Below, in pieces: positions 1-64,000 of a DNA stretch of 64,000 bases. The stretch lies in the NCBI GenBank assembly GCA_019358985.1, contig JAHHIJ010000028.1:1-64000 (forward strand), given 5' to 3'. The DNA comes from Tolypothrix brevis GSE-NOS-MK-07-07A (GTDB taxonomy: Bacteria > Cyanobacteriota > Cyanobacteriia > Cyanobacteriales > Nostocaceae). How positions within the stretch are numbered: the first letter of the stretch is position 1; every line of letters begins with the position of its first letter. The position numbers were made by a program, and so were the translations under genes. The notes below the pieces were generated by a model, which ran no database searches, was not told the origin of the DNA, and worked only from the letters and a program-made list of their open reading frames with translations.

Positions 1-694
1 ATTTGAACGCGGCGATAATTTTATCACGTTTGGCTAAAGCGTGAAAGCTTGCTGAGGGATAACCGCTCCCATGCTCCCGTTGAAGCAAGAAGTAAATGTC
101 TAGACTTGTCTAGTTTTTATATAGCAGTGACAGGAATTGACCTTGTTTGACTTCGGTTGACTACGTTCGTCGTGTATCTCAGTAACAGAAAAACTCAGAT
201 TGTTAATATTTCTTCATTTTACTTATCATTTTTCCCTTGGCTGTATATTCTGTGAATATCTAGCTATGCTGCCACCAGAGAAAAGTACACGTTACTGAGT
301 GCTGATTAAGAAATATTAAGGAAAAAAATAACAATGATCAGGGCAGAAGCCTTGGTAAATAAGCATCTCAAGCCACAGCAACATCTCCTTGACAATTTGT
401 AATAAACAAACGATCCAACGATATAGTATAAACAACAAAGAAGAACTTAAAAGAGCAGATGACAGGTTATCCATTCATCTGAGATGAGTCAAGCTCTTCA
501 ATTGTTTAAGAAATAAAAAATCTTCCAAGTTTCCTTAGGGAAAGAATCGGAGAGGTTTCATCAGTGATTCAAGCCAATGCTGTGAATCGATCAGGCTATT
601 CAGGCATCTTTAATGTTGGTTGCCGAGCTTAATCAAAATTGTTTGTAACCTAATCCAAGCCATACTCGACTAAACGAATTAGGAGATTGAGTGT
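1..694 (+). promoter_or_regulatory. Long upstream/leader region of the cpc operon
   Basis: No credible gene is seen in this stretch. It precedes cpcB and is AT-rich. TATAGTATA at 422-430 could be a -10 element, but the only good -35-like TTGACA (389-394) is about 27 bases upstream, too far for a standard sigma-70 pair, so the promoter is uncertain. If that -10 is used, the leader would be roughly 260 nt, and long leaders are common for phycobilisome operons. AGGAGA at 681-686 is a good ribosome binding site about 8 bases before the cpcB ATG and fixes that start. Confidence 0.4.
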
Positions 695-1213
695 ATGTTC
701 GACGCATTTGCAAAAGTAGTTTCCCAGGCTGATGCACGGGGTGAATATCTGAGTCCTTCTCAACTAGATGCTCTGAATGCGATGGTTGCTGATGGCAACA
801 AGCGCATGGATGTTGTGAACCGCATTACCAGCAATTCCTCCACAATTGTCGCAAATGCGGCTCGCTCTCTGTTTGCAGACCAGCCCCAGTTGATTGCTCC
901 AGGAGGCAATGCTTACACCAGTCGTCGTATGGCTGCTTGTCTGCGCGACATGGAAATCATTTTGCGCTACATCACTTATGCTACCTTCGCTGGAGATGCA
1001 AGCATCCTAGACGATCGCTGCCTCAATGGTTTGAAAGAAACCTATTTGGCTCTCGGAACTCCCGGTGCTTCTGTGGCAGTTGGTGTTCAAAAGATGAAGG
1101 ACGCGGCGATCGCTATTGCTAACGACACCAATAGCATCACCAGAGGTGAATGTGCCAGCCTAATGTCTGAAGTAGCCAGCTATTTTGATAGAGCTGCTTC
1201 TGCTGTTGCCTAA
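695..1213 (+). CDS. cpcB: Phycocyanin beta subunit
   Basis: Beta subunit of C-phycocyanin, the rod light-harvesting biliprotein of the phycobilisome on the stromal thylakoid face. The 172-residue length is exactly typical. Cys82 and Cys153, the two phycocyanobilin attachment sites, are present, as are Cys109 and Asn72 (the methylated Asn of beta subunits, in GGN). The sequence around residues 79-115 ([19 protein letters not shown], then DDRCLNG) matches phycocyanin rather than phycoerythrin or allophycocyanin. It has a strong ribosome binding site and is followed 96 bases later by cpcA. It is not depleted in Met or Cys, which argues against the sulfur-starvation phycocyanin type known from Calothrix PCC 7601. 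Confidence 0.97.
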
Positions 1214-1309
1214 CAGAGCGATTCATCGATTTTTTTGACCAGCTTCAGATAGCTGAAGCGATTGCTATAAGCTATTTCATCAAACAAGATAATTGGGAGA
1301 AAATCTGAC

Positions 1310-1798
1310 ATGAAAACCCCTTTAACCGAAGCAGTATCTGCTGCTGATTCCCAAGGACGCTTCCTCAGCTCCACCGAAATCCAAACCGCATTTGGTCGTT
1401 TCCGCCAAGCTCAAGCTGGTTTGCAAGCTGCAAGAGCTTTGAGTTCAAATGCTTCTAGTCTGGCTTCTGGAGCTGCCAATGCCGTATACAGCAAGTTCCC
1501 CTACACCAGCAGCATGAATGGTCCTAACTTCGCTTCTACTCAAACCGGTAAAGACAAGTGCGTCCGTGACATCGGCTACTACCTCCGTATGGTTACTTAC
1601 TGCCTAGTTGTGGGTGGTACAGGACCAATGGATGACTACCTAATCAGTGGTATCGCTGAAATCAACCGCACCTTTGATTTGTCTCCAAGCTGGTATATTG
1701 AAGCATTGAAGCATATCAAAGCTAACCACGGTTTGAGTGGTGATCCAGCTGTTGAAGCAAACTCCTACATCGATTACGCCATCAACGCACTCAGCTAG
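1310..1798 (+). CDS. cpcA: Phycocyanin alpha subunit
   Basis: Alpha subunit of C-phycocyanin; it pairs with CpcB to form the alpha-beta monomers of phycobilisome rods. Its 162 residues match the family length. Cys84 in [12 protein letters not shown] is the single phycocyanobilin site and is the substrate of the CpcE/CpcF lyase encoded just downstream. The segment [16 protein letters not shown] and the C-terminus [13 protein letters not shown] are diagnostic of phycocyanin alpha. Phycoerythrocyanin alpha (PecA) is the main alternative, but [11 protein letters not shown] favours CpcA. A long hairpin directly after the stop probably limits read-through into cpcE. Confidence 0.95.
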
Positions 1799-1810
1799 TG
1801 GGATGGTTTT

Positions 1811-1876
1811 ACCCGCAGGGGTATACAATGACTGACAGAAGTTAGTGATTGTATACCTCTGCGGGTATTGTTTTTT
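1811..1876 (+). terminator. Hairpin attenuator between cpcA and cpcE
   Basis: Arms at 1811-1829 and 1848-1866 form a 19-bp stem with one G-U type mismatch and an 18-base loop, followed by ATTGTTTTTT. This has intrinsic terminator form. It lies inside the operon, so it most likely attenuates transcription or stabilises the abundant cpcBA message, letting the lyase genes be expressed at a lower level. Confidence 0.85.
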
Positions 1877-1898
1877 AATCTTTCTGCCCCGATTTCCT

Positions 1899-2729
1899 AT
1901 GGACAACGAAGCTAGTATCCGGGATGATAACCAATTAACTGTGGAGCAGGCGATCGTCAATCTCCAGGGTGAAGATTTGGGATTACGAGTGTATGCTGCT
2001 TGGTGGTTAGGACGGTTTCGGGTGGATGTGCCAGAAGCCATCGATGTATTGATTGCGGCATTAGAAGACGAAGACGATCGCACCAATGCTGGTGGCTATC
2101 CTCTGCGACGGAATGCGGCAAGGGCATTGGGAAAACTGGGTAAAAAACGGGCAATTACGCCATTAATTTGGGCGCTGGAATGCTCTGATTTCTACGTGCG
2201 GGAAGCCGCAGCCCAATCTCTGGAGATGTTGGGGGACTCGTGCTGTATCCCCAGGCTGATTTCGTTACTTAATAATCAAATTCCGGGAACGCTACCAGCA
2301 CCAGAACCGCCCCAGCTTACCCAACCCTTCGATGCCATTATAGAGGCATTGGGAACCTTGGGGGCAATGGATGCAATTCCCTTGATTCAACCATTTTTAG
2401 ATCACTTCGTTCCTCGGATTCAGTATGCCGCAGCACGGGCAATGTATCAGCTAACCTTTGAAGAAACTCAAGTATCCAGTCAGTATGGCGATCGCCTTGT
2501 GCAGGCACTTGCTCACGAAGATTTGCAGCTACGTAGAGCCGTCCTGGCGGATTTGGGAGCGATTGGGTATTTGCCAGCCGCCGAAGCGATCGCCCAGACT
2601 CTCGCAGAAAACAGTCTCAAGCTAATTGCCCTCAAAGGGTTATTGGAAAAACAACTACAACAAACCGCCCATCAAGACTTATCCCCAGGGGCAATGAAAG
2701 TAATGACATTGATGGATGAATTATTGTAG
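1899..2729 (+). CDS. cpcE: Phycocyanobilin lyase subunit alpha
   Basis: CpcE forms a heterodimer with CpcF and attaches phycocyanobilin to Cys84 of CpcA. The product has 276 residues, usual for CpcE, and is built of HEAT-like (E/F-type) repeats. Diagnostic stretches are YAAWWLGRFRVDVPEA, GGYPLRRNAARALGKLG and CSDFYVREAAAQSLEMLG in the N-terminal half, and AIGYLPAAEAIAQTLAENSL near the C-terminus. I use the ATG at 1899: the same frame can be opened by a GTG at 1845, but that lies within the attenuator hairpin and would add residues absent from CpcE proteins. PecE is a close relative, but the neighbouring cpcB/cpcA favour CpcE. Confidence 0.92.
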   Translation: MDNEASIRDDNQLTVEQAIVNLQGEDLGLRVYAAWWLGRFRVDVPEAIDVLIAALEDEDDRTNAGGYPLRRNAARALGKLGKKRAITPLIWALECSDFYVREAAAQSLEMLGDSCCIPRLISLLNNQIPGTLPAPEPPQLTQPFDAIIEALGTLGAMDAIPLIQPFLDHFVPRIQYAAARAMYQLTFEETQVSSQYGDRLVQALAHEDLQLRRAVLADLGAIGYLPAAEAIAQTLAENSLKLIALKGLLEKQLQQTAHQDLSPGAMKVMTLMDELL

Positions 2730-2780
2730 CAGTAAAGCATTAAAATAGAAAAGGTAGAAATCACCCCTCCCTCCACTCCC

Positions 2781-3596
2781 ATGTCTGATCACCTTTCCTC
2801 CCTCATTCGGGCTGTAGAAGAGGCAGATTCTTCTAATCTTTTGGTAGAAGCTGTGCAAAACCTAGCAGTTGCTCATTTAGAAGGAGCCATTCCCACCTTG
2901 ATTGCTGCTCTGAGCTATAACAATCCAGGAGCAGCAGTGGCAGCTGTCGATGGGCTAATCCAAATTGGAGAAACCGCAGTACCCGCTCTTTTGGAGCTAC
3001 TGGATAACCATAACTACACCGCCAGAGCCTGGACAATCCGCGCCTTGGCAGGAATTGGCGATCCCAGAGGGTTATTGACCTTGTTGGGAGCAGCCACCGC
3101 TGACTTTGCCCTCAGCGTCAGACGGGCAGCCGCTAGGGGTCTGGGAATGATGAAGTGGCACTGGTTCCCGGAGGATCTCCTGGAAATTGCCCAAGCAGAA
3201 GCAATGGATGCCCTGCTATTTGTGGCTCAGGAAGATGAAGAGTGGGTGGTACGCTATTCAGCCGTAGTCGGCTTACAGTGCCTTGCCGATGCCATTGCCG
3301 TAACTTATCCAGATTGGCGATGGCAAATCCATTCCCAGTTTGAGCAAATGGCAGTCAACGATGAAAGTTGGGCAGTGCGCGCCCGTGTCTGGATGGCGCA
3401 GCAGCACTTCGAGGCAGAGACTATTAGCGTTCTGAGAGACCATCGACCGTCACCTTTGTCCTCTATGGACTGGCAGAGAATTATGGATGGTTTGTACGGG
3501 CGCAAGGGGCAGGAGCGGCTGGTGTTGGCGGAAGGCGATCCACGCCGCTATCGAGAAGTGGCGGTGGCGATCGCACAAAAGACTGGTAATATTTAA
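2781..3596 (+). CDS. cpcF: Phycocyanobilin lyase subunit beta
   Basis: Second subunit of the CpcE/CpcF bilin lyase for CpcA Cys84. It has 271 residues of HEAT-type repeats; the stretches ALSYNNPGAAVAAVDGLI (about residues 43-60) and TADFALSVRRAAARGLG (about 110-126) are characteristic of CpcF. It follows cpcE by 51 bases in the same orientation. At 271 residues it is somewhat longer than many CpcF proteins (about 200-215), because of a C-terminal tail after about residue 190. I cannot judge whether that tail is typical of this lineage. PecF is a possible alternative but less likely here. Confidence 0.9.
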   Translation: MSDHLSSLIRAVEEADSSNLLVEAVQNLAVAHLEGAIPTLIAALSYNNPGAAVAAVDGLIQIGETAVPALLELLDNHNYTARAWTIRALAGIGDPRGLLTLLGAATADFALSVRRAAARGLGMMKWHWFPEDLLEIAQAEAMDALLFVAQEDEEWVVRYSAVVGLQCLADAIAVTYPDWRWQIHSQFEQMAVNDESWAVRARVWMAQQHFEAETISVLRDHRPSPLSSMDWQRIMDGLYGRKGQERLVLAEGDPRRYREVAVAIAQKTGNI

Positions 3597-3702
3597 CCTA
3601 TAATCTAGAACTTTATTTCTCCATATAAAAAAGCTAAAAGGCGATCGATAGGAAGCTCAAATATACACCTGGATTAATTTGCATTTAGGAAATACAACAG
3701 AT

Positions 3703-3942
3703 ATGGCAGATATTCAAGAACTCACCTCAATCGATCAGGCAACTCCTGAAGAATTGACCGAAATCATTGCTGAGTTGGAAAAATATCGGGAGCGGTTAGT
3801 GAACGATACTCTATCAATGGCACAGCGGGCTAAAGTTATGAAAGCCCAAGCTCTGGCTCATCTAGAGCCTAACCTGGCTCAAATTGATGCCCAACTCCAG
3901 GCACTCCGTCAGCGGCAAGCGGCTCTAACCACTGGTAACTAG
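3703..3942 (+). CDS. Small coiled-coil protein of the cpc operon, function unknown
   Basis: A 79-residue acidic, helical protein starting at the ATG at 3703; an upstream TTG at 3679 is in frame but less likely. The sequence is rich in Glu, Leu, Gln and Ala with heptad-like spacing (ELTEIIAELEKYRERL, then QIDAQLQALRQRQAAL), suggesting a short helical hairpin or coiled coil. There is no signal peptide or Cys. It sits between cpcF and an NblB-like gene in the same orientation, so a role in phycobilisome assembly, stability or degradation is plausible. It is longer than NblA (about 60 residues) and I do not see NblA's signature, so I assign no function. Confidence 0.7.
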   Translation: MADIQELTSIDQATPEELTEIIAELEKYRERLVNDTLSMAQRAKVMKAQALAHLEPNLAQIDAQLQALRQRQAALTTGN

Positions 3943-3977
3943 ATGATTGGATAATAACGGTGAATAGGGAATTTGTG

Positions 3978-4901
3978 ATGAGTCACTCGCTCAACTCCGA
4001 ACCTTCAGCAGTACAAGATCGATCTCTGCAAGTTAAGGCAGAGCAAATTCAATCTGAGAACGATGCCCTAATCCAGAGCGTCAACGAACAGATTACATTA
4101 GGCACATTTGAACCCACAGATCAACTTCTCAAACAACTGGTAGAGGGTTTAGGTGACCCGCGCGGGCTGATGCGATTGCAATTTGCACAGACACTAGGAG
4201 AAATTGGCGAACCTGCAACCCCTATTCTAGTAGAAGTCCTGGCAAATCATGCTTCGGTCATTGTGCGACGGGCAGCAGCTAAGACCCTAACGATTATCGC
4301 TGACCCAGCAGCCGTGCCGAACTTACTCCATGCCTTCCTAAATGACGACGATAGGGTGGTGAAGAGTTCATCTGCTGGGGCGTTAGCCAGAACTGGGGAA
4401 GCGGCTGTACCGGCTTTGCTGGATATTCTGGCATCAACTGTTCAGCCAGAGGATATCAAAGGTCATGCAGCATGGGCACTGGCATTTATTGGGTCTGAAG
4501 CCGCAGATTACTTATACAAAGCTTTGAATGACGCGTCCCTGGATGTACGATGTGCGGTGATTGGGGCATTGGGGCATGTAGCGCAAGAACAGTCCGACGA
4601 AAAGTCCTGCAACCTTCTGGTTTCCGCTTTGACTGACCCCGAACCTCTCATTCGCACCGAGGCAGCAGCAGCATTGGGACAGGTGAATTATCCTCCCTCT
4701 GTGCCGCATTTAATTTTGGCAGTTCAAGATGCCGATGTAGATGTGAGGAAGGCAGCCATCAATTCCCTTGGCAAGATAGGCGATCGCATGGCATTAGAAC
4801 CGTTACAGGCAGCGCTCAGTGATCAGCAAGAAGTAGTGCGAATTTTGGCTAAACTGGCGATCGCTCAAATTGAACGCCATTCTGAAGCGGATGATTGGTA
4901 A
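3978..4901 (+). CDS. HEAT-repeat protein, NblB/CpcE-F superfamily
   Basis: A 307-residue protein made of about seven HEAT/PBS-lyase repeats, for example GLGDPRGLMRLQFAQTLGEI, SVIVRRAAAKTLTIIADPAA, DRVVKSSSAGALARTGEAA and DVDVRKAAINSLGKIGD. This superfamily contains bilin lyases (CpcE/F) and NblB proteins involved in phycobilisome degradation or chlorophyll handling. It ends the cpc gene run, 35 bases after the 79-aa gene. The ATG at 3978 is preferred because AGGGA lies 7 bases upstream; a GTG at 3960 is in frame. NblB-like is a family-level inference. It could also be a lyase/isomerase chaperone. Confidence 0.8.
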   Translation: MSHSLNSEPSAVQDRSLQVKAEQIQSENDALIQSVNEQITLGTFEPTDQLLKQLVEGLGDPRGLMRLQFAQTLGEIGEPATPILVEVLANHASVIVRRAAAKTLTIIADPAAVPNLLHAFLNDDDRVVKSSSAGALARTGEAAVPALLDILASTVQPEDIKGHAAWALAFIGSEAADYLYKALNDASLDVRCAVIGALGHVAQEQSDEKSCNLLVSALTDPEPLIRTEAAAALGQVNYPPSVPHLILAVQDADVDVRKAAINSLGKIGDRMALEPLQAALSDQQEVVRILAKLAIAQIERHSEADDW

Positions 4902-4995
4902 TGACAAATTTGACGAAAGCAAATCACCTCTGGAACCCGCCGATAACCTGCTATAGGGTCGGCTAATCCCGTGCAGTTTGTAGTCCTGCAATAAT

Positions 4996-5049
4996 GTAGT
5001 GAGGACTTTAGTACTCATCTTATAAAAGAAGGACTTCAGTTTTTACTAC
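4996..5049. repeat. GTAGTGAGGAC palindromic repeat, copy 1
   Basis: A 54-bp interspersed palindromic repeat that starts GTAGTGAGGACTTTAGTAC and ends in an imperfect complement finishing ACTAC. Closely similar copies lie at 15900-15953 and 53211-53261. The left half (through CATCTTATAA) is identical to the 15900 copy. Confidence 0.8.
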
Positions 5050-5160
5050 TAGTAGAGCATCCTTGACGATTGCCGGATAAATTTTGCCATTAATCATTGA
5101 AAACGTCTTCGCAAAACTTGAAAACCTCTATCCGGTAATCGACAATTAAGGTCTACTAGT
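5048..5160. repeat. MITE-like element with 32-bp inverted ends
   Basis: A 113-bp element with imperfect 32-bp terminal inverted repeats: ACTAGTAG...CCGGATA at the left and TATCCGG...CTACTAGT at the right. It has no coding capacity and overlaps the right end of the adjacent palindromic repeat. The next 330 bases to the phosphoribulokinase-like gene (5161-5491) are AT-rich and I see no gene or clear promoter in them. Confidence 0.75.
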
Positions 5161-5491
5161 GGTGAAGCACTAGATGATTTCGATTGTAATTACGCTAACA
5201 AATCTTTACCATCTTGTCCGCGCTAGCAAAAAAAAATATAGGCAAACAATTATAAAGGTAGATGTAATATTCTTGCATCTACCTTATATAATTATAGGAT
5301 TAAATTTAGTAACAAACCGTTTATAAATCGATACATATGTTTGCGGATGTCAAAAAAGTATTGAGTATATGTACTTTTGTCAGAAATACGTCAGTATTTT
5401 GATTGTTAAGACACATTTTTATTTAAAGTTAGATATGATTACTTTTTAAAATAAGTAAAATAACATACAAATCATTCGTCACTTTGGGGGT

Positions 5492-6433
5492 ATGATGAAC
5501 CGTCCAATAATTCTTGGCATCGTTGGTGATAGTGCAGCAGGTAAGACAACACTGACTAAAGGAATAGCTCAGGTACTGGGAACCGAGAATGTTACAATCA
5601 TCTGCACAGATGATTACCACCGTTACGATCGCACGCAACGAGCTGAACTCGGTATCACAGCTTTACATCCTGACTGCAACTATCTTGATATAATGCAGCA
5701 TCACCTGTCTCAACTGCGAATAGGGCAGCCAATCCTCAAGCCAATTTACAGCCACAAAACCGGCACCTTTGAACCACCAATATATATCAAGCCTGCTAAA
5801 TTCGTGATTATTGAAGGATTGCTTGGTTATTCAACTCGTGGTGCCAGAGATTGCTATGATGTCAAAGTTTACTTAGCACCTCCAGAATCTTTACGCGCTA
5901 AGTGGAAAGTCAAGCGGGATACGCAAAAGCGTGGCTACAGTGAAGAACAAGTGCTGGCAGAATTAGAAAAGCGGGAACCAGATTCAGAGCAATTTATCCG
6001 TCCACAGCGGCAATGGTCTGATATAGTAATAAGCTTTTATCAGCCGAGTGAAGATGAGGCACAGGCAAATGGAAATTTGAATGTGCGGTTGGTACTGCGT
6101 CCGACAATTCCCCATCCGGATTTTACTGAGATTATCAAATCCACCAATGGTAATTCTAACTCAGCGATTCGTTTAGGATTAGATCGAGATATGGGTAAAC
6201 CTGTGGATGTTTTAGAAGTTGATGGTCATGCAACTTTGGAACAAGTTAATAAATTAGAGCAGCTGATTTGTTCTGACATGCCACACTTAAAAAGTATATG
6301 CGATCGCGAAAGCAATCCAGAGTTAGGTAAAGTATCCGGTACAACTGGTGAAACACTCCAAAGTTACCCCCTTGCTCTGACTCAGCTGCTGATTACTTAC
6401 CATATGCTCAAAGCAACCCAAATTCACCAGTAA
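5492..6433 (+). CDS. Phosphoribulokinase-like P-loop kinase (paralogue)
   Basis: A 313-residue protein of the phosphoribulokinase/uridine kinase family. The P-loop GDSAAGKTT is at residues 12-20, the TDDYHRYDR segment at about 39-47 matches the PRK substrate region (DDYH), and FVIIEGLLGYS at about 108-118 contains the Walker B-like part. Canonical cyanobacterial PRK has a regulatory Cys within the P-loop (GCGKS). Here that position is Ala, so the light/dark disulfide cannot form even though the second Cys (C38, IICTDDYH) is retained. It is therefore likely a second, non-canonical paralogue rather than the Calvin-cycle enzyme. Substrate unknown. It is preceded by a G-rich ribosome binding site (GGGGG); the second ATG at 5495 is equally possible as start. 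Confidence 0.8.
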   Translation: MMNRPIILGIVGDSAAGKTTLTKGIAQVLGTENVTIICTDDYHRYDRTQRAELGITALHPDCNYLDIMQHHLSQLRIGQPILKPIYSHKTGTFEPPIYIKPAKFVIIEGLLGYSTRGARDCYDVKVYLAPPESLRAKWKVKRDTQKRGYSEEQVLAELEKREPDSEQFIRPQRQWSDIVISFYQPSEDEAQANGNLNVRLVLRPTIPHPDFTEIIKSTNGNSNSAIRLGLDRDMGKPVDVLEVDGHATLEQVNKLEQLICSDMPHLKSICDRESNPELGKVSGTTGETLQSYPLALTQLLITYHMLKATQIHQ

Positions 6434-6575
6434 TCAACACTTCTATATGAAGTTAATATTTCGATAACCAGAGAAAATTGACATCATCTTAAAGATTTCG
6501 TCAAATAAGCATGATTTGGAGAGTAAACAAGAGATAACTAGAGATAGGCTCATCTATCTCCAGTATATTCTCAAT

Positions 6576-7307
6576 ATGACCTACTGCCTCAGAGTTGCCG
6601 ATATACCAACCAGTGAACGTCCCAGAGAGCGGTTGATGACACATGGAGCGAAAATTTTAGCCACAGCGGAATTAATCGCAATTTTATTAGGCACCGGTCA
6701 AGGAGCAGGAAAACTATCAGCAATCGGTTTGGGTCAATATCTTCTACACGAATTGGCAAAATGCGATCGCGATCCTTTAGCAGTATTGCGAGACGTTACC
6801 CCCGCTGAGTTAATGCAAATATCTGGTATTGGTCCGGCGAAGGCGACAACCATTTTAGCAGCTATTGAGTTGGGTAAAAGAGCTTTTCAATCTCGCCCTT
6901 TAGATCGTACACCAATTGATAGTCCACTTGCGGCGGTGGCAGCTTTGAGTCAAGATTTAATGTGGCAAAATCAAGAACGTTTTGCAGTACTTTTGTTAGA
7001 TGTGAAGAATTGTTTGCTGGGGACGCAAGTTATTACCATCGGTAGTGCCACTGAAACTTTAGCACCTCCCCGCGAGATTTTTCGCGAAGTCATTCGTCAT
7101 GGGGCAACACGGGTGATAGTAGCGCACAATCATCCTTCTGGTAGCGTTGAACCCAGTCAGGCTGATATCGACTTGACACGCCAATTATTAGCCGGAGCGC
7201 AGTTTTTAGGCATTCCCTTATTAGATCATCTCATATTAGGCGATGGTAATCACCAAAGTCTGCGGGAAATTACAGCTTTGTGGGACGACTATCCCCAGGG
7301 TGATTGA
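6576..7307 (+). CDS. radC: RadC family JAB/MPN domain protein
   Basis: A 243-residue RadC-family protein. Its N-terminal part carries a helix-hairpin-helix DNA-binding motif (about 78-92, [13 protein letters not shown]). The C-terminal JAMM domain has HNHPSG at 184-189 followed by S194 and D197, the canonical zinc ligands, plus an upstream conserved Glu region. RadC proteins are linked to DNA repair/recombination and often to mobile DNA; the precise activity is unsettled. I chose the ATG at 6576 ([11 protein letters not shown]) over a TTG at 6516 because family members start there. The gene stands alone and is followed by a repeat element and a hairpin. Confidence 0.93.
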
Positions 7308-7336
7308 TTTCGATGCGATGGCGCAAAATATAGTCA

Positions 7337-7433
7337 ATAGACATAGGAGTGAAAAAGATGTAGAGACGTAGCAATGCTACGTCTAATCAAGGGTTTCGAG
7401 CAACGCATAATTAGTTTCTACGCCTATGTCTAA
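7337..7433. repeat. Family A inverted-repeat element (TAGACAT)
   Basis: A 97-bp element: TAGACATAGGAGTG end, internal hairpin GTAGAGACGTAGCA..TGCTACGTC, the conserved stretch AATCAAGGGTTTCGAGCAAC and a closing CCTATGTCTA. It is one of about a dozen copies in this window; see the finding on family A. Confidence 0.85.
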
Positions 7434-7440
7434 TAGGTTC

Positions 7441-7481
7441 AGATTCCCGACTTCGCAGAAGTTGTCGGGAATCTTGTTTTT
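7441..7481 (+). terminator. Hairpin with T-run after radC
   Basis: AGATTCCCGACTT and its complement AGTTGTCGGGAATCT form a strong stem followed by TGTTTTT on the plus strand, consistent with termination of radC transcription. A related CCCGACTTC hairpin occurs at 16427-16449, so this may also be a repeated hairpin module. Confidence 0.6.
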
Positions 7482-7707
7482 CAGAATAACCTTTATCAAC
7501 TGAGCTACAGATTATTTTACAAGCATAAAATATTATGGGTTTATCGTTTATTTTTGCATATGTAATTAATCGTTACTATTTTTATCCTTAAAGTACATAA
7601 TTTGATTTGATTTATATGTATATCTGTATTAGCTTGGTGGAATCTCTCCAAAGAATACAGTTATTCACGAAATGCAAAAAATTGCAATATCTCAAAGGAG
7701 AAAAAAC

Positions 7708-8004
7708 ATGTCTAAAAATACCAATGATTGGCTTGTTGATGATTCAAAAAAAGCAGGATTATCTGGTAATCAAAGGAAATCCTTGCTTCCAAGTTATTTA
7801 CAAAATCCTTTTTCCATTGTATGGTTAAAGTTGGCTAATTTGATTTCAGCTACCATAGCCAGCAAGCCAGAAACATCGGAAAATTCTCAACAAGACCAAC
7901 GCGAACCAGATTCCATTAGAATGCACGAGTTATATTCTCGCTTCACAGATCGGGTTGATCCTTCGCTCTACTACACCATATTCTCTCCCCACGACAGGTT
8001 TTAA
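7708..8004 (+). CDS. Small hypothetical protein
   Basis: A 98-residue ORF with an excellent ribosome binding site (AAAGGAG about 8 bases before the ATG at 7708). It is polar, with a single mildly hydrophobic segment in the middle (IVWLKLANLISATIA), and ends in RFTDRVDPSLYYTIFSPHDRF. I recognise no family and see no Cys motif or signal peptide. A GGGGAAGC/GCTTCCCC hairpin at 8027-8058 follows, consistent with a real transcript end. Coding status rests mainly on the ribosome binding site and the trailing hairpin. Confidence 0.5.
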   Translation: MSKNTNDWLVDDSKKAGLSGNQRKSLLPSYLQNPFSIVWLKLANLISATIASKPETSENSQQDQREPDSIRMHELYSRFTDRVDPSLYYTIFSPHDRF

Positions 8005-8114
8005 AATTAACTAAGGCATCTACAAAGGGGAAGCTTTCTTCGCTACTGTCGCTTCCCCTCCCCGTTATTTCTTGTTATTCGCAAGTAAATATGTTATAAT
8101 TAAAATCCTTACTT

Positions 8115-8186
8115 GGGCGATTAGCACAGGGGTAGCGCACATCCTTCACACGGATGGGGTCACTGGTTCAAATCCAGTATCGCCCA
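8115..8186 (+). tRNA. tRNA-Val (anticodon CAC)
   Basis: A complete 72-nt cloverleaf: acceptor GGGCGAT pairs with ATCGCCC, the anticodon stem CATCC/GGATG encloses loop TTCACAC (anticodon CAC, reading GUG), and the T arm ACTGG-TTCAAAT-CCAGT is perfect. The discriminator base is A and CCA is not encoded. Confidence 0.95.
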
Positions 8187-8255
8187 TTTATTTTGTCGAA
8201 TAACTATCAGTCTTTTACAAAGTGGTTGTGTTGCAAAAATTGGATAAATACTATC

Positions 8256-8346
8256 AGGACTTACGCAAAAATGACGTATTTTCGTCATTGCGACCGTAGG
8301 GAAGCAATCGCAAAGGTTGAGTTTTCATAGCGAGTGCGTAAGTCCT
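8256..8346. repeat. Family B element (AGGACTTACGCA ends)
   Basis: A 91-bp element with terminal inverted repeats AGGACTTACGCA and TGCGTAAGTCCT and no ORF. Another 91-bp copy lies at 28237-28327 and a 110-bp variant at 11483-11592. The internal motif GTCATTGCGACC..GGAAGCAATC is shared with the 28 kb copy. Confidence 0.85.
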
Positions 8347-8417
8347 AACCATCTGTAATGATATTACAATCATACAATTAGCATTTATAATAATTTTTGC
8401 AATACAACCTCAATGCT

Positions 8418-8738
8418 CTAAATATCTTCAACTTCCAGTTTAGCCATCATCACCGCATCAAAAGCAAACGCGAAAACTAATGGCATTGGGCATTTTAATA
8501 AATAGCTAGAAACTACGGCAGCAATTGTTGTCACTACTGCTGAGATTGACAACCATCTTTCCTCGCAGGTTAATCCCTTTTCAGCTTTAATCACGTTTAA
8601 AACTTTGGGAGGGATTGGTTCCGGCATTACCGCTGTTGGTGGAAAAGCCCAGTAATTGTTACGTCGCTCAACAAATAAATCTGTCCAGCCATTTTCTTGA
8701 CACCATTCTTCGATCCATTCAATTGAGTAATGTTTCAT
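8418..8738 (-). CDS. Conserved cyanobacterial hypothetical protein
   Basis: A 106-residue protein starting MKHYSIEWIEEWCQENGW. The N-terminal half is soluble, with aromatic and acidic residues (TDLFVERRNNYWAFPPTAVMPEPIP). The C-terminal half has one hydrophobic, probably membrane-associated segment (about residues 66-98). I recall closely similar proteins being widespread in cyanobacteria without an assigned function. I use the internal Met at 8738 rather than the one two codons upstream because homologues begin MKHYS. It sits alone between family B and family A repeats. Confidence 0.75.
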   Translation of the reverse strand: MKHYSIEWIEEWCQENGWTDLFVERRNNYWAFPPTAVMPEPIPPKVLNVIKAEKGLTCEERWLSISAVVTTIAAVVSSYLLKCPMPLVFAFAFDAVMMAKLEVEDI

Positions 8739-8744
8739 AATCAA

Positions 8745-9538
8745 AGTTGGGAATTTGGACTTAGGAAATTTCTGTAGAAGTTAAATATTAGTTATCTGAG
8801 TGTTTCTGCTCTGCCCATCAATCGCCCTGTAAATGAACGATTGTTCTTAATGGTTAAGAATGTGAAACATTTCTTATATAACCCTCAAACCATGCTTTTC
8901 TTAATTACAAGACTAACAGTAGTGTATAGCCTCTTGGCGTTAAAAGATAATAAACTTTACTTGAATATGTAAATATTAAAAATTGTAAACAGGGGTGTGA
9001 GTAGTTACTTATTCTATAATCATTTGATATCAAGGATAACAAGCTTTTCAAAGATATTTATAAATTAAGAATTGTAAAGTAAACAGTAACGGCTTACCTT
9101 TGTTATGAAAACCTCTAAACCCATTGATAGTAAGACTTACACAATAAAATATTCGCGTTCTCAACCGGGTTGTTGTGTAAAACCTTGCGCTTGTCGAATT
9201 GTGCCGCACATGAACAATAAACATCTCCAAAAATAAACTATGCATTATCCACAACCCTTGTAGAGACGAGAGATTTCGCGTCTCTACATTGTTTTCGGAG
9301 ATGTCTAATATTTATGACAGCAAACGCTTGATTATGTGCAATTCGTATTTGGTAATGACTTCCGCAACATTTGCCCCGATCAACCTTAACAAACTGTTAC
9401 AAGCTACCTTAATCAACAGCAAAAGCTAAAAGTTAAGCAAGAAAAGACCAGGGACTTGCGGTAAGCTAAACTTCAGGCGATCGCTCTCAGCGAATCTTTG
9501 ACCATCGCGTTCTGACAACACACAACCAGCAACCACTT
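8745..9538. other. Intergenic region with partial family A element
   Basis: About 790 bases in which I find no convincing gene. A partial family A element occupies about 9236-9309, with a GTAGAGACGAGAG..CGCGTCTCTAC hairpin and a closing TTTTCGGAGATGTCTAATA end. A 68-codon minus-strand ORF at 9048-9254 looks fortuitous. The rest is AT-rich and featureless, with probably the promoter of the pentapeptide gene in the last 100 bases. Confidence 0.6.
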
Positions 9539-10036
9539 ATGTTTTGGCGGCAAAAATTGGCGTTAATTATCTTGATGATTGTATTTTGCTTGAATTGGGC
9601 AACACCAGCACTGGCAGACTGGACTCATCCATTGTCATTTAGCAATGGACAATTGACAAAACAGGATTTTTCTGGGCAAAGTTTGCAAGCGGCTGAATTT
9701 TCTAACGCCAATATGGAACTAACTAATTTTACTGCTGCTGACTTGCGAGGGGCAGTGATGAGTGCAAGCACAATGACACAAGCGAATCTGCATCAAGCAG
9801 ACTTAAGCAATGCATTCGTCGATCAGGTAAACTTAACAGGGGCTGATTTGAGCGATGCCAACTTGACTGAAGCTCTTTTGCTTGGCTCTATTTTTACTAA
9901 TGTAAATATCAACGGTGCAGATTTCAGCGATGCGATTTTGGATAAAGTGCAAATCAAAGAACTATGTTCAAAAGCTAGCGGTGTAAATTCTCAAACCGGC
10001 GTAGAAACTCGTGATTCTTTAGGATGTCAACCTTGA
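9539..10036 (+). CDS. Secreted pentapeptide-repeat protein
   Basis: A 165-residue protein with a cleavable signal peptide (residues 1-26, ending ATPALA-DW), followed by about 17 pentapeptide repeats of the A(D/N)Lxx type between residues 38 and 135 (ADLRGAVMSASTM, ADLSNAFVDQVNL, ADFSDAILDKV). The repeats should fold into a right-handed quadrilateral beta-helix. The C-terminal tail has two Cys (LCSKASG, SLGCQP) that could form a disulfide. Thylakoid-lumen or periplasmic location is inferred from the signal. Its stop codon overlaps the purK start by 13 bases, implying co-transcription. Confidence 0.88.
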   Translation: MFWRQKLALIILMIVFCLNWATPALADWTHPLSFSNGQLTKQDFSGQSLQAAEFSNANMELTNFTAADLRGAVMSASTMTQANLHQADLSNAFVDQVNLTGADLSDANLTEALLLGSIFTNVNINGADFSDAILDKVQIKELCSKASGVNSQTGVETRDSLGCQP

Positions 10037-11181
10037 AGCGTGTTGGTGTGATTGGTGGTGGACAACTTGCCTGGATGATGGGAGGCGCTGCACAAAAGTT
10101 AGAATTAGAATTGGTGGTGCAGACTCCTAACAGAGAAGATCCGGCTGTAGCGATCGCATCTGATACAATTTTCGCTAAAATTGATGATGCCACAGCCACC
10201 GCTGTTTTAGCAAGCAAATGCGATATCATCACCTTTGAAAACGAATTTGTTGACCTAGACGCTTTATCCATCCTGGCAAATCAAGGCGTTTGCTTCCGTC
10301 CCTCTTTAGAAGCTTTAACTCCCCTTTTAGATAAATATCATCAACGCTGTTATTTACGCAACTTGGGTTTACCTGTCCCGGAATTTTTCGCGGTTGAGGG
10401 TCAAGATCACGAAAAAATCGCATCTAAGTTGGATTTTCCCTTAGTTCTCAAATCCCGACGTCATGGTTATGACGGTCAAGGTACTTTCATTATTAAGGAT
10501 TTTGCGAGTTTACAACCCAAGTTAGATTATAATATCACAGAAAGTGCATTTTTAATAGAAGAATTTATTCCTTTTGAACGAGAGCTAGCGATAATAGCAG
10601 CGCGTTCAGTGGATGGGGAGGTTGTAACCTACCCAGTGGTGGAAACTCAGCAAGAAGAACAAGTATGTCGGCGGGTAATTGCGCCGGCACAGATTACACC
10701 CAAACAAGTAGCAGAAATAGAAGCGATCGCTCACACCATCCTTTCGAGTCTGCAAGTAGTAGGCATTTTTGGGATTGAGCTATTTCTCACCCCAGATGGA
10801 AAAGTGTTGGTAAATGAAATTGCTCCAAGAACCCACAATTCTGGGCATTTTTCCCTTGATGCTTGCGAAACCTCGCAATTTGAGCAGCATTTGAGAGCGG
10901 TGTGTGGTTTAAATTTGGGTGATCCCGTTTTGCGCTGTGCTGCTGCTGTCATGGTTAACCTTTTGGGATATGAAGATTCTCTCTTCGACTACCAAAAAAA
11001 GCGATCGCACTTACAGCAGATTCCAAGAGCGCACCTGCACTGGTATGGTAAAATTGAATCGCGTTTGGGGCGCAAATTGGGACACGTCACCGTTTTGCTA
11101 GATAATCCTTCCGAAGCAATAAACGTCGCCCGCACCATAGAATCGATCTGGTATCCGAACACCCCCACACCCATCGGGTAA
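10024..11181 (+). CDS. purK: N5-carboxyaminoimidazole ribonucleotide synthase
   Basis: PurK converts AIR plus bicarbonate and ATP to N5-CAIR in purine biosynthesis. The 385-residue ATP-grasp protein has the N-terminal GGGQLAWMM (about 11-19), the central lysine/ATP region LVLKSRRHGYDGQGT, the glutamate motif FIEE-like LIEEFIPFERE, and the metal/product motif VNEIAPRTHNSGHFS near residue 270-285. It starts within the end of the pentapeptide gene. The 6S RNA gene follows directly, an arrangement known in other cyanobacteria. Confidence 0.95.
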   Translation: MSTLKRVGVIGGGQLAWMMGGAAQKLELELVVQTPNREDPAVAIASDTIFAKIDDATATAVLASKCDIITFENEFVDLDALSILANQGVCFRPSLEALTPLLDKYHQRCYLRNLGLPVPEFFAVEGQDHEKIASKLDFPLVLKSRRHGYDGQGTFIIKDFASLQPKLDYNITESAFLIEEFIPFERELAIIAARSVDGEVVTYPVVETQQEEQVCRRVIAPAQITPKQVAEIEAIAHTILSSLQVVGIFGIELFLTPDGKVLVNEIAPRTHNSGHFSLDACETSQFEQHLRAVCGLNLGDPVLRCAAAVMVNLLGYEDSLFDYQKKRSHLQQIPRAHLHWYGKIESRLGRKLGHVTVLLDNPSEAINVARTIESIWYPNTPTPIG

Positions 11182-11232
11182 AAGCCTCAGAGATTATTTT
11201 TCACATTAAACACACAATATCTTTTTGAAAGC

Positions 11233-11238
11233 TATAAT
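11233..11238 (+). promoter_or_regulatory. -10 element of the 6S RNA gene
   Basis: A perfect TATAAT hexamer ends 5 bases before the base that begins the 6S RNA closing stem, placing the transcription start at about 11244. I see no strong -35 hexamer at the ideal spacing. Confidence 0.75.
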
Positions 11239-11243
11239 GGGTG

Positions 11244-11428
11244 AAGTTACACTACGACGTTGGTGACTGCCATCAAGTTTTTTGATCTATGCCTTTAAAG
11301 AAAAGGGAGTCAACTGTTTTCGTGGCAGTAAACCGAGCAACGACTCGGAAACTTTAAACGAGGAATTCGGTTCCCACCTGGATAAACCCAGGTCATAAAC
11401 TTAGGTAAAACGGCGTCGCGGTGAACTT
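11244..11428 (+). ncRNA. ssaA: 6S RNA (6Sa)
   Basis: A 185-nt RNA gene, the usual size of cyanobacterial 6Sa RNA. The two ends pair in a long closing stem: AAGTT..CGACG at 11244-11262 with CGTCG..AACTT at 11414-11428. The centre is a largely unpaired bubble flanked by further helices, as needed to mimic an open promoter and bind RNA polymerase holoenzyme. It has a perfect -10 element upstream and a terminator just downstream, and it lies next to purK as reported in other cyanobacteria. The assignment is by structure and position, not by a covariance-model search. Confidence 0.85.
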
Positions 11429-11437
11429 AAAATTTTT

Positions 11438-11472
11438 AGCTTCCACAGTCATCAAAAACTGTGGAAGCTTTT
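11438..11472 (+). terminator. Terminator downstream of 6S RNA
   Basis: A perfect 12-bp stem, AGCTTCCACAGT (11438-11449) with ACTGTGGAAGCT (11458-11469), with an 8-base loop and a short T-run. Confidence 0.85.
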
Positions 11473-11482
11473 AACTATATAT

Positions 11483-11592
11483 AGGACTTAGGCAAAGTCG
11501 AAAATGTCATACTGAGCGAAACGGAGTGCAGCGAACGCGCAGAGCGTCTCGAAGATCACTATGACAGTTTCTCCTTAAAATGCGTAAGTCCT
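11483..11592. repeat. Family B element, 110-bp variant
   Basis: Ends AGGACTTAGGCA and TGCGTAAGTCCT; the left end has one mismatch to the family. The interior differs from the 91-bp copies and holds the GAGCGAAACGGAGTGCAGCGAACG type sequence often found in cyanobacterial repeats. TATAT-like sequence on both flanks is compatible with a target duplication. The 230 bases from here to the M16 gene hold nothing else I can name. Confidence 0.75.
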
Positions 11593-11823
11593 GTATATAA
11601 ATAATTTATCACTGAGTTAAGAAAAAATTATCTAAAAAGACAGCAAAGCAAGTTATCCCAAGTGTTTTAGCCGCATTCCGGATGCAAATTACCTGTATCT
11701 AGAAGCTAGGAAATGTTACCTCCATCTTTTGTCAAAAAATCTGTATAAATTGATTCTAATTTAGATATCAAGAAACGTTAAAATAGACAAAACTGCGTTA
11801 AATTTTGGTGAAAGCAGCAACAA

Positions 11824-13089
11824 TTGTCACAACAGCTAATTAATACGGTGTTTCCAGCCTCAGTTTTTCAACTAGACAATGGTGTAACCTTTATTCATCA
11901 GGAAATTGCCACTACCCCTGTAGTAGTGGCTGATGTTTGGGTACGTGCTGGTGCAATAAGAGAGCCAAATCCGTGGTTCGGCATGGCGCACTTTTTAGAG
12001 CATATGATTTTTAAAGGTACAGCGACGTTACCCCCCGGAGTATTTGACGAGAATATTGAAAATAGAGGTGGCGTGACTAATGCGGCTACCAGTTATGATT
12101 ATGCTCATTACACTCTCACCACAGCTGCCACATATCTAGAAGATACTTTGCCTCATTTAGGGGAACTATTGCTGAATGCGGCAATTCCCGAAGAAGAATT
12201 TGAGCGAGAACGGGATGTCGTATTAGAGGAAATTCGTCAAGCGGAAGATGATCCCGATTGGCTGGGATTTCAATCTTTGATTCAAAGCGTATACCCGCAG
12301 CATCCCTACGGACGTTCGGTACTGGGTACTGAGCAAGAATTGATGCAGCAATCAGTAGAGGGAATGCGCTGTTTTCATGGTGCTCACTATCAACCAGAAA
12401 ATATGACGGTGGTGGTAGTGGGGGGAATTGGGGAAAAACCAGCTTTAGAATTGGTAAATCGCACCTTTGAAAATTTTGGCGATCGCACTAATTGTCCGCA
12501 GTTTGAGCCTGTAGTACAATCAGCAATTAGCGGTATTCGTCGTCAAGAACTACGTTTACCACGTCTAGAGCAAGCACGGTTAACGATGGCATGGATAGTA
12601 CCAGGAGTCGAAAAACTCCGCAGCGCTTATGGTTTAGATTTGCTCTCAGTACTGCTAGCAGAAGGACGGACTTCCCGATTAGTTCGCGACTTGCGAGAAG
12701 AACTGCAATTAGTGCAGGGAATCTGCGCTAATTTGTCTCTCCAACGAGATTCGAGTTTATTTACAATTAACGCTTGGTTAGAGCCAGAAGAACTAGAAAA
12801 AGTTGAAGCTTTAATTTGCGCTCATCTGGAAGATTTGCAGAACGTGGAAATTAGCAATGCTGAACTCGCACGTACCCGCAGACTGCTATGTAACGAGTAT
12901 GCCTTTTCTACGGAAACGCCAAATCAACTCACCGGGCTTTATGGCTATTATAATACTATCGCCAAAGCTGAATTGTCTGTTACCTATCCCCAGCAAATTC
13001 AGTCATTTGATGCCCAAGAAATACAACAATTAGCTAAAGATTATCTTTCACCGCAGGATTATGCAGTTACGGTACTAAGACCTTGTTAG
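11824..13089 (+). CDS. M16 family zinc peptidase, catalytic subunit
   Basis: A 421-residue insulinase/MPP-type (M16B) peptidase. The inverted zinc motif HFLEH is at residues 56-60 with the third ligand Glu expected in EERDVVLEEIRQAEDD about 76 residues later, so the protein should be active. The C-terminal M16 domain follows, with the RLVRDLREELQLV segment. No ATG is available at the N-terminus; the TTG at 11824 gives the expected start SQQLINTVFPASVFQLDNG. The next gene encodes a related protein lacking the zinc motif, so the two probably form a heterodimer like mitochondrial processing peptidase. No signal peptide is seen. Confidence 0.88.
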   Translation: MSQQLINTVFPASVFQLDNGVTFIHQEIATTPVVVADVWVRAGAIREPNPWFGMAHFLEHMIFKGTATLPPGVFDENIENRGGVTNAATSYDYAHYTLTTAATYLEDTLPHLGELLLNAAIPEEEFERERDVVLEEIRQAEDDPDWLGFQSLIQSVYPQHPYGRSVLGTEQELMQQSVEGMRCFHGAHYQPENMTVVVVGGIGEKPALELVNRTFENFGDRTNCPQFEPVVQSAISGIRRQELRLPRLEQARLTMAWIVPGVEKLRSAYGLDLLSVLLAEGRTSRLVRDLREELQLVQGICANLSLQRDSSLFTINAWLEPEELEKVEALICAHLEDLQNVEISNAELARTRRLLCNEYAFSTETPNQLTGLYGYYNTIAKAELSVTYPQQIQSFDAQEIQQLAKDYLSPQDYAVTVLRPC

Positions 13090-13378
13090 TTATTAGTCAA
13101 GAGTGAATGTTTCAGTTGATGAAAATACCTGTTGGAAAGAGCGATCGCGCAAGTCACAAAGAATGGGCATTCTGATCTGCTTCCATCTATAACGCTTTAA
13201 GAGCCACGACTGCTGAGTATTATTAAGATATAAAACAAGGGCATCATTTTTCACTTTACTGAAATTTATTTATGAGGTCTTACCCAACTATAGAGCCAGT
13301 TCTCCGGATGTGGAAACCGTTACCGCCGACTGGACTCACTCCATACTTTAGATGACTTTTAACTCTTACTTTTGACTA

Positions 13379-14662
13379 ATGACTCAAACTCTAAAATCTT
13401 CTATTTCTGACTCACCCATCGCTCGCACTGTGTTGAGCAATGGTATCGTATTATTGGTAGCAGAAAATCCCGTCGCTGATATCATTGCAGCGCGGATTTT
13501 TATTCGTGCCGGTAGTTGTAACGAAAATCCACAGCAATCTGGATTAGCGCATTTGCTATCTACAGTGCTGACAAAAGGATGCGATGGACTTTCTAGCTTG
13601 CAAATCGCCGAACATGTAGAATCTATGGGTGCCGGTTTGAGTGCAGATAGTGCCGCTGATTATTTTTTGGTATCATTGAAGACTGTCACCGCAGATTTTG
13701 CCGATATTTTGGGTTTGGCAGGACGAATTATGCGATCGCCTACTTTTCCTGAGGTTGAAGTAGAATTAGAACAGCGCCTAGCTTTACAAGATATTCGCTC
13801 TCAAAAAGAGCAACCATTTACCATTGCTTTTGACCAACTGCGCCAGGTGATGTATCAAAATCATCCCTATGCTATGTCAGTATTGGGAGATGAAACAACT
13901 ATGGGCGGCTTGACTCGTGCAGATTTAGTCAAGTATCATCAGACATATTTTCGTCCAGATAATCTAGTAATTAGTATTGCCGGTCGAGTCACACTAGAAG
14001 ATGCAGTTACTTTAGTAGAAAACATATTTGGAGATTGGCAAGCTCCATCCGAACCGCTGCCCATAGTACATTTTCCCCATATTAAGGTTGAACCGCAGCA
14101 AAGACTCAAAGTGCAACAAACACAGCAATCAGTTATTATGCTGGGTTATCTCGGTCCATCAGTGCTAGCTCCTGATTATGCTGCGTTGAAGTTGTTATCT
14201 ACCTACTTGGGAAATGGACTTTCTAGTCGCTTGTTTGTCGAATTGCGCGAAAAGCGGGGTTTAGCTTACGAAGTATCGGCATTTTTTCCCACAAGGCTGC
14301 ATCCCGGCTCATTTGTAGTTTACATGGGAACCGCGCCGGAAAATACCAGCATCGCTTTAACCGGACTACGGACAGAAGTAGATTTACTCTCAAGCAATCA
14401 ACTAGAAGAAAGCGCACTTCAAGCCTCGAAAAATAAGATACTAGGGCAGTATGCTTTGGGTAAACAAAGTAATGGTCAAATTGCTCAAGTATACGGGTGG
14501 TATGAAATTTTGGGGTTAGGAATTGATTTTGATTTTTTGTTTCAGGAGTTAATTTCTAGTGTAACTGTTAAAGATGCGATCGCCGCAGCTAACCAATATT
14601 TACGGGAACCTTATTTATCCTTAGTCGGTCAACAGGAAGCTATTAATAGTGCAATAAACTAG
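13379..14662 (+). CDS. M16 family peptidase, non-catalytic subunit
   Basis: A 427-residue M16 protein in which the zinc motif is degenerate: the equivalent of HxxEH reads HLLST (about residue 61), so no zinc can be bound. The C-terminal domain keeps the Arg/Tyr substrate-binding element of M16 proteins (SRLFVELREKRGLAYEVSAF). In M16B heterodimers the non-catalytic partner helps bind substrate, which fits its position 289 bases downstream of the catalytic gene on the same strand. Nothing notable is seen in the gap. The function of the pair in cyanobacteria is not known to me; peptide processing or turnover is an inference. Confidence 0.87.
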   Translation: MTQTLKSSISDSPIARTVLSNGIVLLVAENPVADIIAARIFIRAGSCNENPQQSGLAHLLSTVLTKGCDGLSSLQIAEHVESMGAGLSADSAADYFLVSLKTVTADFADILGLAGRIMRSPTFPEVEVELEQRLALQDIRSQKEQPFTIAFDQLRQVMYQNHPYAMSVLGDETTMGGLTRADLVKYHQTYFRPDNLVISIAGRVTLEDAVTLVENIFGDWQAPSEPLPIVHFPHIKVEPQQRLKVQQTQQSVIMLGYLGPSVLAPDYAALKLLSTYLGNGLSSRLFVELREKRGLAYEVSAFFPTRLHPGSFVVYMGTAPENTSIALTGLRTEVDLLSSNQLEESALQASKNKILGQYALGKQSNGQIAQVYGWYEILGLGIDFDFLFQELISSVTVKDAIAAANQYLREPYLSLVGQQEAINSAIN

Positions 14663-14722
14663 CTTTCTTGTAAAGCCAAGGCGCTGTACTATTATCATCA
14701 GAATCAACCGGGGGTAAATTCT

Positions 14723-15886
14723 ATGAAAGGCAGCCAGACAGTAGATAGAACTAACTACTTACAGACATCAATAGCATCTCGTTTTTTTAATGCCAGCAAG
14801 TCTTATTTGTTGCCTTTCTGGTTTGCTACATCTGTGCTAATTGGCTCAACAGCCGTAGTATCATTTGCAGCACCACCAGAAATTGCCCAAGTAGTTGTTG
14901 GAGGTAGCGTCAATCGTCCTATCCTAAAACTTGGTAGTCAAGGTGAGCGCGTCTCGGAACTACAGGGAACGTTGAAACTTTTAGGCTATTACACCGGTGC
15001 AGTTGATGGTAATTTTAACCAAATGACTGCTAACGCTGTTTCTCAGTTTAAACAAGCAGCGGGTTTGGCTCCAGATGGCATTGTTGATGGTAACACTTGG
15101 CAACGACTTTTCCCTGGTGAAGGGACGATAGCTTCCTCCCCTGCTTCACCTAACCCCGCATCCAAGTTTCCCACTCCCAATGACGACGCGACGGATAATG
15201 CCACTCCTGAGCCAAAACCTTCTAGCGCAAGCACCTCACAAACAACTGTGAGACAATCATCACCCAGCAGTGGTACCTCAGCTAGTCGTTCTGAGCAAAC
15301 TTTGCGTACTACCTCAACCAATGCTGCTGGACAAACTTCTACTTCTGAGCAAACTGTTCGTACTACTTCAATCAATGGTTCTGAGGAAACTGTTCGCACT
15401 TCGAGACAAACTCCTCGAAAACAAACGAATAGTACTGGGGAAACTGTTCGCACTTCGAGACAAACTCCTCGAAAACAAACGAATAGTACTGCGGAAACTG
15501 TTCGCACGCGTCAAACTCCTCGAAAACAAACGAATAGTTCTGAGGAAACTGTTCGTACTCGTCAAACTAGCAGTTCTAGGCAAACTCCTCGCACTGCTAA
15601 ACAAACGAGTAGTTCTGGACAAACTACTCGACAAACACCTAGTATTCAATATACCGCAGGGGGAATGCCGATTTTGCGGATAGGAATGCGCGGCTCTGAA
15701 GTTGTAAAATTGCAAGAAAGACTGAAAAGACTTGGTTTTTTGGATGGTGATGCAGATGGAGATTTTGGTCCATCCACTGAAGCTGCGGTGAAAGCTGCAC
15801 AACAACGCTATGGTTTAGAAGCTGATGGTATAGCTGGTGGTGCTACTTGGGACGTTCTCGCACGGCGTCGCAGTCAACCGCTCTAG
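14723..15886 (+). CDS. Cell-envelope protein with two peptidoglycan-binding domains and a Thr/Arg-rich repeat linker
   Basis: A 387-residue protein. A membrane/signal segment is at about 29-50 (LPFWFATSVLIGSTAVVSFAA). The first PG_binding_1 domain spans about 70-132 (LKLGSQGERVSELQGTLKLL) and the second about 315-380 (LRIGMRGSEVVKLQERLKRL). Between them lie about 170 residues of Ser/Thr/Gln/Arg-rich low complexity, including near-identical units of the form ETVRTSRQTPRKQTNST repeated at DNA level from about 15379 to 15560. It likely anchors to or senses the cell wall. The repeat region is expected to vary in length between strains. No catalytic domain is present. Confidence 0.85.
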   Translation: MKGSQTVDRTNYLQTSIASRFFNASKSYLLPFWFATSVLIGSTAVVSFAAPPEIAQVVVGGSVNRPILKLGSQGERVSELQGTLKLLGYYTGAVDGNFNQMTANAVSQFKQAAGLAPDGIVDGNTWQRLFPGEGTIASSPASPNPASKFPTPNDDATDNATPEPKPSSASTSQTTVRQSSPSSGTSASRSEQTLRTTSTNAAGQTSTSEQTVRTTSINGSEETVRTSRQTPRKQTNSTGETVRTSRQTPRKQTNSTAETVRTRQTPRKQTNSSEETVRTRQTSSSRQTPRTAKQTSSSGQTTRQTPSIQYTAGGMPILRIGMRGSEVVKLQERLKRLGFLDGDADGDFGPSTEAAVKAAQQRYGLEADGIAGGATWDVLARRRSQPL

Positions 15887-15899
15887 AAAAAAACTTGTC

Positions 15900-15953
15900 G
15901 TAGTGAGGACTTTAGTACTCATCTTATAAGATAAGGACTGAAGTCCTTACTAC
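15900..15953. repeat. GTAGTGAGGAC palindromic repeat, copy 2
   Basis: A 54-bp imperfect palindrome starting GTAGTGAGGACTTTAGTAC and ending GAAGTCCTTACTAC, closely matching the copies at 4996-5049 and 53211-53261. Confidence 0.8.
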
Positions 15954-15985
15954 AAAAATTTTTTCTGATAAAGTTTAAAAAACTT

Positions 15986-16339
15986 ATGCGACACTTTTTG
16001 TTAACTTGGTTAGGGACTGCGATTGCTTTGCTGATTACGGCTCATTTCGTTGCTGGCTTTATCGTTAAGACTTTTGTTGCAGCGCTTGTTGCTGCCGCTA
16101 TTTTAGGACTAGTTAATGCCATCGTCCGACCGATTTTATTAGTTTTGACGTTGCCAATCAACCTAATTACTTTTGGGTTGTTTACATTTGTTCTCAACGC
16201 TTTTACACTTTGGCTAGCAAGCGCTCTCACTCCTACTTATGGTTTTGAAATTCGCGGCTTTTTGCCTGCTTTGTTGGGTTCAATTGTGCTGGCGATTGTT
16301 TCTAGCATCATTAATTACTTGCTCAGAGTAATTGACTAG
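15986..16339 (+). CDS. Phage-holin-IV superfamily membrane protein
   Basis: A 117-residue protein with four hydrophobic segments covering nearly its full length (about 5-27, 29-49, 55-78, 90-113). The conserved ILGLVNAIVRPILLVLTLPI followed by ITFGLFTFVLNAFTLWLASA is the signature of the small 4-TMS 'phage holin family IV' (DUF360-type) proteins found widely in bacteria. Despite the name these are chromosomal membrane proteins of unknown function, and nothing else here suggests a prophage. It follows the peptidoglycan-binding gene after a short repeat. Confidence 0.82.
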   Translation: MRHFLLTWLGTAIALLITAHFVAGFIVKTFVAALVAAAILGLVNAIVRPILLVLTLPINLITFGLFTFVLNAFTLWLASALTPTYGFEIRGFLPALLGSIVLAIVSSIINYLLRVID

Positions 16340-16426
16340 AATCAGGTAAAAAAAGATATTTTATCTTTGTCAAGCAGAGCTTAAGTACCTTTATAATATT
16401 ACAGTTTTTTACAAATCGCCCAGATA

Positions 16427-16449
16427 CCCGACTTCTCAAAGAAGTCGGG
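16427..16449. repeat. CCCGACTTC hairpin
   Basis: A perfect 9-bp stem with a 5-base loop, related to the hairpin after radC at 7441. It lies downstream of the holin-like gene but has no T-run, so a terminator role is uncertain. Confidence 0.55.
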
Positions 16450-16460
16450 GATATATATGA

Positions 16461-16560
16461 TTAGTTATCTCCGAAAAAGAATGAATGTAGAGACGTAGCA
16501 CTGCTACGTCTAATCAAGGGTTCTGGATAAGGCATATTTAAATTCGGTCGATGTCTATTA
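16461..16560. repeat. Family A element (TTAGTTATCTCC variant)
   Basis: A copy with divergent left end, intact GTAGAGACGTAGCACTGCTACGTC hairpin core, and right end TTCGGTCGATGTCTA. It contains AGAATGAATGTAGAG, which serves as the uninterrupted reference for the nested insertion at 28237. Confidence 0.85.
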
Positions 16561-16564
16561 GTTA

Positions 16565-17047
16565 TCAGATGTATTCTTTTTGGGTTTGAGCAACGGCTAT
16601 TGTTACCGCTCCTTGTAAAGTAGAGCGGGAGGGATTTTCATGATGGTCGGTTGATTTAAATATTTGTTTCGGAATCAGCAGAGTTTGGCACTTAGCTGCT
16701 AATAATGCTGCGGCTTCAGCTACACTAGGAGTTTTAATCTTGAGTGCGACAACTGGGGAAGAGTTGGGGACATCAACAGAACTTAGAACATCTGCGGAAA
16801 AGGTTTTCAAAGGCAAATTGCGTTGATGACAAAGTTGTCGCAAACCGACTTCTGACGCTTTCATGTCCATAGTAGCAATGCCTGCGATCGCACTCCAAGC
16901 AAGTTCATTTTTTTTTAAGGTTTCTTCAATCGCTATTAAAATTAATTCTGGGGAAGTTCCACTCTTACAACCAATTCCCACCCATAAAACCTTAATTGCT
17001 TGTATTGTTGTAACATTAGCCACAGAATTTATATTTTTAGTGATCAT
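16565..17047 (-). CDS. Cobalamin biosynthesis protein, CbiG C-terminal/CobE domain
   Basis: A 160-residue protein that corresponds to the C-terminal domain of CbiG (CobE-like) of cobalamin biosynthesis. Recognisable parts are VLWVGIGCKSGTSPELILIAI (about 20-40), the SEVGLRQLC segment and PSVAEAAALLAA. CbiG opens the delta-lactone ring of cobalt-precorrin-5A, but that activity needs the N-terminal and middle regions absent here. CobE alone is implicated in the same pathway in aerobic producers. No other cob gene is adjacent; cobM is 13 kb away at 29964. The product is full-length for a stand-alone CobE-type protein, so I do not call it truncated. Confidence 0.75.
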   Translation of the reverse strand: MITKNINSVANVTTIQAIKVLWVGIGCKSGTSPELILIAIEETLKKNELAWSAIAGIATMDMKASEVGLRQLCHQRNLPLKTFSADVLSSVDVPNSSPVVALKIKTPSVAEAAALLAAKCQTLLIPKQIFKSTDHHENPSRSTLQGAVTIAVAQTQKEYI

Positions 17048-17141
17048 AGCAAATTAGGTAAAAAAAATAGCGATCGCCCAAAATAATCTGAAACCGTCGC
17101 AAACAACCGCCATTAAATGATTGTTTTTATTTAGTATCATA

Positions 17142-17384
17142 TTGATACATCAAAACTGATCATTATAATACTGTTCCATCCACAAATAGTCTATATATTT
17201 CTATTAAGCACAGTAGGAACGCCGAGGGGGAAACAAGGTAAAAGGTAAGGGGTAAATTTCCGTCTTCATTTTTGCAAAAGCAAGCAGTTTGATGAAGCAG
17301 GCTTTTTGCTTGTAATATCTTGGTGTTTCACTAATTTTACTACTCCGTTGCAACAATCTTTACAGTTGCAACGGAGTTTTGTTA
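17142..17384 (+). ncRNA. Candidate small RNA with its own promoter and terminator
   Basis: A sigma-70-like promoter, TTGATA at 17142-17147 and TATAAT at 17164-17169 with a 16-base spacer, predicts a start near 17176. At 17342-17377 a perfect 13-bp stem (ACTCCGTTGCAAC/GTTGCAACGGAGT) is followed by TTTGTT, a plus-strand terminator. Both neighbouring genes are on the minus strand, so nothing else explains the signals. The implied transcript is about 205 nt and contains no ORF of note. Its family is unknown and no expression evidence is available here. Confidence 0.5.
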
Positions 17385-17474
17385 AATAATGATACTATTC
17401 GGGTGCAAAAATTTCATCGGCAGAGGTTCGCAACGCCAAAGATAAATAACTCTGCATCCCTCTGCGTTTAAAAT

Positions 17475-18647
17475 TTAATAAGTTGGAACTGACGGATCTA
17501 TTTCTTTACTCCAAGCGGTGATACCACCCTTGACATTTGTCCCCTCAATACCGGCTTCTTTGAGAATGCCCAAAGCTTTCGCCGATCGCCCACCCATCTT
17601 ACAATGAGCTATTAAGCGGTGTCCATTGAGTAATTCTTTAACTTTTGTAACACCTTCACCGTTTTCAATATCCGGTAATGGCACTAAAACACTGCCTTCT
17701 ATTTTGGCAATTTCATACTCATGGGGGTTGCGGACATCCAGCAGGACAAAATCATCTGTACCGCTATCTAACAACTGCTTTAATTCCTGCACCGTCATTT
17801 CTGGAATTTCCATCTGCTGTTTTGCTTCCTCTGCTTTAGCTTGTGGGATACCGCAGAATTGTTCATAGTCTATCAACTTTTCAATCACCGGGCGCACTGG
17901 ATTGGGACGCAGCTTTAATTCCCGGAATTTCATATTAAGGGCATCATACAGCATTAAGCGTCCGCTTAAAGTTTCACCTTTGCCCAAAACAATTTTAACA
18001 GTTTCCGTTGCTTGAATTAAACCAATAATTCCTGGTAAAATCCCAAGTACCCCACCTTCTGCACAAGAGGGAACCATTCCTGGTGGTGGTGGTTCTGGAT
18101 ACAAGTCACGATAATTCGGTCCACCTTCGTAGTTGAATACCGTAGCTTGACCTTCAAAGCGGAAAATTGAACCGTAAACGTTAGGCTTATCTAACAACAC
18201 GCAAGCGTCGTTTACTAGATACCGTGTGGGGAAGTTATCAGTACCATCCACAACGATATCGTAAGGCTGAATTATATCCAGAGCGTTTTCAGAACTTAAG
18301 CGCGTTTCATACAAATCAACCTGACAATGAGGGTTAATTTCGTGAATGCGGTTCTTTGCAGATTCTATCTTCGGTTTACCTACCCAAGATGTACCGTGAA
18401 TTACTTGGCGTTGCAAGTTGGAGGTATCGACAATATCAAAGTCAACAATACCGATGCGTCCGATACCCGCTGCTGCGAGATACAATAGCAACGGCGAACC
18501 GAGTCCACCTGTACCGATACACAGTACACTAGCGGATTTTAAACGTTTTTGTCCATCTAATCCGACTTCTGGCAAAATCAGGTGTCGGGAATAGCGTTCG
18601 TAATCGTCTTTTGTTAACTGGACTTCATCCAGATTGGGATTAAGCAT
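17475..18647 (-). CDS. moeB: MoeB/ThiF adenylyltransferase fused to rhodanese
   Basis: A 390-residue E1-like enzyme. The N-terminal domain (about 1-260) adenylates the C-terminal Gly-Gly of a ubiquitin-like sulfur carrier; the ATP loop GTGGLGSP is at 45-52 and the Arg/Asn elements follow in TSNLQRQVIHG. The C-terminal rhodanese domain (about 285-390) has the persulfide Cys in AHCKMGGRS, so the protein can both activate and sulfurate the carrier, as in MOCS3. The two CxxC zinc pairs of E. coli MoeB are absent. It is followed about 100 bases upstream on the same strand by a JAMM peptidase gene, a pairing seen in sulfur-carrier systems. The client may be molybdopterin synthase, ThiS or a CysO-like protein. 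Confidence 0.9.
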   Translation of the reverse strand: MLNPNLDEVQLTKDDYERYSRHLILPEVGLDGQKRLKSASVLCIGTGGLGSPLLLYLAAAGIGRIGIVDFDIVDTSNLQRQVIHGTSWVGKPKIESAKNRIHEINPHCQVDLYETRLSSENALDIIQPYDIVVDGTDNFPTRYLVNDACVLLDKPNVYGSIFRFEGQATVFNYEGGPNYRDLYPEPPPPGMVPSCAEGGVLGILPGIIGLIQATETVKIVLGKGETLSGRLMLYDALNMKFRELKLRPNPVRPVIEKLIDYEQFCGIPQAKAEEAKQQMEIPEMTVQELKQLLDSGTDDFVLLDVRNPHEYEIAKIEGSVLVPLPDIENGEGVTKVKELLNGHRLIAHCKMGGRSAKALGILKEAGIEGTNVKGGITAWSKEIDPSVPTY

Positions 18648-18710
18648 AGCAGTTTGATGTGGAAGCGCGGAATATTAATCCTACCGAAAAATGTGACACC
18701 GTGGGGAGTT

Positions 18711-18737
18711 GTAGAGACGCGATTAATCGCGTCTGTA
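18711..18737. repeat. GTAGAGACG hairpin
   Basis: A solitary palindrome, GTAGAGACGCGATTAATCGCGTCTGTA, between moeB and the JAMM gene. It is one of many short hairpins built on GTAGAGACG/CGTCTCTAC. Confidence 0.75.
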
Positions 18738-18750
18738 TATTGTTAATTTT

Positions 18751-19176
18751 TTATATAATTTCAATTTCTTCTTCTTGAAACTGGTGATTGTCGTCAAGAT
18801 GCCAACTTTTGATTTCTAAAGCTTTGCCATTGGGGACAGAAACTATGATATATGAATATTCTTGCCAAGCTTGAGTGCGATCGCTTTCTGAAGGAATTGC
18901 TGGATAATCAGGATGCGAGTGGTATATACCAATGATACTCAAAGAGCGATCGCGTGCATATATTTGTACTTTTAACATAATTTCGGGTGCGATCGTATAT
19001 CGGCGTCTTTTACTGTCCTCTTCACTCCAAGCATTCTCTGTTGGGATTACTTCTACCACAGTTTTGCTCTCATTAGCCAGATAACCCAACATTATACCGC
19101 AGCACTCTTCTGGATAAGTGCTTGCGGCATGGGTGCGGATTATTTGCAAGTGTTCTTGGCTGAGTTTGAGAAGCAT
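18751..19176 (-). CDS. JAMM/MPN (M67) metallopeptidase
   Basis: A 141-residue stand-alone JAMM domain. The zinc motif HSHPDYPAIPSESD (about residues 86-99) has both His, the Ser and the Asp of the consensus, and the upstream catalytic Glu is in PEECCGIMLG (about 22-31). Bacterial proteins of this kind (for example Mec+) remove C-terminal residues from ubiquitin-like sulfur carriers or cleave their conjugates. The adjacent MoeB-rhodanese gene supports that role. Two adjacent Cys follow the catalytic Glu, as in many family members. The substrate is not encoded within sight. Confidence 0.88.
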   Translation of the reverse strand: MLLKLSQEHLQIIRTHAASTYPEECCGIMLGYLANESKTVVEVIPTENAWSEEDSKRRRYTIAPEIMLKVQIYARDRSLSIIGIYHSHPDYPAIPSESDRTQAWQEYSYIIVSVPNGKALEIKSWHLDDNHQFQEEEIEII

Positions 19177-19183
19177 GAGGATT

Positions 19184-19631
19184 ATTAACCGCAGATAAAC
19201 GCGGATGAACGCAGATGAAGAGGATGGTGATTAAAAATTGCGGACGATGCGTTTAAATTCGACTTTGGGATTACCAAAGTTGATTAATAGGCAGATGTTT
19301 AGACTTGTGGCTTTCAGGTAGTTGAGACATTGAGCGAAATGCATTTCGTCTAAAGTTCTAACAGCCTTAAGTTCCACTAAAACACGTTCTTCAACTAGGA
19401 TATCGGCGAAGAATTGCCCAACTACAACACTTTTGTATTTTACTTCGATTCCATACTGTTGTTCTGCCAAAAATCCCGCCGAGCGCAATTCATAAACCAA
19501 AGCATTCTCATAAACCTTCTCTAAAAAACCACAACCCAAATTATTACCCACCGTAAACGCACAACCGATAATCCTTTCCGTAATCTCATTCAACTCCCAT
19601 CTGCGTCCATCTGCGTTCATCTGCGGTTAAT
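19184..19631. repeat. Pair of 35-bp inverted repeats enclosing the GxxExxY gene
   Basis: 19184-19218 and 19597-19631 are inverted copies with 4 mismatches in 35 bp, each starting ATTAACCGCAGAT at the outer edge and containing GAACGCAGATG-type repeats. The right copy includes the start codon of the enclosed gene. The unit is about 450 bp. Confidence 0.8.
19231..19620 (-). CDS. GxxExxY family protein
   Basis: A 129-residue protein with the family motif GFLEKVYENAL (G-x-x-E-x-x-Y, about residues 31-41), a central FADILVEERVLVELKAV and a terminal INFGNPKVEFKRIVRN. The D-x(n)-E-x-K arrangement (DILVEERVLVELK) resembles a PD-(D/E)XK nuclease core, but no activity is established for the family. The first codons (MNADGRRW) are encoded by one of two inverted repeats that bracket the gene, which suggests the unit moves or was inserted as a cassette. 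The true start could be a little downstream; no other ATG is close. Confidence 0.88.
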   Translation of the reverse strand: MNADGRRWELNEITERIIGCAFTVGNNLGCGFLEKVYENALVYELRSAGFLAEQQYGIEVKYKSVVVGQFFADILVEERVLVELKAVRTLDEMHFAQCLNYLKATSLNICLLINFGNPKVEFKRIVRNF

Positions 19632-19648
19632 TATTCTTGATCAAAAGT

Positions 19649-20383
19649 TCAACTTATCATAGTTACTTTACCCGTAGCGAGGTCGTAATAACCACCAACA
19701 ATTTTCAGTTTGCCTTGTTTGATTAAGCCTGCTAAAATCGTTGAGCTTTCTGCTAATCTTGTCACCTGATATTGGACATTGGCGATAACAGCATTTTCTT
19801 CTATATTGCCAGTTTTGTTTCTTACTCTTTCTACCGCTGGCTTGATTTCTTCAACAAAAATGCCAATTCTACCTGGGAGAGGATCACCTTTGATAGCAGC
19901 TGATACTGCACCACATCTAGTATGACCTAAAACCATGATCGTTTGGGCACCCAATACAGCTGTAGCAAATTCTAGACTACCAATACCCTCTTGAGCAGCT
20001 ATATTACCAGCAATTCGGACGACAAATAAATCTCCTACTCCCTGATCGAAAACAATTTCCCCTGGCACTCTCGAATCAGAACAACCTAGTATAGCTGCAA
20101 ACGGATACTGAGCTACGGAAGTTTCTTGTAAACGCAACTTTGATTGGTTGGGGTTGAGACGCTTTCCGTCAACAAACCGTTTATTTCCTTCCACCAATCT
20201 TTTTATACCGGCATCAGGACTAATTGCTTGAGGTTTTTGTACAGGAGTAGATTGTTGTTGAGCAACAGCTTTGTCTTCACTCCAAAGTACACCGCTAGCA
20301 GCAGTAGCAGCAATACCTGCACCTCCCACACCTACTAATTTTAATAAATTACGACGTCCAATAAATCCATTAATTCGGCTCAT
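19649..20383 (-). CDS. Exported beta-carbonic anhydrase (copy 1)
   Basis: A beta-class carbonic anhydrase (CO2 + H2O to bicarbonate + H+). The N-terminus MSRINGFIGRRNLLKLVGVGG carries a twin-arginine motif followed by a hydrophobic stretch, so export by Tat is likely (periplasm or thylakoid lumen). Numbering from the Met one codon upstream, the zinc ligands Cys102, His155 and Cys158 (CSDSRVP and GHTRCG) and the Asp104-Arg106 dyad are intact. I use the ATG at 20383 with GGTGA upstream. A second gene of the same type lies 387 bases upstream on the same strand. Roles in inorganic-carbon supply or pH are inferred from the enzyme class. Confidence 0.92.
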   Translation of the reverse strand: MSRINGFIGRRNLLKLVGVGGAGIAATAASGVLWSEDKAVAQQQSTPVQKPQAISPDAGIKRLVEGNKRFVDGKRLNPNQSKLRLQETSVAQYPFAAILGCSDSRVPGEIVFDQGVGDLFVVRIAGNIAAQEGIGSLEFATAVLGAQTIMVLGHTRCGAVSAAIKGDPLPGRIGIFVEEIKPAVERVRNKTGNIEENAVIANVQYQVTRLAESSTILAGLIKQGKLKIVGGYYDLATGKVTMIS

Positions 20384-20386
20384 CAA

Positions 20387-20769
20387 TTCACCTTAATTTT
20401 GATACACAAAATTTATACCAAGTTGGTATACAAATAAACTTCATTCTCATCCGTAACTTTGCACCCTATAGACACAGGGGAACAAAGATGCTATGAGTGA
20501 GGAAAACTCAAAGTATTACTGCAACTGAGTAAGTAAAATACTTTTGTTATTTCCACTGACTATACCAAAATCAGGTATAACAATTGAAGTTTTGAACTAT
20601 TTGAGCTATAGAGGAATCTTTGGATTGAGTGTGGTGTTTCTCTATGGTTGGCGTAGACGCAAAGCGGCTTGTCGTCAGACATCGCTAAAATTATTGCCAA
20701 TAAGATAATTGACTGCTAACACGCAAAATTAACACTCAACAATTCTATGAATAAATTAATCTGACAAAA
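20387..20769. other. Spacer between the carbonic anhydrase genes
   Basis: About 380 bases without a gene. It contains the cyanobacterial repeat-like stretch GCGTAGACGCAAAGCGGCTTG followed by TCGTCAGACATCGC near 20650-20690; the end CTTGTCGTCAGACATCGC recurs at about 41355. The rest is presumably the promoter of copy 1, which the spacing suggests is not simply co-transcribed. Confidence 0.5.
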
Positions 20770-21507
20770 TCACGTAATAATAGTTACTCTGCCAGTATCA
20801 ATATCGTAACAAGCGCCAATAATTTTGAGTTTGCCAACGCTTACCAATTTTGCCAAAATCGTTGATTTTTTTGCCAATTTTTCAACCTGATATTGGATAT
20901 TGGCAAGAACCGCATCCTCTTGAATATCGCCCGCTGTTAATTTTACCCTTTCTACGGCTGGTTTGATGCCCTCAACAACAAAGTCCATTTTACCCGGAAG
21001 TGGCTTGTTCTTGATTGCCTGGGCGACTGCACCGCATCCTCTATGACCTAAAATCAGAATTAGTTGAGAACCCAATACTGTTGTAGAATATTCTAGGTTG
21101 CCTGTAACCAAATCATTGACAACATTACCAGCGACTCGCACCACAAATAAATTTCCAAGTCCTTGATCGAAGATAATTTCTGGTGGTACTCTAGAATCTG
21201 CACAGCCCAATACAGATGCAAAGGGATGCTGTGTTAAGATGAGCGATCGCAAACGTTTCAAACTTTGGTCTGGATAATTACGTTTTTGCTGTACAAATCG
21301 TTTATTTCCATTTAACAATCGCCTTAAAGCTACATCAGGACTAACTGAATTAGCATTGACTGGATGAGCATCAGCAACTACAGTTTGTCCATTAACAGCT
21401 TGCTGTGTATCCCAAAGCAGTCTAAAACTCGTAGCCATGCCAAAGCCTACCATACCTGCCAGCTTCAAGACATGACGACGCCCGACAAATCCATTAATTC
21501 GACTCAT
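20770..21507 (-). CDS. Exported beta-carbonic anhydrase (copy 2)
   Basis: A paralogue of the downstream gene with the same layout: MSRINGFVGRRHVLKLAGM gives a twin-arginine signal, and Cys102, Asp104, Arg106, His155 and Cys158 (CADSRVP, GHRGCG) are all present, so both copies should be active. I start at the internal ATG at 21507 because it aligns with copy 1; the frame stays open 13 codons further. The mature parts differ substantially, so this is an old tandem duplication. Two exported beta-carbonic anhydrases in a row suggest division by condition or compartment, which the sequence cannot resolve. Confidence 0.92.
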   Translation of the reverse strand: MSRINGFVGRRHVLKLAGMVGFGMATSFRLLWDTQQAVNGQTVVADAHPVNANSVSPDVALRRLLNGNKRFVQQKRNYPDQSLKRLRSLILTQHPFASVLGCADSRVPPEIIFDQGLGNLFVVRVAGNVVNDLVTGNLEYSTTVLGSQLILILGHRGCGAVAQAIKNKPLPGKMDFVVEGIKPAVERVKLTAGDIQEDAVLANIQYQVEKLAKKSTILAKLVSVGKLKIIGACYDIDTGRVTIIT

Positions 21508-21700
21508 CAATCTACCTGACAAAAGCTTGGTCATTGCCAGGAACATATCAAAGTTAAGAGGGATGCAAGAGTACCTTCTTACACGGTTTAAGAGTCATTT
21601 AATTTTTGCTTTGTTGGTTGTTAGTTGTTAGTTGTTAGTAGATGGTTGTTGGTTGTTTTAGTCACTACTATCCACTATCCACTAACCACTAACCCTCTGC

Positions 21701-22429
21701 CTAATGCCTTTTTCCGGCACCAAGATACAATTCACCGACTTTAGGATCATTTAACAAGTCTTGACCGACGCCTGTAATCGCATCGCGTCCAGATTCTAGC
21801 ACACAACCGCGATGAGCCATTTCCAGGGCTTTACGAGCGTTTTGCTCTACTAATACGATCGCTGTACCACTTTGATTAATTTGTTTAATCTGGTCAAAAA
21901 CTTGCGTTACCAAAATAGGAGATAATGCTGCTGAAGGTTCATCTAATAGCAGCAAACTGGGTTCTAACATCAAAGCTTTGCCCATTGCTAACATTTGACG
22001 TTCCCCTCCAGAAAGTGTACCAGCACGTTGACGACGGCGATCGCTTAATCTAGGAAACATGCTAAATATTTTATCTTTCAACGGCTTTAAAGCAACGTTG
22101 CGGACAAAAGCCCCCATTTCTAGGTTCTCTTCCACGCTAAGGGAGGGGAAAACGTTAGCAATTTGCGGTACGTAGCACATTCCCCGCTGCACAATTTGAT
22201 TAGATTTCAATCCGGCGATATTTTCACCTTTGAAAGTAATTGTACCTGTATGAGGTGTCAAAAGTCCAAAAATCGTTTTTGCCAAAGTGGATTTACCGGC
22301 ACCGTTGGGACCAATTACTGTAACTAATTCCCCAACTTCCACCCGAAAATTCACACCTTGCAGAATATCCACGTCTTTAATATATCCAGCGCGGACATTT
22401 TTAACTTCTAGCAAATAGTCATTAGTCAT
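21701..22429 (-). CDS. ABC transporter ATPase, LivF/NatE type
   Basis: A 242-residue ATP-binding subunit of a branched-chain/neutral amino-acid (HAAT) transporter. Walker A GPNGAGKST is at 40-48, the signature LSGGERQ at about 139-145 and Walker B LLLLDEPSA at about 160-168, followed by the LVEQNARKALEMA segment typical of LivF. In Anabaena the Nat systems use such a subunit (NatE) encoded away from its partners, and here too no permease or binding protein is adjacent. The gene is followed and preceded by heptameric tandem repeats. natE is a plausible symbol, but I leave it unassigned. Confidence 0.85.
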   Translation of the reverse strand: MTNDYLLEVKNVRAGYIKDVDILQGVNFRVEVGELVTVIGPNGAGKSTLAKTIFGLLTPHTGTITFKGENIAGLKSNQIVQRGMCYVPQIANVFPSLSVEENLEMGAFVRNVALKPLKDKIFSMFPRLSDRRRQRAGTLSGGERQMLAMGKALMLEPSLLLLDEPSAALSPILVTQVFDQIKQINQSGTAIVLVEQNARKALEMAHRGCVLESGRDAITGVGQDLLNDPKVGELYLGAGKRH

Positions 22430-22435
22430 TGGTCA

Positions 22436-22479
22436 AAAGTCAACAGTCAAGGGTCAAAAGTCAACAGTCAATGGTCAAT
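22436..22479. repeat. STRR heptamer array (GTCAAAA/GTCAACA type)
   Basis: A run of 7-bp units of the form (G)GTCAAxx (GTCAAAA, GTCAACA, GTCAAGG, GTCAATG) immediately upstream of natE-like and abutting the left inverted repeat. Matching TTGACTA heptamers at 22543-22575 and 22944-22972 sit at the inner and outer edges of the ferredoxin cassette. Confidence 0.75.
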
Positions 22480-22943
22480 GTAGAGACGTTCCGGACCGAA
22501 CGTCTCTACGAGAGTCAACGGACAAAATATCTTGGACTTTGAACTTTTGACTATTGACTATTGACTATTGACTATTATGGCGTTTTCTGTAAATCCGGTC
22601 TTTCTTCGGGAAGGATCGCTCCTTCTACCGGGCATACTTGAAGACATATACCACAATCAATGCAGATAGCAAAGTCAATCCAATACCAATCAGTTCCCTT
22701 GGTATTTTTGCCCGCTCCTGGATGAATGCAAGCTACTGGACAAGCATTTACGCAATCTGCAACACCTTCACAGACATTAGTAACAATTGTATGCGGCATA
22801 ATTCCCTCTTGGATCACTCATAGCTGTATTTAATCAGCTATTTATAGCCTAGCAAGAATACTTAATCATCAATCCAAAGTCCAAAGTCCAAGATATTTTG
22901 ACCATTGACTCTCGTAGAGACGTTCGGTCCGGAACGTCTCTAC
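22480..22943. repeat. 62-bp inverted repeats enclosing a ferredoxin gene
   Basis: The arms 22480-22541 and 22882-22943 are inverted copies with only 2 mismatches in 62 bp. Each arm contains a GTAGAGACGTTCCGGACCGAACG hairpin (30 bp) plus AGAGTCAA..CAAAATATCTTGGACTTTG. The 4Fe-4S ferredoxin gene lies between them. Confidence 0.9.
22575..22799 (-). CDS. Small 4Fe-4S (7Fe/8Fe-type) ferredoxin
   Basis: A 74-residue bacterial-type ferredoxin, start MPHTIVTNVCEGVADC (ATG at 22799; six further codons are open upstream). The second cluster motif is canonical, CIDCGICLQVCP. The first is atypical, with Cys at CEGVADCVNACPVAC (C-x5-C-x3-CP), lacking the usual CxxC, so it may hold a 3Fe-4S cluster or have altered ligation. 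Similar proteins are common in cyanobacteria, but the redox partner is not known to me. The gene is enclosed by long inverted repeats, suggesting mobility or foldback regulation of its transcript. Confidence 0.85.
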   Translation of the reverse strand: MPHTIVTNVCEGVADCVNACPVACIHPGAGKNTKGTDWYWIDFAICIDCGICLQVCPVEGAILPEERPDLQKTP

Positions 22944-22948
22944 CTTGA

Positions 22949-24169
22949 CTATTGACTATTGACTATTGACTCAATTCTCGGCGATCCATCAGCTTGAATC
23001 CAGACAATTTGGGGAATTTGGCGATCGCGTACATATTCCCGAATTGCTTCTGCATCACGTTCCCCCAAGTCGATTTCTACCCGCACTAATTCTGTAGCAG
23101 AGCGCAGTTTTTGCGCGTAAGCAAACGCCGCAGCGTAAGCATCGTCTGTCTCTGCTACTACTAAATAGTTGGTGGCTGGGGTGGTTTGCGGTAAATACTT
23201 ATTTAATAACAAAAATTGGTATAAATCTTCAATATTCAGTGCAAAGCCAATACCGGGAATGTTTTCTTTTTGGGGATGATATAGTCCCAAAAGCTGGTCA
23301 TAGCGACCACCTCGCCCTAAAACCCGCGCTTGCATTTCACTATCAGTGACAACTTCAAACACAATGCCGGTGTAATAATCGATAGTTTGAATTAAGCTGA
23401 GGTCAAGAATTAACGGGAAATCCCCTTTGGATTCTAGTAATTCTACCAGAGATTTGAGATCATTTACCGCCGCTTGCTGTTCGGCATCTAATCCTAAATT
23501 GCTGACTTTTTCTAAAACATCTGCTGGTTTTCCGCGCAAATCTAAGATGATTCTGGCGCGTTGCTTGAGTTCATCGCTTAAGGGTAAACTATCGAGAGCA
23601 ATACGATCTAAATTAGCGATCGCACTTCTGACTGTAGCTTGGAGATTTGGGGGAAAAGCCGATAAAAGCGATCGCGTGATTCCCGCTTCGCCTAAAATTA
23701 AATGCCAATGTGAAATCGAAAGTGCTTGCAGACAATCAGCCACCAAAAGTAGCACCTCTGCATTTCCCAACAATCCCCCACCACCAAGTAACTCTACCCC
23801 AGCTTGATAAAATTCTTGCTGGCGATTGTGCCGACTTTCATTCGTGCGGCGGAACACATTGGCATTATAATACAGCCGTTGGGGATAACTAACACCAGCC
23901 ATGCGTGTCACAGCGGTACGGGCAATTGAGGCTGTGAGTTCTGGACGCAAGCCTAATTCTTCATCTTCGGAATTTTGCAGTTGAATCACTCCTCGGCGTT
24001 GAATTGCTTCTCCCGCCATGAGAGTATCCATGCGTTCTAAAGTTGAGGTGATAATTCTGTGATATCCCCAACGGTGAAACACTTGTTGTAACCTATCTTC
24101 AATCCAGCGTTTTTGAGCCACATCTAAGGGTAACAAATCCCTTGCACCTGCTGCTGGTTGATACACCAT
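22949..24169 (-). CDS. hisZ: ATP phosphoribosyltransferase regulatory subunit
   Basis: A 406-residue HisRS-like protein of the HisZ family, which joins short HisG to form the first enzyme of histidine biosynthesis and confers feedback control. It starts VYQPAAGARDLLPLDVAQKRW; class II motif 2 is visible in RLYYNANVFRR, and the C-terminal GRGGRYDQLLGLY matches the histidyl-tRNA synthetase core. A HisRS proper would have an anticodon-binding domain and the full HisA motif pair; the sequence fits HisZ better. Its ATG overlaps the stop of the upstream dnaJ-TPR gene (TAATG), implying translational coupling. Confidence 0.9.
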   Translation of the reverse strand: MVYQPAAGARDLLPLDVAQKRWIEDRLQQVFHRWGYHRIITSTLERMDTLMAGEAIQRRGVIQLQNSEDEELGLRPELTASIARTAVTRMAGVSYPQRLYYNANVFRRTNESRHNRQQEFYQAGVELLGGGGLLGNAEVLLLVADCLQALSISHWHLILGEAGITRSLLSAFPPNLQATVRSAIANLDRIALDSLPLSDELKQRARIILDLRGKPADVLEKVSNLGLDAEQQAAVNDLKSLVELLESKGDFPLILDLSLIQTIDYYTGIVFEVVTDSEMQARVLGRGGRYDQLLGLYHPQKENIPGIGFALNIEDLYQFLLLNKYLPQTTPATNYLVVAETDDAYAAAFAYAQKLRSATELVRVEIDLGERDAEAIREYVRDRQIPQIVWIQADGSPRIESIVNSQ

Positions 24170-25134
24170 TATTTTTTCTTCCCACCAAACAAACCACCAA
24201 ATAAACCACCATTGCCAGATTTATCTGATTGCTTACCCCCATTATTTGAGGATGAAGTCAGTTTAGAACCACCTGGTTTTTGTCCCAAAGCCTGTTCTAG
24301 TACGCGTTTACCCTTCAATGCCGTTTCGTCATTGGGGTCTAGTTGCAGAGCGCGGTCAAAGTGAACCTTTGCCATTGTGCTTTGATTTTGCTTCAAATAC
24401 ACCACTCCAATCAAACTATGACAGCGACTATTATGAGGCTCTAGTTTTATGGCATCTTGCAATTCTACCCTAGCTTGTGCCAATTGATTTTTTCCGAGCA
24501 ATTCTTGGGCGCGACGCAAATATTGAATCGCAGCAGATTCTTCTTTTGGTGGTGCTGGTGGGGCAGCCGGAGGTTTCTTTGTGGCTGTATTTGGGGTAGG
24601 TACACCTGTGTTAATTTGGGTTACAGGCGCTTGCTGTGAGGCAGATGCAAATGATTTACCCGCAGTCCGCATTAAGTAAACTAAATTTAACTCACTGACA
24701 TGAGCAACGATTTGTAGTACTTTTTCTAAAGAGTCATATTCAGTTTCGGCAATTTTAGCGATCGCACTTTTATATACGTGCTCTACATTTGGTACACTAG
24801 CTAACTGCCGAGCCAAATCAGTATTCAGTTCCACCGAAGACGATTCTTGTACCAAGCGTTTGCCCATTTGCGACAAAACTACCATATATTCTCCACGCGT
24901 GCGATCGGCTGACAGTTTTTCGTAAGCAGGATTAACCCACTTTGACAACAGTTCAGTAGCTAGTTGTTTCTCCGCAGCGCTAGCAGTAGGATTACTATCA
25001 GGGTGCAGACGACGAGCGATTTTCAAATAACGTTTACGGATATCTTTGACATCCGCATCCACGGAAACGCACAAAATTGCGTGATAATCGATGAAATCGT
25101 ATTTAAACAGTCCACGATCTATTTTCCAAGACAT
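24169..25134 (-). CDS. J-domain protein with C-terminal TPR repeats
   Basis: A 321-residue protein. Residues about 15-80 form a J-domain with the HPD triad (RRLHPDSNP), which should stimulate an Hsp70. A Pro/Ala/Lys-rich linker (about 175-200) leads to TPR-like repeats at about 205-290 (AIQYLRRAQELLGKNQLAQA, LIGVVYLKQNQSTMAKVHFD) for protein binding. The tail is a Gly/Lys/Ser-rich stretch ending GGLFGGLFGGKKK. No membrane segment is seen. It is coupled by a 1-base overlap to hisZ, though a functional link is not obvious. Confidence 0.85.
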   Translation of the reverse strand: MSWKIDRGLFKYDFIDYHAILCVSVDADVKDIRKRYLKIARRLHPDSNPTASAAEKQLATELLSKWVNPAYEKLSADRTRGEYMVVLSQMGKRLVQESSSVELNTDLARQLASVPNVEHVYKSAIAKIAETEYDSLEKVLQIVAHVSELNLVYLMRTAGKSFASASQQAPVTQINTGVPTPNTATKKPPAAPPAPPKEESAAIQYLRRAQELLGKNQLAQARVELQDAIKLEPHNSRCHSLIGVVYLKQNQSTMAKVHFDRALQLDPNDETALKGKRVLEQALGQKPGGSKLTSSSNNGGKQSDKSGNGGLFGGLFGGKKK

Positions 25135-25221
25135 ATACAGCGAAGCTTTGCACCAGGCAGTCCATTAGATTTCACTAGTGTACTTTGCTTTACTAGAATG
25201 GCTATAAATTTAACACTCTTG

Positions 25222-25290
25222 GTCAAGAGTCAAGAGTCAATGGTCAATGGTCAAGAGTCAATGGTCAATGGTCAAGAGTCAATAGTTGTT
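25222..25290. repeat. STRR heptamer array (GTCAAGA/GTCAATG)
   Basis: About nine tandem 7-bp units alternating GTCAAGA and GTCAATG, followed by a CCCCCTTGT low-complexity tract to about 25375. STRR heptamers of this kind are established in heterocystous cyanobacteria. They lie between the dnaJ-TPR gene and the inositol monophosphatase gene. Confidence 0.8.
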
Positions 25291-25355
25291 TGTCCCCCTT
25301 GTCCCCCTTGTCTCCCTTGTCCCCTTGTCCCCTTATCTCCCCACTCCCCCACTCC

Positions 25356-26168
25356 TCATCCCCACGCTGACAAAGGGGGAACTCGCTGTAATTCTTGACT
25401 TAGGCTGTCGTGGATGTGACCATTAGTAGCGAGAATTCTACCAGACTCAATTTTTAAAGGAGTGCGATCGTAAGCTGTGACTTTACCGCCAGCTTCTTGT
25501 AGTAAAATAATGCCAGCGGTAATATCCCAAGGTGAAAGACCTCTTTCCCAATAGCCATCCAAACGTCCGCAGGCGACATGAGCCAAATCTAAAGCTGCGG
25601 AACCACTGCGTCTAACTCCTTGGGTTAGGTGGGTGAGGTGACAAAATTCGGCATAATTATTATCGGATGTTTCGCAGCGATCGTAAGCAAATCCCGTAAC
25701 TAACAAGCTTTTACTTAATTCAGCGGTTTCGGAAACTTTGATAGGACGACGGTTGCGCGTTGCTCCTAAATCTGTGGCACCACGAAATAATTCATCGTGG
25801 GAGGGGTCATAAATCACACCAACTTGCGGTACACCATTAATTAACAGCCCAATAGAAACTGCAAAAAAGGGATATTGATGAGCGTAGTTAGTTGTACCAT
25901 CTAGGGGGTCGATCGCCCAAAGAAATTCATTATCTTGATTTCCTAATTTACCTGATTCTTCCGCTAAAATGGAGTGTTCTGGAAAGTGGCGACGCAAAAT
26001 ATCCAAAATCACCACTTCCGCAGCTTTATCAGCAGCGGTGACTAAATCACCTGGGCGTCCTTTTTCGATAATTGCGCCTTCTAACTTACCCAAGTAACCT
26101 TGCAAAACCGCACCGGCAGCTAATGCTGCTTCTGTAGCAATATCTAGGAAAATTTGTAAATTAGTCAT
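25356..26168 (-). CDS. Inositol monophosphatase family protein
   Basis: A 270-residue Mg-dependent phosphatase of the IMPase/SuhB family. Metal-binding motif 1 is WAIDPLDGTTNYAHQYPF (about 84-101), the upstream Glu lies in LAEESGK, and motif 2 is SPWDITAGIILLQEAGG (about 216-232). It probably dephosphorylates inositol phosphate or a related sugar phosphate; the histidinol-phosphatase members of this family are an alternative, interesting because hisZ is nearby. No signal peptide. It is a solitary minus-strand gene flanked by repeats. Confidence 0.88.
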   Translation of the reverse strand: MTNLQIFLDIATEAALAAGAVLQGYLGKLEGAIIEKGRPGDLVTAADKAAEVVILDILRRHFPEHSILAEESGKLGNQDNEFLWAIDPLDGTTNYAHQYPFFAVSIGLLINGVPQVGVIYDPSHDELFRGATDLGATRNRRPIKVSETAELSKSLLVTGFAYDRCETSDNNYAEFCHLTHLTQGVRRSGSAALDLAHVACGRLDGYWERGLSPWDITAGIILLQEAGGKVTAYDRTPLKIESGRILATNGHIHDSLSQELQRVPPLSAWG

Positions 26169-26222
26169 AAAATAGGTGGTTAGTTGTTAGTTGCTTGTTT
26201 AACTTGTGCGATCGCTAAACCC

Positions 26223-26318
26223 AATAGACATCTCCAGAAAACAATGTAGAGACGTAGCACTGCTACGTCTAATCAAGGGTTTGGGGCAACGCATAATTAG
26301 TTTCTGGAGATGTCTAAT
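26223..26318. repeat. Family A element overlapping a gene remnant
   Basis: A full copy: AATAGACATCTCCAGAAA end, GTAGAGACGTAGCACTGCTACGTC core, and TTTCTGGAGATGTCTA end. Its right end supplies the last codons and stop of the neighbouring DUF2887-type remnant. Confidence 0.88.
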
Positions 26319-26626
26319 AACTCAGCAACCTCTTCCATCGTCATCCCACGCGCTATCATCCGAGGTACGAGTTCCAACTTTAATTCTTCTCGACCTTCTT
26401 CTCGACCTTCTGCTTTAGCTTCTTGATAAACCTTAGTTTCTTCTAAATTGACTCCTAACATCGCTTCCACCTCTTCACGGCTCAGGTTAGCAAATTTATA
26501 AACAGCGATTGTGGTTATAACATCTATTATGTCATCCTTGGGTAAAACACTTGTCTGTTCTGACTGTACCCGCTCAATTAAACGTTTCGCTTGTTGCACC
26601 ATTTGACTTTCTGAGGCGATAGTCAA
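26297..26626 (-). pseudogene. C-terminal remnant of a DUF2887/Rpn-type nuclease gene
   Basis: About 109 codons corresponding only to the C-terminal part of cyanobacterial DUF2887/Rpn-family proteins (QQAKRLIERVQSEQ, VYKFANLSREEVEAMLG, KVYQEAKAEGREEGREE). The N-terminal PD-(D/E)XK catalytic part is missing and there is no ATG start; the frame runs upstream into the end of the nuclease lipoprotein gene. The final residues LLDISRN and the stop are encoded by the end of a family A repeat. It is therefore an unlikely functional gene. Confidence 0.75.
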
Positions 26627-26642
26627 AGGTTTTATAAAGGTT

Positions 26643-27164
26643 TTATCGATTTTGACGGCGAAACTCAGCGGGAGTCAGACGCATCGGTTTTTCAGGGTTC
26701 CAAATACCTTGTTCGGTGAGTCTAGCCCATTGTTGAGCGCGATCTAAAAGTTGGTCGTATTTATGATTAGGCGATCGCGCAACAAATAGCACATTCCCTT
26801 GTTTGACTAACTGTTCATTCAACAACACTTTATCTTTCCACACATAAGCCAAAGTCCGCCCAATTTTATCTTTGGCTTGGATGTCAAACTCCAGCTTGAC
26901 ATATTGTTCTGCACCACCAATCATCGTCTCTAACGTATCTTTTGCCGCATCTCCCCACGGACGTTGACGCAAATCTGGTGCCTCTATAGCAACCAACCGC
27001 ACCTGAGAAATCAAATTGGGTTGCTCTGCCAAGCCTAGCACCTCCAAGGTCTGCCCACTCACCACCCGCGCCACTTTCACCAAGGGCTGATTGTCAATTA
27101 GCGGGGTTTTCCGTTGACAACCCATTAGAAGTAACAGGCAAGCTAAAATTATGATTTTAATCAT
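26643..27164 (-). CDS. Thermonuclease (SNase)-family lipoprotein
   Basis: A 173-residue protein with a lipoprotein signal (MIKIIILACLLLLMGC, lipobox Cys at 16). The staphylococcal nuclease-like OB-fold follows, with VARVVSGQTLEVLG, VRLVAIEAPDLRQRPWG and DKIGRTLAYVWKDKVLLNEQLVKQG. The family catalytic residues map to the Arg/Asp around VRLVAIEAPD and the later KIGRTLAY; several family positions look present, so activity is possible but not assured. Lipidation suggests it acts outside the plasma membrane on extracellular nucleic acid. Confidence 0.87.
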   Translation of the reverse strand: MIKIIILACLLLLMGCQRKTPLIDNQPLVKVARVVSGQTLEVLGLAEQPNLISQVRLVAIEAPDLRQRPWGDAAKDTLETMIGGAEQYVKLEFDIQAKDKIGRTLAYVWKDKVLLNEQLVKQGNVLFVARSPNHKYDQLLDRAQQWARLTEQGIWNPEKPMRLTPAEFRRQNR

Positions 27165-27234
27165 TGCTTAGTTGGTAGTTGGTAGTTGACACTGGATAGT
27201 AGTTCATAAAATAGACATCTGGTAGCCTTATATG

Positions 27235-27327
27235 ATGTCCGGTAAATTACTTGTAATGTAAAGACGTTCCGACGGAACGTCTCTACGACGGTAGGTAGGT
27301 TTTTATTCCTGTTAATTAAACGGACAT
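27235..27327. repeat. Family C element (ATGTCCGG ends)
   Basis: A 93-bp element running from ATGTCCGGTAAATTAC to TGTTAATTAAACGGACAT, with a GTAAAGACGTTCCGACGGAACG hairpin inside. An equal-length copy is at 58731-58823 and a truncated one at about 61540-61608. Confidence 0.85.
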
Positions 27328-27330
27328 GAT

Positions 27331-27409
27331 ATTAGACGTAGAGACGTAGCATTGCTACGTCTCTACAAGGGTTTCGGGCAACGCATAATTAAATTCTGGA
27401 AATGTCTAA
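27331..27409. repeat. Shortened family A element
   Basis: A 79-bp copy with a left-end deletion: ATTAGACGTAGAGACGTAGCA, hairpin, GGGTTTCGGGCAACGCATAATT, and TGGAAATGTCTAA end. It abuts the family C copy with 3 bases between them. Confidence 0.8.
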
Positions 27410-27427
27410 CCATCAACTCACAACTCA

Positions 27428-27796
27428 TTAATCTTCTTCTATTGGTAAACCCGCTTTAACTTTACCTTTAGCAAAATAGCGTCCAAACTGAAGTTCATAA
27501 ACTTCATCTTCGTCTTGTGTCTCGACGTACAAATCAGAACGTGCGTAACTGACACACAACAGCGCATAGCCTTGACGCTGCAAATCTGGTGAAAGTCCCA
27601 TGGCTTCCGGTTGATAAATGTCTCCTGACAGCACTCGGACAGCGCAAGTGGTACAAGCCCCATTTCGGCAAGAAAAGGGCAGTTCTACCCCTTGTTTCTC
27701 GCCGCTGTGCAAGATGTAGCGGTCTTCTGGCACTTCCAAGGTGTATTCTTTACCAGAAGAGCGATCGCGAACTTTAATTGTATATATATCAGACAT
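27428..27796 (-). CDS. Plant-type 2Fe-2S ferredoxin
   Basis: A 122-residue ferredoxin starting MSDIYTIKVRDRSSGKEYTL (ATG at 27796; an upstream in-frame Met at 27826 is less likely). Cluster ligands are in CRNGACTTCAV (C-x4-C-x2-C) and the fourth Cys in LLCVSYARSDL. Compared with photosynthetic PetF (about 98 residues) it has a C-terminal extension of about 20 residues (YELQFGRYFAKGKVKAGLPIEED) and a basic/neutral stretch around the cluster, so it is probably a specialised isoform rather than the main electron acceptor of photosystem I. Partner unknown. Confidence 0.9.
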   Translation of the reverse strand: MSDIYTIKVRDRSSGKEYTLEVPEDRYILHSGEKQGVELPFSCRNGACTTCAVRVLSGDIYQPEAMGLSPDLQRQGYALLCVSYARSDLYVETQDEDEVYELQFGRYFAKGKVKAGLPIEED

Positions 27797-27919
27797 CTTG
27801 ATTTGGATAAATGAGCAGTATTGCAATGGCAGCGAGAAAGGTTTTTACCAAATTCCCAATTTTAAAAATATATTTGCATATTTTTAGATTCTATAGTAGG
27901 ATTAGCAATTGTGGCATCT

Positions 27920-28004
27920 GGAGAGATGGCCGAGTGGTTTAAGGCGCAGACCTGGAAAGTCTGTTTAGGGAAACTTAACCAGGGTTCGAATCCCTGTCTC
28001 TCCG
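27920..28004 (+). tRNA. tRNA-Ser (anticodon GGA)
   Basis: An 85-nt class II tRNA: acceptor GGAGAGA pairs with TCTCTCC, anticodon loop CTGGAAA (anticodon GGA), long variable arm GTTTAGGGAAACTTAAC, T arm CAGGG-TTCGAAT-CCCTG, discriminator G. CCA is not encoded. Confidence 0.95.
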
Positions 28005-28212
28005 TTTTCAATTTTAGTGGTAAAACAAAGCGCGATGGCACTGGATGTAATTAAGTTTATCCTGAGCGATCGCTTTGAATATGTATGAATCGCGCTTCAA
28101 ATGAGCCGAACATCAAAAAGTTCGGTTTTTAGGTGTGTATTATTACTAGCTTTTAAATTTATTAATTTGTTAAAATTGCAACTAACCTGATCCATGTATG
28201 AATGACAATAAT

Positions 28213-28383
28213 TAGACATAGGAGTGAAAATGAATCAGGACTTACGCACAGATCACGTGTTTCCGTCATTGCGACGCAAGGAAGCAATCTCAAAGTCTTG
28301 TTTTCTCCTAACAAGTGCGTAAGTCCTATGAATGTAGAGACGTAGTGCTGCTACGTCTTTACGTCTTTTCTGGAGATGTCGAT
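28213..28383. repeat. Family A element carrying a nested family B insertion
   Basis: The outer element begins ATTAGACATAGGAGTG at about 28211 and ends TTTTCTGGAGATGTC near 28380. It is split at 28237-28327 by a complete 91-bp family B element (AGGACTTACGCA..TGCGTAAGTCCT) flanked by ATGAAT on both sides. Confidence 0.85.
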
Positions 28384-28417
28384 TCATGTCATGTCAAATA
28401 TAATATTGTAAAAAAGC

Positions 28418-29851
28418 ATGTCTGACATAATTATACATCCCCAAGCTTCTTATCTGCATAACTTTCTAGAACCTTATGAATTTTTTATAAATAGTTTAAT
28501 AACACGGCTGACAGACTTTGTAAATAATAGTTCAACTAATGATGTAGCAAATCGCATCTTAGAAATAATTCAATATTCTTCCTCCGCAGATTTAGTTTTG
28601 GTTTTACATGATCGCGGTCAAAATAACTGGGTTGTCAAATCACAAAGCAATTTAACTGAAGATATAGAACCAGATACAGATATTGAAACTTTCAAATCAA
28701 TAATTTTCCCCATTCTTTCGGATAAATCAATATTTGATCTCGGTCATCATGGAAGTTATAAAATCTATGAAACTAAAAACGGTATTCTTAAAGCTCTTGT
28801 GATCATACCGCTGCAATCACCACAAACAGCTGAAGTTATGGTTGTTTGCGGTTTAAAACAAGATTCATATTTTTTAGGAGATGCATTCGGCAGAATTTTA
28901 TCAAGTTTTTATCAAGCTTGCCAGAAAATGCCACTTCAATCTGCATTAATTGAAGCTACTATTCTTGATGATTTAAAGAGAGATTTCGGCTTTGTTTCTG
29001 CATCCTTACATCAAAGAAGATTTCAATTATTTCGTGAACATCTGCAACGAATGATTGTATTCTTTGAACCAGTACTGCATTTAGATCCAGAAGACTTATT
29101 TATTAGTGGTTGGGAAGCTTTAGCAAGAAATCCAGATACTTTAATTGCTCCTTCTGATTTATTTGAAGCAGCAGAATTATGGCGACATGATTTCATTGTT
29201 GAACTCGATCAATATTTTCTGATAGTTGCTACAAAAACCTATTTGGAGGCTAGACAAAAAGTAAAACAAAATCGTTCTCATGAAATTGTCCCATTATCAG
29301 TTAATGTTTATCCAGAATCTTTGATGCAAACAGCGTACTTTGAAACAGTACGTCAGATTATCAAAGATAAAGTGATTTCACCGAGAAATCTCATATTAGA
29401 AATTTCTGAAAAATCCGAAATACCCCATTTTCAGGATGGTATTCGCTTAAAGTCTCCTTTAAACGTTTTCAAAACTAAATTACTAGAATATGTACGCAAA
29501 TTTCAGATTAGATTTGCCATTGATGATTTTGGAGTTGGCTATGCTTCAGTTTCTCGTTTAGCGGGATTAAATCCATGTCATGTAAAAATTGACCGAGAGA
29601 TTTTGCATCATCAACCATGTGAAATTATTATTCGCTTTGTTCACGAACTTGTAGGAGCAAATAATTTGAATCCATCCAATGTAATTGTTGAAGGTGTAGA
29701 TGAGACTATTCCTATTAGTTTGCGGAGATTAAAAGAAATAGGTGTCAGCTATATTCAAGGACATATTGTTGGTAAACCAGAACCAGAAATTTACCGTTTG
29801 AGTTTGGAAAAAACAGAGTTGTTGAGAAAGCTGCTTTTAGAAAATAAATGA
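28418..29851 (+). CDS. EAL-domain protein (cyclic-di-GMP phosphodiesterase)
   Basis: A 477-residue cytoplasmic protein. Residues about 1-190 resemble a GAF-like sensory region. The EAL domain covers about 215-465: FEPVLHLDPEDLFISGWEALAR contains the EAL motif, and further catalytic elements are visible as SVNVYPESL, LILEISEKSE, FAIDDFGVGYAS (the DD pair), VKIDRE and VEGVDE, ending QGHIVGKPEP. All metal-binding residues seem present, so c-di-GMP hydrolysis is likely. There is no GGDEF domain and no membrane segment. Its start lies 35 bases after a nested repeat, so the promoter may lie within the repeat. Confidence 0.87.
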   Translation: MSDIIIHPQASYLHNFLEPYEFFINSLITRLTDFVNNSSTNDVANRILEIIQYSSSADLVLVLHDRGQNNWVVKSQSNLTEDIEPDTDIETFKSIIFPILSDKSIFDLGHHGSYKIYETKNGILKALVIIPLQSPQTAEVMVVCGLKQDSYFLGDAFGRILSSFYQACQKMPLQSALIEATILDDLKRDFGFVSASLHQRRFQLFREHLQRMIVFFEPVLHLDPEDLFISGWEALARNPDTLIAPSDLFEAAELWRHDFIVELDQYFLIVATKTYLEARQKVKQNRSHEIVPLSVNVYPESLMQTAYFETVRQIIKDKVISPRNLILEISEKSEIPHFQDGIRLKSPLNVFKTKLLEYVRKFQIRFAIDDFGVGYASVSRLAGLNPCHVKIDREILHHQPCEIIIRFVHELVGANNLNPSNVIVEGVDETIPISLRRLKEIGVSYIQGHIVGKPEPEIYRLSLEKTELLRKLLLENK

Positions 29852-29854
29852 TTT

Positions 29855-29882
29855 GTAGAGACGATAATTTATCGCGTCTCTG
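29855..29882. repeat. GTAGAGACG hairpin
   Basis: A solitary palindrome (GTAGAGACGATAATTTATCG and CGTCTC) immediately after the EAL gene stop, possibly acting as its transcript end. Confidence 0.65.
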
Positions 29883-29963
29883 TGCGAAATCAGCAACCTT
29901 TATATTGTATAAGATATAGTTGTGGGACGTAATCTTCTTATCCGAACCGTATTGGATCGCATC

Positions 29964-30794
29964 TTAGGAGCGAAACAGATGATTGTGTTCGGGATGATAT
30001 AAATGCGATCGCAAACCGACACCTTTGGAGTATCGCCCTTTGCCTACACTTTGCGAAAGTGCAGGACTAATTACGTATAATGTAGTCCGAATCAGATTTT
30101 CTTCGGTGGTACAATCTGCCATTTTGTCAAGGGGAACAACCAGAATTTTTTCATCTTGCCAGCCGATTCGATAGCAAATTGCGACTAGGGTATCATCTGG
30201 GTAGTGTTCTAGTAGTTTGGCTTGGGAAGACGCGACATGACGCGCACTTAGATACAGACAAAGGCTAGCTTGATGTTGTGCGAGACTGGCTAATTCTTCT
30301 GTTGGGGGGACTTGTGTACGTCCGCTGATGCGGGTAAGGATGATAGTTTGAACTAAGCCAGGAACTGTTAACTCAATTTTGAGTTTAGCCGCAGCGGCTT
30401 GAAAGGCGCTGATACCTGGTATAACTTCAAAGGGAATATCTGCATCTGCCAAAAGCTGCATTTGTTCGTGGATGGCACTATATAAACTTGGATCACCAGA
30501 ATGAAGACGAACGACAGATTTATGCGATCGCACTCGTTCGATCATGATTGGTAAAATCTCTTCTAAAGTCTTATTCGCCGTTTGAATAATCTCCGCATCA
30601 TCACGACAAAGTTCTAAAATCTCTTCGGGGACTAAAGAATCTGCAAATAAAATCACATCAGCACACTTCAGCAGTTTCTGCGCCTTTACCGTTAGTAAAT
30701 CAGGATCACCAGGACCTGCTCCCACAATATACACTGCTGGTATTAACAAATGACCATACTCTTTTCTACTTTTATTCACAGTATAATTACTCAT
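29964..30794 (-). CDS. cobM: Precorrin-4 C11-methyltransferase
   Basis: CobM/CbiF methylates C-11 of (cobalt-)precorrin-4 in corrin ring synthesis. The 276-residue tetrapyrrole methylase has the SAM-binding loop VGAGPGDPDLLTVKA (about 23-37), RLHSGDPSLYSAIHEQ, EVIPGISAFQAAAAKL and the C-terminal ICYRIGWQDEKI stretch. About 15 extra N-terminal residues precede the domain. On its upstream side a plus-strand terminator-like hairpin faces away from it. No other cobalamin gene is adjacent except the distant CbiG C-terminal gene. Confidence 0.92.
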   Translation of the reverse strand: MSNYTVNKSRKEYGHLLIPAVYIVGAGPGDPDLLTVKAQKLLKCADVILFADSLVPEEILELCRDDAEIIQTANKTLEEILPIMIERVRSHKSVVRLHSGDPSLYSAIHEQMQLLADADIPFEVIPGISAFQAAAAKLKIELTVPGLVQTIILTRISGRTQVPPTEELASLAQHQASLCLYLSARHVASSQAKLLEHYPDDTLVAICYRIGWQDEKILVVPLDKMADCTTEENLIRTTLYVISPALSQSVGKGRYSKGVGLRSHLYHPEHNHLFRS

Positions 30795-30865
30795 AAATAA
30801 TCACATGACAATTCCGCAAAAAATTTTTTTGGCATTTTTTCAGTATCCTTCCGGATAAATACTCT

Positions 30866-30939
30866 TTGCCTAGTAGAGATGAGTGGTAGATGCACCCTGG
30901 TTAAGCCCTAGAGAATACTCTGGGGCATTTTTTATTTTT
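30866..30939 (+). ncRNA. Candidate small RNA ending in a strong terminator
   Basis: At 30905-30926 a 9-bp stem (GCCCTAGAG/CTCTGGGGC, one wobble pair) with a 4-base loop is followed by ATTTTTTATTTTT, an excellent plus-strand intrinsic terminator. Flanking genes cobM and lgt are both on the minus strand, so the terminator must serve a separate short plus-strand transcript beginning after 30794. TTGGCA at 30829 and GATAAA at 30854 form only a weak promoter (19-base spacer). The 5' end is therefore a guess; I recognise no known family (not Yfr1). Confidence 0.45.
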
Positions 30940-30991
30940 ATTGGTATGAGGTAGAGACGTTCCGGCGGAACGTCTGTACTATGACTCCCCC

Positions 30992-31131
30992 CAATACGGT
31001 TCGGTTAAGGAGGTTATCTTGTTGGGGCAAGCGTTCTTGAGCAGGGGGAGAAGAGGAGCAGGGGGGGGAGAAAAAACTGATTTTTCTTCCCCTGCCTCCC
31101 CTGCCTAAGAACGCTTATCCGAACCGTATTG
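30992..31131. repeat. Element with CAATACGGTTCGG inverted ends
   Basis: A 140-bp element with ends CAATACGGTTCGG and CCGAACCGTATTG and internal inverted AAGCGTTCTT/AAGAACGCTT, enclosing purine- and pyrimidine-rich tracts. A solo end (CTTATCCGAACCGTATTGG) is present at about 29936-29955. A solitary GTAGAGACG hairpin lies just before it at 30951-30979. Confidence 0.75.
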
Positions 31132-31154
31132 TGATTCCCCCATCTCCCCATCCC

Positions 31155-32030
31155 CTACCTCCCCATCTCCTCATCTGCGTTAGAGGGGGAAACTACATCA
31201 GGTAAAGAGCGTTTAGCTAAGTAAAGCCAAGCTAGCCCAGCTAATCCGAAGAGAATTCCCGTTAAACTTACCAATTGTGCGATTCTTAGTGGTCCGAGCA
31301 TCAAACTATCAGTCCTTAGACCTTCGATCCAAAAGCGTCCTAAGCTATAAGTTACCCAGTAAACCATAAATAGCGTACCTGTTTTTAGGCGTGGTTGCGA
31401 TCGCAAACTCCGAAAAAACAAAGTCATCAGCAAAGCGAAAACCATTAAATTCCACAGAGATTCGTAAAGAAAGGTGGGATGGAAATACTCAAAACTAGCC
31501 AACTCTGGAGGACGACGTTCTGCCGGAATGTATAGCTTCCAGGGTAAATTAGTCGGACCACCAAAAGCTTCAGAGTTGAAGAAATTGCCCCAGCGCCCCA
31601 GCGCTTGTCCTAAAATCAGCGAAGGTGCTACTAAATCTGTTAATTGCCAAAAAGAAATTTGCTTGAGTTTGGCAAAAATTAACGCTGCTATAACCCCACC
31701 AATAATTGCACCATGAATCGCAATACCTCCTTGCCAAATGGCAATAATGCGTTCTGGATGCTGGGCATATTCTGCCCACTGAAATAAAACGTAATATATC
31801 CGTGCGGCGGGAATTGCCCCAATTACCAGCCAAATTGACAAATCACTCAGCAATTCTGGATTAATATTACGACGTTTTGCCAAATACTGAGAGAGGCTAA
31901 CGCCAATTAACACAGCTGAGGCAATCAATAAGCCATACCAGCGGATTGTTAAAAATCCAATTTTAACCAGAATCGGTCCTGGAGAAGTAAATTGAAACGC
32001 CAAAGGCAAGACGGAAAAATCCAGTGCCAT
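31155..32030 (-). CDS. lgt: Prolipoprotein diacylglyceryl transferase
   Basis: Lgt transfers diacylglycerol from phosphatidylglycerol to the lipobox Cys of prolipoproteins, the first step of lipoprotein maturation, in the plasma membrane. The 291-residue protein has about seven hydrophobic segments. The Lgt signature [20 protein letters not shown] (about 143-162) is complete, and the upstream [12 protein letters not shown] holds the conserved His region. The C-terminal region ends in a soluble acidic tail. Several substrates with lipoboxes are encoded in this window (26643 and 46138). Confidence 0.95.
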
Positions 32031-32129
32031 GCAAAAGTACCTATAATATTTTGGATTTTAGATTTTGCGAAAAGTCTGAGGATCGCTTTTCGAGAAGTTT
32101 GATGGTCGGTTTCCTGACTTCAAGTGTTG

Positions 32130-32229
32130 CTAGTAGTCTGTCAAGAACTAATTGACGAATAAATTTTCTGTAGAGACGGCGATTTATCGCGTCTCTCTAA
32201 ACGTCAAAATGAATTTGACAGACCACTAG
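32130..32229. repeat. Element with CTAGTAGTCTGTCAA inverted ends
   Basis: A 100-bp element; the left end CTAGTAGTCTGTCAA is complemented at the right by TTGACAGACCACTAG, with a second inner pair AATTGACG/CGTCAAAA. It has a GTAGAGACGGCG..CGCGTCTC hairpin core, so the same hairpin module appears inside differently ended elements. Confidence 0.75.
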
Positions 32230-32327
32230 TCTCAAAGAATATGGTATTTGGATTTTGTTTCTTTTTTTTGTACATGGCACTCTGCAAAGCCTCAGTTTTC
32301 TAGTCTAAGGGTTTAAGGTGTAAAATA

Positions 32328-32413
32328 ATCATCTCCAGAAATTAATGATGCGTTACCACAAAGCCAACAGACGTAGCATTGCTACGTCTCTACATTGATT
32401 TTCGGAGATATCT
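32328..32413. repeat. Family A element, opposite orientation
   Basis: ATCATCTCCAGAAATTAATGATGCGTTACC, ACGTAGCATTGCTACGTCTC core and TTTTCGGAGATATCTAAAT end: an inverted, somewhat degenerate copy about 100 bases before coaD. Confidence 0.75.
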
Positions 32414-32512
32414 AAATAATCATCCTTTATTTCTAAAGTAAAAATACCGATTCGCGATCTCTGAATCGAGTTCCGATATAATCACCTAAACAACTGTGAA
32501 GCATCTAATCTT

Positions 32513-33088
32513 GTGATTGCCATTTATCCAGGTAGTTTCGATCCCATTACCTTAGGACACCTTGACTTGATCCAACGTGGTAGCAGGTTGTTTAATAAGG
32601 TGATTGTCGCTGTGCTGCGTAACCCCAACAAAATGCCCCTGTTTAGCGTGCAACAACGCATAGAACAAATTCGTCTTTCAACAGCACATCTACCTAATGT
32701 AGAAGTAGACAGCTTTGATGGTCTAACCGTCAATTATGCCCAAATGCAGCAAGCACAAGTATTGATCCGGGGTTTACGAGCGGTTTCCGACTTTGAAGTA
32801 GAGCTACAAATGGCTCATACTAATAAAACCCTTTCTACTCAAATAGAAACTGTTTTTCTGGCTACCTCAAACGAGTATAGTTTTTTAAGTAGTAGTGTAG
32901 TAAAAGAGATTGCAAGGTTTGGTGGCTCTATTGATCATCTTGTTCCCCCGCACGTCGCTCTAGATATATACCAATGCTACGCTCACCAACAGACAGTATC
33001 GAACCCAATCAAAACGGAAACAACCCAGAACCTCAGGAATTTGCCGATGGAAACTCCGATGGAGACGTTTCCGGAATGGGAAGTGTAG
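32513..33088 (+). CDS. coaD: Phosphopantetheine adenylyltransferase
   Basis: CoaD forms dephospho-CoA from 4'-phosphopantetheine and ATP. The nucleotidyltransferase motif is [14 protein letters not shown] (about 7-20, with the T/HxGH), followed by [16 protein letters not shown] (about 88-103) and the C-terminal [17 protein letters not shown] start at 32513 gives the expected N-terminus [11 protein letters not shown]. The family is usually about 160 residues; this product has 191, and the extra ~30 residues overlap the next gene in another frame for 115 bases. Confidence 0.93.
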
Positions 33089-33666
33089 AAATTCAGCAAG
33101 AACTCAACCACTTAGAGGAAATGATTCTTTCTAGTTTCCACATTCCCCTAACGCGACGTACCTTAGTGGATGAAGAAAAGCTGCTCGATCAGCTTGATTT
33201 TATTCGAGTTTCTTTACCATCTGTTTTTCAAGAAGCTGCCGCGATTGTCGAACAGAAGCAGGAAATTCTTCTGGAAGCCGAAGAGTATGGACAGCAAGTT
33301 GTAGAGGCAGCGCAAGCCAAAAGAGCGCAAATTCTAGCTGAAAGTGACATTATCCGACAAGCAGAAAGAGAAGCCCAGATGCTTCGGCAAGAAGTGCAGC
33401 AAGAATGTGATGCGATGATGGAAGAGACTCTGGCAGAAATTGAGCGCAAGCGACGTGCTTGTCAGCAAGAGTTGGAGGATATTCGGCAAATTGCGATCGC
33501 TCAAGCTCAAGAAATTGAAAATGGCGCCGATACTTATGCTGATAGCGTCTTGGAAAATATCGAGCAAAACCTCAGCGATATGTTGCGAGTTATCCGCAAC
33601 GGACGCGAACAACTGTATCCAGATACGCAACCACAACGCAATTCATCTCCCGGTAAGAAGAAGTAA
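32974..33666 (+). CDS. Coiled-coil protein with DivIVA-like N-terminal motif
   Basis: A 230-residue protein. After an acidic, disordered leader (residues 1-40) comes [32 protein letters not shown], which resembles DivIVA/GpsB-type N-termini, then about 130 residues of heptad-rich coiled coil ([20 protein letters not shown] to [20 protein letters not shown]). The basic tail ends SPGKKK. It starts 115 bases inside coaD and is probably co-transcribed with it. A structural, cell-pole or division role is an inference from coiled-coil and DivIVA resemblance; no specific assignment is justified. Confidence 0.8.
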
Positions 33667-33723
33667 GTTAATAAAAATACTTTATTACCACAATTGGTTT
33701 TAATTAAACAGGATTATTCATAA

Positions 33724-34050
33724 ATGTTTACTTTAGCCCAAGTTAATATTGGATTAAATATAGCAAGCTTACTAGGAATTATTCATGTTTTACTGGGTAC
33801 AATTTACTTAATATTAATGGTATTTTTTCTAGTTCAAAGAGCAACTAGATTGACTAATTGGGCATTATCACTTTATATCATCCAGGCAATATTTATACCA
33901 GTTTTGATGTTTTTATCTGGGGTGATTTTGATATTTCAAGGTTGGCGCTTAGATCCAATTCTTCAGTTTGGGCAATTTCTATCATTTCTGATAATTATTT
34001 ATTTCGCCATTAAAGATATTGTAATTAACGCAGTTTATAGAAATAGATAA
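33724..34050 (+). CDS. ycf66: Ycf66 family membrane protein
   Basis: A 108-residue integral membrane protein with three to four hydrophobic segments. It starts MFTLAQVNIGLNIASLLGI and carries the family signature LSGVILIFQGWRLDPILQFGQFLSF (about 65-89). Ycf66 genes occur in cyanobacteria and some chloroplast genomes; the function is unknown. It lacks the long charged C-terminal tail of many Ycf66 proteins, so it is a short version. It lies 57 bases after the coiled-coil gene, same strand. Confidence 0.85.
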   Translation: MFTLAQVNIGLNIASLLGIIHVLLGTIYLILMVFFLVQRATRLTNWALSLYIIQAIFIPVLMFLSGVILIFQGWRLDPILQFGQFLSFLIIIYFAIKDIVINAVYRNR

Positions 34051-34058
34051 CATCACCC

Positions 34059-34157
34059 GTAAAGACGTTCCGCCGGAACGTCTTTACAATTTTACGCGAA
34101 ACATTTAAAGAATATAAGTAAAATCTTCAACCAACATACCAGGAACTATTAAATTTT
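34059..34157 (-). pseudogene. Duplicated fragment of the tldE 3' end plus hairpin
   Basis: About 100 bp nearly identical to 35211-35310. It contains a GTAAAGACGTTCCGCCGGAACG hairpin, the linking AATTTTACGCGAAACATTTAAAG, and a stretch that reads on the minus strand VPGMLVEDFTYIL-stop. The functional tldE ends VPGMLVEDFTYTL-stop. Homology starts at about the VPGM codon, so only the last 13 codons and the downstream region were copied. Confidence 0.8.
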
Positions 34158-34244
34158 CTACGTTTCATAAAATTCATAATTATCCCTATGTCTGCTAAAT
34201 AACTGGAATACTAGTCACGTACCATCTCCGCTATTTTCTCGTTG

Positions 34245-35146
34245 TTATATTCCATCCAACCAAGTCACTAAATCCTCTTGGCAAGTAAAATCGAATAACG
34301 CATCAGTTAAATCTTCCAATTGGGTAGTAGATAATTGACGAATTCGTTCCTCTAGCTGGAGTGTAATCGAACCAAGTTTGCGATTAAGCATACGTAAGAT
34401 AACTTTTAATTCTCCTTCTTGTCGTCCCTGTAATTGCCAACTGGTAACTATTTCCATCACAACCTCTTGTTTAACTATTTCAAATTTTGCTATCTCCGCT
34501 TTAAAAATTTCTTCTTCGGCTAAATTGAGCTTGAGGTAAATATCGACAAAACCCGATATCATTTTCATTTTTGCTGGATTTAACCGCAAAGTTGCCAACA
34601 AGCGCAAGCATTCCGATTTGACCTTGGGACGGTCTTTGGGTGCTATATTCATTTTAGCCATAAGAGCGCTGGCGATGGGATTTTCTTGCTGTAAAAAGTC
34701 ACGCCAGTTTAGCTGGTTGAGTTGAACAATACCATAATCGAAGGTGAGAACCGTTTTATCGGGAAATTCAACGCGATAGAAATTTGTTTGCGTTGTGCGA
34801 GGGGTATCAAAGGAAAAAACGGCAATTGGATATACGGGTAATGCGTATTTTTCGTGCAAGCGTGCAAAATATCGAAACATCCTGCGTCCGAAATCTTTTT
34901 GGTTGTAGGACTGATTTTCGATATGAATTAGGAAACAAGTATCTTGTCCACGAAACCGCATTTGTGCGACTAAATCAGCTTCGTATTGTTCTCCTTCGGT
35001 GACATCGGTGAATATTTCCTTTTCTAAAAATGTTAATGAATCTGGTTCTAGGTACGCAGCTACCTGCGGGAAAAATAATTCTAAAAAATCGATAAAGAAT
35101 GTTGCAATCAATTCTTTAAAAGGCGGTCGTGGTCAATCATATTCAT
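34245..35146 (-). pseudogene. Rpn/DUF4351-family gene with an N-terminal frameshift
   Basis: Codes for about 300 residues of a PD-(D/E)XK Rpn-type transposase/nuclease-like protein (EQYEADLVAQMRFRGQDTCF, LIHIENQSYNQKDFGRRMF) ending in the DUF4351 domain (KVILRMLNRKLGSITLQLEERI). An ATG with MNMIDHDRLL is present at 35146, but the next codons hit a stop unless one base is restored in the run CTTTTAAAG: homologues read HDRLFKELIATFF, requiring one more T. The remaining frame can start only at a TTG at 35111. It is either a pseudogene, a slippage-dependent gene or a sequencing error. Confidence 0.8.
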
Positions 35147-35210
35147 TTTGCTGCACGGATGAACATGATTTTATCAAATTATGTTTTACTTACCTCATGC
35201 CGGAACCATC

Positions 35211-35239
35211 GTAGAGACGTTCCGCCGGAACGTCTCTAC
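35211..35239. repeat. GTAGAGACG hairpin downstream of tldE
   Basis: A 29-bp near-perfect palindrome, GTAGAGACGTTCCGCCGGAACG and so on, 17 bases after the tldE stop. The same hairpin accompanies the duplicated fragment at 34059. Confidence 0.8.
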
Positions 35240-35256
35240 AATTTGGCGCGAAACAT

Positions 35257-36609
35257 TTAAAGAGTATAAGTGAAATCTTCAACCAACATCCCAGGAACCA
35301 TACTCCCTCCTAGTTGACGACTGTCGTATGTTCCGACTTCGGGAATGAATTCTTGAAAATTGGTGAAGTCTATCAAATTTTCTCCCCAAAAGCGATAGAG
35401 ACTGTCATCAAAACGCAGATTTTCAATGGGGGCAATGATTTCTCCCTTTTCCACCCAAAAACAAGCATAACGAGTCATGCCTGTGATTCTACCAGTTGGG
35501 CGATCGCTCCAATTCAAGTAATGTAAATTCGATACATATAAACCTGTATCTAAACTTGGTAAAATCTGCTCAAATGCTAAATTTCCCATACTTAATTCTG
35601 GCGCACGTAATGACTCATTTCCATTAGCACCGTTCGCATTTTTGTCATATTCCTTAGCAGTGCGAGAATTCACCAAGGTATTTACTAACATCCCTTTTTG
35701 AATTATAGGTATTTCCGGCTCTGCCATTTCTCCCCATTCATTAAATCGCGGCACCAACCCCCGTTGAAAGTTTTCTTTCAAATTAAATAATCGAGAAAGT
35801 TGCTTTTCTTGACGCGATATCGCTGTCAAAGCACTATTTCCTTGTTGAATATCAGCTTCGCTGACACCACCCCAAGAAAGCATCATCAATAAATCAGAAA
35901 CAGCCGACGGCGCAAAATAAGTTTTATAATTTCCCCGTGGCAATTCTTTCGGGGAATGTGTAAGGAGATTTATTTGCTTTTTCGCATCACTGATTTTCGC
36001 TATATAAGCAGTTGAATCCCAATCACTTCCGGCAAAAGTACCTTTTACAGCTTGTCCCGAAGTAGTGAAAATAGAATAATCTAAGGTAAAAGTATCGGTT
36101 GCAAATAAATGTTTTTGACCGCTAGAATCACCATAACCTTGAATTACGGAACCCCCAGCATATATCCCAGCAAAATCTAATTCGGCAACTTGTTCTAGTA
36201 CTGTTGGTACTACCGCTTCTACCGTCAACAATTTACCTGAATGTGTCTCGCGACTGGTATTTGTTCCTGATGGCAAAACTAGATACGGATCGGCGGGTAA
36301 ATAGGGCAGTTCTTCTCTGAGTTCTTTGAAAGCGTTGTATGCTGTTTGCCAATCTATTTCCCAATTCCCAGTCAAGGGAAACTGGCGAAAACTATTGCGC
36401 TGATCTTGCATCAAATTAAGTTCGATCCAACCATCAGCGACACTACCAGTTTGTCGCACTTTGGCGTGATTGAATCGCGTAAATTGGCTGCGTTCGCCGT
36501 GTAGTTTTATGGTGAAGTGTTCACTGTCTGTTTTTTTAGTTAAAAGGGTTTCAAGTAATCGATTAAAGCTGATTTCTAAGGTTGATAAATCGTCAATTTT
36601 CATGGGCAT
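35257..36609 (-). CDS. tldE: TldE/PmbA-type protein (non-catalytic partner)
   Basis: A 450-residue member of the TldD/PmbA (U62) family that lacks the HExxxH metal motif, as in TldE/PmbA, the partner subunit of the TldD/TldE protease that degrades or matures unfolded small peptides. Family features include a long beta-rich core (ELDFAGIYAGGSVIQGYG), SLRAPELSMGNLAFEQILPS and the C-terminal TYDSRQLGGSMVPGMLVEDF. It follows the tldD gene on the same strand by about 120 bases. ATG at 36603 is an alternative start. Its 3' end has been duplicated 1.1 kb away. Confidence 0.88.
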   Translation of the reverse strand: MPMKIDDLSTLEISFNRLLETLLTKKTDSEHFTIKLHGERSQFTRFNHAKVRQTGSVADGWIELNLMQDQRNSFRQFPLTGNWEIDWQTAYNAFKELREELPYLPADPYLVLPSGTNTSRETHSGKLLTVEAVVPTVLEQVAELDFAGIYAGGSVIQGYGDSSGQKHLFATDTFTLDYSIFTTSGQAVKGTFAGSDWDSTAYIAKISDAKKQINLLTHSPKELPRGNYKTYFAPSAVSDLLMMLSWGGVSEADIQQGNSALTAISRQEKQLSRLFNLKENFQRGLVPRFNEWGEMAEPEIPIIQKGMLVNTLVNSRTAKEYDKNANGANGNESLRAPELSMGNLAFEQILPSLDTGLYVSNLHYLNWSDRPTGRITGMTRYACFWVEKGEIIAPIENLRFDDSLYRFWGENLIDFTNFQEFIPEVGTYDSRQLGGSMVPGMLVEDFTYTL

Positions 36610-36647
36610 TTTTTGGGGAGATGAGGGAGTGGGGAAGGCGCGGAGTT

Positions 36648-36676
36648 GTAGAGACGTTCCGCCGGAACGTCTGTAC
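36648..36676. repeat. GTAGAGACG hairpin between tldD and tldE
   Basis: A palindrome with the core GACGTTCCGCCGGAACGTC in the 120-base spacer. It could affect read-through into tldE. Confidence 0.7.
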
Positions 36677-36731
36677 TAAAGGAGCGGAGGAGCGGAGGCG
36701 CGGAGTTCTTCCCGTTGTCCCCCTTGTCTTT

Positions 36732-38171
36732 CTAGGTGCCACCGCCAAATACTTCGACGTTAGCAAATAAACAAATGGGTGAACCGTGTCCGACGGAAAT
36801 CGCCTGATTTGGTTCTCCTTTGCCACAGTAAGCTGTGCCGTACATTTGCCAACTGGAGGAGTTTCCTAGTTTGATTAAGCTGTGCCAAAATTCGGGTGTG
36901 GTGGCTCGATAATTGGGATTGCGGAGGGTTTTGGTGAGTTTGCCGTTTTCAATTAATTTGGCGTACTCGCAGCCAAACTGAAATTTATAACGTTGGTCAT
37001 CAATTGACCAAGAACGGTTAGATTCCATGTAAACGCCGTGTTCTATGTCGGCGATGATTTCGTCAAAGGTGGCGTTTCCCGGCTCTAAATTCAAGTTTGC
37101 CATGCGATCAATCGCTGGTCTATTCCATGAAGAAGCACGCGCACACGCAACTCCTGGTACACTGGCTCTAGCTTGGCTTTCTAAGCTACCTAAACCGCGC
37201 TGAAGTACGCCTTCTTTAATTAAGTATTCCCGTGTTGCTACTGCCCCAGTATCATCAAAACTGTAGCTGGCAAACTCTCCTGGTACGGTGGGGTCAAAGG
37301 TGATGTTCATTAACTCAGAACCGTATACTAGATTGCCAAAGTCACTTTTGTTGACAAAGCTGCCACCGGCGTAGTTGCGCTCATCTCCTAAAATGCGATC
37401 GATTTCTAGGGGATGTCCGACACTTTCATGGATTTGTAGCATCATTTGGTCTGGTGCTAAAACTAAGTTGGTGCGGGTAGACGGGCATTCGTCCGCTGTC
37501 AATAGTTCTATTGCCTGTTCGCCAATTTGCTGCACTCGTTGCCATAATTCTTCTTCTCTTAACAGTTCCATGCCACCTTGGTAACAGTGTGCTTGCCAGC
37601 CGTTGTTACTGCGCTGCTGGACGATCGCTCCATCTTGTGCAGTAGCTCCGTAATGAGTGCCTAATGACAAGATTTTTTGATACACCTCTGAACCGTTACT
37701 GCTGACAAACCAAGTTTCTTTTTCAGTGGTGGTGGTGGTTGCCGTGGTTTGGACGATTTTATCGTCAACTTTTAAGGTTTTGCAAATACGGATAAGTATA
37801 TCATTTATTTCTCTTGGACTCAGTGCATCTAATGGTTTAAGAAATGGAGAAATATATTCACCAACGACTTTCGGGCGTTCTTTCGCACTGAAAGGATATA
37901 TCCACCATTCACTTGCGGCTAGTGCCTGTTTATACGCTTTTTCCGCAGCATCTTGTAAACTGGCAAGATCCAGAGAATTGGTAGCAGCATAACCGAGACA
38001 ACCATTAACCAAAACTTCCAGCATCACTCCCATAGTGGAGGATTTGCCGTTTGTTTGCGGTAAGGCATCTCGAACATAACAATTATAGTTGTTTTCCTTT
38101 ACGGCTCTGATACCAATCCAATCAGCGGGAATATTTAGAGAAGCGAGGATGTTTGTTAATTCAGACCACAT
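36732..38171 (-). CDS. tldD: TldD-type metalloprotease (catalytic partner)
   Basis: A 479-residue U62 family protease carrying HESVGHPLEIDRILGDERN (about residues 245-263), the HExxxH metal motif of TldD. Downstream, the strictly conserved Cys/His region is seen in TSSWNRPAIDRMANLNLEPG and the long C-terminal beta-core ends VGHGSPICLFANVEVFGGGT. With TldE it forms a barrel-like peptidase. It is the first gene of the pair. A heptameric repeat array precedes its start. Confidence 0.9.
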   Translation of the reverse strand: MWSELTNILASLNIPADWIGIRAVKENNYNCYVRDALPQTNGKSSTMGVMLEVLVNGCLGYAATNSLDLASLQDAAEKAYKQALAASEWWIYPFSAKERPKVVGEYISPFLKPLDALSPREINDILIRICKTLKVDDKIVQTTATTTTTEKETWFVSSNGSEVYQKILSLGTHYGATAQDGAIVQQRSNNGWQAHCYQGGMELLREEELWQRVQQIGEQAIELLTADECPSTRTNLVLAPDQMMLQIHESVGHPLEIDRILGDERNYAGGSFVNKSDFGNLVYGSELMNITFDPTVPGEFASYSFDDTGAVATREYLIKEGVLQRGLGSLESQARASVPGVACARASSWNRPAIDRMANLNLEPGNATFDEIIADIEHGVYMESNRSWSIDDQRYKFQFGCEYAKLIENGKLTKTLRNPNYRATTPEFWHSLIKLGNSSSWQMYGTAYCGKGEPNQAISVGHGSPICLFANVEVFGGGT

Positions 38172-38183
38172 AATTAAAGTTGT

Positions 38184-38275
38184 TGGTTGATAGTTGATAG
38201 TTGATAGTTGTTGGTTGATAGTTGATAGTTGTTGGTTGTTGGTTGATAGTTGTTGGTTGATAGTTGTTAGTGGTC
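38184..38275. repeat. STRR array upstream of tldD (GTTGATA/GTTGTTG)
   Basis: About 13 tandem 7-bp units of GTTGATA, GTTGTTG and GTTGGTT in mixed order over 92 bases, directly upstream of the tldD start. A GTACAGACGCGATTAATCGCG hairpin follows at 38302-38328, just after the end of cysS. Confidence 0.85.
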
Positions 38276-38339
38276 AAAAAATCTTATAATCCACTAACAT
38301 TGTACAGACGCGATTAATCGCGTCTCTAACCTTTTTTAT

Positions 38340-39779
38340 CTAATTACGATGCCAGCGGGTTCCCTCACGGCTATCAATTAGGGTAATACCTTGGGAAAGT
38401 AGTTCATCACGAATGCGATCGCTCAAAACAAAATTCTTGGCAATCCGCGCATCTTGTCTTTCCTGAATTTTCGCTTCAATTTCGGCATCGCTTAAACCCT
38501 TATTCACAGATGTTTCTACTTTCATCTCGGCTTCTAAACCCAAAACACCTGCTAAAGTAACAAGTGTTTGCCACTGTTTAAGTAACTCCAAAGGTGCTGT
38601 TTCAGTTTTCCCTTCATGGACAAAAATATTTCGCTCACGTCGCAGTTCTTTGGCTAATTCAAACAGTACTATTAAACCACCAGGGAAATTAAAGTCATTA
38701 TTTACAGCTTCGATGAAACGTTCAATGAAGGAATTAGGAATTGATGAGTTCTTACTCCCCATTCCCCATCCCAATTGATACCCAAAAAGCAAACCTTCTT
38801 TCAGCGTGTGCCAACCGTTGGTTGCTGCCTGAATTGCTTCGTCGGTAAAATCGATTGGTGTGCGATATTGTGCCATCAGGACAAATAACCGCACTGCCAT
38901 CGGGTCAACGCCTCGATCTAGTAAGTCGCGAATGGTGGTAAAATTACCTAAAGATTTGGACATTTTTTCGCCATCCACCTTCACCATGCCGTTATGCATC
39001 CAGTAGCGAGATAACGGTTTGCCTGTGACTGCTTCCGATTGGGCAATTTCATTTTCATGATGGGGGAAAATTAAATCTTCACCACCAGCGTGAATATCGA
39101 TGGTTTCCCCAAGGCGATCGCGTACCATTGCACTACATTCAATATGCCATCCTGGACGACCTTTGCCCCAAGGTGATTCCCAAGCGGGTTCTCCCGGTTT
39201 TGCCGCTTTCCACAAAGCAAAATCAGCCGAATCTTTTTTGCGCTGATACTCAGGATCTTCTAGATCAACTCGTCCACTGGCACCAGCTTGTGAATTTTCT
39301 AATTTACGTCCAGAAAGCTTGCCATATTCAGGAAAGGCTCGCACTGAGTAGTAAACATCACCGTTACTTGGGTAAGCGTAGCCTTTATTTTCTAGCTCGT
39401 GAATTAGCCGAGTTATGCCATTCATTGTATGGGTAGCGCGGGGATATTCTGAGGCTTCTTTGATATTCAGCCGCGCCATATCCTCAAAATATGCTTTGAT
39501 AAAGCGATCGGCGATCGTCTCCATCGTTGAGTGTTCTTGCCGCGCTCGATTCAAAATTTTATCATCAACATCAGTAAAATTCTGGACATAGCGCACTTCA
39601 TAGCCGACAAATTGTAAGTAGCGACGCACTACATCCCAAACTATACAAGCTCTGGCATGACCCAAATGGCAATAATCATAAACCGTCACGCCGCAGTAAT
39701 ACATCTTAACCTTTCCTGGCTCGACTGTTTCAAAAGGTTCTTGACGACGGCTGAGAGTGTTGTAAACGGTTAGGGTCAT
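38340..39779 (-). CDS. cysS: Cysteinyl-tRNA synthetase
   Basis: Class I synthetase that charges tRNA-Cys. The 479-residue protein has the HIGH-type signature [13 protein letters not shown] (about 37-49, HLGH) and KMSKS at about 274-278 ([11 protein letters not shown]), with zinc ligands in [14 protein letters not shown] and WHIECSAMV. The C-terminal DALR-like region and anticodon-binding tail ([18 protein letters not shown]) are present. Length and order are normal; the gene appears intact. Confidence 0.96.
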
Positions 39780-39917
39780 AACAGAGTAATGCTCTAATGA
39801 GAAGATAAGTAATAATAGGGTAAGCAGCTGGGACGGATGTCCAGCATCCCTATGCTAGTGTTTTCTGGACTATCTGCGCTACATTCCTTAATTTTGATTT
39901 TTTTTTGACACAGCGCT

Positions 39918-41039
39918 ATGCAATCAGCAGTGACTCCTGACCAATCTCAAGCAATGGATGCACCGAAACAAGGCTTGCCAGTAACAATTATTACTGGCTT
40001 CCTCGGTAGTGGAAAGACGACTTTACTTAATCATATTCTCACCAATCAACAGGGTTTGAAAACCGCTGTTTTAGTTAATGAATTTGGTGAAATTGGCATC
40101 GACAATGAGTTAATTGTTTCCACTGGCGAGAACATGGTGGAACTGAGTAATGGTTGTATTTGCTGCACCATTAATAATGATTTGGTGGATGCCGTTTACA
40201 AAGTTTTAGAACGCGAAGAAAAGCTAGATTATCTAGTTGTCGAAACAACTGGATTAGCAGATCCGCTTCCAGTCGCGCTGACATTTCTGGGTACAGAATT
40301 ACGCGATTTGACTCGTCTGGATTCGATTATTACGGTGGTAGACGCGGCAAATTACAGCTTGGATTTATTCAACTCCCAAGCAGCTTACAGTCAAATTGCT
40401 TATGGTGATGTGATTGTTCTCAACAAAACTGATTTAGTTGATGAAGCGACTTTAAATGAGTTGGAGAAAAAAATAGGGGAAGTTAAAGAAGGAGCAAGAA
40501 TTCTTCGCACCACGCGATCGCAAGTCCCACTTCCTTTAATTCTCAGCGTTGGTCTGTTTGAGTCTGATAAGTACTTTGACACTGTTGATGAGCATAATCA
40601 CGACCATCACGACCACGATCATGACCATCACGACCACGACGATCATGACCATTCTACATGCGGTCACGACCATCATGACCACGACCACGAACATCACCAC
40701 CATCATTCTGACCATTTAGAAAATGATGGTTTTACCTCACTATCTTTCCAAATTGACAAACCTTTGTCTATTAGGAAGTTTCAATATTTCTTAGATAACC
40801 AGCTAACTGAGAATATCTTCCGAGCAAAGGGTATTATGTGGTTTGACGAAAGTCCCAACCGTCATATTTTCCACCTTTGCGGTAAGCGCTTTACTATGGA
40901 TGATGATGAGTGGAAAGGTGAAAAGAAAAATCAGCTAGTTCTCATTGGTCAAAATTTAGATCAAAATCAGTTGCTAGAACAGCTAGAAAAGTGCATTTGT
41001 GTTCCTTCCACAAGTCGCGGTCAGGGATTTGGAAAGTAA
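39918..41039 (+). CDS. COG0523 (CobW/ZNG-type) GTPase with a long His/Asp-rich loop
   Basis: A 373-residue metallochaperone GTPase. Walker A GFLGSGKTT is at 27-35, the metal motif CICC (GCICCTI) at 80-83, and the GTPase switch elements continue in LVVETTGLADPLP and VLNKTDLVD. Between the GTPase domain and the C-terminal CobW domain (about 272-370) lies about 40 residues of almost pure His/Asp (227-268), expected to bind zinc or nickel. Which metal and client it serves is not clear; no Zur box is apparent by eye. ATG at 39918 and a second at 39951 are both possible. Confidence 0.88.
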   Translation: MQSAVTPDQSQAMDAPKQGLPVTIITGFLGSGKTTLLNHILTNQQGLKTAVLVNEFGEIGIDNELIVSTGENMVELSNGCICCTINNDLVDAVYKVLEREEKLDYLVVETTGLADPLPVALTFLGTELRDLTRLDSIITVVDAANYSLDLFNSQAAYSQIAYGDVIVLNKTDLVDEATLNELEKKIGEVKEGARILRTTRSQVPLPLILSVGLFESDKYFDTVDEHNHDHHDHDHDHHDHDDHDHSTCGHDHHDHDHEHHHHHSDHLENDGFTSLSFQIDKPLSIRKFQYFLDNQLTENIFRAKGIMWFDESPNRHIFHLCGKRFTMDDDEWKGEKKNQLVLIGQNLDQNQLLEQLEKCICVPSTSRGQGFGK

Positions 41040-41070
41040 TCTCTAGTCTTTTATAGTTATCTCTGACAAT

Positions 41071-41113
41071 GGCTCTGTTAGTTTCACTTACATGTGAAGA
41101 CAGAGCCTTTGCT
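41071..41113 (+). terminator. Terminator after the CobW-type gene
   Basis: GGCTCTGT (41071-41078) pairs with ACAGAGCC (41100-41107), with an inner TTTCAC/GTGAAG stem, followed by TTTGCTTTGG. A further inverted pair (AAAACCTCAC near 41168 and GTGAGGTTTTAC near 41223) follows. Confidence 0.65.
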
Positions 41114-41375
41114 TTGGCATTTTTAAAGTCATTATTGTACCTAAGTAGGTGGTTCAGATTAAATATAAAACCTCACTTGAAACTCCTCTCTTTACACTAC
41201 GTAAAGAAAAGCTTTTATGCTGGGTGAGGTTTTACGGCAGATTGCGTTTTTATTGAATACACGTAGAGACGAAGCATGTGGAACGTCTCAGAGCGGGTTT
41301 TGGATTTTATGCATGTACCTCCTAAGGAGTGAAATATGCTGTATTTTATCAGGACTTGTCGTCAGACATCGCCCT

Positions 41376-42182
41376 TTACTTCCCCGTATCACTAGCTTCT
41401 TCACTTTCCAACCGCTGCACCTGTTCTACAGATAACCCCGTCACTTTCGCTACAATTTCCGGGGATATTCCTTCTCTTAGCAGATTGAGAGCAACAAGCT
41501 GAACACCTTCGGCACGACCTTCGGCACGACCTTCGGCACGACCTTGTTCTATAATTTCAGCTTTGAGAGCTTGATAAGTTACTGATTCTTGCATAAGTTC
41601 TTCTCGCAGCAATTGTTTAACTACGTCTTTCTCCAATACTAGCCCAGCCAGAATAAACGCTGATGCTGCAACATTACTTTGTGTAGATTGGTCGCTAATG
41701 CTAGAAATTTCTTCAGCAACTTGCCTTAATGTTTCAGTCCGGTCATTGGTATTACTTAATACTGCAAAGGGCAACAATCCTGGATGCTCCAAAAATACAC
41801 TTGTTGGTTGCTCCCAAAGGCAAATGACCTGGAACCTATGAAAGGTTTCTTCTAAAGTGAATGTGGTTTGCTGCACAAGTTGTGAATTTGTTTGTTGCAG
41901 ATAAATAACTACTTGACGCATTCGCTTGTTCTTAAAACGGCGATACACTCGTAGCCGATAGTCAATCATGCGAAATGGAATATCAACTTTGGGCAAAGTT
42001 TGGAATTCCAGGTGCAGCACGACTTCATCAGATTGAAGTAATATCAGCGCATCAGCCCGAATGGGTTCAAGGGAGAGTTCTGAAGGACTTAACTCTGTGA
42101 GTGCGATCGGTTCCCCTAGTAGCCAGGTGGCAAAATCACTGGGGAAAGTTTCAGCAAGAAATTTACAGGTATTATCGAACAT
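41376..42182 (-). CDS. Rpn/PD-(D/E)XK family transposase-like protein
   Basis: A 268-residue protein starting [21 protein letters not shown] (ATG at 42182). The nuclease-like core is [21 protein letters not shown] (Asp...Glu-x-Gln), followed by a helical C-terminal part ending in an [10 protein letters not shown] repeat (encoded by 12-bp tandem repeats near 41515) and a helix resembling [12 protein letters not shown]. The Rpn/T_den family contains recombination-promoting nucleases and mobile-associated proteins. It starts 2 bases from a fragment of dtd on the opposite strand, whose 5' part is missing. Confidence 0.85.
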
Positions 42183-42183
42183 T

Positions 42184-42369
42184 ATGAGATTATCAGGTAT
42201 TGACCGTTCAGCCGCTCCAACATTAGCCCAAGACTTATATAATCGTTTTGTCGCCAAGTTGCGGGAAACTGGTTTGCGGGTGGAAACTGGTCAATTTGGG
42301 GCGATGATGCAAGTGTCCATTGAAAATGACGGTCCTGTGACTTTATTACTAGAGCGAGAAGGTATATAA
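42184..42369 (+). pseudogene. dtd: 3' fragment of D-aminoacyl-tRNA deacylase
   Basis: About 60 codons matching only the C-terminal part of Dtd: [20 protein letters not shown] followed by [32 protein letters not shown]. The N-terminal ~90 residues, including the catalytic part, are absent. The homology starts at about 42199, directly beside the 5' end of the divergent Rpn-family gene, and no other part of dtd is found in the window. Despite a local ATG, a functional deacylase is excluded from this piece alone. Confidence 0.85.
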
Positions 42370-42472
42370 GGGTTTATACGTAATTAATAAATATCAGCAA
42401 CGCTATACTAAGCAGTTCTAAATGATGAGACAATATTAAACTAACCATTACAAAAGTTTAAACTCTCTCATC

Positions 42473-42808
42473 ATGGCTAATATCCAGTTTTCCAGAGGTA
42501 TTAATGAAGAAGTTATTCCAGAAGTGCGGTTAACGCGATCGCGTACTGGTGACAGTGGTACAGCAACGTTTATTTTCACCAATCCTAAAGCTTTGGCTCA
42601 AGATGTTAGTGATGATATCACTGGCATGTATATGATTGACGAGGAAGGCGAAATTATTACTCGTGAAGTGAAAGCTAAATTTCTCAACGGCAAACCAGAA
42701 GGATTAGAAGCTGTTCATATAATGAAATCTACCGAAGAATGGGAGCGTTTTATACGCTTTATGACGCGGTATGGCGAGGAAAATGGATTAGAATTGAACA
42801 AAGTTTAA
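42473..42808 (+). CDS. psb28: Photosystem II assembly protein Psb28
   Basis: Psb28 associates with photosystem II assembly intermediates (the CP47/RC47 stage) on the cytoplasmic side. The 111-residue protein is full-length, starting [26 protein letters not shown]. The conserved regions [14 protein letters not shown] and [20 protein letters not shown] and the C-terminal [22 protein letters not shown] are all present. A repeat follows 24 bases after the stop. Confidence 0.96.
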
Positions 42809-42831
42809 TCACCCATTGGGCATTGGTAATA

Positions 42832-42918
42832 ATTAGACATCTCCAAAAAAGATGTAGAGACGTAGCGTTGCTACGTCTCTACAAAAGTTTCGAGCAACGC
42901 ATAATTAGTTTCTTGTCT
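42832..42918. repeat. Family A element between psb28 and moaB
   Basis: AATTAGACATCTCC end, GTAGAGACGTAGCGTTGCTACG hairpin, AAAGTTTCGAGCAACGCATAATTA and a short TTTCTTGTCT right end. Confidence 0.82.
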
Positions 42919-42961
42919 ATTCTTTCCCTTTCCCCTCTTCAACCACTGATTAGCAAAGTGT

Positions 42962-43465
42962 ATGCAACAACCTCATCCTGACTCACCAGAAATGTCAGTA
43001 ATTTGTGCTGTTATTACAGTTAGCGATACACGCACAAGTGAAACAGACAAAAGTGGACAGCTAATTCAGCAATTACTTCTGAATGCAAATCATGGTGTAG
43101 AAGCTTACACGATTATTAAGGATGAACCAGCACAGATTCAAGAGCAAATTCAATTGTTGGGTAAAAACGTTAATTTAGATGTAGTAATTTTCAATGGTGG
43201 CACGGGAATTGCACCGAGGGATACAACCTACGATGCGATTGAGAAATTGCTCTCAAAAACCTTACCAGGGTTTGGGGAGCTGTTTCGCTTTCTAAGTTAT
43301 CAAGAAATTGGTTCGCGAGCGATCGCATCTCGTGCTATTGCTGGTATTTATCAAGATAAATTAATCTTCTCTGTTCCTGGTTCTAGTAATGCTGTGCAGT
43401 TGGCGATGTCCAAGTTGATTTTACCGGAGATGGTGCATTTAGTTAGCCAAATGCGGAAACAATAA
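42962..43465 (+). CDS. moaB: Molybdenum cofactor protein MoaB/Mog type
   Basis: A 167-residue molybdopterin-binding protein. MSVICAVITVSDTRTSETDKSGQ (from residue 11) matches the N-terminal strand, and VIFNGGTGIAPRDTTYDAIE (about 77-96) holds the GGTG and APRD phosphate/MPT-binding elements. MoaB/Mog proteins adenylylate molybdopterin before Mo insertion. The true start may be the internal Met at 42992, since homologues begin near ICAVITVSD. It probably belongs to the same chromosomal run as psb28, but the functions are unrelated. Confidence 0.9.
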   Translation: MQQPHPDSPEMSVICAVITVSDTRTSETDKSGQLIQQLLLNANHGVEAYTIIKDEPAQIQEQIQLLGKNVNLDVVIFNGGTGIAPRDTTYDAIEKLLSKTLPGFGELFRFLSYQEIGSRAIASRAIAGIYQDKLIFSVPGSSNAVQLAMSKLILPEMVHLVSQMRKQ

Positions 43466-43575
43466 GATATGAGCGGTTCACCGCTCACTACGAAAAAACC
43501 CCTCTTGATAGATGGGGGTTGGAAGATTTTACATTTTTCAAGGTATCAAAATTGAGCGATTCTCCGTAGGAGAGG

Positions 43576-44673
43576 CTACGCCAACGCCAAACTGATTACG
43601 GCTAAAATTGCTGCGATAATATAAAACACGCTAACTACTTGTTGTTCAGACCATCCAGTAAGTTCTAAATGATGGTGTAAGGGTGCCATTTTGAAAAGCC
43701 GCTTACCTTTACCATCAGGACCTTTTGTCGCTTTGTAGTAACCAACTTGCGCCATTACTGAAAGGGTTTCGACGAAGAAGATACCGCTAATAATAAATAG
43801 TGCTACCAGGCTGTTAGTCATCAATCCTACAGCAGCTAAAGCGCCGCCCAGCGCTAGGGAACCAGTATCTCCCATAAAAACGCGGGCTGGGTTGCGATTA
43901 TGAGTTAAAAAGCCGAAGCAGCTGCCACTGACAGCAGCACAGAAAACCATCAATGGAAGGGACGTAGGGGCAATGATAACACCTAATGCGAAAATAGCGA
44001 TCGCTACTGTTCCCGCTGCTAACCCATCAATTCCATCAGTTAAATTAGTGGCGTTACTTTCTGCTACTAAAACAAAACCAGCTAAGGGCCAGAATAGAAA
44101 TCCTAGCGGTATTGAAAGACCGACAAAAGGCAAAGCAATATTCGTAATATTAGAAGGTTGGTTAAACATTAGCCACAAACAAAACAGTGCTGCAAAACCA
44201 ACTTGCAAAGCCAGTTTCATATGAGGCGATATACCTTTATTAGACTTACGACGGAGAATTTGCCAATCGTCAATCCAGCCAATCAAACCGTAACTTAGTG
44301 TTAATGCGGAAACCGCAAGTACTTCTGTTGAAAAATTAGACCATATACAAGCAATAATCACCGCCACAGGCACAAAGAAAATGCCGCCCATTGTTGGTGT
44401 GCCTGCCTTTTTTAAATGAGCTTGGGGACCATCCTCGCGGATGATTTGTCCTGCTTTGAGTGCTTGCAGCCACGGGATCACCCAAAACCCGACGGCACTC
44501 GACAATAGCGCAGACAACAATAGTGGCAGGGTTAGCGACATACCCTGCCAAGGCAATCGGTTGCCCATCCAATCTAAACTTAGTGCTGCAACACTTAGTC
44601 CTACACCCAATAAAGAGACTAGACTGATGCCAGAAATGTTTAACCCTTGGTCAGGAGATAATTTAGCGTCCAC
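43576..44673 (-). CDS. mraY: Phospho-MurNAc-pentapeptide transferase
   Basis: MraY transfers phospho-MurNAc-pentapeptide from UDP to undecaprenyl phosphate to form lipid I on the plasma membrane. The 365-residue protein has about ten hydrophobic segments. The catalytic motifs KAGTPTMGGIFF (about 89-100), the second Asp region YGLIGWIDDWQ, TNLTDGIDGLA (about 212-222) and MAPLHHHLELTGW (about 330-342) are all present. The start is a GTG at 44673. It shares the strand with the DUF3134 gene upstream. Confidence 0.95.
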   Translation of the reverse strand: MDAKLSPDQGLNISGISLVSLLGVGLSVAALSLDWMGNRLPWQGMSLTLPLLLSALLSSAVGFWVIPWLQALKAGQIIREDGPQAHLKKAGTPTMGGIFFVPVAVIIACIWSNFSTEVLAVSALTLSYGLIGWIDDWQILRRKSNKGISPHMKLALQVGFAALFCLWLMFNQPSNITNIALPFVGLSIPLGFLFWPLAGFVLVAESNATNLTDGIDGLAAGTVAIAIFALGVIIAPTSLPLMVFCAAVSGSCFGFLTHNRNPARVFMGDTGSLALGGALAAVGLMTNSLVALFIISGIFFVETLSVMAQVGYYKATKGPDGKGKRLFKMAPLHHHLELTGWSEQQVVSVFYIIAAILAVISLALA

Positions 44674-44747
44674 GGATATTTCCCTTCACTCCACACTTGT
44701 ATTCATTAAATTACGGGGACTATGCCACTCAGCCCCCTACCGACAAA

Positions 44748-44987
44748 TTAATCGTCTTCTACGGGGACATCGTCGTCATCTTCGATATCATAATCAATTC
44801 CGCCGTCTTCTACACCCATCAAAGCTTCGACATCATCTTCACCAGATGAAAAATCTGTTTCTTGAACTTCACGCGCTATCAAACGATTATTTGACTGCAA
44901 CCAGTCCAAGAGCGACAACTCTTGCTTTAATGGAATTACGGCGGCTCGTTGGTTGCGGGGTTCTTCACGTAATGGAGAATTCAACAT
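44748..44987 (-). CDS. DUF3134 family protein
   Basis: A 79-residue cyanobacterial protein starting MLNSPLREEPRNQRAAVIPL. The N-terminal half is conserved (KQELSLLDWLQSNNRLIARE). The C-terminal third is strongly acidic (GGIDYDIEDDDDVPVEDD). Length and conserved start match the family, which has no known function. It lies 75 bases upstream of mraY on the same strand. Confidence 0.85.
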   Translation of the reverse strand: MLNSPLREEPRNQRAAVIPLKQELSLLDWLQSNNRLIAREVQETDFSSGEDDVEALMGVEDGGIDYDIEDDDDVPVEDD

Positions 44988-45214
44988 ATCGATGAAGGCA
45001 CGAAAAGGCTACAGTGATAGACATTAAGAGTCTATCACTTGATATAGGCGAATTTAGTTTATCATTCAACTCTTCCATAGAAAAATCCGTCAAAAAATTT
45101 TTATTTAATAGCGGCAAGCGATCGCAATTGTAAATTCTCAATTAATGTTATGCGTTTATACATAGAACATTAATCTCTAATTAATACTGATATCTTTTGA
45201 GGTAATGACGCATC

Positions 45215-45796
45215 ATGACAAAGGCAGATTTAATTAATGCAATTGCTTCTACAAATCGGGGAATTTTGGCAACTGAATTAGAAAAGCAGGCTATCTTAGT
45301 GGCTCTAGCTAATTTAGAAGATTTAAACCCTACACCTCGTCCAGTTGAAGCTGCTGATTTGCTCAATGGCAATTGGCGACTGCTATACACCACAAGCAAA
45401 GGGCTATTAAATCTTGATCGGATACCCTTTTCTAAAGTTGGTCAAATTTACCAGTGTATTCGCGTAGAAACTAATAGCGTTTACAACATAGCCGAAGTTT
45501 ATGGCTTACCATTACTCGAAGGTTTAGTGAGCGTGGCTGCTAAATTTGAACCAGTTTCCGAGCGTCGCCTCAAAGTAAAATTTGACCGATCTATCATCGG
45601 CTTGAAAAAGTTAATCGGCTACAGTAATCCAGAAACTTTTATCCAACAAATTGAAGCTGGTAAAAAATTCACTGCAATTGATTTTCCGATTAAAAGCGGT
45701 GAACAGCAAGGCTGGCTAGATATCACCTATCTAGATAACGATCTCCGTATTGGTAGAGGTAATGAGGGTAGTGTGTTTGTCTTAACCAAAGCATAA
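45215..45796 (+). CDS. PAP/fibrillin family protein (plastoglobulin)
   Basis: A 193-residue soluble lipid-binding-like protein. The family's lipocalin-type stretch is LNGNWRLLYTTSKGLLNLDR (about 50-69), followed by FSKVGQIYQCI, YNIAEVYGLPLLEGLVSVAAKF and the C-terminal WLDITYLDNDLRIGRGNEGSVFVL, the strand that closes the barrel. Fibrillins bind to plastoglobule or thylakoid lipid; in cyanobacteria they influence photoprotection. No signal peptide. It starts MTKADLINAIA with no other start nearby. Confidence 0.9.
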   Translation: MTKADLINAIASTNRGILATELEKQAILVALANLEDLNPTPRPVEAADLLNGNWRLLYTTSKGLLNLDRIPFSKVGQIYQCIRVETNSVYNIAEVYGLPLLEGLVSVAAKFEPVSERRLKVKFDRSIIGLKKLIGYSNPETFIQQIEAGKKFTAIDFPIKSGEQQGWLDITYLDNDLRIGRGNEGSVFVLTKA

Positions 45797-45964
45797 AATG
45801 TTCCTCAAATAGTATTTGCGATTGAACTTAAGCGATTGTAGGTACTTTGTCAAGGGGGTAGTGGGGGAGATGGGGACAGGGGGGGGAAATATTTCTTCTT
45901 TCTTACCCTTACCCTTACCCCCTCTTGGGAATTCCCTTTACCCTTTCCCCTTTTCCGGTAAGTC

Positions 45965-46055
45965 TAATAGACATCTCCGAAACCCTTGTAGAGACGTAGC
46001 ACTGCTACGTCTCTTGGGGTCAGATAACGCATCATTAATTTATGGAGATGTCTAA
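45965..46055. repeat. Family A element
   Basis: TAATAGACATCTCC end, GTAGAGACGTAGCACTGCTACG core, a variant GGGGTCAGATAACGCATCATTAA, and TTTATGGAGATGTCTAA end. Before it, 45850-45960 is a G-rich then C/T-rich low-complexity tract. Confidence 0.83.
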
Positions 46056-46137
46056 TCTAATATAGATATAATTCCAAATCACGCTACTTCGATGCCAGTC
46101 GCACGTAAGTGGCTCCAAAATCTAAAATTCAAAATTG

Positions 46138-47286
46138 ATGGATAGACGGTCTTTTATACTGGGTACAGGCGCACTGGCATCGCAACTGCTTGTTGGGTGT
46201 GCTGACAACAATCAGACGAAATTAAACGTGCAGCTATTGAAAGGCTCTATCCCCGGACAGGTGGTAAATCAATTTAGCAAAAGTTTACAGCAAAAAGCAC
46301 AATTAAAGTTTGTCCCAGTAGGACAATTGCAGGATTTATTTGATCAATTGGAAACTTGGCAGGGGAAAACCAAAGTTACTGATGGTAAGGGATGGCTTCC
46401 CTCGTTCTCATTGCCGCAATTCCAAAAACCCGTTATAGCCGATTTGGTAACGTTGGCAGATTATACACTAAAAGAGGCAATTGAGCAAAAACTGATTCAA
46501 CCATTGGAAGAATCGCAGCTAAAGCAGTGGTCTAATTTGCCGAAACGCTGGCAAGAATTGGTCAGACGTAATGACCAAGGTAACTTGGATGCTCAAGGAA
46601 AAATTTGGGCTGCACCTTACCGCTGGGGTAGTACAGTGATTGTTTATCGTCGCGATAAATTTAAAAAATTGGGTTGGACACCGAGAGATTGGGCTGATTT
46701 GTGGCAAAGTGAATTGCGCGATCGCATTTCTCTGCTCGATCAACCACGAGAAGTTATTGGTATAGTTCTCAAGAAGTTAGGAAAATCCTACAACACTGAA
46801 AATCTTGATCAAGTGCCTTCCTTGGAAAAGGAATTACGAACCTTAAATAAACAGGTGAAGTTTTACGCTTCTGATAAGTATCTCGAACCTTTAATTATCG
46901 GGGATACTTGGTTAGCAGTTGCTTGGTCAAGCGACATAGTGCGGATGCTGACGCGTTATCCAGAAATTGCCGCAATTATCCCCCAGTCAGGAACAGCAAT
47001 GTGGTCAGATTTGTGGGTACGTCCTGTTGGGGCAAAAAGTCCTTTATCATCTGAGTTTATTGATTTTTGTTGGACTCCCAACATTGCCAAGGAAATCTCT
47101 TTGCTGACTAAAACTAATTCGCCAATTTCTAGCGACATTGCGACATCTGACATCCAGGAAACATTACGCAATCTTTTAGTGAGTAATTCTCAATTTTTTG
47201 ATAAAAATGAATATTTACTGCCTTTATCCGAATCAACGCAAAAGCAGTATCAAGATTTGTTTGCCAGAATCAAAAATGAAGCATAA
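46138..47286 (+). CDS. Extracellular solute-binding lipoprotein
   Basis: A 382-residue substrate-binding protein of the spermidine/putrescine (PotD-like) type, inferred from length and the WGSTVIVYRRDKFKKLGW, IGDTWLAVAWSSDIVRML and LWVRPVGAKSP regions. The N-terminus MDRRSFILGTGALASQLLVGC has a twin-arginine motif (RR) and a lipobox Cys, so it is exported (probably Tat) and lipidated by Lgt. The ATG at 46138 is used; TTG at 46135 is just upstream. No permease or ATPase is adjacent, so its transporter is elsewhere. The substrate is unknown. Confidence 0.85.
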   Translation: MDRRSFILGTGALASQLLVGCADNNQTKLNVQLLKGSIPGQVVNQFSKSLQQKAQLKFVPVGQLQDLFDQLETWQGKTKVTDGKGWLPSFSLPQFQKPVIADLVTLADYTLKEAIEQKLIQPLEESQLKQWSNLPKRWQELVRRNDQGNLDAQGKIWAAPYRWGSTVIVYRRDKFKKLGWTPRDWADLWQSELRDRISLLDQPREVIGIVLKKLGKSYNTENLDQVPSLEKELRTLNKQVKFYASDKYLEPLIIGDTWLAVAWSSDIVRMLTRYPEIAAIIPQSGTAMWSDLWVRPVGAKSPLSSEFIDFCWTPNIAKEISLLTKTNSPISSDIATSDIQETLRNLLVSNSQFFDKNEYLLPLSESTQKQYQDLFARIKNEA

Positions 47287-47301
47287 GGACTGACTCTTTT
47301 T

Positions 47302-47823
47302 CTATAAAGAGCGCCCTAACCCTAGCTTATTCTGACTATCGATCTTTATCATACATAAAATTGGACTTGTATTAAAGTTACAAGTATAAGTTGCTAAACG
47401 TTCTTGTTGATAGTTGAAAACCCGGATATTGTAACCGTAATTTCTGGCAAGGCTGCCGACACGATTCACGAAGTTGTATCGTTCTAAATAGTCTAAAATA
47501 CTCCAAAATTGCTGGTTGACAATAACATCAACCCGTGCTTTTTGTGTACCGGCTGCTGGATATGCTATCCAGTTATCTAGCAACTTGTTCTCAGAGTTTT
47601 CTTTTGCCCACCATAAACTAGGAATAGTCAATTGCCCTTGGTTAATGGTGTTAGCTGTAATTACACCTTTTGGATTGTTCAATAAATCTAGTTCTAAAGG
47701 AGCGTCAGATGCTTCAGTTTGTGCTATTGATGGTTGACTTGATAAAAGGGAAATCGTGGTGAGGCTAATGCCTAAAAGTAGTGTAATTAATGACTTTTGA
47801 GCAACCATTTTATGTTTACGCAT
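47302..47823 (-). CDS. Exported hypothetical protein
   Basis: A 173-residue protein with a signal peptide (MVAQKSLITLLLGISLTTISLLSSQPSIAQ from residue 6, cleavage after about residue 35). The mature part contains two Cys near the C-terminus (YTCNFNTSPILC) able to form a disulfide, and a conserved block LTIPSLWWAKEN plus VDVIVNQQFWSILDYLERY. I do not recognise a named family but think similar exported proteins are common in cyanobacteria. Its stop is 15 bases from the convergent solute-binding gene. Confidence 0.75.
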   Translation of the reverse strand: MRKHKMVAQKSLITLLLGISLTTISLLSSQPSIAQTEASDAPLELDLLNNPKGVITANTINQGQLTIPSLWWAKENSENKLLDNWIAYPAAGTQKARVDVIVNQQFWSILDYLERYNFVNRVGSLARNYGYNIRVFNYQQERLATYTCNFNTSPILCMIKIDSQNKLGLGRSL

Positions 47824-48466
47824 AACTTCTACCGTGTTCGACTTCTGTATTTAGCCCATGTTCGCGTAGCCGCGTGCCTCTAGGAGAGCGCAGCGTCTCC
47901 GACAGGAGAAGAGAAGCGTGTCCTTTAGGACAAGATGGGCTTTGTTTGTTTAGCCCCAAGCTTTAGCTTGAAGGCAAACTGAAAACCGCTATATTTAGAT
48001 TTTTTCACACAATCAAACCGAATTCCTATAGGTTTTCATCAATTATTCAAAACCCATTACCCATTACATTTTTTAGACTACCGTTAATTTGTTAATCTAA
48101 AATCTTAAATTTAGAGATGAGTTTCAAAAAAAGCTACACTGAGAGCTTTGATACAAGAGTAAGCTGTTGTGTGAACCGGACTAAATGACAAGGATTGTAG
48201 CAGACTTTGCCTAAGACCGTCAGCAACAGTCACACTACCCCTAGTTCCAGCATTACCTCTACCCAACAGGTTTTCTGGCTTCCTTAGTTTTTTAAGGAAG
48301 TAAGCTGGTATTACAAATTTCCTTCAACAATCAGGGAACACTACAAGTAAGCACCTAAAACTGCTTGGATGAGATTTCAAGATTTATATGAGAAGAAAAC
48401 AGATTCAGTTTTGTCCGACAGTTTTAAATTAGTTGATGCCAATTTCAATATATCTAAAATGACACT
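47824..48466. other. Intergenic region with two hairpin structures
   Basis: About 640 bases with no gene. From 47853 to 47942 AGCCCAT..ATGGGCT encloses a long imperfect foldback containing CGTGCC..GGAGAGCGCAGCGTCTCC and ends in TTTGTTTGTTTAG, perhaps an interspersed repeat with terminator properties. At about 48279-48303 CTTCCTTA..TTAAGGAAG forms a second hairpin. The final 100 bases probably hold the promoter of the truncated kinase gene. Confidence 0.5.
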
Positions 48467-49636
48467 ATGAAAATACGTCTACTTTCTAAACTAAAATTTG
48501 TTCCATCTCAACTAGTAGCCGTAACAGTAGCACTAACACTACTATTGTTTATTCCTCAAACTTGGCTGAACTGGCAAGCGTACTATAGCTTCGATAATAT
48601 TACTGAACACGAATTTAAATTACAAAAATTGAGTGATCAAATTACTTATTTAGATGAAGTCTTAACCATGTCAGCTCGCATGAATGCTGCAACCGGAAAC
48701 TTTGCTTGGGAGCAACGCTATCGTCAATTTGAATCTCAACTGGATGTTGCCATCAAAGAATCTATTAAACTAGCTCCCAAAGCATATAAAAACGAGAATG
48801 CCAAAAAAATAGATGCGGCTAATCAAAATTTGGTTTCAATGGAATACGAATCTTTTAAGTTAGTTAGAAACAATCAAAAGGACGCAGCGCAGCTTTTATT
48901 ATCCAGCCGCGAATATGAGATTCATAAAAAACTTTATGCTGATGGTGTTGCTCAAAGAAATCATAATATTTCATTTGCTTTGCAGCAGGAAGTTACTCAA
49001 TACCGTCAAAGAATGTTTTGGGCATTTTTAATATCTATCATAAGTTTATTAATTCTGATTCCTGCATGGCTTTTAGTATTACGTTTATTGCAAAAATATT
49101 TGACAGCTAAAAAAATATCTCAGACTGCTTTAGAAGAAGCTAATTCTAGCTTAGAAATACAAGTTGCGACAAGAACAGAAAAATTAAACCGAAAAAATAT
49201 CCAATTACAACAGACACTACAAGAATTGCAGGACACTCAAATACAGCTAATTCAAAGTGAAAAGATGTCTTCATTGGGTCAACTAGTTGCTGGTGTTGCT
49301 CATGAAATCAACAACCCAGTTAATTTCATTTATGGCAACTTAATATACTTTAGAAAATATACTCAGGAATTACTAACTTTAATCAACCTATATCAGCAAC
49401 AAGGTTTTTATCACCCAAAAATAGCTAATTTTATTGATGAAATGGAGCTCAATTTTGTTATAGAAGATTTACCAAAAATTTTAGCCTCAATGGAAGTTGG
49501 TGCTGAACGCATCCTTGAGATTGTGCTAACTTTACGAAATTTTTCACGTCTTGATGAAGCAGAAATGAAACCTGTTGATATCCATGAAGGGATTAATAGT
49601 ACATTATTAATTTTGCAGCATCATCTTGAAAGCTAA
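48467..49636 (+). pseudogene. Truncated sensor histidine kinase lacking its ATPase domain
   Basis: 389 residues: a first membrane helix (about 15-35), a periplasmic sensor region (about 40-180), a second helix (about 185-210), a coiled coil, and a HisKA-type segment with the phospho-acceptor His in GVAHEINNPVNF (about 276-287). It stops at DIHEGINSTLLILQHHLES. Full-length relatives, including the gene at 61617 in this window, continue from the same point through about 130 residues of HATPase. No such sequence is found after the stop in any frame, so the 3' part has been lost. It may still be expressed as a dimerisation/phosphoacceptor protein. Confidence 0.82.
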
Positions 49637-49723
49637 ACACTGGTATTTGAGTGCAGATTCGTACCTCGGTAAATAAATAGTTGAAGATGAGAGCGTCAAA
49701 GCAAAAAAATCAATCTGTGTAAG

Positions 49724-50656
49724 TCATAAATTATTTGGTTGTTGGATTAAAGCTTGAAAGCGTCCATCGTCACGGATTTTATCAAAATCTGAGTGAGTTT
49801 GGATCGTGTGCAAATATTGTTCTGGACAGATAAAAATTGCTTGTTGCAAGTTTTCAATTGCGCTTTCGGTATTATTTTGTAAGGCATAACAGCGAGCTTT
49901 ATTGTACCAGATTACGTGATCGTTGGGTTGGAATTCAATGGCACGATTGTAACTAGCGATCGCTTCAGAGTAATGTTGTAATTTTTCCCAAGTTATGCCT
50001 CGATTTAACCAAGCTTTATAATAATCTGGTTGAATTTCTAAGGTGCGATCAAAGCTGACGATCGCTTTTTCATAACGTCCCCAGTTACTCAAACTCGTAC
50101 CTCGATTATGCCAAGCCATGACGTTGTTGGGGTCGAATTCAATAGCGCGATCGTAACTGTTAACAGCTTCTTCATAGCGTTCTAACTGTTTGAGGGCATT
50201 ACCTTTATTATTCCATGCCCAATAAGCATTTGGTTGCAAGTTTGTCGTGCGATCAAAGCTGATAATTGCCTTTTGATAATGTCCCAAGTCGCACAAGGTA
50301 ATACCGCGATTGTGCCAAATAGTAGCGGAATTGAAGTTAAATTCAAGAGCGCGGTCAAAGCTGTTGAGAGCTTCATCGTGACGTTCTACTTTTCCCAGAG
50401 CAATAGCGCGGTTGTGCCAAACCCAGCAAGCATCTGCACGTAATTCTAATGTTAAGTCAAAACAAGCGATCGCATCTGTGTGGTGCCCCAAGCAACCTAA
50501 AGCAAAACCTTTTTGCGATAAGGCTTCCGGATAATCTGGCTTACATCTAAGCGCTTTGTCGAAATTGGCGATCGCCTCTTCAAACTTTTCTGCTTTGTTT
50601 TGGCGCAATCCTTGCTGAAAATATAATTCCGCTTCTAGGTTGAGGATGATTTTCAT
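49724..50656 (-). CDS. Tetratricopeptide-repeat protein
   Basis: A 310-residue protein (ATG at 50656, MKIILNLEAELYFQQGL) made of about eight TPR units of 34 residues, each with W-HNRG/W-NKG type signatures: AIANFDKALRCKPDYPEALS, WHNRGITLCDLGHYQKAIIS, WAWNNKGNALKQLERYEEAV. The whole protein is a protein-interaction solenoid with no catalytic domain or signal peptide. The frame is open 16 codons further upstream (50704), but that extension is unlikely. It is next to the LPOR gene divergently; a link is not evident. Confidence 0.88.
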   Translation of the reverse strand: MKIILNLEAELYFQQGLRQNKAEKFEEAIANFDKALRCKPDYPEALSQKGFALGCLGHHTDAIACFDLTLELRADACWVWHNRAIALGKVERHDEALNSFDRALEFNFNSATIWHNRGITLCDLGHYQKAIISFDRTTNLQPNAYWAWNNKGNALKQLERYEEAVNSYDRAIEFDPNNVMAWHNRGTSLSNWGRYEKAIVSFDRTLEIQPDYYKAWLNRGITWEKLQHYSEAIASYNRAIEFQPNDHVIWYNKARCYALQNNTESAIENLQQAIFICPEQYLHTIQTHSDFDKIRDDGRFQALIQQPNNL

Positions 50657-50784
50657 AAACCTGGCATCTTCCCTTGGTATGATATTTATTTTCCAGATTC
50701 CCAAAAGATAGCATAATTAGAAAAAATATGTTTGTAAAAGCACTCAGCAAATTGCCAAAAACGCATGGTTCCGGCATTTCCAGA

Positions 50785-51872
<1,088 letters not shown>

Positions 51873-51888
51873 TATCGACACATATATA

Positions 51889-51991
51889 TAGCAGATTCCG
51901 CTTTCATGGAATACAAGAGACGTAGCAGTGCTACGTCTCTACAAGGAGAGGGGTTTTATATATGTACTTCATTTACCTCAAATCTGCTGTA
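51889..51991. repeat. Family D element (AGCAGATT ends)
   Basis: A 103-bp element between TAGCAGATT and AATCTGCTGTA ends with hairpin AGAGACGTAGCAGTGCTACG in the middle and GGGGTTTTATATATGTACTTC on the right. A related copy in opposite orientation lies at about 57632-57740. Confidence 0.75.
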
Positions 51992-51994
51992 TTG

Positions 51995-52286
51995 ATTAGA
52001 CGTAGGATTGCTACGTCTAATCAAGGTTTTCGGGCAACGCATAATAAAAACACATCTCCAGAAAACAATGTAGAGACGTAGGATTGCTACGTCTAATCAA
52101 GGGTTTCGGGCAACGCATAGTTCATTTCCACTCCTATGTCTAAAGAGCGATCGATGTCTATTACAATAGAAAAGATTTTTAATGATGTCCAATAGACATC
52201 TCCAGAAAACAATGTAGAGACGTAGCACTGCTACGTCTAATCAAGGGTTTGGGGCAATGCATAGTTAAATTCGGTCGATGTCCAAT
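51995..52286. repeat. Cluster of family A elements between LPOR and lysR
   Basis: Three copies in a row: a left-truncated fragment at 51995-52045, a full copy at 52051-52142 and a full copy at 52191-52286, all in the same orientation and sharing the core GTAGAGACGTAG..CTACGTCTAATCAAGGGTTT. A short TCGATGTCTA end lies between the last two. The stretch between LPOR and the LysR gene is thus almost entirely small elements. Confidence 0.85.
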
Positions 52287-52336
52287 ATATTTTTTAGCCT
52301 TAATTAATATTTAAAAGATATGAATTATAGTGTGCA

Positions 52337-53224
52337 ATGGAACTACGGCATCTACGGTATTTTGTTACTTTGGCAGAGGAATTGCATTTTGGACGTGCAG
52401 CGGAACGGTTGCATATTGCCCAACCACCTTTAAGTCAACAAATTCGCCAATTAGAGACAGAATTAGGCTTTGAACTATTTCACCGCACTAAAAGAAAAGT
52501 GGAGTTAAGCGAAGCAGGACAAGTTTTTCTTGACGAAGTGCAGCAAATATTTAAGCAATTAGAACAGGCAATTCAAGTTGGCAGGCAAACCAGTCGGGGG
52601 GAAATGGGACAACTGGTTATTGGCTTTGTTAGTTCTGCTCCGTATAATATTTTACCAAAAATTTTACGAGCATTTCGTGGCAGCGTTCCAGGAGTAAGGT
52701 TAGAGTTGCATGAACTAACGACAAATGAACAGTTAAGATGGTTGCGGGAAAGTCGAATTGATGTCGGTTTTGTGCGTCCACCTATAGAAGATGACATATT
52801 GAACTTTGAGACAATTTTTCAAGAGTCGTTGATAATAGCATTACCTGATACACATCTGTTAGCAAATCAATGTAATGTTTGTTTACGATCGCTGAAAAAT
52901 GAACCTTTCATTTTATTTCCGCGTTTGTTAGCACCTGGACTCTACGATTTAATTATCAGTCTTTGTCTACAAGCGGGTTTTAGTCCCAATGTCACACAAG
53001 AAGCGATTCAAATGCAAACGATTGTCAGTTTAGTCGCAGGTGGTTTGGGTATTGCGATAGTCCCAGAATCTCTGCAAAATTTGCAACGAACTGGGTTAGT
53101 ATATAAGGCTGTGAAAGAAGCGACTCCAAAAACAGCGATCGCTATAATTTGGCGAAAAAACGATACATCTGCCACCGTGCAGAAGTTTTTGGAGATAGTG
53201 AGACTTATTTGTAGTGAGGACTGA
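52337..53224 (+). CDS. LysR-type transcriptional regulator
   Basis: A 295-residue LTTR. The N-terminal winged HTH is MELRHLRYFVTLAEELHFGRAAERLHIAQPPLSQQIRQLE, residues 1-40, with the rest a periplasmic-binding-protein-like effector domain (about 90-290). The effector domain is of the CbnR/BenM/CatR-like sub-type by eye; the ligand is unknown. The last codons and the stop (SED-stop) fall within a GTAGTGAGGACTGAAGTCC palindromic repeat. No adjacent divergent target gene is obvious. Confidence 0.9.
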   Translation: MELRHLRYFVTLAEELHFGRAAERLHIAQPPLSQQIRQLETELGFELFHRTKRKVELSEAGQVFLDEVQQIFKQLEQAIQVGRQTSRGEMGQLVIGFVSSAPYNILPKILRAFRGSVPGVRLELHELTTNEQLRWLRESRIDVGFVRPPIEDDILNFETIFQESLIIALPDTHLLANQCNVCLRSLKNEPFILFPRLLAPGLYDLIISLCLQAGFSPNVTQEAIQMQTIVSLVAGGLGIAIVPESLQNLQRTGLVYKAVKEATPKTAIAIIWRKNDTSATVQKFLEIVRLICSED

Positions 53225-53261
53225 AGTCCTTAATCCGGAAGAGGACTGAAGTCCTCACTAC
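53211..53261. repeat. GTAGTGAGGAC palindromic repeat, copy 3
   Basis: A 51-bp palindrome running GTAGTGAGGACTGAAGTCCTT to GAGGACTGAAGTCCTCACTAC, overlapping the 3' end of the lysR gene and ending 4 bases before the map stop on the opposite strand. Confidence 0.82.
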
Positions 53262-53264
53262 GGT

Positions 53265-54047
53265 TTACGAAAAGTAGGTTTCGTTTTCGCGTAGGGTGAG
53301 GATTTCTACGCCGTCTTCAGTCACAGCTAGGGTATGCTCAAATTGAGCGGATAATTTGCGATCGCGTGTAACAGCTGTCCATTTATCGCTCTTGATCTCA
53401 ACTTCCCAAGTGCCTTCGTTAATCATTGGTTCGATAGTAAAAACCATCCCCGCTCTCAGACGCTTGCCTCTTCCCCGCGTGCCATAATGAAGAATCTCTG
53501 GTGCAGTGTGGAAAACATTACTCACACCATGTCCGGCAAAGTCTCGCACTACAGAAAAGCCTTGGGCTTCTGCGTATTCCTGAATTGCCGCACCAATATC
53601 GCCAACTCGCGCTCCTGGTTTCACCTCAGCAATACCTAATCTAAGACATTCTTGTGTCACCTCAACCAGCTTTTTCGCTTTTGGTGATGGCGTACCGACG
53701 AAGAACGTTTTCGATGTATCGCCGTGGTAGCCTTCAACTAGTGGTGTAACATCAATATTAATGATATCGCCTTCTTTAAGAATTTGTTTGGCATTAGGTA
53801 TGCCGTGACAAACTACTTCATTTACACTGGTGCAAATTGACTTGGGAAAACCTCTGTAGCCTAAAGGTGCGCTTTTGGCATTATGTGCCTGTGTCCAACG
53901 TTCGGCTTCATCATTGAGTTCCAAAGTGCTAACTCCCGGCTTGACCATTGGTTGAAGATGGTGTAACAATTCAGCTGCCAAACGTCCGGCTTGACGCATT
54001 TTATCTATTTCTCTGTGGGATAAAAGAACTATGGTTTCGCTTTTCAT
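53265..54047 (-). CDS. map: Type I methionine aminopeptidase
   Basis: Removes the N-terminal Met from nascent proteins. The 260-residue pita-bread enzyme has the five metal ligands in place: D and D in INIDVTPLVEGYHGDTSKTF (about 97-116), His in DFAGHGVSN, Glu in FTIEPMINEGTWEV and Glu in SAQFEHTLAVTEDG. It also contains the substrate His of CHGIPNAK. The start gives KSETIVLLSHREIDKMRQAG. Cyanobacteria often have several map genes; this one is full length. Confidence 0.94.
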   Translation of the reverse strand: MKSETIVLLSHREIDKMRQAGRLAAELLHHLQPMVKPGVSTLELNDEAERWTQAHNAKSAPLGYRGFPKSICTSVNEVVCHGIPNAKQILKEGDIINIDVTPLVEGYHGDTSKTFFVGTPSPKAKKLVEVTQECLRLGIAEVKPGARVGDIGAAIQEYAEAQGFSVVRDFAGHGVSNVFHTAPEILHYGTRGRGKRLRAGMVFTIEPMINEGTWEVEIKSDKWTAVTRDRKLSAQFEHTLAVTEDGVEILTLRENETYFS

Positions 54048-54214
54048 ATAAATTTAATCTAACTGGGGAATGGTGTAGCGTGGCGGAAATAAAGCTACCG
54101 TTCAGAATTCCAAAAGCTCGAATGAGCGAATTGGGCGAATTGGGCGATCGCGTCTTTGACAGAAGAAGGGGTACTACCGATTTTGCGAGATCAACTAAAA
54201 TGATTGCGTATTTG

Positions 54215-54718
54215 TTAGCGTGAAATCAACACATTAAAGCTTTTAACTTCAATCTCCTTCCCTTTATAGGGTACGTAGCAGACATTATGGGAAGCAGTGT
54301 ATTTCCCAGGTATCCATTTACCTGCGACAACAGCATTACAGACATATACGGGTTCACCACCTTTTACGCCATCTGTTCCCCCAGTGATGGCACCTGGGGG
54401 TAGATCAAGATCGCTTGTAAGAGGTGCCCAGTGAAAATTATCTACAACGAGTACTTGATACTTATCGTATCCGGATTCGTTTCCGTTGTGAGGCACATAG
54501 CATTTTTTCTGTTTTGGAACTAACTTTCCAATACCTACACCGATTGAGCAAACATATAAATTTTCACCATCGAACCCACCGACTACAGCTTTTGGAGGTA
54601 CATAACCATTTCTTCCAGTTACCCATCTGTAACCTGCTGCTGCTGGTTGAATAGCTGTCATTACAGCCCCCGTAGCTATGACAACCAAAGTTAATCCCAT
54701 TATCAATTGTTTCTTCAT
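54215..54718 (-). CDS. Secreted DM9/DUF3421 domain protein
   Basis: A 167-residue exported protein with a signal peptide ending PAAAG (about residue 29). The mature part is two DM9-type repeats: WVTGRNGYVPPKAVVGGFDG, then LYVCSIGVGIGKLVPKQKKC, YVPHNGNE and a second copy WAPLTSDLDLPPGAITGGTDG, VYVCNAVVAGKWIPGKYTAS, CYVPYKGKEIEVKSFNVLI. DM9/DUF3421 proteins are best known from insects, flukes and molluscs, where some bind mannose; in bacteria they are rarer. A lectin-like surface or extracellular role is plausible. It lies next to the IS607-type element. Confidence 0.8.
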   Translation of the reverse strand: MKKQLIMGLTLVVIATGAVMTAIQPAAAGYRWVTGRNGYVPPKAVVGGFDGENLYVCSIGVGIGKLVPKQKKCYVPHNGNESGYDKYQVLVVDNFHWAPLTSDLDLPPGAITGGTDGVKGGEPVYVCNAVVAGKWIPGKYTASHNVCYVPYKGKEIEVKSFNVLISR

Positions 54719-54806
54719 CAGCTTAGTAAATTTTTGAGTATTATAATTAATTAAATAAAGTATAGTCTAATATATACATATATCCTCATTTTGCCGTAAA
54801 AGCTGT

Positions 54807-55391
54807 ATGAAGCTCTCAGACTATGCCCAACATCTTGGAATTTCGTACCAAACAGCGTGGCGACATTTTAAGTCAGGAAAAATACCTTACCCAACTCAAA
54901 AGCTACCCTCCGGGACAGTGATAGTTGATTATGTCCAAGATTCAAGTATTGCAATGAGGGGTAATGCTGCTATTTACGCTCGTGTCAGCAGTGCTGAGAA
55001 TAAAGATTATCTAGAGCGTCAAGCACAGTGTTTAACTGCCTACGCAATCGCCAGGGGTTACAAAGTCCAACACATTGTAAAGGAGACTGGGAGCGGATTA
55101 AACGACAATCGAAAAAAACTAGAAGCTCTTTTAAAAAAGGATGACTACGAAATATTAATTGTTGAGCATCGTGACCGACTTTGCAGATTTGGAAGTAATT
55201 ACCTTGATGTCTTGCTTTCCAGATGTGGTGTGACTTTAGATATCGTTAATACAGTTGACGACAAACGCGACGACTTGATGACTGACTTAGTAGGGATAAT
55301 TACAAGTTTCGCAGCCCGTCTTTACGGACAACGACGCGGAAAACGTAAGACTGAAAAAATCATTGCTACATTACAGGCTACTGATGAATAA
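54807..55391 (+). CDS. tnpA: IS607 family serine recombinase TnpA
   Basis: A 194-residue site-specific recombinase. Residues 1-45 form a MerR-like HTH (LSDYAQHLGISYQTAWRHFK). The serine recombinase domain follows, with the nucleophile Ser in YARVSSAENKD (S61), QAQCLTAYAIARGY and the conserved DRLCRFGSNYLD region. Order and length are those of IS607 transposases, so excision/insertion activity is plausible. Whether its substrate ends are still present is unclear because the element's right side has been replaced. Confidence 0.92.
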   Translation: MKLSDYAQHLGISYQTAWRHFKSGKIPYPTQKLPSGTVIVDYVQDSSIAMRGNAAIYARVSSAENKDYLERQAQCLTAYAIARGYKVQHIVKETGSGLNDNRKKLEALLKKDDYEILIVEHRDRLCRFGSNYLDVLLSRCGVTLDIVNTVDDKRDDLMTDLVGIITSFAARLYGQRRGKRKTEKIIATLQATDE

Positions 55392-55435
55392 CTAAAAGAA
55401 TAGTCAAATATATACAATCATGGTATGGTAGAGAA

Positions 55436-56575
55436 ATGGCATACCAAGTTGAACAACATCAAATTAAACGAGGACATCAGTGGTGGGATTACTGTGCGGA
55501 GGTGTGTTTTGCATCTAAAAACCTTTTTAACACCGCTCAATACACTAATCGCCAGAGCTTTATTTATGGTTGTGGTGTATTGACTCAAGCTGAATTAGAT
55601 AAAATGTTTAACTCAGATATCCATTACAAACAGATTCCCGCGAAAGTCAGCCAACTTGTTTTAAAACAAATTAGTGACTCTTGGCAATCATATTTTAAGG
55701 CTTCTTCGGCATGGAAACTTGATTCTTCTAAGTTCACAGGCAAACCAAAAATGCCAGGGTATTTAGATAGAGGTGGACGCAATTTGATTAAGTTCAACAC
55801 TCAAGCTATTGGTGCAAAAGCCTTTAAGAGTGGTGTTATCGTACCATCAAAGTCACCCATTGAGTTACCTGTGAAACCAGGACTAAAGTTTGAGTCAATG
55901 GTTGAAGTTCGCATAGTTCCCAAGACTGGTTGTTATGTAATTGAGGTAGTTTATGACGATGGTAGCAAACTTGCACACATTAATGATACTGGGTTGGCAG
56001 CAGCAATAGATGTTGGTATTGACAACTTAGCTACGATTGTTTTTTCTGACCCAAAAATTCAACCGATTGCAATTAATGGTAAGCCATTAAAGTCTGAGAA
56101 TCAATGGATGAATAAAGAAGTAGAGATATCACAGTTAAAAGGAAAGCGAAATATCGCCATCGTCATGAACGCTTCGACTTTCTCACAAGCCACTGATATC
56201 GACTATTTTATCACCAACGCTTCTACATCAATTGTCACACCAGAATGGATAGTTAATACCTATTCTCAAAGAAATTGGGTGGAAGTTTTTTACAGGGAAG
56301 CTAAGGGTTGGCTAGGACTAAAAGAATATCAAGTCCGGGACAAAAGAAGTCTACTCCGACATTTTACCTTGGTTTTTTGTGCCTATACTTTTATTCTTTG
56401 GCATCAGATGACTGGGGGTTTGAGACGAAGGTGGGCTTCTAAACCTTTGAACACTTTTACTGAAGCTTTAGAAGCCTTCAGAACGGCTATGTCTTATCGT
56501 TTTTTTGATTGGTTGACCCATAATCGTGACGTATTTGCCGCTTATAAAGCTAGTTTGGGCTACATTTGGGCTTAA
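55436..56575 (+). CDS. Chimera: N-terminal TnpB half fused to C-terminal IS701-type transposase
   Basis: A 379-codon open frame with two unrelated halves. Residues about 1-237 match IS607/IS605 TnpB (OrfB): the start QHQIKRGHQWWDYCAEVCFA, QIPAKVSQLVLKQISDSW, the RuvC-I Asp in AIDVGIDNLATIVFSD (D192) and GKPLKSENQW. At about residue 238 (nucleotide ~56147) it switches to IS701/IS4-type sequence: DIDYFITNASTSIVTPEWIV, then TYSQRNWVEVFYREAKGWLG with the catalytic Glu (E288), and the tail LGYIWA. TnpB's RuvC-II Glu, zinc finger and RuvC-III Asp are absent, as are the first two Asp of the DDE enzyme. Neither activity should survive, unless a new function arose. Start ATG at 55436. Confidence 0.88.
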   Translation: MAYQVEQHQIKRGHQWWDYCAEVCFASKNLFNTAQYTNRQSFIYGCGVLTQAELDKMFNSDIHYKQIPAKVSQLVLKQISDSWQSYFKASSAWKLDSSKFTGKPKMPGYLDRGGRNLIKFNTQAIGAKAFKSGVIVPSKSPIELPVKPGLKFESMVEVRIVPKTGCYVIEVVYDDGSKLAHINDTGLAAAIDVGIDNLATIVFSDPKIQPIAINGKPLKSENQWMNKEVEISQLKGKRNIAIVMNASTFSQATDIDYFITNASTSIVTPEWIVNTYSQRNWVEVFYREAKGWLGLKEYQVRDKRSLLRHFTLVFCAYTFILWHQMTGGLRRRWASKPLNTFTEALEAFRTAMSYRFFDWLTHNRDVFAAYKASLGYIWA

Positions 56576-56673
56576 TTTTTGTTTAAGTCCCGTTAGGCTC
56601 ATAAATTATATGGTTTGAGGTTTCTGTAGCGTTAGATTTATTGTATGCACTCAATTATCAAAGATTAATTATT

Positions 56674-56892
56674 ATGAAATTTCAAGTAATTTTCACATTT
56701 GATTCAGAATATGAAGGTTACGTTGCTGAGGTTCCTGAATTTCCTGGCTGTGTAAGCCAAGGTAAAAGGTTGGATGAGGCAATTGAAAATATTAAGGATG
56801 CTATTATAGGTTATCTTCACGTCCAAACCAAGCATGGCAAACCATACGTAGCTAAAGAATTACAAACCTTTATCGGGGAAGTTTTAGTATAA
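56674..56892 (+). CDS. hicB: HicB-type antitoxin (orphaned)
   Basis: A 72-residue HicB-family protein starting MKFQVIFTFDSEYEGYVAEV, with the partial RNase-H-like fold signature VPEFPGCVSQGKRLDEAIENIKDAI (about 17-41). An upstream in-frame Met at 56641 is unlikely. HicB neutralises the mRNA-cutting HicA toxin. The next bases encode a decayed hicA starting exactly at the base after the stop, so the antitoxin is intact while its toxin is broken. No C-terminal DNA-binding domain is present, as in the short HicB class. Confidence 0.88.
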   Translation: MKFQVIFTFDSEYEGYVAEVPEFPGCVSQGKRLDEAIENIKDAIIGYLHVQTKHGKPYVAKELQTFIGEVLV

Positions 56893-56998
56893 ATGGGACG
56901 TTTATCAAATATTTACGTTAAAGAAATTGTTTAAATTTTTGCAAAGTTTGATTCGATAAACAGGAATTACAGTAGATGAATTCCTAGATAATACATGA
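56893..56998 (+). pseudogene. hicA: Decayed HicA toxin gene
   Basis: An ATG directly after the hicB stop reads MGRLSNIYVKEIV, the normal HicA start (compare RLSNVxGKEVVK). An in-frame TAA replaces the expected Lys codon after IV, and IFAKF continues. The middle of the toxin, including the dsRBD-like His region, is missing. In another frame the end GITVDEFLDNT-stop is recognisable at about 56963-56998, the usual HicA C-terminus. Thus a nonsense change plus an internal deletion of about 25-30 codons destroyed the toxin. Confidence 0.8.
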
Positions 56999-57039
56999 AA
57001 ACTAAAAAAAGCGCGTAGTTTACCACCGCAGGCATCGCT

Positions 57040-57627
57040 ATGAATCCACAACTCGCAGATAAAGTCACCACACTCGAAGAACAGCAATTTCTCTTACCTG
57101 GTTATTATACTTGGGAAGAATTTGAGAAAATTGAAGCTTTAACGACATCGCCTAGTTTAAGGATAACTTACCTGGATGGATATATACAATTTATGACTCT
57201 CGGTGAAGAACATGAAATGCTGAAAAAGGCGATCGCTATTTTGCTAGAAGCATATTTCTTTGAACTCAGTATAAATTTTATCCCTGTAGGTAGCGCTACT
57301 CGTCGTTCTCAAGAAAAAGGTGCTTCATTTGAACCTGATGAATCTTATTATTTAGGAGAAAAGAAACAAAATCCCGATTTAGCAATTGAAATTAATATAA
57401 CCAGTGGCAGCATAGATAAACTAGAAAAATACAAACGTTTTCAAATCACTGAAGTTTGGTTTTGGGAAAATAATCAGTTGTCTTTATATCGACTTCGCGA
57501 TGATAATTATCAACAGATTTCTCGTAGTGAATTGCTACCAGAATTAAATGTAAATTTCTTCGCAACTTGTGTTTTAATGCCCTCAATACTTGAAGCAAGG
57601 ACAGAGTTTATTAAAGGAATTCGCTAG
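57040..57627 (+). CDS. Uma2 family PD-(D/E)XK endonuclease-like protein
   Basis: A 195-residue DUF820/Uma2 protein. The core has GYYTWEEFEKIEAL, ITYLDGYIQFMTLGEEHEML, and the nuclease motif DESYYLGEKKQNPDLAIEINITSGSIDKLEKY (Asp..Glu-x-Asn), with the final W-F-W-E-NNQLSLYRL region. The usual second acidic position reads E-I-N here rather than E-x-K, so activity is doubtful. Uma2 genes are strongly amplified in cyanobacteria; the role is unknown. It follows the hicBA remains by about 40 bases. Confidence 0.88.
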   Translation: MNPQLADKVTTLEEQQFLLPGYYTWEEFEKIEALTTSPSLRITYLDGYIQFMTLGEEHEMLKKAIAILLEAYFFELSINFIPVGSATRRSQEKGASFEPDESYYLGEKKQNPDLAIEINITSGSIDKLEKYKRFQITEVWFWENNQLSLYRLRDDNYQQISRSELLPELNVNFFATCVLMPSILEARTEFIKGIR

Positions 57628-57631
57628 TAGT

Positions 57632-57740
57632 GCTACAGCATATTTCAGGTAAATGAAGTACATGTATAAAACCCAAAACCTTGTAGAGACGTAGCACTGC
57701 TACGTCTCTAGGTGTATTCGATTAGATCGATAGGCTGCTG
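57632..57740. repeat. Family D-related element
   Basis: CTACAGCATATTTCAGGTAAATG and GTACATGTATAAAACCC followed by a GTAGAGACGTAGCACTGCTACG hairpin: the inverse-orientation counterpart of 51889-51991. The right end is poorly conserved. From here to 57985 I see no gene. Confidence 0.65.
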
Positions 57741-57985
57741 CTGTAACTCAGCTTCTCTATCAACCCACACGTATAAATTAAATAACTAAGAGCGTAGATA
57801 CCGAAAATACTTTTACCACAGCGTAACTCTTGCTTCATAAGTCTAGATACAATAGTAGCGGGTTAATCTGGAGGACTTGTCTAGTTATGCTGACAAAATG
57901 GGCAATAATCCAAAATTAGCGGATTTTACATAATAATGATTGTTATATAATACTAAACAACTCTTTTCGCGAGGATGGGAAAGCT

Positions 57986-58705
57986 GTGAGGGATGATTTA
58001 GAAGGCTTGGAGATTAGCCAAAAGCAACTACAAAAGTTGACAAATCTACCTGTGAAAGACGAATTAAGGATAATTGTTAACCCGATTAAAAGATTGGGAC
58101 AGTTATTTATAGAAAAAATCAAAGGTTCTGAAGGTGCCACAGTAGTATTTATTGGATTTTCTATATTTGTTTTTAGCTATCTAATATTGGATGTAATGCT
58201 TAAAGTATTTGCTACATGGATAACAATTCCTTCATGGATATTGTTTATAATAATAACTTTATTTGGAGGTGGTATAACGCAAAGTATATTATATTTTTGG
58301 TGGAAAAAAAGAGGTAAGTTTTTGAGAAAGAATATTACACCATCTTTGGAAATTCTTTTAAATGATGTTGACAGATATAATTCTGTAATTAAAGCAATAG
58401 ATATTAACGACCAAATAGAAGAAGCTGGCAATCCTGAAGTAACTTTAAAGGAAAGAGAAAAAGTACTTGACGCACTTAAGCTAACCAGAAATGATTTGAT
58501 TCGCGCTTTGAAAACAGAAAGAGTTTTGAGAGAAAATAAAAATTTTATTATCAAAAATACAGATTTGTTTGCTAACAATTTACCGACTTTATCGGCAATG
58601 CAAGTTAGTGAACAAGCTACTGAACATGGAAGGTTATTAAATGAAGCATTGGAAATTGCCTTAGACGTGCAACTTGAAATGAGAAGGTTGCAGAGTCAGG
58701 GATAA
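57986..58705 (+). CDS. Hypothetical membrane protein with coiled-coil C-terminus
   Basis: A 239-residue protein with a GTG start at 57986. Two transmembrane helices are clear at about 50-75 (ATVVFIGFSIFVFSYLILDV) and 82-105 (WILFIIITLFGGGITQSILY), followed by a basic WWKKRGKFLRKN and a long helical C-terminal part with alternating charge (LEILLNDVDRYNSVIK to EALEIALDVQLEMRRL). I do not recognise a family. It lies in the accessory patch beside Uma2, hicB and the IS607 remnant, with AT-rich composition, so recent acquisition is likely. Confidence 0.6.
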   Translation: MRDDLEGLEISQKQLQKLTNLPVKDELRIIVNPIKRLGQLFIEKIKGSEGATVVFIGFSIFVFSYLILDVMLKVFATWITIPSWILFIIITLFGGGITQSILYFWWKKRGKFLRKNITPSLEILLNDVDRYNSVIKAIDINDQIEEAGNPEVTLKEREKVLDALKLTRNDLIRALKTERVLRENKNFIIKNTDLFANNLPTLSAMQVSEQATEHGRLLNEALEIALDVQLEMRRLQSQG

Positions 58706-58730
58706 AAGTCACGCATTCAAAAGTCATATT

Positions 58731-58823
58731 ATGTCCGGCAAATCACAAATATTGTAGAGACGTAGCAGTGCTACGTCTCTACGACGGTTGTAACGTTTTT
58801 ATTACTGTTAATTAAACGGACAT
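58731..58823. repeat. Family C element (ATGTCCGG ends)
   Basis: A 93-bp copy: ATGTCCGGCAAATCAC, GTAGAGACGTAGCAGTGCTACG hairpin, and TTACTGTTAATTAAACGGACAT. It matches the copy at 27235-27327 except that its hairpin core is of the TAGCA type. Confidence 0.85.
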
Positions 58824-58956
58824 GATATCAAAGGTCAAAAGTCAGATATTTTGCCTTTTACCTTCCTTCCACTCCCCCACTCCTTTTTTCTCTGACACTC
58901 TAGCCGCGTACAGTCTAATATAAATAAATATTAAATTAGAGCGATCGCTCATCGGT

Positions 58957-59724
58957 ATGGACTGGAAAGAAATTCAAGGCAATTGGGTGTTAATTCCCCG
59001 AAATCCCATCGGTATCATCCATTTCCTGGGTGGTGCATTCGTTGCTACAGCACCTCATCTCACCTACCGTTGGTTATTAGAACAACTGGCGGAAAAAGGC
59101 TATGTTGTAATTGCTACGCCATTTGTCAACACATTGGATCATATAGCGATCGCTAAATCTGTAAACTTAAACTTTGATCGCGTTATCGAACGCTTACAGG
59201 ATTCTTCAGCCTTACGCAAGCGCTACCTCCCCATCTACGGATTGGGACACAGCATGGGTTGTAAACTCCATTTACTCATCGGCAGTACCTTGAGTGTAGA
59301 ACGCGCAGGTAATATCCTCATATCCTTTAACAACTACGCTGCACGGGATGCTATCCCCTTAGTGGAACAATTTAACACAACCTTTGCGATCGAGTTCACC
59401 CCCTCACCGTTGGAAACTAACAAGCTTGTGCAAGAACGCTACAACGTCCGTCGTAACTTGTTAATAAAATTTAGCAATGATACCCTTGACCAATCAGCAG
59501 GTTTAAAGGAAATATTACAACAACGCTTTCCAGAGATGGTGACAGTACAAACCCTGCCTGGAAGCCATGTTACACCCTTAGGTCAAGATGTTAAATGGCA
59601 ACCTGGAGCATCCTTCACTCCCATTGATGCTTTGGGACAGTGGTTTAAGCAAGAAGTTTATCGCGACTTAAATCAACTAAAACGCGCTATGCTCTTGTGG
59701 CTGAATCCCCTTTCACCACCATAA
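58957..59724 (+). CDS. DUF1350 alpha/beta-hydrolase-like protein
   Basis: A 255-residue protein of the DUF1350 family found in cyanobacteria and plastids. It begins MDWKEIQGNWVLIPRNPIGI and has the conserved HFLGGAFVATAPHLTYRWLL. The nucleophile elbow GHSMGCKLH (Ser at about residue 104) and a later His (LPGSHVTPLGQDVKW) are consistent with an alpha/beta-hydrolase. The substrate is unknown. It is intact and full length by eye. Confidence 0.87.
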   Translation: MDWKEIQGNWVLIPRNPIGIIHFLGGAFVATAPHLTYRWLLEQLAEKGYVVIATPFVNTLDHIAIAKSVNLNFDRVIERLQDSSALRKRYLPIYGLGHSMGCKLHLLIGSTLSVERAGNILISFNNYAARDAIPLVEQFNTTFAIEFTPSPLETNKLVQERYNVRRNLLIKFSNDTLDQSAGLKEILQQRFPEMVTVQTLPGSHVTPLGQDVKWQPGASFTPIDALGQWFKQEVYRDLNQLKRAMLLWLNPLSPP

Positions 59725-59795
59725 TGTTTTATAACTGTAAAAAATTGGGAATTTATTTTTCAAAATTTATTATTTACTCTTACCCGTAATTTCCC

Positions 59796-60932
59796 ATGTT
59801 TCAAATCGTAGTAATTGATGATGACCGTTCAGTACAAATCCTGCTGAAAAGGATGTTGGAAAAACAGGGTTATGAGGTAATTGCTGCTAGCAACGGTTCT
59901 GAAGGAATCGCAAAAGTAATTGCTTGCCAGCCGGCACTAATTATTTGTGATTGGATTATGCCAGGATTAAATGGGCTGGAAGTCTGCCATCATATCAAGA
60001 CAGATCCGAATTTATCGACAACATTCTTTATTTTATTAACATCTTTAGATTCCGTAGCAGATCGCGTCAAAGGATTAGATGCTGGTGCCGATGATTTTAT
60101 TGCCAAACCCATTGAGCAGAACGAATTGCAAGCACGAGTAAGAGCAGGATTGCGTCTGCATCAATTAAGTCGAGATTTGCAATCTCAAAAGCTACTTTTA
60201 GAAGCGGAAATGGCAGAAGCTGCTGAATATGTGCGTTCTCTTTTGCCTCTACCGATGTCGGAACTCCTCACCATCAATTCTCGCTTTATTCCTTCACGTC
60301 AACTTGGTGGCGATTGTTTCGATTACTATTGGCTCGATCCTGATTATATGGCAATTTATTTACTAGATACTGCCGGACATGGACTTAAAGCCGCTCTTCC
60401 CTCTATTTCTGTGCTAAATTTACTTCGTTCTCGCGCTCTCAAAAGTCTCAATTACTATCAACCGAGTGAGGTATTAAGAGCGTTAAACGACACTTTCCAG
60501 ATGAATTATCAAAATGACAAATATTTCACAATCTGGTATGGAGTTTACAACCGCATCAAGCGTCAGTTAATTTACTCTAGTGCTGGTCATCCTCCAGCAA
60601 TACTAGTATCGGGCAAATCTGTTAATGTTACCGAAGTCAAACAATTAAGAACCCCCGGAATGCCAGTTGGAATGTTTCCGGAAGCAAAATATGTTGATGG
60701 ATTTTGCAATATTGAAGAGTGCAGCACTCTTTATATCTTTAGTGATGGCGTTTACGAAATCACTAAATCAGATGGTACAATTTGGAGTTTAGATGCTTTC
60801 ATTCAGATGCTGGTCGAGTTACAACATAGGAGTGAAAGGCAACTCGACGAGGTACTAAATTACCTAACCAATTTAAACTCCAAAGAGGCTTTTGATGATG
60901 ATTTATCTATTCTCCAAATAAAGTTTGATTAA
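59796..60932 (+). CDS. Response regulator with PP2C (SpoIIE/RsbU-type) phosphatase domain
   Basis: A 378-residue protein. The receiver domain (1-125) has the DDD acidic pocket (VIDDDRSVQ), phospho-Asp in ICDWIMPGL and the Lys in FIAKPI. A short coiled linker leads to a SpoIIE-type PP2C domain (about 160-378) with metal ligands in GGDCFDYYWLD and DTAGHG and the terminal DDLSILQI. Such proteins dephosphorylate STAS antagonists when activated. It converges end to end with a STAS gene on the other strand (stops 60932 and 60933), its likely substrate. Confidence 0.92.
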   Translation: MFQIVVIDDDRSVQILLKRMLEKQGYEVIAASNGSEGIAKVIACQPALIICDWIMPGLNGLEVCHHIKTDPNLSTTFFILLTSLDSVADRVKGLDAGADDFIAKPIEQNELQARVRAGLRLHQLSRDLQSQKLLLEAEMAEAAEYVRSLLPLPMSELLTINSRFIPSRQLGGDCFDYYWLDPDYMAIYLLDTAGHGLKAALPSISVLNLLRSRALKSLNYYQPSEVLRALNDTFQMNYQNDKYFTIWYGVYNRIKRQLIYSSAGHPPAILVSGKSVNVTEVKQLRTPGMPVGMFPEAKYVDGFCNIEECSTLYIFSDGVYEITKSDGTIWSLDAFIQMLVELQHRSERQLDEVLNYLTNLNSKEAFDDDLSILQIKFD

Positions 60933-61262
60933 CTAAATTCTGGAGAGTACATTTTGATTAAATTCTTCTTGGCTGGGAAATATTTCAAATACCTTATCCA
61001 TACCAGTCAGTTCAAATAATATCCTAACTTGTTCATTAATCGAGCAGATAACAAGTTTAATGTCCGCATCTCGTAGAGTTTTGAAGGCTAACACTAAAGC
61101 TCCCAGTCCGGAACTATCTATAAAAGTCACATTTTGAAAATCAACTAAGATAATTTTCGCACCGCTGTCTGCAATTTCACTAATTTCTTGGCGAAACTCT
61201 TGGGATTCACTGGCATCTAAAATTCCACTGGGTTGAAAGACTTTGATTAAAGGACTCATCAT
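60933..61262 (-). CDS. STAS-domain anti-sigma factor antagonist
   Basis: A 109-residue SpoIIAA/RsbV-type protein. The phosphorylatable Ser is in TFIDSSGLGALVLAFK (about residues 48-63), preceded by the beta strand KIILVDFQNV. It toggles between phosphorylated (by an RsbW-like kinase not seen here) and dephosphorylated (by a PP2C) states. Its stop adjoins the stop of the response-regulator PP2C gene, and a histidine kinase is encoded about 350 bases upstream on the same strand, pointing to one module. Confidence 0.93.
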   Translation of the reverse strand: MMSPLIKVFQPSGILDASESQEFRQEISEIADSGAKIILVDFQNVTFIDSSGLGALVLAFKTLRDADIKLVICSINEQVRILFELTGMDKVFEIFPSQEEFNQNVLSRI

Positions 61263-61616
61263 ATCTCAGGCAGTTATTGGTATAAATGATACAGCTTTTG
61301 AATCTGCATGTATGTATCGATCATAATTCATTTGAATAAATGTTGCAAAATAAAAATAATTAATAATTAATAATTAATAATTAATTCACAACCAGCAATT
61401 TGAGATGATAAACAGTCAGGTTGCCCTCGTGAAGTGAGTTTTCTCAGCATGGATGAAAATCTCTTTTTTAGTAGCTGTTTTTTTAAGTCAGGTTGGATGA
61501 CTTAATAATAACTTCATAAAGAAGTAATGTTACGATTAAGTTTAGACGTTCCGCCGTGCTGTACTAGGACGGTTACGATGTTTTTATTACTGTTAATTAA
61601 AGGGACATGATATAAT
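61263..61616. other. Spacer with an AT tandem repeat and a partial family C element
   Basis: Contains a tandem AATTAATAATT run around 61350-61382 (four units) and a left-truncated family C end at about 61540-61608 (CTGTTAATTAAAGGGACAT). No gene or promoter is obvious. Confidence 0.6.
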
Positions 61617-63479
61617 TTATCCTTGGCATAAAGGAATTACAATCATAAATTCAGCGCCGGTTCCTGGTTGTGAAATACATTCCAAAGAGCCGCTATGCCG
61701 ATCGCTTATAATCTGGTAGCTAATGGAAAGCCCCATCCCAGTTCCTTTCCCAATCGCTTTGGTGGTAAAGAAAGGGTCAAATAATCGCGCTTTTACGGCA
61801 GATGGTATACCCAATCCATTATCGGCAATGCTAATTTTGACGCGATCGCCCTCCAGAAGTTCCGTACAAATACGAATCTGCGGGTTTGTCAATTTTTCAG
61901 GCTCATTTACTAACGACTCATCCAAAGCATCGATAGCATTCGCCAAAATATTCATAAATACTTGGTTGAGTTGTCCGGCATAACATTCCACTAAAGGTAA
62001 ATTAGCATATTCTTTGATCACTTCAATCGCTATACGGTCAGGTTTAACTTTGATGCGATGATCTAAAATCATTAGCGTGCTGTCAAGTCCTTCATGGATA
62101 TCTACTTTTTTCATCTCTGCTTCATCCATGCGGGAAAAGGTGCGTAGAGATAAGACAATTTCCCGAATGCGCTCTGCACCAACTTTCATTGATTTGAGAA
62201 GTTTGCGTAAGTCCTCTATCAAGAAATTTAAGTCTATATCTTCAATTAATTCTTGAATTTCGGGAACCGGATCGCCATAATGTTGCTCATATAACTGTAC
62301 TAATCTTAATAAATCTTCGATGTAGTTGTTAGCAAAAGTAAGGTTGCCGAAAATAAAATTGACAGGGTTATTGATTTCGTGAGCAACACCTGCTAAAAGT
62401 TGACCTAAACCAGACATTTTCTCGCTTTGAATAAGTTGTATTTGTGTGCGTTGAAGTTCTTTGAGAGTGTTTTGTAGGTCTTCTGCTTGTTGCTTTAACT
62501 GAATTTCTACTCGTTTGCGATCGCTAATATTAAATGTTGTCCCCACCAATCGATAAATTCTACCTTCGCTGTCTTCAAGGGGATTAATTGTAGTCAACCA
62601 CCAACTTTCTTCACCAAAGAAAGTCAAGCATTCTTCATAACTAATAGACTTAGCTGCTTCTTGGCAGCTTACGAAGTTCCGACGCACTTCTGCACCTTCA
62701 ATTGCACCATGTACAGACTCAGGTGTTTTACCTATTACCTCAGCGCTACTTAGTCCACTGGCGCGTTCTGTAGCTGCGCTCCAACCAACATAGCAAAAGT
62801 CACCATCTTTGAGAACATCGATCACAAATATAGGATTTTCCGAGCCATCAAAGACTGTGCGAAGGAATTCTTTTTGCTGTTGCAGTTGACTTTCTACTAG
62901 TTTGCGTTGCGTAGCTTGCCGATAGGCATAGCTGATGTCTTCGGCTGTAACAAGAATACCTACCACATTACCCTCAGCATCCAGCAGAGGAATTTTATTA
63001 GTATCTACCCATCCTTCCTTGCCATCAGCCGTCTTTAGTGGCTCAATGATATGTAATTCTGCCACACCAGATTCCATCACACGGCGATCGCATTCTCGAA
63101 ACCACTCAGTTTCTTCTTTTTTCCAAGGCAAATCATAGTCACTCTTGCCAATAATATTTTCTGGCAAACCTAAACCTGCAATAGAGGCAAATTTTTGGTT
63201 ACAGCCAAGAAATAGAGAATTTCTGTCTTTCCAAAAAATTAACTGCGGGATGCTATCCATTGCCAACTGCAAAAACTGTTCTGACGATCGCAGTTGATTT
63301 TCTATCTCGATGCGTTTTTTAATTTCTTCCTTCAACTCAACAACCATGCGATTGAGTTCAGCAGTGCGTTCTTCTACCCTGGCTTCTAATTCCTCATTTA
63401 ATTCCTGTCTCGGTGGACAATTATTGCTGAGTACATTTATTTGAGACACAGACTCATTTCTGTTGTTATCGTTTTGCAT
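61617..63479 (-). CDS. PAS-domain sensor histidine kinase
   Basis: A 620-residue soluble kinase. After an N-terminal coiled coil (about 22-65) come two PAS domains (about 67-190 and 205-325), a coiled linker (RKRVEIQLKQQAEDLQNTLK), a HisKA domain with the phospho-His in LAGVAHEINNPVNFIFGN (about 365-382), and a complete HATPase (N box NILANAIDAL, G boxes SIADNGLGIP and GKGTGMGLS). It has no membrane segment. It lies close to the response-regulator PP2C and STAS genes and may feed that unit. The same HisKA sub-type occurs in the truncated gene at 48467. Confidence 0.92.
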   Translation of the reverse strand: MQNDNNRNESVSQINVLSNNCPPRQELNEELEARVEERTAELNRMVVELKEEIKKRIEIENQLRSSEQFLQLAMDSIPQLIFWKDRNSLFLGCNQKFASIAGLGLPENIIGKSDYDLPWKKEETEWFRECDRRVMESGVAELHIIEPLKTADGKEGWVDTNKIPLLDAEGNVVGILVTAEDISYAYRQATQRKLVESQLQQQKEFLRTVFDGSENPIFVIDVLKDGDFCYVGWSAATERASGLSSAEVIGKTPESVHGAIEGAEVRRNFVSCQEAAKSISYEECLTFFGEESWWLTTINPLEDSEGRIYRLVGTTFNISDRKRVEIQLKQQAEDLQNTLKELQRTQIQLIQSEKMSGLGQLLAGVAHEINNPVNFIFGNLTFANNYIEDLLRLVQLYEQHYGDPVPEIQELIEDIDLNFLIEDLRKLLKSMKVGAERIREIVLSLRTFSRMDEAEMKKVDIHEGLDSTLMILDHRIKVKPDRIAIEVIKEYANLPLVECYAGQLNQVFMNILANAIDALDESLVNEPEKLTNPQIRICTELLEGDRVKISIADNGLGIPSAVKARLFDPFFTTKAIGKGTGMGLSISYQIISDRHSGSLECISQPGTGAEFMIVIPLCQG

Positions 63480-63606
63480 ACTCTAAGTCCTTTGTGCTAG
63501 CGTTACATCCACCAATAGAAGTAAATTCGATACACCATTGTTGTAACTTTCAAGGCGATCGCTTCTAGTTTACTATTCCCAATCTTTTTAATTTGTCAAC
63601 ATTTTA

Positions 63607-63702
63607 ATTAGACATCGACCGAATTGAACTATGCGTTGTCCCAAACCCTTGTAGAGACGTAGCACAGAATAGTCTCTACATTGTTTTCTGGAGATGTCTA
63701 TT
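63607..63702. repeat. Family A element, opposite orientation
   Basis: ATTAGACATCGACCGAATTGAACTATGCG, AAACCCTTGTAGAGACGTAGCAC, then TTTTCTGGAGATGTCTA. The hairpin core has decayed (GTAGCACAGAATAGTC). Confidence 0.8.
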
Positions 63703-63774
63703 GGTATTAGTGGTTAGTTGATGGTTGTGAGGATAATCCCCCTTGTCCCCCTTGTCCCCCCCCTCTCCCCTCTC

Positions 63775-64000
63775 TCAAACTAAACTGACTTTAGCTCGAT
63801 AAAGCAACCTATCACCTTGACGGTAGCCTGTATAACGTATCTTGACTTTTTCTCCAGGTTGTGCAGTGCCTTCCATCAATTGATGTATCTGGGGATCATA
63901 GGATAATTCTGCTCCCACGGGTGCGATCGCTTCCACTTTCCATTCTTGTAATAATTTTTCTAAAGGTTTTTGTACCAAAGGCAATATTTTTACCGCTGCT
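63775..64000 (-). CDS. GrpE-like protein, C-terminal part only
   Basis: The reading frame runs off the right edge, so only the last 75 residues are visible. The end EKVKIRYTGYRQGDRLLYRAKVSLV resembles the C-terminal beta-strand domain of cyanobacterial GrpE-like nucleotide-exchange proteins (compare GY..GDR.LR.A.V). HQLMEGTAQPGEKV fits the region before it. It could be the main GrpE or a second paralogue. A dnaK gene may lie beyond the edge. The identification is tentative because the helical N-terminal part is missing. Confidence 0.5.
   Translation of the reverse strand, partial: AAVKILPLVQKPLEKLLQEWKVEAIAPVGAELSYDPQIHQLMEGTAQPGEKVKIRYTGYRQGDRLLYRAKVSLV

What the first reader, a model, noticed from the sequence alone, without database searches (positions are those of the whole stretch)
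55436..56575. In-frame chimera of TnpB (RNA-guided nuclease ancestor) and an IS701-type DDE transposase
Seen directly: one uninterrupted 379-codon frame whose first ~237 residues are IS607-type TnpB and whose remaining ~140 are the C-terminus of an IS701/IS4-type transposase. Known: TnpB needs three RuvC acidic residues and a zinc finger, and its guide RNA overlaps the 3' end of the gene and element. Here only RuvC-I Asp192 is kept and the 3' half with the guide region is gone. The DDE part keeps only its last acidic residue (E288 in YREAK). The fusion stays open with no stop or frame slip, which is unlikely after random joining unless recent or maintained. It may be a recent recombination product or a protein co-opted from two transposases; the TnpB part still holds the N-terminal nucleic-acid-binding region.
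Basis: partly seen in the sequence, partly recalled or inferred. Interest (0 to 1): 0.82.

Follow-up and report, generated by a model that had tools for sequence, protein, structure and literature searches.

The report
Inversion breakpoint that fused two transposons
The apparent hybrid protein sits where a roughly 14.5-kb piece of a cyanobacterial genome flipped around and joined fragments of two ordinary mobile elements, so it is most likely a dead by-product and not a new protein.

Summary
The 379-codon frame is real: IS607-type TnpB N-terminus joined at about 56113-56121 to the C-terminus of an IS701-family transposase. It is not an isolated fusion. The missing TnpB C-terminus lies on the same contig at C69:71080-71356, opposite strand, beyond the window. 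The DNA between is inverted relative to relatives: the two stretches now at its outer left side and far right end lie on opposite strands 7-249 bp apart in 29 of the first 30 other genomes listed, but 16 kb apart on one strand here. Relative G078 has an uninterrupted site matching the outer flanks of both tnpB pieces, so they belonged to one element. The chimera is the left breakpoint of a lineage-specific inversion. No second fusion was seen (0 of 182 loci). The frame keeps one RuvC acid and one DDE acid, and its guide-RNA end is 14.5 kb away. An open frame is unsurprising (phase 1/3; 0.6 stops expected per 1% neutral change). Most likely a non-functional remnant.

The parts
54737..55435 (+). 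Left end of an IS607-type element with an open tnpA serine-recombinase frame (ORF 54807-55391, 194 aa)
   Evidence: Start of the match to the IS607 copy on C56; ORF; Pfam Resolvase E 4e-19
55436..56121 (+). tnpB 5' part (about 229 codons), RuvC-I Asp192 kept
   Evidence: Protein match, 89% identity to residues 1-238 of the C56 TnpB; alignment
56113..56121 (+). Junction: zone where both parents match, consistent with 5-9 nt of microhomology (exact parents unknown)
   Evidence: tnpB match runs to 56121, IS701 matches start at 56113-56117 in most rows; sequences
56117..56592 (+). 3' end of an IS701-family element: last 152 codons of its transposase, stop codon and right inverted repeat
   Evidence: blastn to L013, L014, L016; inverted-repeat match 56565-56595 to the left end of L013; sequences
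56593..56596 (+). TTAG, probable right copy of the 4-bp target duplication of the IS701
   Evidence: TTAG or ATAA flank both ends of three relatives L013, L014, L016 (by eye); TTAG and the following bases without the IS701 in G078 C147 near 6299
56597..64000 (.). Window part of the inverted segment; the whole runs to about C69:71080, where the tnpB 3' part 71080-71356 lies on the minus strand
   Evidence: Synteny with relatives; TnpB residues 364-451 at C69:71102-71365 minus

Best explanation
An IS607 element (tnpA, tnpB) had inserted near a methionine aminopeptidase gene, and an IS701 had inserted at a TTAG site about 14.5 kb away. A rearrangement then inverted the segment between them. Its left join put the first ~229 codons of tnpB in phase with the last 152 codons of the IS701 transposase, giving the chimeric frame. 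At the right join the last ~85 codons of tnpB were left facing the other way, and the middle of tnpB, the 5' part of IS701 and some native DNA were lost. Shown: the two parents, both ends, the inverted order, one original IS607 site. Inferred: the recombination route (a direct short-homology join between tnpB and IS701, or recombination between two IS701 copies followed by deletion) and that the product does nothing useful.
For: tnpB 3' part on the same contig, opposite strand. In 7 of 7 relatives from which stretches were fetched, the aminopeptidase stretch (to C69 ~54069) is followed by C69 ~71030 running backwards. In 29 of the first 30 other genomes listed the two stretches lie on opposite strands 7-249 bp apart (rows, gaps recomputed; the 30th, G080, had no aminopeptidase row listed). 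G077 and G078 also show the other ancestral contact, ~57.0 or ~56.6 kb beside ~71.5 kb, at about 1.8 kb. G078 C405 has a sequence without the IS607 that matches the flank left of 54737 and then 15 bases (AACACAGCAGACTCT) of the flank beyond the tnpB 3' part. No second fusion: listed rows, and 0 of 182 loci held.
Against: The right end is not a clean mirror: instead of the IS701 5' half there is ~126 bp with an IS630-like HTH fragment, and ~620 bp present in G078 has no match on C69 50-80 kb, so more than one event took place. The empty-site match on the right side is short (15 bases, then the two sequences part). In G126 the far stretch (window 57037-57629) lies elsewhere, about 30 kb on the other side, so gene order there has changed too. 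The assembly is a draft of 74 contigs, three of which end inside IS701 copies; reads were not available. Only 4 synonymous and 1 non-synonymous changes could be placed on this branch (IS701 part), too few to exclude constraint.
Confidence: 0.9

Rival explanations
1. Domesticated chimeric protein: the TnpB N-terminal nucleic-acid-binding part plus the IS701 C-terminus is expressed and kept for a function such as DNA binding or repression.
For: The frame is open; the tnpA frame upstream is open; the IS701 part differs from its closest relative mainly at synonymous sites (omega 0.045).
Against: Low omega includes the time before the join. No listed row joins both halves in 217 family genomes (own included, two candidates per genome scored, list cut) or 388 order genomes (junction-centred query), apart from the own genome, and neither half meets the other in 182 loci held (the 80 loci included). 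Viral contigs gave no relative. The guide-RNA end lies 14.5 kb away in opposite orientation.
Confidence: 0.05
2. Assembly chimera: tnpB and IS701 pieces wrongly joined by the assembler.
For: Draft assembly; three contigs end inside IS701 copies.
Against: The second end, with the tnpB 3' part and its flank, is on the same contig. Relatives of tnpB and IS701 share only a few bases at the join, which gives an overlap assembler little reason to join them there.
Confidence: 0.05
3. Recombination between two IS701 copies, one inside tnpB and one at the TTAG site, inverted the segment; later deletions produced the tnpB-IS701 join. This is a variant inside the best explanation, in which the fusion is a secondary deletion.
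For: Eight further stretches of this genome match the IS701 part. Inversions between inverted IS copies are common (general knowledge; PMC5372343 seen only as title and start of abstract).
Against: No IS701 end was seen by eye at either edge inside tnpB.
Confidence: 0.3
4. Simple deletion between tnpB and an IS701 lying downstream, without inversion.
For: Would give the same left junction.
Against: The tnpB 3' part with its flank is 14.5 kb away in opposite orientation, and the order in relatives shows the inversion.
Confidence: 0.03

Closest known systems
IS607-family element with TnpB of the D-hydrophobic-G and alternative-glutamate type
   Same: tnpA and tnpB side by side; the C56 copy has the RuvC-I Asp, a glutamate in EESYTSK and an Asp in ADVNG, which fits, by inference, the arrangement described in PMC10711439 (passages seen)
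   Different: Here tnpB is split; only the first catalytic Asp is in the frame. The RuvC-I motif is DVG (DIG in C56), not DPG, so it is not a pro-Fanzor as defined there
IS701-family transposase
   Same: Last 152 codons, stop, right inverted repeat and a TTAG flank
   Different: First ~268 codons and the left inverted repeat absent
IS-associated inversion creating a chimeric frame at a breakpoint (general knowledge)
   Same: Inverted segment with mobile-element fragments at both ends
   Different: No intact inverted IS pair remains at the ends; the join shows only short homology
TldR, nuclease-dead TnpB repressors (recalled; listing and abstract start seen)
   Same: TnpB-derived protein without a complete RuvC site
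   Different: No adjacent guide-RNA end, no conserved family found, half of the protein gone

Membership tests
Active RNA-guided TnpB | Complete RuvC Asp-Glu-Asp triad | tested here: not met
   Only Asp192 in the frame; glutamate region not found on C69 50-80 kb, last Asp in the fragment at 71.1-71.36 kb
Active RNA-guided TnpB | Guide RNA overlapping the 3' end of tnpB and the element end, beside the gene | tested here: not met
   The 3' end is 14.5 kb away on the other strand. Rfam matched no guide RNA in the window stretch or the four loci searched, so the RNA itself was not tested
IS701 transposase | Whole DDE transposase | tested here: not met
   Only the C-terminal 152 codons; Pfam DDE_5 (residues 20-228 of L013) not matched
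IS701 element | Both inverted repeats and a target duplication | tested here: not met
   Right repeat and TTAG present, left end absent
Inversion breakpoint | Two stretches in contact in relatives, separated and re-oriented here, with element remnants at both ends | tested here: met
   the right end is eroded
Domesticated gene or TldR-like | Conserved orthologues with kept frame | tested here: not met
   None seen
Domesticated gene or TldR-like | Expression and function | not testable with these tools
   No RNA or protein data

The most novel reading that the evidence does not exclude
A newborn chimeric gene: the inversion created an expressed protein in which the TnpB N-terminal nucleic-acid-binding part with an IS701 C-terminal region acts as a DNA- or RNA-binding regulator, for instance of the neighbouring IS607 TnpA or of related IS607 copies elsewhere in the genome.
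Probability: 0.03. Interest if true: 0.6.

Novelty: new member of a known kind. Interest (0 to 1): 0.12.

Why it matters
As it stands, it shows how a rearrangement between mobile elements makes a convincing-looking hybrid reading frame, and that such a frame should be checked against gene order in relatives before a function is proposed. If the chimera were expressed and kept, it would be a new gene caught at its birth.

Tried and rejected
Rejected: simple deletion (the tnpB 3' part is elsewhere and inverted). Rejected: a recurrent fusion (no second case). Several tblastn matches and one row (G506) reach a little across the junction; tested apart, with residues 1-226 and 233-379 and E up to 1e-3, no locus has both halves (17 and 126 of 182 loci; 2 and 78 of the 80 loci; G506 fetched). 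Rejected as evidence: low omega (0.045 for the IS701 part against its nearest relative, 0.083 for the tnpB part against C56), because it includes the time before the join. Dating by the 173/174 identity to a fragment on contig C3 is weak: one fragment. Led nowhere: Rfam (one sub-threshold microRNA match, E 0.13); solved structures by sequence (0 hits up to E 0.1). Structure prediction was not run. Literature searches gave context; passages of PMC11061315, PMC6188088 and PMC10711439 were seen, no paper in full. No claim of absence in print is made.

Limits: one search counted the own genome among 217, scored two candidates per genome and cut its list; one search kept 80 of 86 loci; searches also cut their lists, and rows were compared for the first 30 other genomes only. 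The family is unnamed by the tool; that it is cyanobacterial (Nostocales) is inferred from the named hits.

Full report
Observation. The frame at 55436-56575 is open for 379 codons. At DNA level, window 54737-56121 matches an IS607 tnpA-tnpB copy on contig C56 of the same genome at 86%, and 56117-56596 matches IS701-family elements at 83-85% and up to 91%. The overlap of the two matches, 56113-56121, is consistent with a join at 5-9 shared bases (GAAGTAG and neighbours), but neither true parent is known. NCBIfam assigns residues 17-238 to guided_TnpB and 209-323 to transpos_IS701, both under the curated cut-off. The IS701 right inverted repeat ends at 56592 and is followed by TTAG; three relatives have TTAG or ATAA on both sides (by eye).

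The missing part. A protein search of the whole genome with the C56 TnpB gave 15 matches. Besides C56 itself, ten cover more than 300 residues; one is the window copy; and one is residues 364-451 at 92% identity on the window's own contig at C69:71102-71365, minus strand, 7 kb beyond the window. At DNA level 71080-71356 matches the C56 copy at 94% to the end of the shared element.

One element, not two. In relative G078 (contig C405) the gene homologous to window 54215-54718 is followed by GAGTATTAACACAGCAGACTCT. In this genome GAGTATT is the left flank of the IS607 element at about 54737, and AACACAGCAGACTCT is the flank beyond the tnpB 3' end at 71080. The right-hand match is 15 bases long, after which the sequences part; its position makes chance very unlikely. 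The two tnpB pieces are thus the two ends of one insertion.

Inversion. In the seven relatives from which stretches were fetched (G077, G078, G079, G112, G126, G135, G142), the aminopeptidase stretch (C69 to ~54069) is followed by C69 ~71030 running backwards (7 of 7). In G077, G079, G112, G135 and G142 the backward order continues to about 57-58 kb; for G078 and G126 the fetched stretch ends earlier, and in G126 the far stretch (57037-57629) lies elsewhere. G077 and G078 show the other ancestral contact, ~57.0 or ~56.6 kb beside ~71.5 kb at about 1.8 kb. From rows, 29 of the first 30 other genomes listed have the two stretches on opposite strands 7-249 bp apart (gaps recomputed); for G080 no aminopeptidase row was listed. 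Here they are on the same strand, 16 kb apart. The ancestral order is therefore broken by an inversion of about 56.6-71.08 kb, and the chimeric frame is its left end.

The right end is untidy. Between 71356 and 71483 lies a fragment with an IS630-like helix-turn-helix (Pfam HTH_29 E 2e-07; NCBIfam IS630 E 0.009, below cut-off), with no second copy in the genome. The IS701 5' half, about 126 codons of tnpB and ~620 bp present in G078 (C147 5675-6298) have no match on C69 50-80 kb. More than one event took place, and I cannot tell whether the join arose directly or by deletion after recombination between IS701 copies.

Function. The frame keeps one of three RuvC acids. C56, eight further TnpB relatives of this genome and one Nostoc plasmid copy were aligned with the chimera: all ten have a glutamate in EESYTSK (EESYTSR in the plasmid copy) and no CxxC pair between it and the last Asp; that this is the alternative-glutamate arrangement of PMC10711439 (passages seen) is my inference. 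Cleavage by the IS607 TnpB ISFba1 depends on its RuvC site D194, E290, D371 (PMC11061315, passages seen). The IS701 part lacks about the first two thirds of the transposase. The guide-RNA end is 14.5 kb away in the other orientation; Rfam matched no guide RNA there or in the other loci searched.

Is an open frame surprising? No. Two coding segments joined on one strand are in phase one time in three. A random substitution makes a stop in this frame 5.4% of the time, so about 0.6 stops are expected per 1% of neutral change. The IS701 part is identical at 173 of 174 positions to a fragment on contig C3, which hints at a young age; the upper bound is the split from same-genus relatives, whose matches here are mostly 89-96% identical.

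Uniqueness. Apart from the own genome, no listed row joins both halves in 217 family genomes (own included; two candidates per genome scored; list cut) or in 388 order genomes searched with a junction-centred query; the sets overlap. One row (G506, query 60-194) reaches across the junction, but that stretch has no TnpB half. In 182 loci held, 17 match the TnpB half, 126 the IS701 half, none both. Of 80 plasmid records with a match, 0 cover 80% of the query. Viral contigs gave no relative.

Verdict. A real but ordinary inversion-breakpoint remnant; the co-option reading is not supported.

Noticed in passing
window 51906-52286, 57634-57722, 58753-58828, 61564-61613, 63607-63709; C69 75391-75563: Families of short dispersed repeats, several self-complementary, in direct and inverted copies.
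   Followed up: no
L002 (C56) 2451-2843 and 855-2210: The related IS607 copy has a 451-codon tnpB but a tnpA frame of only 130 codons, against 194 codons in the window copy.
   Followed up: partly
L153 2941-3114 (G000:C3): A 174-bp IS701 fragment with one difference from the window piece and without the right inverted repeat, although other IS701 fragments of the genome are 85-97% identical to the window piece.
   Followed up: partly
L184 6329-7500 (G078 C147): In G078 a ~1.17-kb stretch with two small frames that look by eye like a toxin-antitoxin pair lies where C69 56620 and 56621 are adjacent.
   Followed up: no
window 54183-54743: A small gene and its flanks sit beside the aminopeptidase here but on another contig (C405) in G078, so it probably moved in with or before the IS607 insertion.
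   Followed up: partly
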